From Pseudeuparius sepicola (lineage: Eukaryota > Arthropoda > Insecta > Coleoptera > Anthribidae), in assembly GCA_963920635.1 (NCBI GenBank), contig OY987298.1:24530647-24594646 (forward strand): DNA of 64,000 nucleotides. The letters are read 5' to 3'. The position numbers and the translations under genes were made by a program. Every line of letters begins with the position of its first letter. Position 1 is the first letter of the stretch. Positions 1 through 64,000 of this stretch are shown piece after piece. The notes below the pieces were generated by a model, which saw nothing but the letters and a program-made list of their open reading frames with translations, was not told the origin of the DNA and made no database searches.

Positions 1-52
1 ATAATTTCTCTCGGAGTTTTTTAAAACATTTATACGAGGTTTTACCTACATA

Positions 53-744
53 CAGTGTGTCCGCGGATGGAGTCCCCAAGAGGACAAATGGACTAAAAAT
101 TTAATTTTTCGACAAAAAGTCATTCTTGTTAAAAGTTTCTGCTTCTCGAAAAAATATAGTGTACGGAAAGAATTTTTGATTTTTTTATACAGGGTGCCCA
201 AAAAATACAAAGACATGAAATACCATCAAGAATAAACTACCTTTATTTTTAAATATATCAAAAACTTTTACTTAGAAAAGTTGTTTAGGATTAAAAGACG
301 TGTCCGATTGTAACTTTTTTGTTTTAATGAATCAAAGTCGGCCGATTTGCTTGAAAAGTTACAATCGGACAATTCTAAACAACTTTCCTAAATAAATGGT
401 TTTCATATTTTTAAAAACAAAGGAGTTTCACACTTGGCAATCAAAAAAATCGAAGTTGGCTGATTTGTTTGAAAAGTGACAATCGGACACATCTTTTAAT
501 TCTAAACAACTTTTCTATGTAAAAGTTTTTGATATTTTTAAAAATATAGGTACCTACCTAGTTTATTCTTGATGGTATTTAATGTTTTTGTATTTTTGGG
601 CACCCTGTATAAAACAATTAAAAATTCTCTCCGTAGACCAAATTTTTTTGAGAAGCAGAAACTTTTATCTAGAATGACTTTTTGTCGAAAAATGAATTTT
701 TTGATCCATTTGTCCTCTTGGGGACTTCATCCCCGGACACACTG
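53..744. mobile_element. Foldback/MITE with TA target duplication
   Basis: The two halves are inverted copies of each other. The left end reads CAGTGTGTCC and the right end GGACACACTG, each flanked by TA. Inside both arms lies a second end-like block, 'acagggtgccc' near 190 and 'gggcaccctgta' near 600, so one element may be nested in another or the ends are composite. The TA duplication suggests Tc1/mariner-type mobilisation. The short open frame at 569-766 follows the arm and is not a gene. Confidence 0.75.
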
Positions 745-762
745 TATATTTTTTTACACAAA

Positions 763-877
763 TTGATAAAAAATTTTGAGTAAAATCCGAAATAAGTGGA
801 AAAAATTCTGTTAATTTTATTGATAAAAAATTTTGAGTAAAATCCGAAATAAGTGGAAAAAATTCTGTTAATTTTAT
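763..877. repeat. 57-bp tandem duplication, two copies
   Basis: A 57-bp A+T-rich unit starting TTGATAAAAAATTTTGAG occurs at 763-819 and again directly at 820-876. The copies look identical, so the duplication is recent. Confidence 0.85.
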
Positions 878-1000
878 TTTACTGAAAAAATGAATACTTT
901 TGAAACTTGTATACTGTGTTTTTTTTTTATATCAATGTTGGGTGATTTTCAGATAGGTACCTAATATTGCTAATTTGGTATTTTATTATTATTCTACATA

Positions 1001-1478
1001 TACAGGGTGACTAAAAAATGACTACCCTAGTAATCTAAAAACGCTCTTTAATTGTACACTAGATTGTGACAGGTAAATATTTCATATCCCTAGAATTCCC
1101 TAAGCGGCGGCCATATTGATATTATCGATAGGAGACGGAGGAAAGGGCCGTAATCAACAGAATTTACGTTTTACGCACATGACTCCTAAATTTGAATAGA
1201 TAGAAATTAACATTAAACTCTGTTCTTTGATGAAGCACAGAAAAAGGCTATAGTTATAGTTTCTGTGTTTGAAGTTGGGTTAGAGCCATATAATATCAAG
1301 GTTAAGGTTAGGCATCTGTCACAAGTTCTGACATTTCTGCGTCGATCAACGATTTCTGCCAGACATGCTAAATTCGCTCCTGGAGGTGTCCAGAACAATG
1401 CTGCCAACCTTGTATTACCAAATTAAGAAATGTAATTTCTAGTGTATAATTAAAGAGCGTTTTTAGATTATAATAGGG
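1001..1478. mobile_element. Foldback element, ~40-bp inverted ends
   Basis: The block at 1025-1064 (CCCTAGTAATCTAAAAACGC...) is inverted at about 1437-1478. An 'acagggtga' end motif sits just outside the left arm only. The middle has no convincing coding potential. Confidence 0.6.
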
Positions 1479-2742
1479 GGAAAAAAATTAAAGGACCAGT
1501 GTTTTTTTCGTTTTGTACACATCGGGGTCCTAAATTGTGGCCCCAAATTTCAGTTTTTCGGCTATACATTTTGAACGGATGCTTCAAATTTGGTAAGTAA
1601 TGAGTCGGTCGAGATTAGTTATCAGATAACAAATGTCAAACTATTTGTAATGGTATAGAGTAGAATACTATATCACAAGAAGAACAATGGCCGCCAAATT
1701 CACAGTTCTTTAGTGCTGAAGTAGCTTGTCGCTATCTATTGGAGAAATAAAATAATACAGTGCAAAATTCATCGAGTAGGTAGGTATCAATATTTTGTTC
1801 AAAAATAGACGAAGACATGTTACTTCGGGACCAATGAACTGTCTAAGTTGACAGCTAGCTGTTGTTCCTCTTTACATTTATTATTTTACTCAATGATACC
1901 TGGTTTGTAGCTCGGTTTGTAGTAGGTATCCGTGTGAAAAAATAAGAAAAAATACATTTTTGTTCAGAATTATTAGGTATAGATTCAGCATATGATTTGG
2001 TTACCACAGAATATGTTCTACTTTCTATGGAACAGCAACAAATTTGGCTACGTATAGACCATGCACGACCATTTCGATTAAATATTACAACCATGAACAT
2101 TTTGAGAGAAATAATACCTCCTTGCTACATACAACACAATATTTACCTACAACCTACACACTTAGCACTTAATTTGTATCTATATAATACCTTTAATAAA
2201 TCGTACCAGTTTTTTTTAGGGTAACATGAGAATATTGTAACATTATCCAGAAAATAATTAGGTAGGTATCATAGAAATAATTATCCCTAGGTAAGGGAAT
2301 ATACAGGTATTATATTTATGAATCAAATTTGCACAGGATAAGTTCAGGGTCAGAAGCTTATCTGAACTTCAATGACCTCAATAACTGCAAAGTTAAATTT
2401 GTTTAATAAACCCTATAGAATACAAATACAAAACACAAAAGCCATGATAAAAAGAACAGGGTTTTTAATAAAATACATTAGTAAAAAAAATTAGAATTAT
2501 AATGGCAGGTTCATCAAACGAACCTAAGGAAAACCAGAGTGAAAATAATGATCACTGCTAATTAGATGACCCTTTTATGTTTCCTCTGCAGGAAATAATA
2601 AATCTGAACTGAAGACCCCAGAAGTACTTATTCCATGATATCTTTTGCACAATACATAATGTAGGTAAGGTGGTAGGCTCGTGATAGGTAGGTATATCCT
2701 TTTTCTTAAAATATTCGTTGTTCTTAAAAAATAGGTACAAAC
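1479..2742. other. Repeat-derived, no gene seen
   Basis: The stretch 1490-1600 resembles the arm of the foldback at 11505-12708 ('gtgttttttcgttttgtac', then a 'ttttcggctatacattttgaacgg' block), so it is probably an eroded relative. The rest is A+T-rich with scattered 'taggtacct' motifs. I see no exon or RNA gene. Confidence 0.5.
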
Positions 2743-2840
2743 CTGGCTATGAACATGATCATGGCACAGAAGCACATCAGCACCGCGAACACCGAGAAGA
2801 TGTTGGACAGCTCGGAGGCAGACATTATGAATGGAGTCAT
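2743..2840 (-). CDS. Possible first coding exon of an unidentified membrane protein
   Basis: On the minus strand an ATG at 2838-2840 (or a second in-frame ATG at 2823-2825) opens a 32-codon stretch that reaches a plausible donor, CCAG|GTTTGT, at 2743/2742. The peptide has a short polar start (SASELSN) followed by a hydrophobic run of about 20 residues rich in Val, Met, Cys, Phe and Ile, like a signal-anchor or first membrane segment. Codon use and G+C are higher than in the flanking DNA, and the upstream DNA (2850-3120) is also relatively G+C-rich, as expected of a promoter or 5' UTR. An in-frame stop lies upstream. I do not recognise the family, and no second exon was found between 1 and 2742, so the rest may lie outside the window. 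Confidence 0.4.
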
Positions 2841-3379
2841 ATTGGGCACTGCTGCACTGCTGCGGTCCACGTTCGATACAGTCAATTCAACAGATTAAGA
2901 TGCCGGATCATTTCCTAAACGCCCGCTTGCAAGTTGTGAAACCTCGACGTACCGCTACTGTGGTCGACAATGAACTGGTTCGCGATTTTCTGTTTGTTTG
3001 CATCACTTGGACGGCGACCTTCACACAATTCAATCGACAGTTCTCCAGCCTAAATGTCAAAAACAGCTGATGACGGCGTTGCCAGAGTGCTCGGCGGGGA
3101 GCGGGACCTACGATAGTTATTTATTTTGTGTATCAAGCAAATTTTTAGGTACATATAGGTACCTACTTAGTTTGTATAATACCGTTGATTGAGGAAGGGA
3201 CAATACCAAGGCAGTGAACAGTGAAGTTTAACTTTTTTAACGAATGTGGAATTTAGTTGCCGAACCCTCTAAAGCCGAGGCAAATAAACCACGATGAGTT
3301 ATAAAAAGGGATTTTCTACCCCCCTATTATTTTCCAGTTCCCTGAATACCAATAATATCACGAATCTGAATGTTAAAAG

Positions 3380-4741
3380 ATTTTTGCCGTGTTTACGCAC
3401 GCCATTTTCGCCCGACATTCGACTATTATTATTATCGAGGTCCCTGAACACGAATCGCTGACCTTATAGTTTTTGGTGCTCGGACGTAGGTATACCTAGT
3501 CTATGTATAGTTTCCGAGAAAATGAATTTTCAAATTTCCTTTTGACACCTCGCTTTTCACTGCGATATTTATTTGTAGTTATGGTTATACTATAGGTAAT
3601 CGGGATATCGGGATGAATTTTTACTGTACGCAGCTCAAACTAATCACTTTGCAACATAGAAACTTATTGGCGAAAACCTGCAGAAAAACCTAAATTATAC
3701 GCTATTTTCACCCGACATTCTTTTATCAACTTTTATCAAGAATAAAATTTTCTGATGTAAAAAAACTCTCATATGGTGCGCAGGTATAGGTACTTTCTGC
3801 CGGGCACTGTATATTAAATACTTTTAATAAATCGGTTAGGTTTCTTCTACCTTTCTCCCTACATTGTAGGTAGGTAAGTATTCCTTTACTCAATGATAAT
3901 AAGAGGTAGAGAGTATACGGGTATACCTACCTACCTACAAAGTTTACATTATTTGTAAAACAAAGTTTACATTATTTGTAAACTTTGCTACCTCTAAAAG
4001 GTATTTGGCAAACCTATGACTTTTGTTTGGAATGTTCATATTGTTTTTTAGCAACCTGGGACTTTTGCCTACTTTTTGAACAAAAAATTGAAAATTAAAA
4101 ATGATAAATGCTGAACGGTAAACTTGGATGGTTCCCTTTCCTTATTATTGAATTTATTCTAAACCGAGGTTGAATTTATAGACGTGGCAACATCGGTTGA
4201 TCAATGATATTTTTCCATCCGACAAGGATAAGGATCCAATCAATCCAATCCATGCACGCACGGCACGACCGCGACCACACGAGGACTTTGTCGACAGCCG
4301 TGATCCAATCGTAGATCTATCTATCTGGTTCACTGTGGTTCCAATTTTTCATAATATCCAATAAGACTAAAGCACTATTTGTAAGAGAGCTATCGCAATT
4401 GCAAATTGCACACAAAATTTAAGTAAAGGTTCACGTATATAAAAATTTACTGAACATTTTTACATTTCGTGTAGGCAACTGTAAATACACATGTACAAAT
4501 GGCGCTTGTTATTGCGATGGTGCCGCTCTTAGACTAATTGCACAGTTCAGGGAATTTGTTTATCCTGTGCGCTGAGGTGCCGCTTGTAGTAGCGCGGACT
4601 GCGGACTCAAAGAAAAATATTATAACAAACACGGGGACTCTACTAGAATGTCAAATTTTTGTATGTTTTTGTTTTTGGTTTGGTGCCTTGCCGTGTCCTG
4701 TCAATAATATTGTCAACAAAGATTATTTAATTTTTTTGTAG
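3380..4741. other. Intergenic repeat fragments upstream of the acylphosphatase gene
   Basis: This holds fragments of interspersed repeats. Part of 3724-3812 ends in TTCTGCCGGGCACTGTA and resembles the right end of the MITE family at 15829-16316. A 24-bp unit (AAAGTTTACATTATTTGTAAA) is duplicated at 3939-3985. No coding exon is seen. The acceptor-like tract ending TTTTTTTGTAG at 4741 immediately precedes the first acylphosphatase coding exon. Confidence 0.5.
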
Positions 4742-4800
4742 CGTTACCCGCAATTTTCCTTGCCCTCGGCATCCTGTCGTGTTATTTTGAACAAATAGGG

Positions 4801-7800
4801 ATGGGATCCGCCGAGAAACTGCTGTCTGTCGATTTCGAGGTATTTGGAAGAGTCCAAGGTAACTTCTTATTGAAATTTTATCATCCTCTGGATTAGTAAT
4901 TTGCGATATTTGTTCTAGGGGTGTTCTTCAGGAAGGTACCTAATAATCTGAAAGTCATAGTTGGCTAGCTTTAGTTTTTCGTGTTCGTTCCACACTATAA
5001 ATATTTGCTCAAAAACCGTCATCTAGGTAACTATGTGCTCAAAAAGGATCATAGAAGGGGCATCCGAGTTCGCACACTAAGCATCTAAGCTTTGCCATAT
5101 AGGGGAAAGGGAACACATTGTTGAGCGCTCTGAGCATCAACCTATATAGTGATTATCGAGGTGATTATAGAACGGTGAGAGTAATGTCCCTGTAAAAATA
5201 GTGAGGAACCAATATGGGGCTGTTTATGATTTATTAGTCCGATTACAGTGGCTTTATACCTACAAGACAGTGGCGACAGCCGTGGTCCGATTTTTTATCG
5301 GTTCCGCCATGTGTTGGCAAATAAATATTGTCAGATCTGTCATTCATGTTGTCCCTTATTATAGGCCAGGAAAGGAATACCGAAAAATCCCCCAATTCGG
5401 AAATAAATAGTGCTCAACGGATTATTGTTTTAAGTTGTAGGGTGGACCCTTAGGAGTAACATACCAAAAGTCCCCAGCCCTGGACCTTATGCGTTAGGCA
5501 GGAGGGGGGTGGAAAGGGGCGGTTTTAAGGATTTTCGCTATTATCTGGAAAACTAAGAGTCCTAGCGAAAAGGTTATTCTATACGAAATGAAAGAAAATT
5601 GAATATTGTCTACAAAAAAGGTCCTAATCATTTTTCTGCTAGGAGCGGTAGTTATGGGTGAAAATATGAAAAGTATGAAAAATCACGGTTTTGCCGTTCA
5701 AAGTTCTTGTCAATGGATCATATTATCACCTAATTTCAACGAAAAATAAATGTATATACTGCTAGTGACATCTTGCGGCGTAAAAGCTAACTAGACTCAT
5801 TGTCGGATAATACAAATTGCTAAGCATGCAGTTGTAGCTTCACTCAAAAATTCCAGATGGCGCTATCAATGTTCTAAAGAGTAACGAAGATGTTGCTGAA
5901 CTGTTAAAAATTTGAATTAATTGTCCCCGTACCCTTTGGCTCTCTTCAATGAAGGGGCTCTCCGAAAAGGGAAGAAGTCGGCCCTGTATGAAGGGTTATC
6001 ACTGGACAACTCCACAAGTCATGTTGAAATCAACTTACAATATAGTTGATGGTGGCTTCCTGCTCCATGGTGTCAAGTAGAATGTTGGCTCAACATCTGG
6101 TAAAATATGCGACCTGTACGTGGCATACATCATCAACCACTACGGTGAACAGTGCACTGTGGTATTTGATGGCTACGGTGATGTCCACAGCACCAAAAGG
6201 GATGAGCAAAAACGGAGGGGGCATGCAAAAACTTCAGTCAACATCCACTTTGAAGAGACCACACCCTGCCCTGTTCAGCAGGAGAATTTTTTGTCTAATG
6301 AATCCAACAAAACCAGGCTTATCAACTTGCTTACAAAAAAATGGGAGCACAAGGACTAATAACAGTAGTAGCCATAGGAGAAGCTGACACCAAAATAGTT
6401 AGCTGTGGTTTGCAGGCAGCTGACCAGCACCAAACTGTCACAGTAATAGGGGAGGATATAGACCTTTTGGTGTTGCTTGTTGCACTAACCCCTCCCGAAA
6501 AAAAGATGCTTTTCTTCAAGCCAAGCAGGGGAAAGGTGGAGTCATGTTGGTATAATGTGGCCAACCTACAAAAGCTGCCATTTGCGAAGACCATTCGTTC
6601 AGCGGTTGTGATACTCCCTCTGCCATTTACAACAAGGGCAAGGGAGGTCTGTTGAAAATATTTTGGAAGGCTGAGGGGCAGGTCACAGAAATCTATAAAG
6701 TCTTCTGTGATCCTTCAGCAACGCAGGACATGGTAGCTGATGCAGGAGAACGCTTTTTTTGCATTGTACCAGGCCCCAGAAGGAGCAGACCTGAACCGGG
6801 TACACCAGGCCTTTGTTAAAGCCTCAACAAAGCCAAAGCTTGATTTTGCGGCACTTCCACCTACCAGAGGGGCTGCTCGCCAACACTCCTTTAGAGTACA
6901 TTTGCAGGTTTGTATCAATATATGCTTGTTTACATTAACTTGTATATTGTATTGAGTGCTTAGACAAGATTGTGTCACATCGTTTTAAACTACAAAGGAG
7001 CAATAATTAATCTTTGCAGGTTCAGCAATGGCTATATCGAGATCAGCAGCACGAGCCAACTGCTTGGGGATGGATGGCTTCATCACCCCTGTTACAAGCA
7101 TGGACCCAGTTGCTCCAGTATCCGCCCTAAATAATATATTTTGCGGGGGCCGTTGCGGGTGCCGCAAAGCAGGCTACCCTGCTCGCTTGTGTGCAGCACT
7201 TGCCGCACTTCGTGTACCAACGGCCCTCCAATCGTCAGCCTTAACGACGACACAGAATAACTAAAATCTGTGACGACGACGACGACGATGTTGATATTGA
7301 CAATGAAATCGACCAATTTGATATATTGATACTTATAAATAATAATAATATTGTAAAATTTTCTACTTGTTAAACATTACCTCCCACAATACACACTTTT
7401 TCCAGCTATTCGCATTTTCAAACTCGTGTACACCCTTTACTACCACTCCTATCACAAAAACGAATAGAACCGTTTTTATAGACAATTTAATTTTCTTTCA
7501 TTTCGTGTAGAACAACCTTTTCGCTAGGATGCTTAGTTTTCTAGATAATAGCGAAAAACCTTAAAACCGGCCCTTTCCACCCCCCTCCCGCCTAACGCAT
7601 AAGGTCCACGGCTGGGGACTTTTGGTATGTTACACCTAAAGGTCAACCCTACAACTTAAAATAATAATCCGTTGAGCACTATTCATTTCCGAATTCATGT
7701 TTTCGTTTCCTGGCCTATTATGGGTGTAGGCTTTGCTTATATGTGTATTATTAATCTGTGTTTTTTTTTTATAAAAGTAAAGTAAGGTGACCACAACGTA

Positions 7801-10800
7801 GATGGTTGTCATGCAAGAAATGTAAAAGCAAGTAGGGAAGGTTGCAAGATGATGGTTATCCAGAAGAAGAATACAATGAAGTTGGAAAACGTGGTACAAA
7901 AGGTCAAAATAAGACTGATTAGCAGGAGGAAGACCATAAAGAGATGAAAATAATGAAGCTGAGAGACCGTAGACGATTGCAAAACCAGCAAAATTTAAAA
8001 ACTTTGTTATTTGTTATGAAAGCTGCTGCAAATGATTTATTGTTGTATTAGTGAACCTAATAACTATGAAGAAGCTGTGAAGACCAGTGAAGCTACTGGT
8101 TAGCTGTAATGGATAAAGAATAAACGAAGTCACATGAAGAAAACTAAGCATGAGTTTTACAGAAACTTCCAGAAGGCAAGAAAGCACTAGGTATAGTATC
8201 TTGTAAATGGATATATAAGGAGAGGATAATTCCGGAAGGATCGATAGAAAAATACTAGGCGAGGTTGGTAATCAAAGGTTGTTCGCAAAGAAAAGGTGAA
8301 GACTACGACCAAACGTTTAGCCCTGTAGTCAAATCTGGAATGATAATGAGAGCAATATTAAACATATATCTAGCTGGTACAGCATTTGCTTATATCGGAA
8401 AAAACGATGAAGATAATAAATATGTACCTACATGAAACAACCAAAAGCTTATAAAGATGATACCAATAGAGTTTGTAGACTTTTATGGTCTCAAACAATG
8501 GGCTTAAGAAAAATCATCCAAGGGGATGATTTTTCTTCAAAAACTTATGGAGCAAATTTTTTAGATAATTTTTCAGAAATACCCCGAAATAATACAAAAA
8601 AATGAAATTTGCCATTAAACTATAACACCTGCGAACAAATACCAAGAGGACATATTTGTCTGCAGTGAAAATCAACATAAAAAAGTCTATACCTTTTATT
8701 ACATTACAAGGTGATTAATTTTTTTTTCTAAAAATAATTGTACTAATTACCCACTTCTCCGCCACTGGTTGTGCAATATTTGTTGTTCAATATTAACAGG
8801 TTTTATGCTAATCCATGCCGTTATAATGTATATCAAATATGACTTAAATATCTCAACTAGTTTGGTAAATGTAAATATTCAATAAAGTCCACATATTTTT
8901 CTAACTTTAACATCCTGTAACTTTTCTACGAAGCCTTAAAAAGATATAGCTTATATGAAAAAGTGCAGTTATTTTTTGAAGATCTATCACCTGCTACAAA
9001 AAACTGATTCACCCTGTATATGTATAGTCATATCGATAAAAATAGTATATTTCCTAACAAGTGCGGAAAGTGCCACTTTTCCGCACGTGATTGCAGTTTC
9101 TCCGCTACGCGTCGTTCAGCCAAGAAATCGAGTGTGGAAAAGACACTTTCCGCAAGAGTTAGGAACACTATTTTTTCTACAAGCGTGCGGAAAAGTTAGA
9201 CACTTTTCCGCATGCATTTACTTTTCCGCACGCATTTTAGTTTAGAAAGTGTCAGTTTTCCGCACTAGTGCGGAAAAGTAGTGCGGAAAAGTGTACTTTT
9301 CCGCACGCTTGTAGAAAAAATCAATACTGGATCTATGCCTACACAATATCGATATATTTTTTATAAAGTCCCACCTCTAATTTGCCAAAACATGGCGGTC
9401 GTGTCACCACTGTCTCGTATAAAGCCATACTGTTAGGTCCGATGAAAACATTAGAAATTGTGCCACTTGTTTTTGTTCTCGATAACAAATAATTTCTAGG
9501 TTTAACGGTTAAAAAAGTAGTAGTGGTACCTAAGTACTCTATTTTTCTGCTTCCGACTCCTTTGTTTTAATCATATTATTTCAAACACATAATAAGGCTT
9601 GTTCAAAAGTTCTAAGGGGTTAAACTGCATCTGTAGCAAGTCTTCTTATGAAAACCCTGATCCCCCTCCCCTATTATTTCTTTTTTTTTCGGCACATCTT
9701 TTAAATGGCTTGATCGATTTTGATGATACTTTGTTATTGACAAATAATTGAAAATATAGCTCGTATTTTTCCTGTGGTACAGAGCCTTAACTCAAAAACT
9801 CCGACCCCCCCCCCCCCTATTCTCTATTATTTATCTAATTTTTGCAGATAGAAAAAGAATTTATATAAAAGTTGCAATAAGGTACATACCTACTTAAGTA
9901 TCTGGCTTTAGAAAGGGTATCATAAAAGTGGTGTTTTTATTAATAAACACCTTGTATATTTGTAGAAATTTTATGATTGGAACGATATTTAATAGGTTGA
10001 TATTTGAATTATTTCCCTTTAGCAAAAAAATCATTTAAAAGATCGCATCGCATAGTTAGCTATGAAATTAAGGCGGATTTTTGATAGTAGTTATGATAGA
10101 TTATTTCTGAGATATAGGTATATACTTACTTATTTTATTAAATATTAAATTAAAATAATAACAAAATAAATATTAGTATATAAGTCTGATGTAATGTAAT
10201 ATTTAATAAGAAAAAATAATACAAAATACCAAACCTTATCATTTAAGACAAAAAAATGCTTTCTACCAAACCTCCTTGTAACCTTCTACATTTTTCAATC
10301 CAGGAATTATATACGCGACTGAATTTAAGATGCCAACGCCTTGACGGGACTATGCGAACTAATATATGGGCCATCGTCACCATGGGAACGGTGCTAGCCT
10401 TGCGTCTACACTGGTGTGTTCTTTGTTCTTGTTCATTGTTGGCATGACCCATAGACTAGTTTAGCATTGAGCCTATAGGGGGCGTATTTCTTATATTCTA
10501 TGGCGTATCCCATCTAAAAAATGTTAACAAGGAATTAACACATTCCACATTCGGAATGTCCTGAATGTATGACTCTTCTAATTTAAGGTTTCTAAAAAAC
10601 TGCCTAGTTTTCTGAATAAGTGATGTAAAATGAACATCCTACCATGGGCAAAAGTTCTGCCTGATAATTTCTAAACTACATATAATAGTTTTGTTCCAAC
10701 AATAGTTCTGAATTGAATGAGAATACAGAAAAGTAATTCCAGAACTGTTTTCAACCAATTGAATCGCCAAGAACTGGTTCAAAACTGCTGTTGGAACAAA

Positions 10801-11174
10801 TCCATTGTTTAATATGCCTAAAATTACTATTTTATGATGTGCTAGCCACATATTAGATTTTTTCTATTTTAGTATACAGAAAAAGAAGCGAAACGACTGG
10901 GTTTGAAGGGCTGGTGTATGAACACAAATAAAGACACTGTAACTGGTCAAATAGAGGGGCCTGCGGCCAAAGTCACTGAAATGTGAGTAATAATAAAATA
11001 ATTAGATAAAATGCGCTTCCTATGTTAAACATTGTTAATATACTGTTCATTGTTTGTAGGAAGAACTGGCTTCAAACAACAGGAAGCCCTCAATCAAGGA
11101 TTGACAAGGCAGTGTTTACTAATGAAAAAGATATAGAGAAATGTACTTATTCGTCGTTTGCGATCAAACGATAG
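4801..11174 (+). CDS. Acyp: Acylphosphatase, four coding exons including a 17-nt microexon
   Basis: Acylphosphatases are small cytosolic enzymes that hydrolyse carboxyl-phosphate bonds such as 1,3-bisphosphoglycerate. Coding exons are 4801-4858, 4919-4935, 10873-10982 and 11060-11174. They sum to 300 nt, which gives 99 residues and a stop, the usual family length. All introns are GT-AG. The exons assemble the signature FEVFGRVQGV / FFRK and then GLKGWCMNT and GQIEGP. The catalytic Arg (FFRK) lies in the 17-nt second exon, and the catalytic Asn (CMNT) in exon 3. The start was chosen because ATG 4801 gives the normal N-terminus. The frame is open upstream to the acceptor at 4741 and encodes a hydrophobic stretch, so an N-terminally extended isoform is possible. 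Intron 2 (4936-10872) is swollen by transposon insertions. Family assignment is very secure. Confidence 0.96.
4919..4935 (+). CDS. Acyp: 17-nt microexon of acylphosphatase
   Basis: The acceptor TTGTTCTAG precedes the 17-nt exon GGGTGTTCTTCAGGAAG, which is followed by the donor GTACCT. Exon 1 ends one base into a Gly codon; the microexon completes it and adds Val-Phe-Phe-Arg-Lys, which contains the catalytic Arg of the phosphate-binding loop. Skipping it would shift the frame (17 is not a multiple of 3) and remove the catalytic residue. The second gene copy has a 17-nt exon at the same place, which supports it as real. Confidence 0.93.
5353..7726 (+). mobile_element. Decayed DNA transposon with ~300-bp inverted ends
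   Basis: Left end CCCTTATTATAGGCCAGG (5353) is inverted at the right end (CCTGGCCTATTATGGG, to about 7724). Inversion continues inward for roughly 300 bp (to about 5660 on the left, from about 7435 on the right), including the run around 'ggcggttttaaggattttcgcta'. A TGT trinucleotide flanks both ends and could be a 3-bp target duplication. The interior holds the broken gene at 5940-7263. It lies in intron 2 of the acylphosphatase gene, in the same orientation. Confidence 0.8.
5940..7263 (+). pseudogene. Broken transposon gene of the 'GEDTDLL / FLHxFxGCDT' family
   Basis: Several overlapping frames make one decayed protein: a segment with VVFDGYGDVHSTK near 6150-6200, then VIGEDIDLLVLLVAL near 6450-6490, then a disrupted histidine/aspartate block before 6640, and a Cys-rich C-terminus (CGGRCGCRKAGYPARLC) near 7141-7190. 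This resembles a protein family I know as multicopy, transposon-linked and poorly characterised in insects, probably from Academ-type or similar TIR elements; that superfamily is a guess. At least three frameshifts or stops break it. A GT-AG interval at 6909-7018, if removed, rejoins conserved sequence, so the family seems to carry an intron. Confidence 0.7.
8050..8525 (+). pseudogene. Ty1/copia reverse transcriptase fragment
   Basis: Translation with stops and frameshifts gives the landmarks of the copia RVT_2 domain: an EPxxYEEAVK-like start, LPEGKKALG, CKWIYK, ARLVIKGCSQRKGEDYDQTFSPVV. The order and spacing match the N-terminal part of copia RT. No LTRs, integrase or YVDD region are present, so it is an old internal fragment in intron 2 of the acylphosphatase gene. 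Confidence 0.8.
9055..9312. repeat. Cluster of GCGGAAAAGT / ACTTTTCCGC subrepeats
   Basis: About ten copies of the 10-mer TTTTCCGCAC or its complement are packed into 250 bp in both orientations. The outermost blocks ('agtgcggaaagtg' and 'tgcggaaaagtgtacttttccgcac') form inverted pairs. It looks like the subterminal-repeat region of a DNA transposon. Confidence 0.7.
9313..10872. other. Remainder of acylphosphatase intron 2, no gene seen
   Basis: A+T-rich intronic DNA. It contains an eroded relative of the 11505-12708 foldback near 9690-9740 ('cttttaaatggcttgatcgatttt') and a C-run at 9806-9817. The short open frames around 10243-10452 are on overlapping opposite strands, have no recognisable motif and no splice context. 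It ends in the acceptor TTTCTATTTTAG at 10872. Confidence 0.5.
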
Positions 11175-11504
11175 TTTTTTTGTGGTTGGTAGATAATTTA
11201 TTTATTACTAAATTATAAAATTTTTATAGTACATTAGTCTTACTTCATTTGATAAAGAATGTGGCATAGCTACACTTCTGGATTGACTTTTGGTTTGCAA
11301 ATAAGGCTTTTTCAATTTTGGAGGATGGGCTGCCAACAAACTGCAGCCAAGATTTCCTGAAAATTAAATTCAGTATTAAAAAACAACGAACACATCACAT
11401 ATTATACATGTTCTATTTTTCTACAGCTCTAAATAATAGATTTAAATTTTATTCCACCTACCAATTAACAAGCATTTTCTACCTCAGGGCATTGAGTAAA
11501 GAAT

Positions 11505-12708
11505 ATACAGGGTTATTCAAAAACAAATGCCACCAGTAACACAGCGGTATTCTACTCCAAAAATAAAGTGACCCGTGTTTTTTCTTTTTGTTCAAAGCTC
11601 TATATTAAGGGCCCCACGGGCCCTTAAATGGGGCCCTAAAATTTCGTTTTTTCGCTATATATTTTAAACGGCTTGATTGATTTTAATGATCTTTTGCACA
11701 CGTTCATAGATAATTATGTCACATAATTATGTTATAGTGCAGTATCCGCAACCGCCAGAGGGCGCCACTTTCATTCCAGTTTCATTTATTATGCTCAGAA
11801 CTTTTTTGCCCACAGTTAATTTGTAAATTAATTTGAACCACTTTGTAAAAAATTCAATCCTCTACAAAAAATTATTCTACAGTTTTTTTCATAAATTTTA
11901 CCATTTCGGAGATAACGCCCAAAATTCAGCCATCATGCACGTACCACGAACCCACTCATATTAAACATTAGTGGCATAATGATCTAGTTATTTCTGGAAA
12001 CAAACAATGAAACAATCACATTTACCTTTTGACCATGTTTTCTAAAATTCAAATACAGTTTTGTTGTAATTTAATACATTTAGTTAAGTTTCCCTAATAA
12101 AATAATGATACAAATACCTAATATTGAAATAACTACAGCAAATGCTCAAAAACTTTCAAATTCTTAGCATTTGCTTGAAACTAAATGTCAAATACTTAAT
12201 AAGACCTCTTATTTTAAGTGTGATTGTTTCCAAAGGTAAATGCCACTAATGTTTAATATGCGTGGGTACAAGTTACGTGCATGATGGCTGAATTTTGGGC
12301 GTTATCTCCGAAATAGCATAATCTATGGAAAAAATACTAGAATAATTTTTTGTAGAGAATGAAATTTTATTAAAAAAATTAATTTATAAGTTAACTGTGG
12401 GCAAAAAAGTTATGTGCATAATAAATAAAACTGGTTGGCACAAGTGGCGCCCTCTGGCGGTTGCGGGTACTGCACTATAACATAATTATGTGACATAATT
12501 ATCTATGAACGTGTGCAAAAGATCATTAAAATCGATCAAGCCGTTTAAAAGATATAGCGAAAACACGAAAGTTTAGGGCTCCTTTCAAGGGCCCGTGGGG
12601 CCCTTAATATAGAGCTTTGAACAAAAAGAAAAAATACGGGTCACTTTATTTTTGGAGTAGAATACCGCTGCGCTATGGGTGGCATTTGTTTTTAAATAAC
12701 CCTGTATA
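11505..12708. mobile_element. 1.2-kb foldback element ending ACAGGGTTATT
   Basis: The left end ACAGGGTTATTCAAAAACAAATG is inverted at the right end, and the arms extend several hundred bases, including a 'gggccc' -rich block and a 'ggcgccactt' / 'aagtggcgcc' block. The flanks also contain 'attgagtaaag' and its complement, so the inverted symmetry extends slightly beyond the TATA boundaries. It has no coding capacity and lies just 3' of the acylphosphatase gene. Confidence 0.85.
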
Positions 12709-13869
12709 TTCTAATATAGAATATATCCTTTACTCAATGCTTAGGGTTCAGAAAACACTTGTAAAATAGCCAGAAAAATTGTTAGTTTTAAATAGTTTTA
12801 GTGATCAATAGATCACACTGCATAAAAAAAATTAAAGAATGTTCAGTGGAATTCAGTAAAATATTATTACCACTTATTCAAAGAGAAGTTAGTATAGATA
12901 ATTAGATAGAACACAGGGTACAATATCAGGCAGGTGGCTAGGCTATTGTTTCTGTTGTCATGACATTTTAACCTGAAATTTATTAATCTGTCACTTCACT
13001 TTGACGTAGCATTATCTTTGAGAAAGGAGGAAGATTTATTCTCCGAAAGCTCAGAAAACAAATTTGTTGAAGTTATTTTTTGAGTTAGGTACACGTTTAA
13101 AGTTTCGTTCATTCACTATTAAGAATTTATGAATTTTCCAGGCAACTTGAAAAAGTTGTCTTTCGATCAGTTTGGTGGCGAAAAACCCAATTAAAAATTA
13201 AATGGACACTGCATATGTGTTCATTTCTGATACAGGAAACTTCATTCTTTTCCTACATTTGCATAAGTAGGCTAGTGGGCAAGTGCATTGATAGCAGCAG
13301 CAAATCCGGACAACCTGGAATAAATGATAAAAACGTATTTTTTCTTAATATTAGCAAATATCTCGATTAGTATCAATCTTATAGCAAAATACGTATTTAT
13401 CAAAATTTAAGAAGAGTAAATAATCATGTATTAACACATTCAATTTCCTTTTGGTGACATACATTTTTATTTGGTAAAGAAATCATTGCATACTTGCTGC
13501 CACACCACCTAGAGGTAAAGTAGGTACCTGGCGTCAAGGTTTCTTGCCCGGCGCGTTTTTTTTTAAGTGGTCTTCCCAATAGGCCTAGTTCACTATACCA
13601 CCAACTTAAGTTTCTTTTGAGGTTGAAGGCTCATCAGAGTTTTTTCGCCTTTCTGATGTTACTGGTTGTTCGATTCGATTTTTAATTTGAGTTAAACTAG
13701 GTCAACGTAAAAAACGCCCATCCCCAATTGTGAATTTACAGTAAAGAAATGCATACATATAGGTGGAAGGTGCGTGGAGAGTAAAAATCTCCTAACAGCA
13801 ATTTTGCGTGTGCTTTTTACATCGAATTATTTATTAAAAAATAACTAAACTAGCCTAAAATTAAATTTG
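12709..13869. other. Intergenic, no gene seen
   Basis: No open frame with recognisable motifs, no RNA gene and no clear repeat boundaries were found. The sequence is A+T-rich with one higher-G+C patch near 13500-13560. Confidence 0.4.
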
Positions 13870-15560
13870 TTAAGGGGGGTCATTGTTAATGTCATTTGTC
13901 GATAGCGTCGATAAAGTGTCTAGGTTTTCTGTGCGGAAGTCTACGGTCAATTTCGTACATACATGCGTCCGTAAGTAGTCGGTTGGGGTGGTTAGTGTGA
14001 CGTCATAGATTTTTTGTGCGTGATTTATAATATATTGGGTTACTGTGGGTATGTTCATTGTGAATGGTCCTGTTTGAGGTGTACCACTCTGCACCTACTG
14101 CCATACGAAGGCACTTATTCTGTATAACTTGAATTTTGTTAATTGGCGACTTTGCCGCGAATCACCAAGCGGGGCACAACAATAAGGAGGGTGTGTATAA
14201 ATCAAAATTTTGTTTTGAACATTAAGCTTCCAGTTTCTGGATAGTAATGGAAATAATTTTGATAAAGCTCCTTTTGCCATATTTATCCTTGAGTCTACGT
14301 GAGAAGGCCACGTTAGTCTTTTGTCTATTTTGAGCCCTAAATAGACAACCTCGTCGCTGCAGTCAATGGGGACTTGATTCAGACTGATTGGCTGTATTTC
14401 CGGTGGTAATCTCTTTTTAGTAACTATGAGGGCTTTCATTTTTCGCTCATTTATTTTTATTTTCCATCTTACAAAATAATCTGCGACCAGGTTCAACGCA
14501 CGTTGTAGGAAAGCTTTAATCAGCCTCTGAGATTTATTTGTTGCTAGGATCGCGGTATCGTCCGCGTAAAGAGAGACTTTAGTGTGAGGATACGACGTTA
14601 AGTCACTGATAAAAATGGAATACCGAACCGGACCCAGTACTGAGCCCCGCAGCACGCCGGCCTATACGTTGCGGAACTCTGAACTTTTGTTTTCGACCCT
14701 GACACAGAATTTTCTGTCGGATAGAAAGTGTTTGACAAAGCGAACAATGGGGGCCGAGAAGCCCCCTCTGAGCATTTTATATAGCAGCCCCCAGTGCCAC
14801 ACTTTGTCAAAGGCCTTTGCAATATCCAACAGAATAATTCCAGCGCTTTAGCTTTTGCAAACTTTTGGTAACATTTTCGATTAGTCTGCAGGTTTGAAGC
14901 TCCGTACTGTGCATCGACCGAAAACCGAATTGCTCTCCCTGTATAATGGACAGATTATCAGCATCATTTACCAATCTGGAGAGTAGCACTTTTTCAACGA
15001 TCTTTGATATAGTAGAAAGAAGGCTGTCTATAATCACTTGGCGAATTTGAGCCACTCCTTTTCGGGATGGTAATTATTTGGGACTTTTTCCAAATAGCAG
15101 GGAAGTATTGAGTCCTTAGGATGCTATTTGTTAGATTTAGTATTGCAATTGATATTTTTTCGGTAGTAATTTAATCGCTTTGTTATTGATACCATCGAGG
15201 CCGGGGGCTTTTCTTATTGGTAGAAATTTGATAATATTATTTATCTCCTCCAGGTCACTTAGGGGAAGCTGACCCGGTGGAGCTTGTACCATTCTCGTTG
15301 TCGTTTCAATAACCTCATCCTCCGAGTCCGGGTCATCCCTGGGATTTAGGTTAAGCGAAAACTGAGAGACGTACTCGTTCGCGGTAAAAACGTTTGGTGG
15401 CATCGGTGTCTCTGTCGTTTTTCCCTTAAGGTTTTTAATACCTAATTCGCCAGAAAGAGCGTTGTGTCGAAGTCAAAATTTCTCGTGACTGTTGCCAGTT
15501 GTCGTTTTTAAAGTCGGAAATCTGATCTTTTAGCTGCGTCTTGTAAAGTAGCAATGCACA
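13870..15560 (-). pseudogene. Jockey-type non-LTR retrotransposon, reverse transcriptase remnant
   Basis: Minus-strand pieces in order are: a region with APGLDGINNKAIKLLP (15140-15400), a segment with SKIVEKVL and QFGFR (14870-15055), then GSVLGP and the catalytic YADDTA block followed by the thumb region with EVVYLGLKIDKRLTW (14095-14655), and a short C-terminal tail (13870-14094). This is the RT domain order of Jockey/CR1-like LINEs. Frameshifts and stops separate the pieces. No endonuclease domain or ORF1 is seen upstream, so it is a 5'-truncated, dead copy. Confidence 0.9.
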
Positions 15561-15828
15561 TTAGCCTATTCTTTGAATTTTTCCATCCCCAATATAAAAC
15601 TGCTTTTTCATTTGCATACCATATAGCTGTACCTGATTGTAAGTACAGGAGTGCAAGCGAGCTGCGTCTTTGGTTGGCGGTAACCAACGATATATAGGTA
15701 TAGTAGATACATTACCAAAGGCAACTTGTTTTGTTCAATGATTTTAAAAAGATGTTATTGTTGGCACATTCAAGATTTTCAGTTTTTTGACACGATTTAG
15801 GTTATTTTCTTATAAGTATCTCAAAGTA

Positions 15829-16316
15829 TACAGGGACCGGCAGAAAGTTGGACACAAAAATGTAATATTTTTAAACTCTGATTTCAATTAATTTAAATTT
15901 CTAGCTGTTAATCGAACAAAATTAAAGTTTAGTAGCAAATTCATGTATTAACCGATGATAAGTTGCGCTTGCGGTATTTTGTTTTTTTGTAATACACAGG
16001 GTGGTCGAAAAAATACAAAAAAGTTAAATTTCTTTTTTTTTGACTAGGTGGCTGTGATTTTAAATCTGACATCCACCTTTGATTCCAAAAAACTTTTGTA
16101 AGTAACTTTCTGCTGCATTTTAAAAAATAAGGGTACTTTACTCTTGGGTTATTTTGACATTTTTGAAACTACCTCGTACCAAAAAAGAGATATTTAAATT
16201 TTGACATGTGCGTTTTGAGTTTGAAATGATGCACCAACTTTTATCAAGAATAAAATTTTCTGAGAAATTAATAATAAAGTTTTCCATTTGTGTCCAACTT
16301 TCTGCCGGTCACTGTA
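15829..16316. mobile_element. MITE, ends ACCGGCAGAAAGTTGGACAC, TA duplication
   Basis: The left end reads TACAGGGACCGGCAGAAAGT and the right end is its complement (ACTTTCTGCCGGTCACTGTA). Only about 28 bp are inverted; the centre is unique. A second copy sits at 37911-38401 and a fragment near 3724-3812. TA at both edges suggests a Tc1/mariner-derived non-autonomous element. Confidence 0.85.
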
Positions 16317-16551
16317 TATACGACATACAAATCTATCAAAAAAACTATTTATTATGGATCACAAAATAGGAAAAACGGAATTTAAGAAATACCGATGTAA
16401 ACAAATTACCTCGTCTTCTTCCCCCCGCTAATGTAGAAGCAAAACAAAGCCGTATTATTTGTATTACCGTGAGTCATCTATCCTTATATATCGTTGGCGG
16501 TAACGATGCTAGGTTTGGTAAGCTTTTGGTAATAGATTGTACGAAACACTA

Positions 16552-17465
16552 TACAGTGCCCGCCAAAAAGTCTGCACCAGATAGGAAAAATTTTTAGTAA
16601 CTAACTTACGGAAAATTTGTTTGCGGCATCAGGTTTTGCTTGCTCTAGAACCAAAATTGACATAATCAAATGTTGTGACGTAGTCTTTTTTATATGTCAA
16701 ATTTGACATTAATGAAAAAAATGTCCGAAAAATGGGCTTATTTAACCGAATTTCGAAAGAAGTCATAAGAAAAATATATTTCTTTCGCAATTTTATACCC
16801 CTGTGCAAAATTTCAAAAGTTTACTACGATTTTCATATTTTGCCCTTTGTTGCCCTTTTCCGTATTTGTTAATCCATAAAAGTCGATCCTATGTAATTTA
16901 AAACACTCATTGACTGAATACATACTGCACAATACTTACTTTATGGTCTAAATATATTTCTTTTCCTTTTTTTGCAAAAAAATTAAAATGAGGGCTTGTT
17001 GAAGAAGCACGCTTGGTGCAAAACTGATCTCATATTTACAGATAAACACATAAATTCGATTTACAAACTTCTTTCTATTGTAAATGGTTGTAAAAACACA
17101 CAAATATTTCTGTCATGCTGATCTGATATCTAGAAAATTTAAAATATTATGTCCAATAATATCCAACAAAGGGCAAAATATGAAAATCGTAGTAGGCTCT
17201 TGAAATTTTGCATAGGGGTATAAAATTGCGAAAGAAACATATTTTTCTTATGACTTCTTTCGAAATTCGGTTAAATAAGCCCATTTTTCGGACATTTTTT
17301 TCATTAATGTCAAATTTGACATATAAAAGAGACTAATGTCACAACATTTGATTATGTCAATTTTGGTTCTAGAGCAAGCAAAACCTGATGCCGCAAACAA
17401 ATTTTCCGTAAGTTATTTACTAAAAATTTTTCCCATATGGTGCAGACTTTTTGGCGGGCACTGTA
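16552..17465. mobile_element. Foldback element ending CAGTGCCCGCCAAAAAGTCTG
   Basis: Ends are precise inverted copies (TACAGTGCCCGCCAAAAAG ... CTTTTTGGCGGGCACTGTA) with TA at the borders. Homology between arms continues for more than 250 bp, including 'aacctgatgccgcaaacaaattttccgtaag'-type sequence on the right and its complement on the left. No coding capacity. Confidence 0.85.
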
Positions 17466-17624
17466 TAAACTGTGTTAATTTAACAAGTCTCATTTTTTTA
17501 TCCATACAGATGAAGAAGAAAATTGTTCGTCAAAATATACTCTGGTGAGGCGTTTGGGTCTTTAAATGTTTGTACTCTTTCTGTAATTATTTTTCTTTTT
17601 GTAAAACTTTTAATGAATTTCATT

Positions 17625-17935
17625 TTTTCCTGCCTGTATAAAGCGGATGTAGTATCTCAGCCACTAAATGTGTGTAGAAATAAAATGTTGTCCATAATTG
17701 AAGCGCCCAAATTCATACATTCTACTGTGCAACTTTCCCTTGTCTGGCTTTAGAAAATAACTAATATTTGAGTGAGACCCATTTAAGGTAGTAAGAATTA
17801 CTAGCAAATCAGTGGCTTCGCCGATTATAATTACCGTTTTATACTTATTTGATTCTTCAATTGCAGATTGCAGGGTTAACAATTAATGTGTCGGCATCTT
17901 TATTAGCCTTCTTGACTCTGGAACTTTCATTCGTC
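17625..17935 (-). pseudogene. Fragment of the same 'GEDTDLL' transposon protein family
   Basis: On the minus strand the block reads KYKTVIIIGEATDLLVIL, then SYFLKPDKGKLHSRMYEF, matching the order in the broken gene at 5940-7263 (VIGEDIDLLVLL, FFKPSRGKVESCWY). A shift into another frame gives ILFLHTFSG, a stop replacing the expected Cys, then DTTSALY. Upstream residues KDADTLIV fit the same family. It is a short dead copy without visible inverted ends. Confidence 0.7.
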
Positions 17936-18435
17936 AAACTATTACGATAATATATCCTCCAGCTTTTGATACCTACATAACTTCAAAATAGTTTATAGAC
18001 AATTATTTAATTTGCTTTAATTTTGGTAACTACATATTTTGCTTAAAGTTGATAGGAATTGAGTTATTGACAAATAATAAAGAAAAACATTTTTTTATCC
18101 CCTTTTCTTAAGATGGCAGCCAAATCCTTGCTTTCTGGGGGGGGGTGCAAATTTGATACGTGCTTTTTAACACAAAAACAAACAAATTAAAATTATTTCC
18201 AGCTTGTCTGGAAATGCTCCCGCTTATGAGCTATTTTATGCGACTTGCCGACTGGCCTAAAGGTACAATCGAAACTTTCGTGCATTCACATAAACGAAAT
18301 GGGCTTTTAACTGCCTAACGGCTAGTTGTATTGTAAAAAACAAGGTTATCCTCTTCTGAGTAGTATAAAAGCAAACAGATGAGTTCTAGAAATGAACATA
18401 ATTTCCACCACAAACAACTTATTAAGCACATGCAC

Positions 18436-18638
18436 CATCATATCGTTGACTGACGTATTTATAAAGACTTCTCACGGCTATAGCTTTATGTCCTGGAAAA
18501 CAGATGGCTCTGATGGCTAACAATGTATTCTGCTTTGTATTTTATCTCCGGAAAGCGCATGGTGAGCCAAAAATGTGTCAGACATGACAGCCGTGAGCAG
18601 TCTTTAATAATACTTGTATCAGTCAACGATCATATCAT
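18436..18638. repeat. ~200-bp inverted repeat (MITE-like)
   Basis: The left arm 'atatcgttgactgac...cttctcacggct' is inverted on the right as 'agccgtgagcagtct...tcagtcaacgatcatat', with arms of about 45 bp. No clear target duplication was identified. It lies downstream of the truncated acylphosphatase copy. Confidence 0.65.
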
Positions 18639-18685
18639 TAAATTTATGTATAAAGTCAAACTCTCAAGAATAAAAACATATTCTT

Positions 18686-19897
18686 AAATTTCTTCAACTT
18701 TGTCCTTAGGACCTTCTATTTGTCCTATAACAGTTCCACGATGTGTATTCATGCACCATCCTTTCAATCCTAATCTGTCATTTTCTTTTTTCGTGTACTG
18801 TAATTTTACATAAATTTATCGCTGTGAATAAAGGTACGAATTTGCCTTGGTATTGATATCCACATATTCACTGTTAAAAAAAAAACGAACTAACATATTT
18901 ATAGATATATTTAATATTATTGTTCGACATATTCAAATGAATTATTGAGGGTTATCGTGATATACGGGGCGTGATCTATTTCATAGTATTTACCACGCTC
19001 TGCTACTGGTAAAAATACCAGACTTATCAGCAGAAATCACCCGTATAAAATTCAAAGGTTTTTAATGCGGTCGACGTCGACCTAGTCAAGGAGGCAGCCA
19101 ATAAGAAAGCGAGCAATTTGATTGGTCGGCGTTTCGGAGATCCGTGGATCAGGTGTCGACGTGGGCCAGTTAGGCCAGTATAACCAGTGCCGTGCACGGA
19201 AATGAGGATTGCGCTTTATTTTACGGATTTTGGTTTTGTGTATAGATTTTTGTGTGGTGTTGTTTTCTGTGTAACAAAATTGTTGATTTGCTTTGGTTAG
19301 GATTATTTCAAAGTTTATTTTATTATTAGAGCATTTAAATAAAATTTGTATAATATTTCTTATTGTTTAATATTGTTTTACAAAGCAAATGCCGCACAAG
19401 TGTTTTTATGCTGTTCCAAGTGAGTTCATTTATACTATACCCTAGGCACATAAGTCCAAAATGTATTTCTCATATGCATAGCAACAGCGCTGGCACAACC
19501 CGGCACAGGACTAATACTTTTAATATGTAATTAATATTTCAGCCTTGCTAATATTTCAATACAATAATGAATCTGTGTGATATTTGTGTCTAAAAAAGTA
19601 AATAATATGAACGTGAACCCAAATTTGTAAATGACATCAGTTCGTATCCTTTAATATAAGTGAATCTACAAATTCATTATCTATTCACTTCGTAAATTGG
19701 TATAAAAATAACTTGACAACTTTTGTTTAACTTACCATCCTGAAACATACTCCTGGAACAAATACATACATATATTTATTTTACAAATATCAATAAATTT
19801 TTCCTTTGATGTATAATTCTAAGCAGGTACCTATCTTACCTTGGACTCTGCCAATGACTTCAAAATCTATAGAAACTAAATCCTGCGAGGAGCCCAT
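18686..19897 (-). pseudogene. Second acylphosphatase copy, apparently lacking its last exon
   Basis: Three exons match the first gene base for base in length: 19840-19897 (58 nt), 19736-19752 (17-nt microexon) and 18688-18797 (110 nt). All internal splice sites are canonical (GTAAGA, CAG; GTAAGT, CAG). The peptide has DFEVIGRVQG, then VCFRM with the catalytic Arg, then GLKGWCMNTHRGTVIGQ with the catalytic Asn. The expected donor at the end of exon 3 is absent. The frame instead runs Ile-stop, giving 62 residues and losing the C-terminal third of the fold. No exon-4 homologue was seen between 17500 and 18687. It is either a pseudogene or a copy encoding a short form; I favour pseudogene because the missing strands belong to the core. 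Confidence 0.85.
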
Positions 19898-20101
19898 TTT
19901 TGTATTCAAAACCTACATTGGCCAATTTCATTTAAAAATGTTGGCACAGGAAATACACTTTGAGATAAAAATAGAAAACTTACCACTATGCCAAACAATT
20001 ACAAATAAAATATCTTCATCTCCTGTAGGCAAAAAATTACAGTAAAAGACATTTATAATGTATAAAAAACACGTTTTAGAATTCTTTTTGAGTGCCCTTT
20101 A

Positions 20102-20182
20102 CCTTATGTGCCCTGATAATTTTCTGAAAACATTCGTTACAGAGGAAAATTTTGCTGCCATTATTTCCTGAGCAGACATTTT
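20102..20182 (-). other. Possible 5' exon (27-codon upstream frame) of the second acylphosphatase copy
   Basis: On the minus strand an ATG at 20180-20182 opens a frame that reaches a donor-like ATAAG|GTAAAG at 20102. Joining to the acceptor TGTAG just upstream of exon 1 (near 19913) would hit a stop within two codons. If real, it is a 5' UTR exon with a short upstream frame rather than an N-terminal extension. No homologue is recognisable. Confidence 0.25.
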
Positions 20183-21208
20183 TTATTCAACCGTTACCAG
20201 TAGCGAGACTGAAAGCACAGAGTATTTGTAAGCATAGAATAGCCACGACTATTCTGTGCCGAAAGCTTGGAGTTTGATCTTTCTCCATTCATCAAAAGTC
20301 CAGCAATGACATTTCACATTTGGACAAAAAGTTCAAAATAGATTTATGCCATGATGAGGGTGGCTTATACCATATTTTTTTAGATTTATGTCCTCAAGCG
20401 CAATTCACCTGAAATTGAAAAATCCAAAACACTTTTTCAGCTTTTACCCTTGTAGATTGAAAATGAGCGGGATTCGGATAATACTTGATTGGCCCAATTG
20501 CTCTATTTTGACATCAGCATCAGCATTTCACATAGGCAGAAATCGTGACTTGAATGACAAATATTTTCCATTTTTTTCCACGGTAACATGGAGTTTCTTT
20601 ACTGGTATACTAAACATATGACATTGACAATGTATATCAGCAGAATCGGACACATCTTTGTCCATCGGACCATCTGTGTCTTGGTCTCAAAAACCAAATA
20701 AATATAGTTTGTTCCTTTTAAAAAATGTAACACACCAGAAAGCTTGTATATTCCCTGCAATCTTTGGTTTAACCTTTTTTTAGCACAAAAATAAACAAGT
20801 TATAGGGTGGCCTGTTCTCAGGTGATCTCCCTGTGCCATTATTTAATGACTCACTTTTTATATCCTTAGAACAAATATGACTACAATAACAGACAAATAT
20901 TTTGCATTTCTGGGACTACGATTGTACAACAATAATTTTATTCCCTCAGAATTAAAATGTTTAAATAGTTTTGATATGTTTTCCTGCTCCCTCCTCCATA
21001 AATATACTTCACGCATAGGTACTCGTCAGCACTCCTGAAAGTGTAGGCTGGATATTTCATTGTTTTGAGTGGAATGGAGCTACTCAATGAAAAAAATGGT
21101 GATAGGTTGTAGGGGGTATTCTGTGGTTATAGGTTTTCAGTTTCTGACGTTTAGAATGTCACAATATTTTAAAAATCCAGCTTTATTATCATTTACCTTC
21201 TTTTTATA

Positions 21209-22166
21209 GACCGTCAGACAGTGACAGATTTTCCTTACTGATTTTCTCATTTATGCCTTGGAGAGGGTTGAAAGGTAAATCGATGCTGAGTCGGAAAATA
21301 GTAATTTTAAGTTTGGCCCCCGGGGAAAACATATGGAAAATTCGATTTTTCAAAACAGAAAAAGTACTAAGGTACTAATTCTCACTTATGCCATGTTCAC
21401 CGTTCACCGTATGATTTCTTATACTATTCCGACCTCGAAAAGCCAAAGGCATAAGTGACGCTTGTGGAAAAAGGGTTGTATTAAGGGTTTGGCAGATCAC
21501 ACAAAAAATGACTTGGTTTACTGACTCCGTCATTTATTCCGTTCGAAATGGTGAAAACTTATATCCTCACTAGCCCAAAAATTGATTGGCAGAAGAGATA
21601 CGTGGGGGAAAATGCACTTTTGGGCCGGAAAATAAGTCGGAATTTTTTTTGTCAACTGATTTTGTCAGGTATAAAATGAATTGCAATAAAACTTTCTATA
21701 GTTTCAGAGGCATAAGTGCAGAAATCAGTTGACGAAAAAAAATTTTTTCCAACTTATCTTTCGACCCAAAAGTGCATTTTTCCCCATGCGTCACTTCTGC
21801 CAATCAATTTTTGGGCTAGTGAGGATATAAGTTTTCACCATTTCGAATGGCATAACCGACGGAGTCAGTAAACCAAGTCATTTTTTGTGTGATCTGCCAA
21901 ACCATTAATTCAACCCTTTTTCCACATGCCACACTTATATCTTTGGGTTTTCGAGGTCGGAATAGTATAAGAAATCATACGGTGAACATGGCATAAGTGA
22001 GAATTAGTACCTTTTTTTCTGTTTTGAAAAATCGAATTTTCCATATGTTTTCCGGGGGCCAAACTTAAAATTACTATTTTCCGACTCAGCATCGATTTAC
22101 CTTTCAACCCTCTCCAAGGCATAAATGAGAAAATCAGTAAGGAAAATCTGTCACTGTCTGACGGTC
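21209..22166. mobile_element. Foldback element family A, ends GACCGTCAGACAGTGACAG
   Basis: The arms are nearly perfect inverted copies of more than 400 bp, from GACCGTCAGACAGTGACAG on the left to CTGTCACTGTCTGACGGTC on the right, with TA at both borders. It is inserted in an interspersed repeat whose uninterrupted relative is at 34540-34660 ('ccttccttttacggtaacgaat'). A second copy lies at 50912-51923. Confidence 0.9.
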
Positions 22167-22268
22167 TATTATGGCAACGAATCTCTTTGCAGCCAATATT
22201 TTGTAGTTTTGTGTCATAAAGTCGTATGTATACCCTCTTACATCCTTCTGTCAAAATATTACTTCAAG

Positions 22269-22297
22269 CACAGACCTATATGCTATATAGGTCTGTG
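22269..22297. mobile_element. 29-bp palindromic insert with 7-bp duplication CTTCAAG
   Basis: The stem CACAGACCTATA pairs with TATAGGTCTGTG around a 5-nt loop. The heptamer CTTCAAG occurs directly on both sides (22262-22268 and 22298-22304). Related palindromes with 7-bp flanking duplications are at 49696-49734 and 44677-44717. Confidence 0.75.
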
Positions 22298-22772
22298 CTT
22301 CAAGTTTGACACAAAGAATACGAAAGAATGTCATATATTATGCGCACATACGATTTTATGTCACGACTAATTATTAAAAGTATTAAAATTAAAGCTAACA
22401 TCTCTCCACTTTTACAATGAAAGGAGTAAAAACTTACAGTCTCAGCTCCACAAACACAGCTTTTTTTAATATCAACTGTACACATGTACCCTCCCCCTCC
22501 TAGGGGGTCATCTTCAGCAGTGTAACATAGAAAATTCAAAGCTAGAAAAAAATATATTTTTGAATTAGGTACCTAGGAACTTATATGGAGTAATGAAGTT
22601 ATACAATAAAATTGAATAATAAAAGGTGCTTACCTTTCTAGACGTAGTCTATAATAATTATATATATAATTATCTAAAAAGGCTTCGTCGTAATATAATA
22701 CAGAGCAATTTGAAACCAACGAATAAAAAATTAGTGAAAAAGAGGTCAAAGAAGCTTGGCAGAAAACATGCA

Positions 22773-23184
22773 TGTTATATCCGACCTCAAGCATCACCTT
22801 GATCATAACCTTGTTTTTACCCTTGATTCTGTTTACTGTTGGATATTATGTTCTCATTCTCTATTGTTCAAGATGCTTACTACACAGATATCATTTTCCA
22901 TTGTATATTGTTCTAGAATGATTACTAGAACATATCATATTCCTATTGAGTATTGTTAAAACTTGCTTACTGCAAGAATTGCAGAATTTGATCTTCCCTT
23001 TGTCTTTATATTCTTTTCCCATGAGAACCACAACACCTCAGCATAACAGATCTGTATAAATAGGACCTAGTAGAGTAAGAGTGTGAATTCTAGTCTTGTC
23101 TGTAGTCTAAGCCGAAACTCTGTAACTCGCGTTACTCAAATAAAAGTTTTTTAAAAAGTCTTCGTCTTCACGTCGCCCGTAACA
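22773..23184 (+). repeat. 5' LTR, 412 bp
   Basis: Begins TGTTATATCC and ends CGCCCGTAACA. A TATAAATA box lies at 23055-23062 and an AATAAA signal at 23139-23144, giving a plausible U3/R/U5 layout with transcription starting about 25-30 bp after the TATA box. Confidence 0.95.
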
Positions 23185-23204
23185 ATTTGGTGTCAGAAGT
23201 GGGA
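23185..23204 (+). promoter_or_regulatory. Primer-binding site, probably tRNA-Leu
   Basis: Immediately after the LTR comes TTTGGTGTCAGAAGTGGG. From memory this complements the 3' end of a tRNA-Leu (TGG = CCA end). A comparison with insect tRNA sequences would settle the isotype. Confidence 0.65.
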
Positions 23205-23212
23205 TCCTCGAT

Positions 23213-23351
23213 AAAAGGGTCTTCAACGAGGGAGATCCGGAGGCACTTAGAAGGACAGTCTCCTCGGGGGTCACCACAACACTACGATTGGAGCCAGCTG
23301 AAAAGGGTCTTCGACAGGGAGATCCGGAGGCACTAAGAAGGACAGTCTCCT
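23213..23351 (+). repeat. Duplicated 52-bp block in the retroelement leader
   Basis: The block AAAAGGGTCTTCAACGAGGG... at 23213-23264 recurs at 23301-23351 with a few differences (period 88 bp). Both contain GAGATCCGGAGGCACT and GGACAGTCTCCT. Leader repeats in insect errantiviruses can bind host factors or act in packaging; no role can be read from this sequence. Confidence 0.85.
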
Positions 23352-23399
23352 GAGGCCAGCATCCAGCAACAACAGCAGCATCAACGACATCCAGCGAGC

Positions 23400-23422
23400 A
23401 TGAAGTTACTTCTATTGTAAGT
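23400..23422 (+). promoter_or_regulatory. Short upstream start codon and splice donor for env RNA
   Basis: An ATG at 23400 opens a leucine-rich start that meets the consensus donor TT|GTAAGT at 23416/23417 after 17 nt. Unspliced, the frame stops at once, leaving gag (ATG 23525) as the next start. The phase fits the acceptor at 29101-29102. Confidence 0.75.
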
Positions 23423-23524
23423 GAAAAACTTGAAGTGAATTTTATTTGTGATTTTTTTTTGAACTTTCTACGTTGCTATTATTGAACTTTCTACGTTATA
23501 ACGATATTACCTTTTCATTTCAAC

Positions 23525-24721
23525 ATGCCGAATAACGAAGCTATAAACTCTAATGTAAACAATGAAGCAAACGCTTCAAATAACGACGAAGTACCATTTA
23601 AATTAAGCGAAATATTTTCTATCATCCCTGAATACGATGGGGATCAAATCAATTTAAATACTTTTATCATTGCATGTGATAGGGCCATGCAAATGACTGT
23701 TGGCGACCAAGCCATTTTACTTGTTATAAAAATTAAAAATCAATTAAAGGGACGTGCAGCTCAACTCATTAATTCAAGGGACTTGAGTACCTGGAGGGAA
23801 ATCAAACAATTACTTAACGTTCATTTCGGAGATCCTCGCGATCTAACTTCATTAATTCAAGATTTACAAAGAATGTGTCAATCTCAAAATGAAAATGCTT
23901 TGACTTTTGTAGGCAGAGTTCAAACTCACTGCTCAAAAATGTATGCCGCAATAGGAAAACAAAGCCTTCTCACTAGGGAACAAAAAGAATCGCAAGCTAC
24001 CTTAATCGATAGCATGTGTTTAAATACAGTTTTGACAGGTTTAGAACCAAGAATAGGGCAACTAATTCGTGCTAGCAATCCACCAAACATGATGGATGCT
24101 ATAGCTTTAATTAAGAGAGAATTGCAACTTTCTTATTTTGAAAATCAAAAATTTCAGAGGCAAAATCGTGTACCAGTCTTCAATAATAATGTCAAAAGAA
24201 CCAGTAATAATTTTCCAAAATTTTGTAATTATTGCAAAAGAAATGGACATACTATCAATGAATGTCGAACTAAAAATCAAAATAATTATTACAGAAATGG
24301 TCCAAATCCTTCTAGCTACTATAACAATTTCCAAAACAACTCCCAAAGAAATAATTTCTCCCAAAATAGGTTCCATCAAAGACCATCTTTTCCTCAGCAA
24401 AATAATTTTCAAACTCCTTCTTTCCAACCTAGGAATCACCCTCAAAACTTCCAACCAAGAAATCAACCTCCTAGAAATTTTTCTAATAATATTCCTAGAA
24501 ACAATTTTCCAAGAACTTTTAATAATAATTCAGGTTTCCAGCCTTCTAATCAAAATTTTACTCCTAGATTCCCAAATTCAAATCCAAATAACCAAAATAG
24601 AACTCCCCAACAACATTATCTGGGCCAAAGCGAAAATTTTCAATTAACAGCCTCGGACCAGAATCCTATTCCCAACTTCAAGAATCTTGGTATGACCAAT
24701 ACGGACCAAACGTTTGCATAA
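23525..24721 (+). CDS. gag: Gag-like protein, 398 aa, with one zinc knuckle
   Basis: Gag proteins form the particle and bind the element RNA. Residues about 25-205 look like a helical capsid domain (FSIIPEYDGD, then TFVGRVQTHCSKMYAA). A single CCHC knuckle has Cys234, Cys237, His242 and Cys247 (spacing C-X2-C-X4-H-X4-C). From about residue 250 the tail is almost only Asn, Gln, Pro, Phe and Arg, typical of RNA-binding, disordered sequence. The ATG at 23525 is the first usable start after the short upstream frame. The 3' end overlaps the open pol frame by about 120 nt (24601-24721). Confidence 0.93.
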   Translation: MPNNEAINSNVNNEANASNNDEVPFKLSEIFSIIPEYDGDQINLNTFIIACDRAMQMTVGDQAILLVIKIKNQLKGRAAQLINSRDLSTWREIKQLLNVHFGDPRDLTSLIQDLQRMCQSQNENALTFVGRVQTHCSKMYAAIGKQSLLTREQKESQATLIDSMCLNTVLTGLEPRIGQLIRASNPPNMMDAIALIKRELQLSYFENQKFQRQNRVPVFNNNVKRTSNNFPKFCNYCKRNGHTINECRTKNQNNYYRNGPNPSSYYNNFQNNSQRNNFSQNRFHQRPSFPQQNNFQTPSFQPRNHPQNFQPRNQPPRNFSNNIPRNNFPRTFNNNSGFQPSNQNFTPRFPNSNPNNQNRTPQQHYLGQSENFQLTASDQNPIPNFKNLGMTNTDQTFA

Positions 24722-27327
24722 ATACCGTTGACAATAGCAATCTATATTATATTAAAGATAATAAAGATAAGTACAAAATTTTAATTGACACAGGAGCTGG
24801 TATTTCAATTTTCAAACCAGAGACGGTTCAGCAATTTTTAAATCGATGTCCAGAAAATTTTCAAATTAAAGGTATTTCTGGCCAATCAATTCCTATTACT
24901 GAAGCGGTATTTGTTTCTTTTACGGGTCCTCTTTCTCCCCATAAAGTTTATATTTGCGATCTAGATATAGGATTCGACGGAATTTTAGGCGCTGACTTTT
25001 TAGAAAGGTACGGTGCAGTAGTAGATTTTAGGAATAAACAATTAATTACGTACTATAAGGTACACGAATTACTCAAAGACGGAGATGAATTAAACGAGTT
25101 AACGAATAATAATGATAATAATAATCGAGTTGTTTATAAAAGACAAGTTAATGTTGACGAAAGATACGATAGCCTTCATATAAACGCTTATGAACGAAAT
25201 AATAATAATAATAATGATTACACGGAAAATATAAATAATTTTGAAAGCGAAAATACGAGTTATAATATAAATCAGGTTACGATAGAACCGCGTTGCGAAA
25301 AAATATGCAAGTTTCATACGAATAGATATACGAATAAAGAAATGATTTTATGCGCACAACGAGTAGAAAAGGTATACGTGCCAAATGCTATAGTAAAAAT
25401 AAACGAAGACGGTAATTTTTATACGACAATATTAAACGCTAATGCCATAACAAAGGATATTTGTTTCGAAGAATTTGAATTTGAGCCTTACATTAAAGAA
25501 ACGAACGCTAGTGCTAATATTATTTGTAATTTTAATAAAACGAAAAGCAGAGTAGAAGAAATAAAAGAATCATTAAGGCTAGAACATTTAAACGAAGAAG
25601 AAAAAGAATTAATTACTAATTTATGCTTGAATTTTGAAGATATATTTTACTTTGACGGAGATTTCCTAAGTTTCACTAATGAAATAAAACATACTATCGA
25701 TACAGGCGACGCTAAGCCAATTTTTACTAAATCTTATCGATATCCACAAGTTCACAAGGAAGAAGTAAAAACACAAATTAATAAAATGCTTTCTCAAGGA
25801 ATAATTAGACCTTCTGTTTCACCATGGTCGTCCCCAGTATGGGTCGTTCCAAAAAAATTAGACGCTTCAGGCAAACAAAAATGGAGAATCGTAATTGATT
25901 ATAGGAAATTAAATGAATTAACAGTTAATGACAGGTATCCACTGCCTAATATTTCAGATATATTAGATCAGTTGGGTAATTGCCATTATTTTACTACTTT
26001 AGATTTGGCTTCTGGTTTTCAACAAATTGAAATGAATCCAGAAGACATTTCGAAAACTGCTTTTTCCGTTGAAAATGGACATTTCGAATATTTACATATG
26101 CCCTTTGGCCTTCGTAATGCGCCCTCAACCTTTCAGAGGGTTATGGATAATATACTAATGGGGATACAAAACGAAAAGTGCTTAGTTTACATGGACGACA
26201 TTATTATTTATTCTTCCACAATTAATGAACATATCTCTCGTATTACTGAAGTTTTTCAAAGATTAAGAAATTCAAATCTAAAAATACAGCCAGATAAGTG
26301 TGAATTCTTACGAAAAGAAGTAATCTATTTAGGGCATGTTATTACACCTGAAGGGGTTAAACCAAATCCACAAAAAGTACAAGCTGTTATCGATTTTCCT
26401 CAACCTGCCAATACTAAACAAATTAAACAATTTTTGGGTCTTACTGGTTACTACAGGAAGTTTATTCCAAACTTCGCAAAAATGACAAAGCCTTTAACTC
26501 GACTTTTAAGAAAAGACGTACCATTTATTTTTGATAAAGATTGTCGTGAATCTTTCGAACAACTTAAAAATGCATTAATAACTTCACCAATTCTAATATA
26601 TCCTAATTTTGAAAAAGAATTTGTTTTAACTACAGATGCAAGCGCTTTTGCTGTAGGCGCGGTACTTTCGCAAGGACCTGTTGGAAATGATCTTCCCATA
26701 GCATACTTTTCAAGAACCTTAAGTCCAGCAGAAATGAAATATAGCGTTATAGAGAAAGAACTATTGGCAATAATTGCTGCCGTAAAAAACTATAGACCTT
26801 ATCTTTTCGGACGAAAATTCTTATTGGTTACAGATCATAGACCTTTAACCTGGCTTTTCTCAATAAAAGATCCCGGTAGTTGTTTAGCACGTTGGCGACT
26901 TAAATTAGAAGAATATAATTATCAAATAATTTATAAACCTGGAAAAATTAATCGAAATGCCGACGCTTTATCTCGAATCAAAATCAATCATATAAAAGAA
27001 GCTGTTTCCTTTCATACTTCCCTAGACGAACCATCTACTTCCCATGATAATCCTCAAGACATTGACCCGCCTATTGACAATAATGAGACTGACGAAATTG
27101 CTATAATCTGTAATGAATTTGACAGATTTTTTGATCTATACAAGACGACTTCAATGATCGATTATTCTAAAATCCAATATACAAATAATCAACTTTTAGA
27201 CAAAACACACAAGGACATTGTACTAATTTTTCAACAAGACAAATTAACATACCTTCACGAAAAAGTTATTGATGATTTACTTGAGCTAACTATAATAAAG
27301 CAAATGTTCTTTCCAGTCAAACCGTAG
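24601..27327 (+). CDS. pol: Pol: protease, reverse transcriptase, RNase H
   Basis: The open frame runs from 24601, in -1 relative to gag, so it is expected as a Gag-Pol fusion by ribosomal frameshifting. The protease motif DTGAG is encoded at 24787. RT follows with VIDYRKLN (near 25890), FTTLDLASGFQQI and the catalytic YMDD at 26188-26199. RNase H starts near 26630 with TDASAFAVGAVLSQ and contains the E and D of KELLAI and TDHRPLTW. The frame ends at 27327 although the integrase continues in another frame. That break is not expected for this family and suggests an indel between about 27280 and 27327. An in-frame ATG at 25342 lies inside the RT region and is unlikely to be a true start. Confidence 0.95.
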   Translation, partial: NSPTTLSGPKRKFSINSLGPESYSQLQESWYDQYGPNVCINTVDNSNLYYIKDNKDKYKILIDTGAGISIFKPETVQQFLNRCPENFQIKGISGQSIPITEAVFVSFTGPLSPHKVYICDLDIGFDGILGADFLERYGAVVDFRNKQLITYYKVHELLKDGDELNELTNNNDNNNRVVYKRQVNVDERYDSLHINAYERNNNNNNDYTENINNFESENTSYNINQVTIEPRCEKICKFHTNRYTNKEMILCAQRVEKVYVPNAIVKINEDGNFYTTILNANAITKDICFEEFEFEPYIKETNASANIICNFNKTKSRVEEIKESLRLEHLNEEEKELITNLCLNFEDIFYFDGDFLSFTNEIKHTIDTGDAKPIFTKSYRYPQVHKEEVKTQINKMLSQGIIRPSVSPWSSPVWVVPKKLDASGKQKWRIVIDYRKLNELTVNDRYPLPNISDILDQLGNCHYFTTLDLASGFQQIEMNPEDISKTAFSVENGHFEYLHMPFGLRNAPSTFQRVMDNILMGIQNEKCLVYMDDIIIYSSTINEHISRITEVFQRLRNSNLKIQPDKCEFLRKEVIYLGHVITPEGVKPNPQKVQAVIDFPQPANTKQIKQFLGLTGYYRKFIPNFAKMTKPLTRLLRKDVPFIFDKDCRESFEQLKNALITSPILIYPNFEKEFVLTTDASAFAVGAVLSQGPVGNDLPIAYFSRTLSPAEMKYSVIEKELLAIIAAVKNYRPYLFGRKFLLVTDHRPLTWLFSIKDPGSCLARWRLKLEEYNYQIIYKPGKINRNADALSRIKINHIKEAVSFHTSLDEPSTSHDNPQDIDPPIDNNETDEIAIICNEFDRFFDLYKTTSMIDYSKIQYTNNQLLDKTHKDIVLIFQQDKLTYLHEKVIDDLLELTIIKQMFFPVKP
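24634..24640 (+). promoter_or_regulatory. Candidate -1 frameshift site A AAT TTT
   Basis: In the gag frame the codons read GAA AAT TTT, which places the heptamer A-AAT-TTT in the X-XXY-YYZ register used for -1 slippage. It lies inside the 120-nt gag/pol overlap, and pol is exactly -1 to gag. I could not confirm a downstream pseudoknot. Confidence 0.7.
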
Positions 27328-28448
27328 CTAAAAGAAAATATTATATAATTCCTGTTCCTTTTAATTTTGAAACCGCAATACAAGTACTCTTCATATCTCT
27401 TTATTACAGTAAAGATATATTCGAAGAAAATAAAACTTATTACATTGAAAACAATCCAGATTTTCCAATTTTAGAAATGTTTAATTTTTTGTTCTCAGAT
27501 AAAAATTTCCAACTAACAATTTGTCAGAACATTGTGACTATACCAGACGAAGACCAAATACCTATAATAATAGATCAATTTCATTCAGGCAAGACAAACT
27601 TACATCGAGGAATAAACGAAACAATTAGACGTATTAAACAAAAATATAATTGGACAGGACTAACTAAAGACGTTGAAACCTTTATTCGACAGTGCGAAAT
27701 CTGCCAAAAGACAAAAATTTGCAGACAAAACTTGGACAGTCCCTTAGTTATTACCGAAACTCCTAAAACTCCTTTCGAAAGAATAAATATCGACATCCTA
27801 GAAATCCCAGTAAAAAATAATATCCTTACCATAAGAGACGAACTAACAAAATTTACCCAAGCTTATGCACTTCCTAATAAAACAGCGAGATCTGTAGTAG
27901 ACGCTCTTTTACTCTATTTTCAACATTTTGGAACTCCCTTAAGAATCCATTGCGATGTAGGTAAAGAATTTAATAATCAATTAATGAAAGATCTTTGTAA
28001 ATTATACAATATAAAATTAACTTTCTCTAGTGTTAGTCATCCGCAATCAAATGGCTCCTTAGAAAGATTTCATGCCACCTTAACTGAAATGATACGCGCA
28101 TGTAGTACAGAAAATCCTAACGAACACCCATTTCAAATGCTTCCTTACGCTTGTATAGCATATAACAATTCTATAAATAAAACACACGGCTTTACTCCTT
28201 ACGAATTGCTATTCGGTCACACCTCGTCTCGACCTCCAGAAGTTTTGTATAATCAGCAAGAATTAATCTCTAAGTACGTTCGCGATTTAAACAATAAAAT
28301 AAAGCATTATTATGAAGTGGCAAGAAAGCGTACGGATATGCGCAAGCAAAAAGCAAAACAGCGATTTGATACACACGTTTCGGAGCAGCGACAATTTCGC
28401 GTAGGAGAAAAGGTTTATGTCAAGGAGTCCCAAAAAAAAAAAAACTAG
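27285..28448 (+). CDS. Integrase part of pol
   Basis: This frame lacks its own upstream start (first ATG at 27477, inside the domain) and continues the pol polyprotein after the frame break. The N-terminal HHCC zinc-binding domain is visible (two His near 27590-27600, then CEICQKTK). The catalytic core follows with the three acidic residues: Asp in INIDIL (about 27790), Asp in HCDVGKEF (about 27953) and Glu in SLERFH (about 28063). The frame ends at 28448 directly after a 13-A run at 28432-28444; homologous C-terminal sequence continues in a different frame. Homopolymer slippage, or an assembly error, is the simple explanation. Confidence 0.92.
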   Translation, partial: ANYNKANVLSSQTVAKRKYYIIPVPFNFETAIQVLFISLYYSKDIFEENKTYYIENNPDFPILEMFNFLFSDKNFQLTICQNIVTIPDEDQIPIIIDQFHSGKTNLHRGINETIRRIKQKYNWTGLTKDVETFIRQCEICQKTKICRQNLDSPLVITETPKTPFERINIDILEIPVKNNILTIRDELTKFTQAYALPNKTARSVVDALLLYFQHFGTPLRIHCDVGKEFNNQLMKDLCKLYNIKLTFSSVSHPQSNGSLERFHATLTEMIRACSTENPNEHPFQMLPYACIAYNNSINKTHGFTPYELLFGHTSSRPPEVLYNQQELISKYVRDLNNKIKHYYEVARKRTDMRKQKAKQRFDTHVSEQRQFRVGEKVYVKESQKKKN

Positions 28449-29083
28449 CTAACAAATTTAATGGACCCTATAAAATTAAAGAAATTTATACGAATTCAGC
28501 TTTGCTACATAACCCAATTACTAACCAAACTACAAAAATGAATTTTGATATGCTAAAGAAATGTCACAAATTACAGGAAGAAGAACTAACGGTTAAAGAA
28601 TTCTTTTATACTCTAGATCGAAAAATCCCTATTGAAAATAATAACGTTTCCATTGAACTGGGCAATTTATTTGATGCCCCTGAAAATATTTCCTTAGCCC
28701 ACTGTGTATCTAAAGATTTAGAAATGAATGCAGGAATTGCAAAAGAATTTAAGAATAAATTTGGACACGTAGATGAACTAAAAAATCAAAATAAGTCAAT
28801 TAGTGAAATAGCAGTACTTCAACTACCGACAAGAAATATTTATTATTTAATAACTAAAGAATTTTTCTATTATAAACCAACTTATGCTAATTTATTTAAT
28901 TGCTTGAAGGAATTACGAACAAATTGTCTCGAGAGCACTGATGAAAAAGATAAAATTATAGCTATACCCAAGTTAGCTTGTGGATTAGACAAATTAGATT
29001 GGGACACAGTTCTCCCTATGATCAAATATATTTTCAAAAATACTGATATTAAAATAATTTGTTATATCGAACCAAGTTCCTAA
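28442..29083 (+). CDS. Pol C-terminus with macro domain (TARG1/OARD1-like)
   Basis: After the A-run the frame first encodes the end of the integrase (KFNGPYKIKEIY). A macro domain then occupies about 28643-29071. It shows the family's order: a GNLFDAP strand, SLAHCVSKDLEMNAGIA (the nucleotide-binding loop), FKNKFG, YYLITK, KPTYANL, and ACGLDKLDW near the end. Macro domains of the TARG1 type remove terminal ADP-ribose from proteins and use a Lys and an Asp; the equivalents are the Lys of LITK (28856-28858) and the Asp of CGLD (28988-28990), both present. It appears fused to pol, not a separate gene: there is no ATG before it in good context, and it runs straight on from the integrase tail. It ends 18 bp before the env splice acceptor. 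Confidence 0.85.
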   Translation, partial: KLANKFNGPYKIKEIYTNSALLHNPITNQTTKMNFDMLKKCHKLQEEELTVKEFFYTLDRKIPIENNNVSIELGNLFDAPENISLAHCVSKDLEMNAGIAKEFKNKFGHVDELKNQNKSISEIAVLQLPTRNIYYLITKEFFYYKPTYANLFNCLKELRTNCLESTDEKDKIIAIPKLACGLDKLDWDTVLPMIKYIFKNTDIKIICYIEPSS

Positions 29084-29102
29084 TTCTGAAACTTCGTTAC
29101 AG

Positions 29103-30207
29103 ATTTTCTTTGTTCGCTACCGCTATGGCACAATATACACTGCGACCAATTAATAACACCATAGGCGTGTTCTATCAAGAGCAATCCGGACTCAAAATTT
29201 CTAATGACAAGTGGAGTTTATTGGTATATAAAGACATTTCATCTCTAAAAACAACATTCGAAAATAATAATAAGATTTTAGAAAATATGCAATTTATAAT
29301 TCAACCAAAAGACGTACGAATGGCCGCCTTTCTAAGCGAAGTTAAGTCACATCTCACTTTACTAAATCAACTTTCCGAAAACATTGCGCTCAAATTTGAA
29401 GAATTAGCTATTGATGTAAGAAGATATAAAAGAGGTTTAATTAATGGTTTAGGGTCAGTTTCAAGATGTGAAGCTCAATTATTAGAGGTAAAAACCCATT
29501 TACCTAATACTTGTGACATAGTCACAATTTCAATTGAAAGTTACAATGTACAATTGATTCAAGAGAATCAATGGTTAATAATTTTAAGTGAAATATTTCC
29601 TATAACTATTAAGTGCAAAAATCAAAATCCTTTGACTATAATGCTAGACAAAACTTCAATTTTAACGTTAAAATCTGAATGCATTGCTTATATTGGAAGT
29701 ACTAAAATTCAAACGAAAAATTTAAATAAATCTAATCAAACCTATAAATTTCACCCAATTAATATACCATTTGAATGTTGCAAAGAAACTCCAAATAAAC
29801 TAAAATATCCTGACTTAAAACCTTTACAACTAAATAAATTTAATTATGACGATTTAAATGTCGCAAAGCATAAATTAGACGAATATGCAAAGGATCTTGA
29901 TAATATTATTAACGAACCAACTGTAAATAAGTATACGCCAATATTGACATATCTATCCATTACTTTAATCATACTTTTAATTATTGTGTACTTTTATTTT
30001 AAATGTAAAAAGTCTAGGAACATTAAAATAGGCATTATTACTACTAATAACGGAGACGATCCTCCACAACCTCCTAGAACACGAAATCGCGTTTTTCAAA
30101 ATTTAAGAAAATTTGTTACTGTCAAAAGAAGACCTTCGTATAGATTGGACGAACCTCGCGAAGAAGAAGAAATTGAACTAAATTCTAATACTAAAACATA
30201 TGCCTAA
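29103..30207 (+). CDS. env: Env-like envelope protein (insect F-type), probably internally deleted
   Basis: The frame opens right after an AG acceptor (29101-29102) and its first residues are hydrophobic. With the 17-nt leader exon at 23400-23416 it would form a typical signal peptide ending near MAQ; without splicing the first ATG is 29125. About 75 codons on comes an extracellular region, then a furin-like basic site (RRYKR) followed by a Gly/Leu/Ile-rich start like the fusion peptide of baculovirus F and errantivirus Env. A membrane segment lies near 29935-30000, with a basic cytoplasmic tail. The stretch between fusion peptide and Cys-rich region is much shorter than in relatives I know, suggesting an internal deletion. 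Env-bearing errantiviruses can be infectious in insects; this copy probably is not. Confidence 0.85.
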
Positions 30208-30244
30208 TTTAATGTCAAAATTTGTTAACACAAATTTTTAATAT

Positions 30245-30255
30245 AAGGGGGAAGG
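30245..30255 (+). promoter_or_regulatory. Polypurine tract
   Basis: The purine run AAGGGGGAAGG ends immediately before the 3' LTR, the normal position for plus-strand DNA priming. Confidence 0.9.
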
Positions 30256-30667
30256 TGTTATATCCGACCTCAAGCATCACCTTGATCATAACCTTGTTTT
30301 TACCCTTGATTCTGTTTACTGTTGGATATTATGTTCTCATTCTCTATTGTTCAAGATGCTTACTACACAGATATCATTTTCCATTGTATATTGTTCTAGA
30401 ATGATTACTAGAACATATCATATTCCTATTGAGTATTGTTAAAACTTGCTTACTGCAAGAATTGCAGAATTTGATCTTCCCTTTGTCTTTATATTCTTTT
30501 CCCATGAGAACCACAACACCTCAGCATAACAGATCTGTATAAATAGGACCTAGTAGAGTAAGAGTGTGAATTCTAGTCTTGTCTGTAGTCTAAGCCGAAA
30601 CTCTGTAACTCGCGTTACTCAAATAAAAGTTTTTTAAAAAGTCTTCGTCTTCACGTCGCCCGTAACA
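30256..30667 (+). repeat. 3' LTR, 412 bp
   Basis: Same length as the 5' LTR and apparently identical to it. It is followed by the TGCA target duplication (30668-30671). Confidence 0.95.
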
Positions 30668-31310
30668 TGCATCTTACCCTGAGGATATTATGTCGTCGCA
30701 ATGATAAAAAAATTAGATGGAATTAGGAACCATTTGGAGATTTGTAATGAGATTTCTTAGGTGTTTAATCATAATGCGGTGACCTGACGTGTCCTCCTCG
30801 TAAATTTTAATACGAATTTTTGGTTCTTTGGAACCCCTCAAATGGTTCCTAATTCCTTATAATTTTTTGATCATTGTAACTACATAATATCCTCAGGGTA
30901 AGACGCATGTTTTCTGCCAAGCTTCTTTGGCCTATTTTTCACTAATTTTTTATTCGTTGGTTTCAGATTCCTCTATATTATGTTACCTATATGTTTTTTA
31001 AATTTTTAACGAAGCCTTTTTACATAATTATTATTTTTCATATTAATTTTCCACATTCGCATACATAAATCAGACTACGTCTAGAAAGGTAAGCACCTTT
31101 TATTATTCAATTTTATTGTATAACTTCATTACTCCATATATAAGTTCCAAGGTACCTAATTCGAAAATATTTTTTTCTAGCTTTGAATTTTCTATAATGT
31201 TACACTGCTGAAGATGACCCCTTAGGAGGGTTGGAACATATATGTACAGTTGATATTAAAAAAAGCTGTGTTTCTGGACCTGAGACTGTAAGTTTTTACC
31301 CCTTTCGTTG

Positions 31311-32582
31311 TATTCTCCCGCTCCACTTCAAGGCATGGACTTATTTCCTCAGTCCCCACTTTTACCTTAAAAATTGTACTACTTGCTATCTAAGGTTTTT
31401 GAATGTTTTTATTTATTTCTTCAATTTTACATCCTTTTTCTATGATTTTTAGAACAAAAGACACTACCTACTTTTCTAAAAAGAGTGGCATAAATAACAA
31501 CTTAATTTTACTGTTCGAACAGATGTTTTTCGAACAAATGTTTTTTTTTGCACTGATGTTTTCGAACAAAATTCCGTAACCCGTATTGTTCAAAATCTAA
31601 CTCTTGATAATTAATTCAAAATATATTTATATATTTCAAACATAAAATGAAAGATATTGTACAGTGAAATTTTCCAATATCTAAAAGTCCATTTTTCTCA
31701 AAACTACGTATTTGAACGAACGATTTTATGTTATTATGGGTTTCACAATGATCGTTTTATAAACTGTTTTTGATCTGAAAGGATACGAATTATGCGAAAG
31801 AAAAATAATATCATTTTTCAATATTTCCTCGGTGTCGAGTGGCTTAATAAGACAAAATCAATTGACACAATAATTATTATTTAACTTTTTTATTATGGCT
31901 GCATTCTTTCCCTTTATCACCGATTATCATTTTTAGTAATCGAAAAATGGTTATCAGGGGCAGAAGGGCTATAATATCTAACCAGCCCGGGCACTTGTCT
32001 CCCAAGCGGCCCCTAAATATGTATCTCATTTGGCTTTAGATTTTTTCTTTTGTTAATTATTATAATAACAATTAAAAAAACAATGTAGATAATGTTACTT
32101 TTTAATGAAACAAAATATAATTTTTTTTATAAAAATATAAATAAAACCATAACTCTCATAAAAGAAATGAAACTTTTTTCTGTAAATATAAATATATAAA
32201 AATATCAAAACACGTAAAGAAATAATAAAACAAAAAATAACAAAACAAAAATACGTATGATTATAACTCGCAATCTACTCCTAATACCTAATATGAAATT
32301 GTTGGTAACAGGAATAAGTTATTATTTTACTCGATGCTTAAGCTCTTTTTTGGCCTCCAAGGTTCTTAAACAACCTCCTCGGCCAAAAAAGTGCACTTAT
32401 GCAATGTAAAAAATGTCTCAGTACACCGTGATATCAAATACACAGTGAGATTACCTATATTATTATTATTATTATGAATAATAATTGAGTGTTTATATGT
32501 GTTTACATAGAGTGGATATATTTATTAGGTGTATGTTTCATTGTTCACCTTTGCATACTATTATAATATTCGAGAATATTAT
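31311..32582. other. A+T-rich intergenic, no gene seen
   Basis: Includes a short run of repeated TTCGAACA-type motifs at 31515-31570 and long A/T tracts at 32050-32250. No coding or RNA feature is supported. Confidence 0.45.
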
Positions 32583-33741
32583 TATACAGGGTGATTCATT
32601 GGGAATGGGAAATCCCGAAACTGGGGGTAGGGGAGACCAAAATATTGTGATTGAGTCCAACATTGCTTAAACAAATGTTGTTTGTTTGAGAGATACAGTG
32701 CGTTCAAGTCCTTCTTTTTTAGATTGAATTATGGCTATATCTACCAAAATAATCAAGCTGCTGACCTGAAATTTGGCACTGCTATGTTTTTGGGGATGGA
32801 GAATAAGCTGAAAATGTCAACTTCTACGTATCTCACAGAGGGCGCCACTTGCGCGGTTTTTGGATCGTGCTTTTGTGAGGTTTTGGTCCTGCAGGTTTGT
32901 CATTTTAGCGCACCTTTTCATTCTGCAACAAAAAGGTACTCTTGTTCCATAATGCCCAAATCAACCGTTTGCGTTTAAATTGCCAAAACGTGCCCCAAAA
33001 CACCTGTTGACTTCAATATTCGAAAAACAAAATTTTCACCTACTACTTTCAAATGTTACAGATCAACTGTACATTGAAAATGAAGAAAAAATGACAAATG
33101 AACATTGGTCGAAACACATTTGTTTTCTTGAAATAGGGTGTCCAAAGTTTGTCGAGTTTCAATCTGTTCCATTTTGAAAGTGAACATTTTTTGGGACATT
33201 GTTCATATGGGTTTTTTTCTCGCTTTAAATGGTACAGTCTTTGTGCAATATTTGAAAGCAGTAGGTGAATATTTTATTTTTCGAATCTTGAAGTCAGCAG
33301 GTGTTTCGGGGCACGTTTTGGCAATTTCAATGCAAACGGTTGATTTGAGCGTTATGAAACAAGAATACCTTTTTGTTGCAGAATAAAAAGATGCACTAAA
33401 GTGATGGACCTGCAGGACCAAAAAGATAACCTCAAAAAAGTTACGCGTAAAAGCGTGATCCAAAAACCGCGCAAGTGGCGCCCTCTGTGAGATACGTAGA
33501 AGTTGACATTTTCAGCTTATTCTCCATCCCCAAAAACATAGCAGTGCCAAATTTCAGGTCAGCAGCTTGATTATTTTGGTAGATATAGCCATAATTCAAT
33601 CTAAAAAAGAAGAACTTGAACGCACTGTATCTCTCAAACAAACAACATTTGTTTAAGCAATGTTGGACTCAACCACAATATTTTGGTCTCCCCTACCCCC
33701 AGTTTCGGGATTTCCCATTTCCAATGAATCACCCTGTATAA
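32583..33741. mobile_element. Foldback element ending ACAGGGTGATTCATTGG
   Basis: TATACAGGGTGATTCATTGG at the left is inverted at the right (CCAATGAATCACCCTGTATA). The arms are long and nearly identical, including 'gagagatacagtgcgttcaag' and its complement. Open frames on both strands are mirror images of the arms, not genes. Its interior is related to that of the element at 59240-60140. Confidence 0.9.
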
Positions 33742-33983
33742 TTATTATTGGATTATGATCTTTGAAATTATGCTGGTTTGTAATGTATGTATTAACTTTA
33801 TTTGTTAATCCATGTAGTAAATTATCTCAGGCCCTAGACAGAAGGAAAATACTTCCGAAATTTTAGCAGATGTTGCTGACTTGCTCAATAAAAAATCATC
33901 GAATCAATCTGTCAGGAAATAGCAGTGTGAATCTCACTTCTAAGAAAACAGGAAAGTATTTATAAAAATAAAAACAAAATTCG

Positions 33984-33989
33984 TTTATT
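33984..33989 (-). terminator. Polyadenylation signal AATAAA
   Basis: The minus-strand AATAAA lies about 45 bp beyond the stop of the secreted-protein gene ending at 34034, a normal distance for a short 3' UTR. Confidence 0.7.
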
Positions 33990-34033
33990 CGCAACTTCGA
34001 ACATCAAACACACCCCACCCAAACCCCAGTATC

Positions 34034-37000
34034 CTAGGGAGTCAGATAGTCGACACCACCCAGGTGCCCTTGATCTCTGGCTCTCTGCTTGACAAGTCGT
34101 TCTCTGTCATAACCGTCAATACCGAGCCCCAATCTTTCGATGGCGAGCTCCCCCATCACCCCGTTGAGTTCTTGGTACTGCCGGGCCCTGCGTGCGCCTA
34201 CATCGGGGTCAAACGGCCAGGCGACATCTTTGTGGAGCACCGGATGCCCAGCTACGTTGTACTGGATCAGGTCCCGAATGACGTTCAGTTGGGCGTGGGT
34301 GAATGAGACAAGGATTGTGATGATTGTGATTACCTGGAAAGATTTGTGTATTGAGAAAGGAGCATTCATGAACACATATCGCCCGTGGCGAATATTTTCT
34401 CGAGATTTTAGGGAGTCAAACCTGGACCAACACTATATTAAAAACCCGAGCATGCCGTCATATTTCATTGTTGTTTACGGATTGGGGTGGCGCTACACGA
34501 CGAAAAAAATGGCGACTTATTATAGGTTATAGGGGGGGTATTCTGTGGCTATTGGGATGTCAGTTTCTGACGTTTAAAAAATCCAAAATTTTAAATTTCC
34601 AGCTTTATTACGATTTACCTTCCTTTTACGGTAACGAATTGTCTTTGCATCCAGTATTTGGCAGTTTTATCCTATTAATACGGCTTTTCGAGCTAGATTT
34701 GTTTGTGATAAAATGAAATTTTTTGCGCACATGAAGAAAATGGTATGCACAGACCATTATAAGAATTGCAGAAGAATAAACACTATTTTGGAATTATGGG
34801 ATGATCTGATCAACCAGCTGAAGAAGCGAAAATTAAAGATATTATTTTGGAAGAGTATTTTTTAACGTATGCAGGAATGAAAATAGAAAATTTTGTTTAT
34901 AGCATCAAAGCGAACCAATAGTCCTCCATATAAAGAAGAAACTGAAAAATCTAATGCGTTTTATGCTTTCACATACTACAACTAGCCATGGACTGCGTTT
35001 CAAACCAAAAGGTACCAAATACTCTTGCTTGCTTTTTAGACTCGCTTTTCTTAAGAAAATGTATGGAAATATGCCATGTGAACTTGCCAAATTAGAGGGA
35101 CATAACAAACAAATATTTTATTTTGAATATTAACTTCGTTGTAACAGACATATTTGAATGTTTTTATTTTATAAAAGATTCTGCAGCAATGGTGTTTTAA
35201 CTAAAACCACCGTGTAAATTTGTTTCGTCCTGTGGCGCCAGTGGCAATCGCTTGAAACAGCGCTATGCACAGGTCTTTAATATATGGTTGGTCCAGGTCA
35301 AACCCTTTGGTAAAATAAGTAAAATTTACTGAAAACCGGAAACCAGTCCATTCAAGGCCAGTTAACTTTTTTGAAAAACAGCTGGAATGGCTTTTTTTTT
35401 CAGAAAATAGACCTATGGTCCGACATAAATTGGAATGCAGTATATCATTTTCTTTTGAAAAAGGCATAGGTACCTCTACCTATTGTAAGCGGTAGTTAGT
35501 AATATAAACTTAATCGAATAATAAAGCTAGTGATACAAAAATAGTTTTTCAAAGTTACAACTTTACAGCTATATAGGTCTGTGATAATAGTAAAATATAA
35601 TAATATTTAAAATATGGCAAAAAACTAAATCTCGAAATAAAGGGTTCCAATTTACTTATGTAAAATAATATACATGTAAAATTGAAAACAAACAAAAACA
35701 ACTTTTCCATGTAATACACTAGTTGAAGTTTCACAAATAAGCCCATTTTTAGTGATTTTATATTTTAAATGTGTTTTGGACAGACATACAAAATCCCATG
35801 GCCACGATTGAGCGCGTCATTTTACATATTTTTTAATCAAAAGTTAACCCCAAAGTTAAATCTCATAAATCAATAAAAAAAAACCTATGATGCGAACTTT
35901 TTGGAAGACATTGTATATGACTTGCCAGACAACTGTGACACCCTGTAAAATGAAACTCTCTGTATATTTTTGGCTCAAATTTGCTATTATTATGTGGGTT
36001 TTGGGTTCTCCTAGATTAACGATTTGGTGTGAGACAGAAAATCTGGGGAATAAAAAGTCGACAATGAGACCATAAAAGATGTGGTTTTCGAAGACCTTTC
36101 GAACAAACAAAATTTAGTAGCAAAAATAAAGATTTTACGGATTTGTACACAAATAAAAGGAGGCACCCTGTATAATATCAGATCAGAAAAACATGAAACT
36201 TTCTAGGCCCAAAGGCCCACCCATTGACAAAATCATAATAATAAATTGGAAATAGTTTTTTTGTATCCGGCAGAGTATCAGTTCGACTCGTTTTGACCAT
36301 CTGGTATTGATGATGCGCTGATTTTGAATACATTATAGCAAAGCAAAGATATATTTTTTAGGGGCATAATATGCTGGAAAAAACTAACTTCGAGTTTTCA
36401 GTTAGCTATTTTGCGATTTGCACTTTCCGAAGACACAATACGAGGTAAAATACATTGTCAATTGTTATCCATCAGCGCCATCGGGATATGAAGCTATAGC
36501 TACTAGTTCTGGCAAAAACCGGAAAAAATCAAAATCGATTAATCGGTTTCTGTTAAAATCGGTTTCGGTTAAAATCGGTTAACCGAAACTCGACTTTAAA
36601 ACCGGTTTTCGGTTTAACCGATTAAGCGGTTAACCGGTTTTCGGTTAGCCGGTTTTCGGTAGCCGGTTTTTGCCTCAAATAACCGATTATCGATTAACCG
36701 AGGACCTGACACTGTTTTTTCCTTAAATTTAATTCAAAATCCGAAAACGTGATGACAACTGGCAACACTGCTACTGTTATGAAGACGATAGAGACAATAG
36801 AGACAGAATTCACAGAACAGAACTATAGCCATAGCCTTCGCCCGCGACATCACAAGTTGGCGGGAAAGTTGTAAATTTAAATTTACAGAAAAACTAAAGG
36901 AAAAATCGAAAACTGAAAGACATGGGTTCGTTTTTTTCTCCTTATCTATCAATAAATCCAAAAAAATATATTTTTTTTCGAAATTACACGAGCCAATCCA

Positions 37001-38514
37001 TCAAAAACTGAAAAATTGAAAACCAATTAATGGTTTCCTACTAGAACCGGTTTTGGTTAGAATCGTTTACCATCATAATCATTAACTGAAAACCGAGTAT
37101 CCGGTTAACCGAAAACCGATAATTCGAAACTCGAATTAACCAGAAACCGGTTAACCAAATAACCGGTTAACCGAGTAACTGGTTTTCGGTTTGGATCAAA
37201 ACCTCGGTTAACCGAAAACCGGTTAATCGGTTAACCGAAAAATCGGTTTCGGTTGCCAGCACTAATAGCTACAATAAGTATAATATATGTTAGCCATCAG
37301 CGCCATCCAGGATATGAAGCTATAGCGCCGGGGGAAATCATAAATACGTCGGTCAACAGCCAAATGCTGAAAAAACGCGAACTTCCAGTATTTCCTTGGC
37401 AATTTTGCAATTTCGAAAAAATCATACGAGCAGCAACTTTCCAACACAGCTTAATTACTAAATCAACTACGTATAGGGGTAGGCTCCTATATTTTATATG
37501 ATTTGATATGGGTAAATAGTAAATAGTCATTTGTTTCAAAATTATTATGAGGGTTTTTTTGCGGCAGAGTTTAAAAACAGGTTTCCCGCTCTATCATCGG
37601 TCGACTATGTAAGTATCTCGGACAACACAATAATATTATCCGAATATTTTATACACATTTTCAGAGAAACATGAAAATATTAATAAAATATTCCTATATT
37701 ACCCAATTATTGTTTTTTAAATGTTTTATAAATTATAAGAGTAGACCAACTATAAGGTTGTTAAAATATTTTTAAAACGTTGCATAAAATATTTTAAAAA
37801 TATTTTGGAAATATGTATAATTATATAAAATATTATAAAATATTTTGTCGGAATATTAATATAATGTGAGAAAAAATATTTTAGCAAAACATTTTCGTCA
37901 CATTATATTATACAGTGACCGGCAGAAAGTTGGACACAAAAATGTAATATTTTTAAACTCTGATTTCGATTAATTTAAATTTCTAGCTGCTAATCGAACA
38001 AAATTAAAGTGTATAATAGCAAATTTATGTGTTGTCCGATGATATGTTTCGCTTCCGGTATTTTGTTTTTTTATAATACACACGTGGTTGAAAAAAATAC
38101 AAAAAAGTTAAATTTCTTCTTTTTTTTTGACTAGGTGGCTGTGACTTGAAATCTGACATCCACCTTTGATTCCAAACAATTTTTGTAAGTAACTTTTTAC
38201 CGTATTTTAAAAAATAAGGGTACTTTACTCTTGAGTTATTTTGACATTTTTGAATCTACCTCATATCCAAAAAGAGATATTTAAATTTTGATATATCCGT
38301 TTTGAGTTTGAAATGATGCACCAACTTTGGAATAAAATTTTCTGAGAAATTAATAATAAAAAAGTTTTCCATTTGTGTCCAACTTTCTGCCGGTCATTGT
38401 ATAAATATTGTAATATTTTCTGAATCTAAATCAAAGTCTAGATTAGTATATTATCTCTGGACGCTGTCTAAATCTACTATTATTTTTGCTTACCTTGAAA
38501 ATACCAACTCTCAT
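34034..38514 (-). CDS. Small secreted protein, two coding exons
   Basis: Exon 1 (38494-38514) encodes MRVGIFK and ends at the donor CAAG|GTAAGC. Exon 2 (34034-34333) follows the acceptor TCTTTCCAG. Phase is 0. The join makes a textbook signal peptide (MRVGIFKVITII, then TILVSFTHA) with cleavage expected before QLNVIRDL. The product is 106 aa; the mature part is about 85 aa, acidic/basic mixed, without cysteines. It has dibasic or basic clusters (GARRAR, VKQRAR) that could be processing sites, so a neuropeptide-like precursor is one possibility. No family is recognised. An AATAAA signal (minus strand, 33984-33989) lies about 45 bp after the stop. The 4.2-kb intron contains MITEs and the AACCGGTT region. 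It is head-to-head with the gene at 41009. Confidence 0.8.
34414..35305. mobile_element. ~890-bp MITE, ends GTCAAACCTGGACCAACA
   Basis: The left end AGTCAAACCTGGACCAACACTATATTAAA is inverted at the right (TTTAATATATGGTTGGTCCAGGTCAAAC). A longer, interrupted copy is at 55173-56723, and part of the same repeat surrounds the foldback at 21209. It lies within the intron of the secreted-protein gene. Confidence 0.8.
35306..36499. other. Intronic A+T-rich DNA, no gene seen
   Basis: Contains a half copy of the small palindrome (GCTATATAGGTCTGTG, 35568-35583) without the left arm, and stray 'caccctgta' ends near 35940 and 36165. No coding feature. Confidence 0.4.
36500..37265. repeat. Foldback made of degenerate AACCGGTT/AACCGAAAACCGG units
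   Basis: Two inverted domains (about 36515-36690 and 37025-37250) consist of short units such as CGGTTAACCGAAAACCGG in both orientations, around a unique core. The flanks each carry a related block 'catcagcgccat...gatatgaagctatag' (36472-36500 and 37297-37325). Confidence 0.75.
37911..38401. mobile_element. MITE, second copy of the ACCGGCAGAAAGTTGG family
   Basis: Same ends (TACAGTGACCGGCAGAAAG ... CTTTCTGCCGGTCATTGTA) and similar interior to the copy at 15829-16316. It ends about 90 bp from exon 1 of the minus-strand secreted-protein gene. Confidence 0.85.
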
Positions 38515-39291
38515 ATTGCCAACCAACGCTATCTGACTAGAATAATAAGTAATAACTCGGATCCCAACAATTGCACCAGTTACTAATAAACAATTAGCAG
38601 CTTGGCACTGATAAATTCTTACTATCCGATTCGTTCCTTACCGAATGGCTACTACAGACCGCAAATGATAATTGAAAGTGAAAGCCTCCTCGACTTGTTG
38701 GTATACAAACCCATGACCATGAGGTAATCCACTTATATTAATGGCCTATGCAAAGTGTTAGGTAATATAGTAATAGGTGGACATATCTTCATAATTTTGC
38801 CATATACATATTGCATATTGCAATGTAATATCCTTAGCATCGATAAGTTTTTGATGCGGTTCAACATCAGAGAGGTCATGTTTTAGTTTAGTCCCAACAG
38901 AAAAACTTCCTGACGAATTAAACAAATAATAGGGAAAATCGGGTATTTACATTAAATATCAATCGATAATTTAATCCGGAAGAAAGGACTTGGGGTGCAA
39001 TATAAACATAAAAAAATGTGTCAAAAATTAACTTCTTATTCTGGACACTTTGTAATTACTTAACAACTTGCATGTATTTCGGAAACAATTTATTTATGTT
39101 TTGTTTTTGTTAGCTATTATTCAATATTATATTGTTATAATAATTATTATTGATGAAACATGCCGCATAATGATCATGTTGGTTAGATAAAGTGTTAATT
39201 AATATACATATTATAAATATATTGAACTACCGGTAATTATTTTGGGTAGGCAAGCAGGCATTATATTAACCAACATTTATTGGAAAAAAAT

Positions 39292-40187
39292 TTCTTTTGT
39301 TTAACTCCACACACCAAAACTTTGTTTTTTTGCACTCGACGCGCGTTTCGCTAACTATATGTTATTAGCATCTATCAGGAGATGATTAAGGCTCAATGAA
39401 CAGCACGTACGTGGAGATTCAACATTTTGACCCATAAAATGGCTTTTTTCGATCTGTAGAGAGCAACACCCATAATTTTAAACTTTTGGTGAATTCAAAT
39501 TTTAATCTATAGTAAAATCGAGCAACTCTTACGCCTGGTGTAAACAAGAGCACGTGAGTTGAAATATTCGCCAGGGCCACACTGAGGCAAGACCTTTATT
39601 TAATTTTAGTTTTATAATGGTTTACATCAAAATATTTGGGAAAAGAATTATTGGCTTAATTAAAATGGTTCAAAACATCGATAAAATTATTTGTGGCAGT
39701 GTCTAAATAGCTGAAAACAACAAGGTAAAACCGCGTAACTACACTTTTGCGATCGAGTACGTCCCTGTTGCCGACTCGGATGAAACTTTATAGCCTACCG
39801 ACCAATCGCGGATTGTCATTGAACACGTGGTTTTATTTATGCCAGGCGTACGGATTGCTCGATTTTAGTATAAGTAATTACTCACATTTTGAGACAAAAA
39901 TTATTTAAAAAGATTGACCACAATGGCCGTTATTAGCATTTTACGCAATAAGCCTAATAACTGCCATTGTGATAAATATTTCTAAATAATTTTTGTCTCA
40001 AAATGTGAGTAATTATTTAGATTCAAATTTGTATTGACCAAAAATTTAAAATTATGCGTGTTGCTCGCTGCAGATCGAAAAAAGCCGTTGAATCACCACG
40101 CGCACGTGGTGTACATTCAGTCATAAAAGCAAAGGCAGTAGATACGATGCCTTTGATTAAGACTTGTGTGTGGAGTTAAACAAAAGA
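39292..40187. mobile_element. Foldback element in the intergenic region of the two secreted-peptide genes
   Basis: Ends TCTTTTGTTTAACTCCACACA and TGTGTGGAGTTAAACAAAAGA are inverted. Inner arms around 39885-39950 and 39975-40020 are inverted copies ('taattactcacattttgag'). No coding capacity. Confidence 0.75.
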
Positions 40188-40371
40188 ACTCTATTAACCT
40201 TAAAGACAAAAAACGTGGCGCGTGCAAAGAGATATTATTCTATTTTTGTATTATATTGTTTTACAAGAATAAAGGGCGTAAAAGACCTTGGCTCCGGGCG
40301 CACAAACACTATTGTTTCGACCCTGTGATGTTTCAATAGGTACGGTATACCTATCTACCTATACTATAAGG

Positions 40372-40676
40372 GTGCACCGAATAGAGAAATGTTGACATGG
40401 CTAGCCCGAATATTGGGGCTAGCAATATTCGGCCGGTACCGAATATTCGGTTAACTATTCGGCCGAACATTCGGTTAGTCCCTCAAATTTGTAGTCTTAT
40501 CAAAACGCTTTTTATGGAGATAACTGAGCACAAGACCCACACGTCAAATATAAAAATGGCCCTTGGAAAAGAAAGGAGAATACTTATTAGAGTAGAGATG
40601 CAGAAAATATTCAGCCAGCAGGCCGAATATTCGGCCATTCTTTGAGAAATGCCGACTATTCGACAAGGGCGGAATA
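40372..40676. mobile_element. hAT-like small element with CGAATATTCGG repeats
   Basis: It begins GGGTGCACCGAATA and contains several ATTCGGCCG / CGAATATTCGG blocks in both orientations, with a weaker partner end near 40640-40670. The 'gggtgcaccgaat' start is typical of hAT-type MITEs. No target duplication was resolved. Confidence 0.55.
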
Positions 40677-40779
40677 ATGGTTTTACGGCGCATTTTTAAA
40701 TTGAAATATTTTATATTGAAGCGGAGTAACCCATTTCCGTTGGGAAATTATCCACTAATTACTTTTGTCACAAAAACGC

Positions 40780-41008
40780 CTCTGTTATTGGTTAATAAGT
40801 ATTGCGGCAAAGAGGACAGGTGTAGAGTGCCGCGCGGCCATGACGGGGAAGTAGATTATTGCGGAACCACTTTCTCTTTCCTCCAAGAGAAGGCGGCGAG
40901 TTTCACATTTTATTTTGTTCTGCGCGCCGTGCTCCAGCCACTCTGCCCGGCCAGTGTCAAGTTTAGGAAAGGCGGTCTCCGTTTCTCGGTTTTGGTGCTC
41001 CACTCAAG
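40780..41008 (+). promoter_or_regulatory. G+C-rich 5' region of the plus-strand secreted-peptide gene
   Basis: This stretch is clearly richer in G+C than its neighbours, has an inverted CCAAT motif (ATTGG near 40786) and runs into the start context CTCAAGATGA. It probably holds the 5' UTR and proximal promoter. No clear TATA box is visible. The open frames in it are on both strands and have no motif. Confidence 0.45.
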
Positions 41009-44000
41009 ATGAACAGGGTGCTCTTCATTCTGGTGAGTCCATTCGCTGGATTCCCTTGTCTGCTTTGCTCAGATTATGCAGGGCGAGTCAGTTCTTCCTG
41101 TAGCAGGGCTTTAACGTTGGATAGAAAATGACATTTTAAAGAGAAAAGTGCATATCAATATTGGTCCACAAACGCTTCATTTTCAACATATAACAGGGCA
41201 TGAAAATTCCAAAAAATGTAACGAATATTTTTTATATCTTCCAAGCTAAATTGAATTTTAAACAAAAACTGTCTGTTTGTCTTTCTCTATATTATATCTA
41301 TTACGATTTGATGTACAATTGCACTTTTCGATTAATAATATCATTCATTCCTAAAGAAAAATAAAAAATCAACTCGAATTACTTTTTACAAAAAAAATCA
41401 AGTATAAACCAAGGGATATATAATGTAATCTTTTGAAGTTAATTATGTTTAAATAGACCCCACAACTCTCCTAACTCTAATTGGAAAAGTACAAGGGATA
41501 AAAATACCAGCCTGACTTTGAAAATACCTAATTTGAGCTTCAACATTTTTAAACTGTGTTGAAAATGAAACGTTTGTGAACAAAATATTGATATAAAATT
41601 TGTCGTTTTAAAATGTCATTTTCTATCCAATAGTTAAAGTGCTGCTACAAAAATTGGTTCACTCAACCTGTATAAAAATTGAAAATTTTTCTGAATTCTT
41701 AGAATCTGCTATCAAGTAAAATAAATAGATAATCATGGCAAAGTGGGCAAATAATAGGGCTGTTGTTGTACCCTCAAAATATAATGGAAAGAGCCTATAC
41801 AGGGCGATCCATCCAAGGGTAACACCCTCCTATTTTTTTATTTTCATATTTTTTACTCCAAAGAATGACGTATTCCTATGTAATTTTTTCTATTTTTTTT
41901 ACAGTAATTAGGCATGTGTTTTTATTATAATAACAACGTGTATATTTTCCTTTTTTTTAATCGACGCTTATTCCCGATTAGAAAATATACAGGGTGCCTA
42001 CTTTTAAACGCATATAAATCCATAAAATCTGTATTTTTGGAGATAACCGCCCGAACTTTTTTCTTTGAAAGACCTTCAAAAACCGCTTCTTTTGACCTTC
42101 CTACCATTTTCAAAATGCGAATCCAGGGCCGGCTACGATTTTTTTATACATCCGATTCTCACGGCGGAAACCATTTAGCGATTTTTTTATTTAAAATCTG
42201 ACCCCACAACGTTAATCAGAACACCCCAAAACCCTCATATAAAAAAAATTGAATAAAAAAATATAGAGAGAATTCCATTCTATACAGAGTGTCAAAGTTA
42301 AGCAAAATCGAAATTTGGCAAGTTAAGTGTGCCATGGAATCCCCTCAAAACAGTTGAATGAAAACAGAACAACTCAAAGTTTTGGTGTGCAAAGATCCGA
42401 TACAAAATATACAGTAGGGTGCCTTATATCTATGTGCCATCCCAAATTACTGAAGTTTTTGGGGTAAAAATTCGAGTATATCAAAACCGCCCCAGACCCT
42501 AAACGAACTAAGTGTAGAAACTAAGAAAGAATACTTAGAATCCTGCCAGTCAGTAAATCCATGTACATACTTATATGAGTTAAGGTGGCTTAACAGGAAA
42601 CACACAGAAAACATTTTGTAAAAAAATAAATTACTTTTATGTTTATTAATATTTTTTAAATAAATATTCCAGAGTACTCTTGACCCGTATTAAGTTTCAT
42701 AAAAATTAATTTCATTTAACATATGTATTTTTAGATCTGTCTATATCTACCTATTCATAATTATTGTTGAAATGTTGACTCTCAAAAAATTATCTAATTC
42801 AGAGCAGTCGAGGTAGGCCCCTATATTGGAATTCTGTCATAATTTTTCTTAGTAAAATTTTGTGATATTCTTAAAAATTAGGGTAGTTTATACTTACATA
42901 ATTTTCATTAATTGGTATTTCATAATGATCATCAATTTTTATAGGAATACATTTTTTCGGGAAAAAATGTGACAACATAAAGAAATAAGAGAGCGTTACT
43001 CTTGGATGGAAGTACCTTCACAGAAAATATATTCACTATATTTTCTGTGGTACCTTACCTATCCAGTGACCCAAATTTCTGCTTTGGGTTTATTATGAGA
43101 AAACAAAAAGATAACATTTTTTCCCATTGGGGGTTCTATTAGTATACAGCTCGGTATACTAGTGTATTCCAATTCGATACTGGACACCTCAGAAATAAAT
43201 GAAGGGCAAGGAAAACAAAAGGTCTCTATTTTTTTATTGGTAGTCCCAAGGGAGAGTATCTCGTAGGCGGTGGTATTTGGATGGGGTAATTATTTCATGG
43301 CGTGCTAGTATTTTTTAAAATAGCAAATTTTCAAGAAACCCTATTAGGGATTTTTTACGACAAAATGTTATTAAGAAAACTTGTTCAGAATAAAACATTG
43401 AGTAGATTTGCAAAATTTCAAAAGTCTAGGTCTACTTTGATTTTTAGCTTTTTCGTCTTTTTCTTCCAGTTTTTTCTTAGGAGCTTTTACGTCAAAATAT
43501 TATTAAGGAAACTTCACTATCGTGAAAAAATGAAATTTTGACGTGAAAGCTCCAGAAAGGACACTTTCAAGAAAAAAGTGGGAGATAAATCTAAAAATCA
43601 AAGTAGGCCTGGACTTTTGACTTTGACTTTTTTCGTAAAAAAATCCCTAATGGGGTTTCTTGAAAATTTGCTATTTTAAAAAATCACACCTACTCTCCCT
43701 TGGGGCTACCAATAAAAAAATATAGACCATTTGTTTTCCTTGCCCTTCATATTATATTTCTGAGGTATCCAGTATCAAATTGGGACACACTGTATATGAA
43801 CAATGAACATGGAGGTGCTACATTAGAAATGAACATCATCTCCTTTTTAATAGGTATTTTTCGCCTAAAAATACTTTTTCAATTTCATTACCTTATACAT
43901 TATGGTAAACTTTTTCAGGTTGTTCTAACGTTCTGCTCACTGCTATGCCAAGCCATCCAGCCTAGAGCACCCAATTTCCAATATTTTGAAAGGTAGGAAA

Positions 44001-44172
44001 AGCAAAAATGACAGAGTTCGGATTTTTGAAAATTTCAACATTATCTTCTTGTAGGCCCAAGTACAGATATCCATACTATGATGAGAAAGGAGTGGGTCGT
44101 CTTCTGTATGGATATGGAGATGAAAAATTGTACCAATATAAAGTTTTCTCTCCTTTAGAAGGCATTCATTAA
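41009..44172 (+). CDS. Small secreted, Tyr-rich peptide, three coding exons
   Basis: Exons are 41009-41032, 43919-43992 and 44055-44172 with canonical GT-AG introns (donors GTGAGT and GTAGGA; acceptors TTTTTCAG and CTTCTTGTAG). They total 216 nt, giving 71 aa and a stop. The first exon encodes MNRVLFIL; joined to VVLTFCSLLCQA it forms a signal peptide cleaved before IQPRAP. The mature peptide of about 51 aa is rich in Tyr (RYPYYDEKGVGRLLYGYG, then KLYQYKVFSPLEGIH) and has no Cys. The pattern looks like a conserved insect secreted or neuropeptide-like protein, but I cannot name it. An AATAAA lies at 44310-44315. Intron 1 (2.9 kb) holds two foldback elements. Confidence 0.88.
41075..41672. mobile_element. 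~600-bp foldback element in intron 1 of the secreted-peptide gene
   Basis: The left end (GCAGGGCGAGTCAGTTCTTCC) and right end (complement of ACAGGTTGAGTGAACCAA) are related. Arms share 'gctttaacgttggatagaaaatgacatttta' and its complement near 41610-41650. Confidence 0.7.
41673..43157. other. Intron 1, single-ended repeat fragments
   Basis: Several lone element ends occur (ACAGGGCGATCCATCC near 41800, ACAGGGTGCCTACTTTT near 41990, ACAGTAGGGTGCC near 42410) without partners. A 29-bp perfect hairpin (ACAGAAAATATA...TATATTTTCTGT) is at 43020-43050. No exon is seen. Confidence 0.45.
43158..43798. mobile_element. ~640-bp foldback element in intron 1 of the secreted-peptide gene
   Basis: Arms share 'gatactggacacctcagaaat' / 'atttctgaggtatccagtatc' and 'gaagggcaaggaaaacaaa' / 'tttgttttccttgcccttc'. 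The right edge is CACACTGTATATG; the left edge is near 43158. Non-coding. Confidence 0.75.
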
Positions 44173-44309
44173 ATAATAATTTGTAGAGTGAAAGTACAAT
44201 GTAATAATAATAATTTTTCTAATGTTAGGAATTTTGGAAAATGAATAAGTCGTAAAGTTGTCTTTGCTAGTCATCTACTGTGTTTATATTGTTTTGTATA
44301 AATGTATTT

Positions 44310-44315
44310 AATAAA
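44310..44315 (+). terminator. Polyadenylation signal AATAAA
   Basis: It lies 138 bp after the stop of the secreted-peptide gene, and a short A/T tract follows. Confidence 0.7.
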
Positions 44316-44676
44316 CAATTTTATAAAATTTATTAAGTATTAACATTGACAAAGTGAGAGGGAGTGACCTTTTTTTCAAGGAGGAATGAAACAGCTAAAA
44401 ATATAAGTACACAGCTTATTTTTTTGTACTTTTACATCAATATTAACAAAACATTTATTTATAAAATCTGTAATAAATAATAATTCGTTCCTATAAGTTT
44501 TGTTATATATAAATTTTTCTTCAAACGCAACAATTTTTGTCAAGTATCATTGTTTCATGTACCTATTAGGAATCAATCTGTTCGGGAGGCAGAGGCAAAT
44601 TTAATAAATATACTTGTTGGAGTTTTTAAAAGTCATTTGTTGCAACTGCATAATGAACATAATGAAAGACTTGAAC

Positions 44677-44717
44677 CACAAACCTATACATAGTTAGCGA
44701 AGTTATATAGATCTGTG
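44677..44717. mobile_element. 41-bp diverged palindromic insert, third copy
   Basis: It reads CACAAACCTATACATAG at the left and CTATATAACTTCG... complement at the right (AGTTATATAGATCTGTG), matching the palindromes at 22269 and 49696 with several mismatches. Flanks are CTTGAAC and CTTGAGT, a 7-bp duplication with two differences, so this is an older copy. Confidence 0.6.
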
Positions 44718-45704
44718 CTTGAGTAAAAGAATGGAATAATGCATTTAATTAATTTTATTATTTATTAAAAGAAAGTTGAACGTATAAAGTTTCTTGTAGT
44801 TTAGTTGCTATTGCAATCAACATTTTGTGAGTTTTCATTGTCTGTTGAGATTTGCGCATTTCTCTGAATAATAACAAAATACCTAGGAAGTCAAAATGTA
44901 ACAGACAAAAAGGTTAAAAGCATTAGTAAACAATGAAGATTAACAATTCATAAACTTATAAACTTTATTTACCTATAATAGGGTACTTGACGTTTTTTTC
45001 TTAATGAAAATCTATATGGAATAAAAATGCCTTACATCCAAGAGTGCTTTTGCACTATTTGAAACTGCAAAAGCCCAATCAATTTTACTATAATTTAATT
45101 AAAAAAGATTCAGAACAACCGACTTTGTAAATGGCTTTTTTACACATAAAAGTCTGCAGAATGTGGTATATGATATTTTAAATCAATCGCTTAGGCCCGG
45201 TTTGTTATTTTTTAACTGCAACAAGTAATGATAAAAAAAATTGTTAAATAGAAGGCCATGATTTTGCATTTATGTATACTTTTTCATTGCAAATTACTTT
45301 CTCTTATACCATTTTTCTCTACGATGCAAAATAATAAGTTTTTTACTGCCCCTCGTATACCGCGATATATGCATGAACTTATTCGGACCGTTGACTGAAA
45401 TATTCAGTCATTTTCTTGACGGGGCGAATCTACTATATAAATTTCATATGTTAAGCATTTTTGTTGTCACTGAAAGATCAAAAATTTTACAAATAACTTT
45501 TAGATTTTTTATTAAAACAAATATTTAACAATTTATAGATATTATTATATCCTTTTTCACAAGTCTATAATAAGCATTGGGATCTATTTTTTACAACAGG
45601 GATGTTTTAGCGACATAGTAGGCAAAAGATAATCCATTGAAAAAAATTACTCCAGCCAGGATTAGAACTCAATACTTAAAAAATGCCTATGTCCCTAGTT
45701 GTAG

Positions 45705-46965
45705 TACAGGGTGGCCCATCTAAGCGAAAAAAGGTGCGCATAAAATCGTCATAAAAAATATTAGAGTTTGTAATAAAAATTACTAAGCATTGATAAAAAA
45801 GTTATTGCCAGAATTTTTTTTGCAAAATATTAAAATTTTTTACTTACAACGGTTTTTTTAATAGCTTTCCTTTTTAGCGGAAACGAAAGTGATTTTCCGT
45901 ATTTTAAAACTTACACATTTTATTTAACCATTATAGGTTTCCTTCTTTAATTCTGAATCTAATGATATATAATTTGATCTATTTGTCTACAACCGTTTCC
46001 GATATATTTACCAAAGAAGCTCCATCAAACTAGATAAACATGCTCTCTTGCATCAGTGTCTAATGTTCGATCCAAGTAGGCCAAATATTAGAACAGATTT
46101 ATGAAAAATCAAGTCAGCCATGACAATAAAACTGACAATCAATAGTAGGCTCTCAATTCAACATTTCTGCTTGCCTGCCAGATAAATTTCAAATTTTGTT
46201 GCTGAAGCTATAGTTTAGTTACAGTTTCAAAAATGTTTCTGAAAAAAGAATGTGCTGTGATATTTCAAAGATCTTTATCAGAAATAATAAAATATACGTG
46301 GAAACTATGAGGGAGCAGTATTCTTGTAAATATTCAAATAGAGATATTATGAGTGCTTCATTTGCATGTAGCTGTATCGAAGATTTCGATCTACAGGAAG
46401 TGAAATTTTTAATCTGACAGGTAAGTAGAAATGTTGAATTGATAGCCTACTTTTGATTGTCAGTTTTATTATGTCACGGCTGACTTCATTTGTCATAAAC
46501 TTGACACTGACAGAAGAGACCATATAATATTATGTTATCTAGTTTGATTGAGCTTCTTTGGTAAATATCTCGGAAATAGTTGGAGACAAATAGATCAAAT
46601 TGTATGTATATCGTTGGATTTAGAATTAAAAAATTAATCGTATATTGGTCAAATGAAATGTGTAAGTTGTAAAATACAGAAAATCGCTTTCATTTCGGCT
46701 AAAACCGGAGGTTATTTGAATACTCAGAAATATCTATTTAAAGGTTCTCCAATGGTTGTGCAGGTAAAATATTAGATTTTATTATTTTGCAAAAAAGGAT
46801 TTTTGGCGAACTTTTTTACCGACCCCTATATGTATACAAAATACGAGTGCACCCTTGAATTCCTCTTAATTTTGACTGCAAATTTATTTTTTAATCACGA
46901 TTTTATGTTAACCTGTCGCCATGTAACACACTTTTTCCGCTTGGATGACCCACCCAAAAGTAACA
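45705..46965. mobile_element. 1.25-kb foldback element ending ACAGGGTGGCCCATC
   Basis: ACAGGGTGGCCCATCTAAGCG on the left pairs with CGCTTGGATGACCCACCC on the right, though the right end lacks a clean CTGTA. Inner arms share 'aatttgatctatttgtctacaac' and its complement, and 'cctacttttgattgtcag'. Non-coding. Confidence 0.75.
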
Positions 46966-47946
46966 CTTGGTAAAGACACATTATGATTTCTCGTGAAGCA
47001 GTCTTAAACATTAAACAACCTTTAAACTGTAAAAGCGATAAAATACATCAAGATAATTTTTTAGAGTGCAATTTATGCTTTTGATTGGAGAAAACATTAA
47101 AAAAGTTACAAACACACACATTGCCTTGGTTGTGCTGTATAAAAACAGAGATCTGCATTTTTGTTCAAATAAAAACAAAATATATTTTAACATTTCTTCG
47201 TCTTCCAGAGCTTGTTTGTGAATTTAAATATATGTATAGTGTGTCCCCAGATAGGTGAAACGATTCTATCAAGTTCACCTATAAAGTGCCCTTCTTGTAG
47301 GGACTACGACAAAATTATTTTGTTCAGAATGACAAACATAGGTTATTGTATCGAATTGATGGTAATTGTGCAAAATTTCAAAAGCCTAGGCCTACTTTGA
47401 TTTTTTGCTTTTTTGTCTTTTTTCAGAATAATAGTGCACTTTCTGTAGCTTTCACAACAAAATATACTTCATGATGAAAAATTGAGTAGGTGCGAACATT
47501 TTCAAAAGCATGGCCTACTTATTGGTTTATCTGCGTTTTAAATTTTTTAGCAGAAAACAAAAGCTTTCGAAATTTTGCACACCCACCATTTGAGCAAAGG
47601 AATAATCAGTTTTTTATTCTGTACAACATATTGTTAAAAAACAGGACAAAAAGGGCACTTCACCGGCGTGAAAAATTAGTTTTTTAAAATTTCAAAGGTA
47701 ACTTTTCGAAACTAAAATTACATATTTCTCAAAACAAGCAAGGCTGAACCCCTGAAGCTCAAATTCCAACTAATTTTTATTGTCTTTTACCTGGAACAAG
47801 ACTATATTAAAGACCTGTACCATTGAATAAAAGAAAAAAAATATATTTTAGTAAGGTTAAAATATTCAGTGTTTTATAACCTTTCTGGGAACCCCAGAGA
47901 TCCATATCTCTGGTGAACCCTCACCTCGACCCTCACCTAATGTTAA
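46966..47946. other. Intergenic repeat fragments, no gene seen
   Basis: 47330-47690 belongs to a dispersed repeat also seen inverted at about 50380-50690 and in 43380-43630 ('caaaagcctaggcctactttgattttt'). A GTCCCCAGATAGGTGAAACG block at 47243 has an inverted partner at 52043. No coding feature. Confidence 0.45.
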
Positions 47947-48387
47947 GCCCTGTCCAGACAGAGGCTACATGTTGCCGCGACATGTTTCCGAGTTTTGTAA
48001 CACGTCGCGATAAGAGGAAACAATCCGTCCACACAGAAGCAACTTGTTTCGCTACTCGCGGGAAGTCGCGGTAAACATGTATCTAGTTTGGAACCAGTGT
48101 GTCCACACAGAAGAAACATGTTGCCCTTCTCAGTCATGCACGTAGATGCGCCTTTTTGACGGACGACTGATTACTGTCGCTGTCGCCAGTCGACACGGCC
48201 GTCCACATAGAAGCAACAAAAGTGGCCGGTTGTCGCTCGATTTTCTTTGATGTTTACCGCCCTCGGAGCGGAAACACGCGACTACCGGCGACCAGTAGCA
48301 ACATCCCTCAACACAGAGCAACTTTTGTGGTGGAGACATGTCACACCTACAAAAGTTGCTACATGTTGCCTCTGTGTGGACACGGCT
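47947..48387. mobile_element. MITE with TTAA duplication and internal 'gtccacacagaagcaac' repeats
   Basis: TTAA precedes GCCCTGTCCAGACAGAGGC and follows GCCTCTGTGTGGACACGGCT at the right. Five or more internal copies of GTCCACACAGAAGCAAC-like units are spread through it. TTAA is the target of piggyBac-type and Kolobok elements. The open frames on both strands are by-products of the repeats. Confidence 0.75.
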
Positions 48388-48528
48388 TTAAGATTAAAAT
48401 GTCGTAGAAATATTTTTCGAATGTTGCTTCATTGTCGAAATAAAGGGTTTTAAAAAACTTTTTTTGCATTTTTTCTGTGTATTAATCAAATGACAATGAT
48501 ATTCTAGTGATATTTGTTAGACATTTCC

Positions 48529-48889
48529 AATGAATAAAGAACCCCAGGAAGGAGCCAAAGCTCTATGGTCATTATAAAATACGTGAGACGGAAATCGCCC
48601 TGTATGGTGACTGAATTTTGACAAAATATTTTTATATTTGACAGTTGTCACGGTGGTTTGTGCTACTAGATATTTGTGTAGTTCTTCGATAAGTACTTTT
48701 TGGAGATCTATTATGGTTAGCTCTGCAGCCTGCGGCTATTCCGTGATTACCAGAACAAAATGTTTGGGGGATAACATTCTATCGGTAAGTACTTTTGTAA
48801 ACCAGAAACGGCATGCCGCCATATGCAGAGACTGGAGCGGTCTAGCGTAAAGCCCAAATTTGCTCCTTCCTGGGGTTCTTTATTCATAG
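48529..48889. mobile_element. 361-bp foldback/MITE with 9-bp duplication GACATTTCC
   Basis: Ends AATGAATAAAGAACCCCAGG and CCTGGGGTTCTTTATTCAT are inverted. GACATTTCC occurs directly at 48520-48528 and 48890-48898. A 9-bp duplication is typical of Mutator-like elements. Confidence 0.85.
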
Positions 48890-49493
48890 GACATTTCCTT
48901 GGCAAACACACTTGGTTACTTCATGACATTAAATGTCATGAAACAGGAGACAAATTTTGTCTCCTCTTTAACATTTAAAAAATGTTTTTAACACCCTGTA
49001 TTTCAAGACCTAAGCAACATTCGAAAAACTTTTATACCACATTTTCTTGTTAAAATTATGTGAGGATTTTCCTTTAATTTGTTAGAGAGGTAAGGAAACA
49101 CCCTGTATATAGTCTTACTTAATGCCTGTGCATTATAGGTTTGTTTAAAGCAATCGCCATTGGTGCCACAAGCCAAAAAATCCACAGGGTGGTTTAATGT
49201 TGAAAACACCATTGTTGCAGAATCTTTTATAAAATAAAAACATATTACCACAGAATAGCTTTGCAACAGAAGCCTCCTTCTGAGATTTCGCTAAAAAGCG
49301 AGTCTCCTTTTAACACATGTCGTTAAGGAATTGTCTGTATTACTCGTTAGTCTGTGATATTACAAATGTATCTGTTATAATGAATTTAATATCCAAAATA
49401 AAATAAAATGCTTATTTGCTACCCCAACTAAATTAGAACCCATTAGATTTTTCAGTTTCTTTGTATTGAGTGGTCGAACTTTTAGAGGCAAAA

Positions 49494-50280
49494 CTTTCAA
49501 AGGCCATTATGTGGCACATATTCTCATAATAATAAGGTATGAATCAGAGAGTCATCCTGGATTCTTCATGTGAAAAACTGAGTTTTCAAGTATTCGAAAA
49601 ATATGCGTTTTGATGTGATTTTATACAGGCTGCCATGTGTTTTATAATGAACTTCAAAATAAAAAATTCCTCGGAAAAAATAGGTATACCGTTAGCACAG
49701 ACATATATAGCTAGCGAAGCTATATAGGTCTGTGCCGTTAGGGTGGGTCCAAAGGGCTATTATTGCCACGTGATCTTGTATTTTAATAATTAATTTTTCC
49801 ACGTTTCTGAACAGGCTGCCAATGAGAAGTATGCAAGTTCTTATTATGAAAATGCTGAAAAAAGGATGGCATACCTTTCGCGCATGTCCAAGTACTGTTT
49901 AAATTGAATGTTATTTAATCATTTAAACGAGTTATTCGATGTAAAGTGTACTTGGACATGCGCAAACAGTATGCCATCTTTTCTTCAGAATTTTCATAAT
50001 AAGAACTTGCAGAAACGTGGAAAAATTAATTATTAAAATACAAGATCACGTGGCAATAATAGCCCTTTGGACCCACCCTAACGGTATGCCTATTTTTTCC
50101 GAGGAATTTTTTATTTTGAACTTCATTATAAAACACATGGCAGCCTGTACAAAATCATATCAAAACGCATATTTTTCGAATAATTGAAAACTCAGTTTTT
50201 CACATGAAGAACCCAGGATGACTCTCTGATTCATACCTTATTATTGTGAGAATATGTGCCACATAATGCTCTTTGAAAGG
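49494..50280. mobile_element. 787-bp foldback element carrying a nested palindromic insert
   Basis: CTTTCAAAGG and CCTTTGAAAG-type ends and nearly identical arms ('gtgccacata', 'ggtatgaatcagagagtcatcctgg', 'ataccgttagggtgggtccaaagggc'). The left arm is interrupted at 49696-49734. A related fragment lies at 52945-53050 in a CERT intron. Confidence 0.88.
49696..49734. mobile_element. 39-bp palindromic insert with 7-bp duplication and a provable empty site
   Basis: The insert runs CACAGACATATATAGC... to GCTATATAGGTCTGTG with loop TAGCGAA. CCGTTAG flanks it on both sides (49689-49695, 49735-49741). The opposite arm of the host foldback (50078-50094) has a single copy of the heptamer, complement CTAACGG, showing the state before insertion. 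Confidence 0.88.
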
Positions 50281-50911
50281 CATACTGAGAAAATCACGTC
50301 CAAAAATCTGTCACTATCTCCCAGTCCATGTACTCAACGCCTTCACTAAATTTCCCAATGAATTCTAAGAAACAAACTATTCTTGATTTTTTCGAAAAAG
50401 TACCGTTCATTTTTGTGTTTTAAAATTTTTAGCGGAAGAAAATAAAAAAAGGTCTAGGCTTTGGAAAGTTTGCACACCTACTGTTTTTAATTCTGAACAA
50501 AACATTTTGTCATAAAACCTACATAACGGGCACTTTACTGGTGCGAAAAATTAAGTTTTTTTATTATCCAAGACACATGATTTTTCGACTCTAGAAACCC
50601 TTTTTGTAGGTTTTTCCATAATTACAAACTGAGTAGGTGTCCAAAACTTAAAAAGCCTAGACTTACTTAGAATTGATTGGGACGTTTAGTGAAGGCAGAA
50701 AATGATTATTCTAGTGAGGTACCATTTATTTTTTATTAAAATATATTATGGTTGACCTCTCGCTTTCCGGCACTGGTGGAAGTAGATGGGCTGAATTATT
50801 TTTAATTTATAGCATTTAATGTATGTCTAAACTGCACCAAATATGTTTGCTTTAACTGTCATTAAGAAAAATAATATCTAGAATTCTTGCTTCTTTAACA
50901 AGTTGGAATTA

Positions 50912-51923
50912 GACCGTCAGACAGTGACAGTTCTCCTTACTGATTTTCTCATTTATGCCTTGAAGAGGGTTGAAAGGTAAAACGATGCGGAGTCGGAAAA
51001 TAGTAATTTTAAGTTTGGACCCCGGGGAAAACATGAAAAATTTGATTTTTCAAAACAGAAAAAAAAGGTACTAATTCTCACTTATGCCATGTTCACCGCA
51101 TGATTTCTTATACTATTCCGACCTCGAAAACCCAAAGGCATAAGTGTGGCGTGTGGAAAAAGGGTTGAATTAAGGGTTTGGCAGATCACACAAAAAATGA
51201 CTTGGTTTACTGACTCCGTCAGTTATGCCGTTCGAAATGATGAAAACTTATACCCTCACTAGCCCAAAAATTGATTGGCAGAAGTGACGCGTGGGGATAA
51301 ATGCACTTTTGGGTCAGAAAATAAGTCGGAATTTTTTTTTTCGTCAACTGCTTTCTGCACTTATGCCTCTGAAACTATAGAAAGTTTTATTGCAATTCAT
51401 TTTATCCCTGACAAAATCAGCTGACGAAAAAAAAATTCAGACTTATTTTCCGACCCAAAAGTGCATTTTTCCCCACGCGTCACTTCTGCCAATCAATTTT
51501 TGGGCTAGTGAGAATATAAGTTTTCACCATTTCGAACGGCATAACTGACGGAGTCAGTAAACCAAGTCATTTTTTTGTGTGATCTGCCAAACCCTTAATT
51601 CAACCCTTTTTCCACACGCTACACTTATGTCTTTGGGTTTTACAGGTCGGAATAGTATAAGAAATCATTTGGTGAACATGGCATAAGTGAGAATTAGTAC
51701 CTTTTTTTTCTGTTTTGAAAAATCGAATTTTCCATGTTTTCCCCGGGGGCCAAACTTAAAATTACTATTTTCCAACTCCGCATCGATTTACCTTTCAACC
51801 CTCTCCAAGGCATAAATGAGAAAATCAGGGAGAATCTGTCACTCTTTTCTCATTAGGCTGATTTGCGTCTATTTGCAGCCAATCAGACGGCATGGGAGCC
51901 TCGCAAACTTCTGTCCGACGGTC
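50912..51923. mobile_element. Foldback element family A, second copy
   Basis: GACCGTCAGACAGTGACAG to the right end GTCCGACGGTC, bordered by TA. Arms are homologous to 21209-22166. The right arm has an extra ~70-bp stretch ('cattaggctgatttgcgtc...cagacggcatggg') before the end. Confidence 0.88.
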
Positions 51924-52522
51924 TAAATAGATAATCCTGTAATGATTCTGGAAAACTGGAAATACTGACAGCAAACACAATTCGTTATTGTAAAAGGGAC
52001 ATAAATCAGGTATTTAATAGTGTTGGTCCGGCTTTTACAAGTCGTTTCACCTATCTGGAAACCACGTACAGGGTGTGACAAAAGGTTGAATCACAAATTA
52101 GAAAACATTAAAATTTTACAAGACCATTTCCCCCAATTTGTCCATGAATAATTAAAATAATTTCACAAAAATAAAATTTGGTGGGTTTACTCATTGTTCG
52201 TAACCATAAAAGGCTGTAGCTTAAAAAGATAATTAACTTCCATTATGCAAAAATCAGTGTAAATAAAAGAAAAGAAAGATGCAATTTTACACCTAGGCTG
52301 CATGATCTGTGTTTTTACCATTCTCATAAAAATTGTGCATCTTGGATGGATTTTCCTGGTCTTCTTCCTTAAATTTATGATCCTATAATTCTATGTAGAT
52401 AAAATGGACATGTTAACAAAATAAAACAAAAGTGCTTAACATAAAATAACAATTTAATCTGTGCAATATAAATAAAAATAAAACATAGTAAAGAGAATGT
52501 GTGTCTGTGATCTTGTGTGGTC

Positions 52523-55500
52523 CTAGAACATAAGGGGCTTATTTCGAGTTTGGTTTATGACGTAAGCGGTGAACCTCTTCAGGAATTTCGGGTATTCCCT
52601 TTTGTAGACAGCTCGTAACACCGAGGCGGGTGCCCATCCGCCGGGATTCACTGAAACAAACTCATTGTAAACATCAAGATAATTAAAAAACATGAAAAAT
52701 GGCTCACTTCAAATTATGGCAGTTTTCTTAACAAAACTTTTTGCCAAAGATAAATTTTTGTTCTTTGATAACCCATTTTAAACTTTTGACAATGTGGAAT
52801 TTCCAGATAATTAAAAATTAGTAAATAAATTTTGAAAATCAATGAAATTTTAAGTGCACATAAAAAAATATTATATTCCCAACTTCAAACACTTAATAAT
52901 TAAGATTTAGTTTGCGTAACCATAACAGGACTTTGGGCCCATGAATTTTTTATTTTGTACTTCATTTTAAAACACATGGCTCGCCAACAAATGAAGACTA
53001 ACCTTCCATATGAAAAACCCAGGATGACTGATTCATACCTTATTATCAGGAGTAATAATAACAAGTGGTGTGCCTATTATCGATATTACCTTTCGTTAAT
53101 TTTACGAATTATTAGCACTGGGAATATAATGAGTTAATAAATTAATAAAAGATATACCACGAGTCGTATTTAGGAAGAGAATTTAACAACTGCAAATAAC
53201 TTAATTATTCAGTGTTTAGGCGTAATTTGACAACCAAACTTATTAATAAAATTACAAAAATTATAAATATATTATAAATATATAATATAATATATATATA
53301 AATATAATATATAAAAAAAGTAGGCACAACCAAGATTTCAGCCTGGGACCTCTCGCACCTAAAGAGTGCTTCCATATAAAATTATTTTTTAAATAAGCAG
53401 ATTCTATAAAGAAAAACATATTTGGTATTTTTGTGCACAAAAATGAAAGTTTCTAATTTTGCCCATCTCCATGTGTACACCTATAACACCTGACAAGTTT
53501 CAGTTTTGCTTTGATACATTTTCTATTTTCTTTAGATTTAAAATTAGCTTATCAGCTTCATTCCATGTGAGATTGAAGAGCAGTGAAAAATGTGCCAAAT
53601 TGTCATATTCTTGATATTACTTTGTAGAATACAATAAACACATGACTTCATGCAAAAAATATTACCAGAGCCTCAGTTTGTCACAAATAGGGACCAACTT
53701 TTGCACTTTGTTAATGAAAATATTCCTCTTCGAAAATTGCTATTAAGCGAACAGGTCCAAATCAATATAAGAAGATTGAAAAAATAAACACTTGTTCAAC
53801 TTACCGACCGAACAATACGAAATTTTACAAGACACATTATCTCTAGTAATAGGTCCATCGTCTTTTGGCGGGTCTACCCTCGTCTGACACAGCAGGCACA
53901 CTGTTAGGTATATCCTCACGCATTTACTAACATTTGCCTAAAACGAGAACTATTCGAGTCAAGATGATAGAACCCTAATATGAAAGCTTAAAAAAATTTA
54001 GTATCTTACAGGGTGGTCGGTGTGTTCCGTTGATTTATTCACTACAGTCCATATATCCGGCCCATCTCTGTCGTGGTCGTTTGGTAAGTTCTTCATGTGC
54101 GACCAAAACACTACATCCCTCTGGCTTGCCGGCCATATCCTTTTATGCGTCTGTAGAAATAGCAGTGTGTCTTCCGATATTGTCTCTAATACAGTCATTT
54201 GCTCTAATGTAGCTGAAAAGAAACATTTTGTTCATACAGTATACAATTCGCTACAGATTTTAAATGAAAGATAGTTTATTTAACCAGAGGCGTAGCTACG
54301 TTAGGGCAAACCGGGGCAGTGCCCGGAGCCCCGGATCAACCAGGAGCTCCGGTGGCCGCAATATTAAGAAAATATAAATAATCCCACAAAATAATCCCAC
54401 AAAAACCATTAGAACGAGATTAAGTGTAGCAGAAAGGGAAATGTATATTTATTTAATTAGATAGACCAAATATTAAATATTAGTTTAAGTATGAGGTCAA
54501 AACTATTTTTTTGTTTTGCTTTAATTTTTCACGTTAAAAATAAAAGTTTCTTATTACTAACGTGTATAATTAGTTGGGGTATAGGGGGCCCCAAATTTTT
54601 TTTGCTTCGGGGCCCCATGACTTCTAGCTACGCCACTGTATTTTACATGGATATGCCACAAACGGTAGGTTTCTCTCATACATATGTATTTTCCTCTATG
54701 CAAAATGATCGTGGCCAAATTTGTAGTTTTTTGTACGAATATGTCCTAAAACATCGTGTTTTAATGCTAGTTTTCGTTCTGTGAATACACTAATGCTACC
54801 TGACATTTCTGGTAATCTTTGCTGACACTATTAGTATCTTTAGAGCTGATCTTAGTGAAAGAACAGGTTTATGCAGTTTTAATGCAATCTGCAGTCTCGG
54901 TTGCCTCTCTTTTCAACAGGATAATAGAATGACATTTTGTATTATTTGACCCAGTATAAAAGTATCAAAAGAATTTTAGGTCAAATAGCCCATTCAGATA
55001 AATCGCATCACTTAAATCAGTACAAAAGAATAAACTTACTATTGATATAGGTTAGGGAGAGGTAATTCAATTATACATTATTTATAGAAATGGCGCCAAA
55101 AACGCTCAGCGAGCCCTTCCTTAATTCAATTATTTATAAACTACTATAAACTGGCTATACCTAATCTAGGTGGGTCAAACCTGGACCAACACTATATTAA
55201 AGACCTGAGAATGACGTCATATTTCATTGTTGTTTGCAGACTTGGGTGGCGCAACTCGACGAAAAAATTGCGACTTATTATTGGTTATACGGGGGTATTC
55301 TGTGATTATAGATATGTCAGTTTCTGACATTTAGAATGTTCCATTTAGGTTCATTTAAGTTAAAGAATTCTCTATGCGGTCAATATTTCACAGTTTTGTC
55401 ATTCTAACAGAGCTTTTATAGGTAGATTTGTTTGTAATAACTGCAATTTCCCTGCTTATGAAGAAAATTATATGGAATGAATATTTAGTGTCCCCATTAT

Positions 55501-58500
55501 AATTTTAAAAGAAATGGCTCGTGGCATATGGGACAAAATGCTCTGGTAATTGGCAACACCAAACTAGTTTCCAATATCTAATGGAAATTATGTATGGGTT
55601 TTTCGGAGGTGCGCAGACCACGACAGGTACCTGTTTCGGGCTTGTTGGCCCTCATCAGGCAGACGTAGCGCACCTCAGCCGAAAAGACCCAAACACGTTG
55701 GCTTAGTGGAAAAGGAACTAGTATAATGCGGTGAGCATTTATCATCCAACGCCATCTAGCTGGTACTGCCAAAACCAAAGCAATGTGAGTGTGTATATAT
55801 CGACCGGACGATCATGCTTCTTCTGGTTATTTCCACCGCGCCGCGCCGCTATGCCGAGTTCTTTTTATATGTCGATCGACCGGTCAATATATTATACACA
55901 CTCACATTGCTTTGGTTTTGGCAGTACCAGCTAGATGGCGTTGGATGGTAAATGCTCACCGCATTATACTAGTTCCTTTTCCACTAAGCCAACGTGTATG
56001 GGTCTTTTCGGCTGAGGTGCGCTACGTCTGCCTGATGAGGGCCAACAAGCCCGAAACAGGTACCTGTCGTGGTCTGCGCACCTCCGAAAAACCCATACAT
56101 AATTTCCATTAGATATTGGAAACTAGTTTGGTGTTGCCAATTACCAAAGCATTTTGTCCCATATGCCACAAGCCATTTCTTAAAAAAAAAAAGAAAATTA
56201 TATGCACAGACCATTACGTGAATTGCAGAAGAATAAACACTATTTTGGAATTACTTGATGATCTGTCCAACTAGTTGAAGAAGCGAGAATTCTCGAATTA
56301 TGAAGAGTATTTTGTAACGTATGCAAGGACTAAAGTAGACAATTTTGTCTATAGCCCCAAAGCGAACCAATGGTCCACTATATACAGAAACTGGAAAATC
56401 TAATAATGCGTTCTATACTTACACTAGAGCTAGCTATGGACTTCATTTCAAACCAAAAGGTACCTACCAAAATATTCTTGCATGCTATTTAGACTCGCTT
56501 TTCTTAAAAAACCTAAGGAAATATGTCATGTCAAATTAAAGAGACATAACAAACTAATTTTATTTTATTTTGGATATTAAATTCGTTATAACAGAAATAT
56601 TTGCATGTTTTTATTTTCTAAAAGATTCTGCAACAATGGTGTTTTAACATTAAACCACCCTGTCGATTTTTTTCGTCGTGTGATGCCAGTGGCGATCGCT
56701 TGAAGCAGCGTTATGCACAGGTCAAAATCAATATTAAAGTGCAATTAATGTAGAATAAGTAACTTGCTTTTTTTTTCGAAAAAGAAAATATAAATGCAAA
56801 AATGCAGAATAATTTTATTAATAGCGTACAACATTTTCTACTTTATGAAAGATTGAAGTATACCTGGGGGAGTCCAACAAAACAGCTGATTGAGTCCAAA
56901 ATGGCATCTAGAGGTCAAATAAAGCTTCGTTGGTAAAGCAGTTTTTGTTAATTTTGCATTATTTTGATTTATTTTAGAACAATAATTAGTAGTGAAAATT
57001 TTAGTTTTGATTTATTTTCATGTGCTTATGTTATGTAATAAGAATAAGTGCACATAAACAGTTGATATCAACAATGAGTGATAAATGAGTTTATAAATTA
57101 ATTTACAAGTTCAACATCCCAAAGCAGCGAGCAGCTATAAATAACAACTAAATGTTTTAAAAAGGGAGACTCTTTCGCACTAAGAGCCTCAATATTCAGA
57201 GTTAAATGCTGCAAATGTTCCTAGAGTATTTAGTGCTTACAATAAGCTGTTATTCGAAGCAACAAAAAGCCTTCAACTTAAATCACTGACTGAAATATTA
57301 AGACAAGTATTTCAGGCCACAGCTTGAATGCCTTTAAATTTTTGTGAGTGGACATGTGGAGCACTAAAAATCGAATACAACATTGTCTTGTTGGAAAGAT
57401 AAGCAAAATCTGAAGAAAACAATTTACAGCGGTCGGTAAAAATAATTTAGCAGGTAAAATAATCTCGGAGAATGAATCTGTCATTAGATGTGTGGATTAA
57501 ATTATTTTTAGAGAGGAAGGAAGTATTTAAAGAAAAAACCCAATAATTAGTGAGCAACTCATCTTCCAATATAAGCAGTGTAGTACAGGGTGTTCCCGTA
57601 TATTTTGACCCATCCCTAGAGCCTTTATTTTTCGAGTTAGAAAAAAATTGCTTAAATGAAAGTTGTAGGGTTTTTTCTGAACCGCTAGTATCTGTTCCTA
57701 GATAAAACAAATGAGCGTCACAAATTTATGAAAAAATATAAAATTACTTTTTTTTAAATGGAACACCCTGTATATTTGTGGATTTTTGAATTGCACGCAT
57801 TTTTCCGATTCCAACAATATAAATATGTTATATGTTTGCTCCAAGCATTCGCATGATATTCCAAATTGCAGATAAATATGATCTTTATATTTTTAATCAA
57901 GGTTGCCATGGAAAAACATTTCAACTTAGGCAAGACTGGCAAGAGCATTCATGTCAATACATTATTTTTGGGACAATACACCTTGGTACCCTAAAACTTT
58001 CATTTAAGTTATTTTTCTTGAAATCGGCAGTAAAGTGTCCCAAAATCGTCATTAAAAGCACAGAAATCGTACAATAATGGGCTACATTATTGTACGATTT
58101 TTTCAATAAGTAGGCCTTGGCGAGATGTAAACATCAAACGTCAGACGCGGAGAAATCGCCCGTCAAAAGTGACCAAATATTCAAAACCCGGCCGATAAAG
58201 GCCCATTTAACTCTTCGTACACATTGCGAAATTGTTTCCTATAGAAGCGCAATCCTTCAGTATACATATTTTAGTAGGGTTGAATATCAATAGCTTTGTT
58301 GTGGAGGCTGCACAAGAAGCAGCAGTTTGGTTTTTCTGTGTGAAGGTGCCGTGTCTTGTCTTACTTGACCAAGGTAGAGCGATCATCAAAGTCAAGCAAC
58401 GCCGCGCGTAGTCGGTTCATGGACGGGTGATCCCTTATGATTATTTTCTTGCCTAATAAAACTTTTTTTTTCGATTTCAAAAAAAAAAATATGTATCTCG

Positions 58501-59053
58501 GCCAAAGGCCTCAGCAACTAAATTCCACATGAGTCATAAAAAGTTGAACTTCAGTGTCTTGGTACATAAATAACTATTTTTCTAACTCCTAGAAAAATAA
58601 AGGCTCTAGGGGTGGGTCAAAATATACGGGAACACCCCGTACAAAACTTGCACTTTTTATAGTAATTATCCATGTATGCCTTCTTATAAAGAAAAATTCA
58701 ATAGGATTAAAGGGATCGATATTCTCATTTGGGTTTAGCATAGTTAAAAAATCCTCCTAGCTATCACAACATTAAGTTTCACAAACATTTCCTGACGATT
58801 ATGGCAAAAAAATGCACTTACTTTCCCAGTCGTACCGGAACTGAGGACTGAAGAAATAGTGGCACACCTCGTGCCCCGTAATACCCTTCACCACATGCAC
58901 CGCCTTGAGGGGATCCATCACCATCCCGTCCACCTCCTCTTCCCTCCTGTACATCTTCATCTCTCCATCTTCGGCGAATAACTGCCACCCCTTCCCGCAC
59001 TCCCCGATGCCCATTTTCGCCATTTTAACTTGCTGTTTCACTACTTTGTCAAT
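52523..59053 (-). CDS. Cert: Ceramide transfer protein (CERT), last four coding exons: START domain
   Basis: CERT moves ceramide from ER to trans-Golgi; its C-terminal START domain binds the lipid. Exons on the minus strand are 58822-59053, 54010-54212, 53805-53937 and 52523-52650, all with canonical splice sites and compatible phases (696 nt in total). The first has [19 protein letters not shown] and [22 protein letters not shown]; the second has [16 protein letters not shown]; the third has [19 protein letters not shown]; the last has [20 protein letters not shown] then [10 protein letters not shown] and ends KPLMF-stop, as in the family. The N-terminal PH domain and FFAT region are not in the window; the upstream exon must lie right of 59053 and I could not find it before 64000. 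Intron 58821-54213 (4.6 kb) contains several transposons. Confidence 0.95.
53270..53325. repeat. (TA)-rich simple sequence
   Basis: A run of TATAAATATA-type units about 55 bp long in a CERT intron. Confidence 0.8.
54285..54638. mobile_element. hAT-type MITE with 8-bp duplication
   Basis: Ends CAGAGGCGTAGCTACG and GTAGCTACGCCACTG are inverted. The flanks TATTTAAC (54277-54284) and TATTTTAC (54639-54646) differ at one base. 'GGGGCCCC' and 'CCGGAGCCCCGG' blocks lie just inside. The CAGNGGCGTAGC terminus and 8-bp duplication fit hAT elements. Confidence 0.88.
55606..55676 (-). ncRNA. Hammerhead ribozyme motif, minus strand
   Basis: Read on the minus strand it is identical to the motif at 56014-56084: CTGATGAG core, stem II GGGC/GCCC, CGAAAC, a 4-bp stem III with loop GTAC, and the cleavage triplet GTC. 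Confidence 0.85.
56014..56084 (+). ncRNA. Hammerhead ribozyme motif, plus strand
   Basis: Stem I outer pairs GAGGTGCGC with GCGCACCTC; an internal loop and four more pairs lead to the CTGATGAG core. Stem II is GGGC/GCCC. CGAAAC follows, then stem III (ACAG-GTAC-CTGT). Cleavage is predicted after C56068 (GTC). All invariant core bases of the type I hammerhead are present. Confidence 0.88.
56724..57587. other. CERT intron, no gene seen
   Basis: A+T-rich intronic DNA. Nothing recognisable as an exon, RNA gene or bounded repeat was found. Confidence 0.4.
57588..58640. mobile_element. 1.05-kb foldback element ending ACAGGGTGTTCCCGTATATTTTGACC
   Basis: ACAGGGTGTTCCCGTATATT and its right-end complement (AATATACGGGAACACCCCGT) are clear, and the inner arms share 'tttatttttcgagttag' type sequence. 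A lone end CACCCTGTATA sits inside at about 57765. The 5S-like stretch 58378-58436 is in the right half. Confidence 0.82.
58378..58436 (+). ncRNA. 5S rRNA-like fragment
   Basis: The stretch GATCATCAAAGTCAAGCAACG...TTCATGGACGGGTGATCCC resembles the internal part of 5S rRNA: the A-box-like AAGCAACGCCG and the C-box-like GGACGGGTGATC in the right order and spacing. The 5' and 3' thirds of 5S are missing. It is probably a pseudogene or the 5S-derived head of a SINE. Confidence 0.5.
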
Positions 59054-59239
59054 CTGAAATAAAAAGTATTTCACTAAAATTACAAATCCAAGAACATTTT
59101 TGGTCTCAAACTATCGCAGATAAGCAAGGAGCCATAAGAGACATTCATATATTTGAAGATAGTTTCTACAAAAATGCAGTTAGAAGTGGCCTTTGTTTTT
59201 CATGTCTCTAATGAGCCCTGTCCCGGTACTACTCCGTGG

Positions 59240-60145
59240 CTTTATATACAGGGTGTTTCTAAATTATGGTGCGAACGTAATATCGCAGGTAGAAAATGTT
59301 ATTTTGAACAAAAAGTTTCCTACAAACATGGGTGCGAAAATGATAATAAAAAAGTTATAGGGTGATAAATGTACAGTTTGAAAAACATATTTTTCGCAAA
59401 AACTTCTACAGAACTTATGCAATTTAAATGAACCTTGGTGCAGTCCTTTAGTCGCTGAAGTGTAAAAAATTTCGTGCAGAATCAATTTATTCCCATCGCC
59501 CAGAGGGGTTTTTATGGGTCTTATACTTTTTTGAGGTTATCTTTTTTTCTTGCAGGATCATCATTTTAGTGCATATTTTCATTTTGCAACAAAAGGGTAC
59601 TCTTGTTCCATAACGATAAAATCAACCGTTTGCAAAATGTCCCCAAAACACCCGTTGACTCCAATGTTCCAAAAAATAAAATTTTCAACTACCGCTTTCA
59701 AATTTTACAGAATAATTGTAAAGCAGTGATGTTTTACTCAATGCCTATTTGGCATTTTTTCTTAGTTTTGAACGTACAATTCATCTGTAACATTTAAATG
59801 CGGTAGGCGATAATTTTATTTTTTTAATTGTGGAGTTAACAGGTGTTTTGAGGCACATTTTGCCGATTTCAACGCAAACGGTGATTTTATCATTATGGAA
59901 CAAGAGTACCCATTTATTGCAAAATGAAAAGATGCACAAAAATGACAAACCTGCAAGACCAAAAAGATAACCTCAAACAAGTTATGAGTATAAAACCCAT
60001 TACGCTACCCCGCCCCTCCGCGTCTGGGCGATAGAAATAAATTGTTTTAACACTAAATTGTTGCACTTCAGCGACCAAGGACTGCACGAAGATTCATTTA
60101 AATTGCATAACTTCTGTAGAAGTTTTTGCGAAAAATATGTTTTAT
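59240..60145. mobile_element. Foldback element, right end lost
   Basis: The left end ACAGGGTGTTTCTAAATTATGG has no clean partner, but inner arms are inverted: 'cttctacagaacttatgcaatttaaatg' with 'catttaaattgcataacttctgtagaag', and 'cagtcctt' with 'aaggactg'. The interior resembles 32870-33080 ('ggtactcttgttccataa', 'caaccgtttgc'). It lies just upstream of the first CERT exon. Confidence 0.7.
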
Positions 60146-61500
60146 CTGAGCTAAAATGAGATTTCATTGCCATCTCTTCTTGAAAAGTAATACCCAGCTC
60201 TCCAGAAATTCACAAAAGGACAAAATATTAACGGTTTCTCCAAAACAAGCATCCATAATTTCACATTAAGTCCAGCACTCCCTGTAAATCACAGTCCAGT
60301 TTATTATTATTTGTGAAGTCACTCATGCGGTTGGTGTGGGCCTTTCCCTGGATTTTCCAAAGAAAATTGCTTTTATTTTCGAAAGTAGTACCGGCACAAC
60401 TTGAGGAACATTTTTTACAAATTTTGCAGTAGTTTAATTCAGTAAATGTCGAAATAAGCCGCGTTCCTTTTGCCACTTTTCTTAAGAATTCTTACTTTAT
60501 CTCAGTTGGTGGCAGTTCCTTTTACAAATGAGGATGTGAGCTAAAGTGAGATTTTTTACCTCCCCCCTCACCCTTTAAGCACATCCTCGTGAGGACACTC
60601 ACTATCGAGCGTATTGGCTCAGTTTGGTGGTGGGGAAAATTTCCCTTTCACAAGATGAGCCTTTGACAGAAAAAAAAAACAAAGTGAGTGGCTCAGCTAA
60701 CAACTGAGCTAAAATTCTCAGTGTAGGGCCAAAACGAACGCGGCTGTTATCACCATTAAAATCAAAGTTGATGACTTTGATTAAAATCATCCAGAAAATT
60801 TTAAGGATATATGCGATTTTATCCAAGTTTTTTTTTATTTTCAAATGGAATTTTTTTTACTAATTAAGTCAACGATTAGTAATTTTTATTTGCGTTCTTC
60901 TCTAATGCTGCTTAAGGTTTGGACTTTTTTTTTATATTTAGTACATAATTTATGTTGTACAACATTTATGTTGTATCGTTAACTGAATTCAGTCAATGGT
61001 TCTATATTTTCTGTTATGAATTTCGACATAACCACTAAAATATTTGTTTCTAATAGAAAAACTAATAGTCCAAAATGGACAGTGTCGTTTTATATGTCCA
61101 TCTCTACTCTAGCCATGACGTAATGGCCCTAAAAAACTGACTGCTTCGATTTTAGCGTTGTTGTCAATGTTTTAATATACAGGGTTAACTATGACTTAGT
61201 ACAAAAATTTTTACCACGTGCGCAGGGTGGCTTAAGAAAACATAGAAAAATATTTTTAGATTTTTTTTACGATCTTTAAAAAAACGGGTAAAGACCCCTA
61301 TTTTCCCTGTAAATCCCCGCCTTTAATGACGTCATCCAATTTGGCTTCTGAAGGTACTGACAGCTGAAGTGATTTTCCGCGGTGTTGCCGTTGATTTAGG
61401 AACGGTGAAAATACCTTTTTACTCAAACAAATTAAAAAAATACATAAATAACAATCGATTTGAATCTGTACAGATGCAGCGCTATTAGATTCCCCTTACC
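60146..61500. other. No exon recognised
   Basis: Contains several 'gagctaaa' / 'tttagctc' and 'tgagtggctcag' motifs at 60530-60720 suggesting a degraded inverted repeat, and a lone ACAGGGTTAAC end near 61180. The upstream CERT exon was looked for here and not found. Confidence 0.4.
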
Positions 61501-61765
61501 TTAGCTCGTATCCGGACCGGTTCCTAGTCTCGCGGAAAGCTGAGTACCGCGACACCACAAGCCGTCTCCCTTAATACCCCCGGAGCTCCTCTGATGAATT
61601 CTTGTCCACCATCTAACCTCTTCTGAAGCATAGATAAAGGATTTATTGTTCTGAAGCCTCGGCGGTATGAATTAAGCGACGTATCGGCCCGGTCGAGTCT
61701 ATGAAACGTTTTTTCGACTGCTCCGCGTCGTTTCACAACTTACTAGCTAGGCAACTAACTGTACA
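61501..61765 (-). other. G+C-rich island with an unexplained open frame
   Basis: The stretch is well above local G+C. A 70-codon minus-strand frame (61524-61736) contains LDRADTSLNSYRRGFR and LQKRLDGG. A donor-like AAG|GTAAGG follows in the same strand. No family is recognised and it cannot be joined to the CERT exons with confidence. Confidence 0.25.
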
Positions 61766-61767
61766 TA

Positions 61768-62750
61768 CAAGGTTTGTTCCAACAGGGCCAATAACCGTGC
61801 TCAAGCACGTTCAGCGCATGCGCACTACCCCACTGGCTGTTCCAACTGAATTATGTACCTACCGACACGGGACGATACACGCACTGTTCCAGCCGATTTA
61901 TGGATCATTTGTGTATCGTCCTTGTACGATAAAAACGGTGCCTGGTCTAAAGCAATAACCGCGTGTACTGACATGCGCAGTGTATGGTCGTGTGACAGAG
62001 ATAAACATTAACCTCATATTTTTGTTTTTACGTAGATAGGTTTAAATCGATGGCTGGGATCGTGTTTTTTATTTCTTGTTGGTTTTTGGCTTGTTGGGTA
62101 GGGCGGGGAATCGTTGAACAATTTTTCCGTTCCATCTGAAATTTTCTTTGGGATCATTTGTTCCAACTCGAATTTACGTACCGTCACAGAACTGTACATG
62201 AACTAGATGATAACCCTTAAAGAACGCATGCACTAGTTTTGCAGCGTTCATGTGCGATCCCAAAGAAAATTTCAGATGGAACGGATTGTGAATCAAATCG
62301 ACCAAATCACGTTTTGTGACCGCACCTAACCTGCGTGTTTAATATGTGGCTAACCGAATGTTCGGTGGGCTAACCTCACTCTTCACTCTAAAAAATTATT
62401 GTTCAACGATTCCCCGCCATACCCAACAAGCCAAAAACCAACAAGAAATAAAAAACACGATCCCAGCCATCGATTTAAACCTATCTACGTAAAAACAAAA
62501 ATATGAGGTTAATGTTTATCTCTGTCACACGACCATACACTGCGCATGTCAGTACACGCGGTTATTGCTTTAGACCAGGCACCGTTTTTATCGTACAAGG
62601 ACGATACACAAATGATCCATAAATCGGCTGGAACAGTGCATGTATCGTCCCGTGTCGGTAGGTACATAATTCAGTTGGAACAGCCAGCGGGGTAGTGCGC
62701 ATGCGCTAAACGTGCTTGAGCACGGTTATTGGCCCTGTTGGAACAAACCT
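61768..62750. mobile_element. ~980-bp foldback with ~390-bp arms
   Basis: GGTTTGTTCCAACAGGGCC is inverted at the right (GGCCCTGTTGGAACAAACC). The arms are almost identical. It abuts the transposase gene starting 109 bp later, so it may be the terminal region of that transposon, duplicated in inverted order. Confidence 0.82.
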
Positions 62751-62858
62751 TTTCAAGTTTGGCTAGTAGCCGACGGAGGGCATTTGCGAATGTAACATGG
62801 CGTTATTTCCCAGTTTGGTCTTGATTTTCGCGGCAAATCGTTCAGCGTCTTTGTGAAA

Positions 62859-64000
62859 ATGCCGGAGTATTCGAACGCCGAGTTAACGGACATGGTTATA
62901 ATGTACGGGAGATGCGATGAAAGTGCACATCGAGCTGCAGCAGAATACCGTATTCGTTTTCCTAACAGGGCAAATATGCCTAACCCACGTACTTTCGTGA
63001 ACATTGTACAACGTATGCGAAACACTGGTGTTTTGCAAGCTCGAAGGGGTGGGCCTGGAGGGCAAATGAACATGGACGATGTTGAGTCAGTGCTTGATTT
63101 GGTGGAAGAGCAACCTTCCATAAGCACTACAGCTATTGCAAGGAGATTGGGAATATCTCAGAACAAGGCAAGTAAAATAAAACCAATAAAACTGACTTCT
63201 ACCAAAGACTATCCCATGTGATGGGATTGTCTTTGCTTGCACCTAATACCTACATAAAATTTAAAATGTAACAATACAATTATTTACAGGCATGGAGGAT
63301 TCTAAGGGAAAACGGCCTTCACCCTTATCACATACAAAAGGTCCAAGCATTAGAAGCAAATGATTTTCCGGTGAGAATGACCTACTGCACTTGGCTACGT
63401 GATCGAATCGCCCAAGACCCAAACTTTGTTTTCAACATTCTTTGGACAGACGAATGCTGCTTCACACGTGCTGGGGTTTTAAACACGTATGTAAATTTTT
63501 ACTTACTTATAGCTTTCTCTCCTCCATATTATCTTTTTTATTTATTATAAAATTGGCTATGTCAATCCTAACGCCTTCGCCAAAATTGTGAATATTTCTA
63601 ATTTTTGTTTTTTTTTTTTAGACACAACAGCCATATTTGGTCCGATGAGAACCCACATGCTGTTCGGCGGTTTAATTTCCAACGTCGGTTTTCCATCAAT
63701 GTTTGGGCTGGAGTTTATGGAGATCGATTAATTGGACCATACATTCTACCGGAAAATTTAAACGCTGAACGATACTTGTATTTTCTGACAAATGTTTTGT
63801 TTGATAATTTGCCACTACAAGTACTGCATGACATGTGGTTTATGCACGATGGTGCACCAGCCCATTTTGCGAGACCTGTTCGTGCACTTTTAGACGACCA
63901 ATGCCCCAACCGTTGGATCGGAAGAGGAGGGCCCATTGCATGGCCGCCGCGATCACCAGACTTGAATCCAATGGATTTTTGTATTTGGGGATTCATGAAG
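62859..64000 (+). CDS. Tc1/mariner-like transposase with two introns, runs off the window
   Basis: Exons are 62859-63167, 63290-63486 and 63622 to beyond 64000, all open and in phase. Exon 1 encodes an N-terminal helix-turn-helix region of the DUF4817 type (SNAELTDMVIMYGRC, then RTFVNIVQRMRNTG) and a second HTH (SISTTAIARRLGISQNKA). Exons 2-3 carry the DDE core: first Asp in LWTDECCFT, then SHIWSDENP and SINVWAGVYGDRLIG, second Asp in FMHDGAPAHF, and the PRSPDLNPMDF block with the third acidic residue. The first intron uses a GC donor (AAG|GCAAGT), the second GTATGT. No stop or frameshift is visible, so the gene may be intact or host-retained. The ATG at 62859 has only a weak upstream context but starts the conserved region. 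Confidence 0.9.

What the first reader, a model, noticed from the sequence alone, without database searches (positions are those of the whole stretch)
28643..29071. A macro domain (ADP-ribose glycohydrolase type) built into an insect errantivirus-like element
Seen: after the integrase tail, and before env, the pol frame encodes a complete macro domain with the order of TARG1/OARD1 proteins, including the nucleotide-binding loop (AHCVSKDLEMNAGIA) and the Lys (LITK) and Asp (CGLD) used for catalysis in that family. Known: such enzymes strip ADP-ribose from proteins, and macro domains in some RNA viruses counter host ADP-ribosylation. Inference: the element acquired a host gene and may use it against PARP-type defence or in nuclear steps. 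I do not know of a described case in this clade.
Basis: partly seen in the sequence, partly recalled or inferred. Interest (0 to 1): 0.92.

Follow-up and report, generated by a model that had tools for sequence, protein, structure and literature searches.

The report
ADP-ribose eraser domain on insect retroelement integrase
A young virus-like jumping element, of a kind known from insects, carries a complete ADP-ribose-removing type of enzyme domain fused behind its integrase, and its relatives already have an older, worn-down domain of the same fold elsewhere in the same protein.

Summary
Window 28634-29065 encodes a full TARG1-like macro domain (C6orf130 structures, E 3.5e-36), in frame after the integrase tail and before a baculovirus-F-type env. 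The element looks like a young, complete insertion: identical 412-bp LTRs, 4-bp duplication TGCA. Catalytic Lys (28856-28858) and Asp (28988-28990) are kept. In this copy pol is broken at two places; macro and env are open.

The position is not a lineage trait: 0 of the 27 nearest Pols have the domain after integrase. Two other errantivirus-type Pols have a TARG1-like macro with catalytic residues elsewhere: P0078 before the RNaseH-integrase linker, P0134 as that linker. A Coccinella 'gene' (P0005) looks like a fragment of the P0078 type.

Most likely the C-terminal domain is an ADP-ribosyl hydrolase carried with integrase (inferred; activity untested).

The parts
22773..23184 (+). 5' LTR (412 bp, TG...CA), preceded by target-site duplication TGCA at 22769-22772
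30256..30667 (+). 3' LTR, identical to the 5' LTR; followed by TGCA at 30668-30671
23188..23205 (+). probable tRNA primer-binding site just after the 5' LTR (assignment recalled, not tested)
   Evidence: sequence
23486..24721 (+). gag frame (stop to stop)
   Evidence: (PF03732 E 0.0046, below cut-off)
24601..27327 (+). pol frame 1: reverse transcriptase and RNase H
   Evidence: PF00078 E 3.8e-40, PF17917 E 6.1e-36
27112..27288 (+). first part of the degenerate macro-fold linker domain, in the RT frame
   Evidence: 62.7 bits to the linker profile of 34 relatives
27294..27530 (+). second part of the degenerate macro-fold linker domain, in the integrase frame
   Evidence: 79.5 bits
27285..28448 (+). 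pol frame 2: integrase zinc finger and core
   Evidence: PF17921 E 1.4e-16, PF00665 E 7.5e-11
28442..28561 (+). integrase C-terminal tail (GPY motif), already in the macro frame
28634..29065 (+). TARG1-like macro domain; loop 1 from 28697, catalytic Lys codon 28856-28858, Asp codon 28988-28990
29053..30207 (+). env frame (stop to stop), baculovirus F-protein type; its open frame overlaps the end of the macro frame by 31 nt, start codon not determined
   Evidence: (PF12259 E 6.3e-9)

Best explanation
The element is a recently transposed errantivirus-type LTR retroelement whose Pol ends in a TARG1/DarG-type macro domain, catalytic residues kept, joined to the integrase tail. Shown: the domain is homologous to TARG1, complete, in frame with the integrase tail, and inside LTRs and target duplication; that it moved with the element follows with high likelihood. 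Shown by model plus sequence chain: Pols of this clade have an older macro-fold domain between RNase H and integrase that has lost the binding and catalytic loops; the window has that linker too. Inferred: a TARG1-type domain was captured into an errantivirus Pol long ago and decayed into a structural linker in most lineages, while catalytic copies were kept or taken up again in a few (window element, P0078, P0134). Inferred function: the C-terminal domain is an ADP-ribosyl hydrolase delivered with the integrase/cDNA complex. It removes ADP-ribose from integrase, host proteins or DNA ends, undoing PARP marks put on during reverse transcription, nuclear entry or gap repair at integration. Broader counter-defence is a second use of the same activity.
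Confidence: 0.6

Rival explanations
1. Reader, not eraser: the domain binds ADP-ribose at the integrase C-terminus and steers integration to ADP-ribosylated chromatin or breaks, as chromodomains at the same place do in chromoviruses (recalled).
For: Place directly after the integrase tail; binding residues kept.
Against: Both catalytic residues are kept, which a pure reader would not need. In P0078 and P0134 the domain is not at the integrase C-terminus.
Confidence: 0.15
2. Counter-defence in the cytoplasm: the domain strips ADP-ribose laid on by antiviral PARPs, as viral macro domains do, with no special link to integration.
For: Macro domains of RNA viruses are known to act so (recalled); fish retroviruses also have macro ORFs.
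Against: It is fused to Pol, a product that is expected in the core and nucleus (recalled); its best sequence matches are TARG1 and DarG rather than the alphavirus or coronavirus type.
Confidence: 0.2
3. Passenger: a host transcript was picked up by template switching in this family and is carried without benefit.
For: 0 of 27 nearest relatives have it there; only one copy is known; pol is broken in two places.
Against: Full length, open, ligand residues kept although only 39-54% identical to the 12 relatives compared; domains with catalytic residues occur in at least two other Pols.
Confidence: 0.12
4. Accident in this copy: a host gene piece inserted after transposition.
For: Single copy seen.
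Against: In frame with the integrase tail at one side and directly followed by the env frame at the other; identical LTRs leave little time.
Confidence: 0.03

Closest known systems
TARG1 / OARD1 / C6orf130 (and bacterial DarG macro domain)
   Same: Collinear domain, same Lys and Asp, same ligand residues; only NCBIfam match is DarG
   Different: Fused to an integrase inside a retroelement; Ala for the first Gly of GxG, spacing 36
Fish epsilon-type endogenous retroviruses with macro-domain ORFs (Basta et al. 2009)
   Same: Retroelement carrying a macro domain (one sentence seen in PMC4977317)
   Different: Described there as additional ORFs in vertebrate retroviruses; not errantiviruses, and I saw no statement on subtype or on a fusion to integrase
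Insect errantiviruses (Ty3/gypsy-type with F-like env)
   Same: LTRs, gag, RT-RNaseH-IN order, Baculo_F env, 4-bp duplication
   Different: Extra TARG1-like macro after integrase. The decayed macro linker is shared with relatives, but has no Pfam family
Chromodomain integrases of chromoviruses (recalled)
   Same: Module added at the integrase C-terminus
   Different: Module is an ADP-ribose enzyme fold, not a histone-methyl reader
Alphavirus and coronavirus macro domains
   Different: Other subtype; TARG1 is the best match of the window domain by sequence and of the linker at the top of the structural list

Membership tests
TARG1-type macro domain | Sequence homology to TARG1 over the whole domain | tested here: met
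   E 3.5e-36, 144 residues; five of six PDB hits at E<=1 are TARG1
TARG1-type macro domain | Catalytic Lys in TK and Asp in loop 3 (K84, D125) | tested here: met
TARG1-type macro domain | Strict published pattern TKx(30,35)Px[IL]GxGxD | tested here: not met
   A for the first G, x=36. It also fails in P0005, P0008, P0009 and P0134; a relaxed form of mine is met by the window. Hence 'TARG1-like', not 'TARG1'
TARG1-type macro domain | ADP-ribosyl hydrolase activity | not testable with these tools
   bench assay needed
TARG1-type macro domain | Falls inside a supported TARG1 clade | tested here: inconclusive
   13-row tree, 10 of 10 inner branches open
Errantivirus-type element | Paired LTRs with 4-bp target duplication | tested here: met
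Errantivirus-type element | RT-RNaseH-integrase Pol of Ty3/gypsy type | tested here: met
Errantivirus-type element | Env of baculovirus F type | tested here: met
   PF12259 E 6.3e-9
Errantivirus-type element | Insect host | tested here: inconclusive
   The genome search did not complete (15 calls). Named hits: Coccinella P0005, Molorchus P0008, Plutella P0103 (insects) and Cordylochernes P0053 (a pseudoscorpion, an arachnid)
Linker as macro domain (clade of the window, cluster 1) | Macro fold | tested here: met
Linker as macro domain (clade of the window, cluster 1) | TARG1-type catalytic Lys/Asp motif | tested here: not met
   0 of 112 Pols (P0078 and P0134 left out) match even the relaxed pattern
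Linker as macro domain (cluster 0, 51 of 112) | Macro fold | tested here: inconclusive

The most novel reading that the evidence does not exclude
Errantivirus-type Pols carry a cryptic, TARG1-derived macro domain between RNase H and integrase that turned from an ADP-ribose eraser into a scaffold in most lineages. P0134, with catalytic residues kept in that very place, and P0109, with a half-decayed domain, look like intermediates. TARG1-like domains with catalytic residues were taken up afresh at least twice (window: after integrase; P0078: before the linker). ADP-ribosylation would then be a recurrent battleground, or a recurrent tool of integration, for these elements.
Probability: 0.5. Interest if true: 0.88.

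Novelty: new variant of a known kind. Interest (0 to 1): 0.78.

Why it matters
It shows an enzyme-type domain for reversing ADP-ribosylation built into the Pol of an errantivirus-type element, next to its integrase. It also gives a fold and a likely origin to the unannotated RNaseH-integrase region of this Pol clade. Both make it testable whether PARP-type modification limits retroelement integration in the hosts of such elements. The precedent in fish retroviruses suggests that retroelements of distant hosts took up macro domains independently.

Tried and rejected
Rejected: chance ORF; insertion after transposition (frames and LTRs). Given up as unproven: a single origin of all element-borne macros. 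The domain tree is unresolved (10 of 10 inner branches open); the five rows that I labelled as element-borne form one group there with support 46/0, in 48% of 200 bootstrap trees, and 2 of 500 label shuffles do as well. That label held the Molorchus sequence P0008, which may be a cellular gene; it is the closest to the window (54% over 117 columns) but interrupted and of unknown nature, so I do not call it the donor.

Tried without result: viral contigs with the window ORF (0 confirmed of 6 stretches); with alignment A2 (48 loci, best over most of the domain 39% identity; the loci were not read further); with six Pols (0 confirmed of 43 stretches); genome contigs with the integrase ORF (0 of 38); plasmid records (4 bacterial records, at most 35.5% identity); further copies of element parts in the window (none at E<=1e-3); Rfam and tRNAs (0). 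Foldseek on the linker model: no match at E<=0.001 in PDB or BFVD; the macro assignment rests on VIA, pLDDT and the sequence chain. hhalign of the three linker clusters against TARG1: only cluster 2 above noise (22.4% with, 7.1% without three element-borne rows). Placement test with the profile that leaves those three rows out: the best sub-threshold hit lies in the linker for 26 of 28 cluster-1 Pols with a reported hit (39 in the cluster), 15 of 18 in cluster 2 (20) and 10 of 31 in cluster 0 (51); of 20 controls (one reversed, 19 with shuffled columns) one gave 26 of 38 in cluster 1 and another 19 of 19 in cluster 2, so I count this test as weak. Rows dropped: 7 of 121 Pols without a recognisable linker end; 66 of 115 rows used for the RT tree, where P0134 and P0109 meet as long branches; 34 of 39 cluster-1 and 32 of 51 cluster-0 linkers used for models. 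Only 120 of 7261 Pol hits were listed, so rarer macro-bearing Pols can have been missed.

Full report
What is there. The finding lies inside an LTR element at 22773-30667. The two LTRs are 412 bp and identical, and TGCA stands on both sides. The open frames, in order, are gag 23486-24721, RT/RNase H 24601-27327, integrase 27285-28448, macro 28370-29083 and env 29053-30207. Env is of baculovirus F type (E 6.3e-9). In this copy pol changes frame in two places, between 27285 and 27327 and between 28370 and 28448, where a run of 13 A lies; whether these are mutations or assembly errors cannot be told. No other copy of any part was found in the window.

The macro domain. The frame that holds the integrase tail (GPY motif) runs on without a stop into a macro domain. 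Pfam Macro is just above its cut-off, but against solved structures the domain is plainly TARG1-like: E 3.5e-36 over 144 residues. Catalytic Lys and Asp and the other ligand residues named for TARG1 in PMC6397177 (passages read) are kept and invariant in ten sequences. Two departures from the strict published pattern are an Ala in the GxG loop and a spacing of 36. P0005 and P0134 have the same Ala, and the strict pattern also fails in P0005, P0008, P0009 and P0134.

Is it a trait of the lineage? A search with the RT part gave 7261 hits, of which 120 were listed. Among these 120 the window's macro finds two at E<=10: P0078 (E 4.5e-42, residues 755-898) and, weakly, P0109 (E 7.9e-7). The 27 nearest Pols (rows P0014-P0040, 68-72% identical in the RT region) end 0-31 residues after the integrase-tail motif (26 of 27 measured; the 27th, P0031, read) and have no macro. 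A search with the macro part of P0078, among long proteins only, gave three hits of 201 candidates: itself, P0134 and P0135. P0134 is an RT-RNaseH-integrase Pol whose only linker is a TARG1-like macro with the catalytic residues. P0135 is not a Pol: macro, NADAR and helicase-like domains. P0005, annotated in Coccinella septempunctata, matches P0078 in the macro (53% over 129 residues) and in the linker behind it (33% over 93), so it looks like a piece of such a Pol. On an RT tree of 66 of 115 rows the three macro-bearing Pols fall in three places; P0134 joins P0109 and cluster 2, with a long-branch warning.

How it may work. TARG1 cuts ADP-ribose from Glu/Asp and, like DarG, from thymidine in DNA; the Lys is the nucleophile, and K84A fails to rescue (PMC8501950, PMC6397177; passages). 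PARP1-3 can mark DNA ends in vitro (PMC8501950), and fly PARP-1 binds and silences copia and gypsy (PMC3964218, passages). A TARG1-like enzyme fused to integrase would be at the right place to clear such marks from integrase, host factors or DNA ends. This is inference; a reader role or cytoplasmic counter-defence is not excluded. The decayed linker would serve as a spacer or structural module.

Known or new. Searches that found no errantivirus with a macro domain in print: 'errantivirus' + 'macro domain' 0 papers, + 'ADP-ribose' 2, off-topic by listing, with RNase H, integrase and AlphaFold 0, listings, and the 2025 insect ERV paper PMC12992720, in whose main text 'macro' and 'linker' occur 0 times. 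The library lacks most subscription papers. Precedent: macro-domain ORFs in fish retroviruses (PMC4977317, one passage). So a macro domain in a retroelement is known; a TARG1-like domain fused behind an errantivirus-type integrase, and the macro nature of the linker, appear new within these searches.

Noticed in passing
window 27112-27530: The element's RNaseH-integrase linker matches a degenerate macro-fold domain that Pfam does not know; shared with relatives.
   Followed up: yes
window 22413-22777 and 30899-31312: Inverted-repeat arms (89-100% complementary) lie on both sides of the element, so it seems to have inserted inside an older foldback-type or MITE-like element.
   Followed up: no
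window 32578-33745 and 21206-22169: Long inverted repeats (297 nt 98%, 241 nt 91% complementary) of foldback type beside the element.
   Followed up: no
window 14095-14661, minus strand: Fragment of a reverse transcriptase (PF00078, E 1.3e-10) of another retroelement.
   Followed up: no
P0005, Coccinella septempunctata predicted protein: An annotated ladybird 'gene' is macro plus errantivirus linker, probably a Pol fragment, perhaps in use by the host.
   Followed up: partly
P0008, Molorchus minor predicted protein: TARG1-like domain interrupted by an unrelated cysteine-containing stretch.
   Followed up: partly
P0135, 1015 aa: Unnamed protein joining a TARG1-like macro, NADAR and helicase-like domains.
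   Followed up: no
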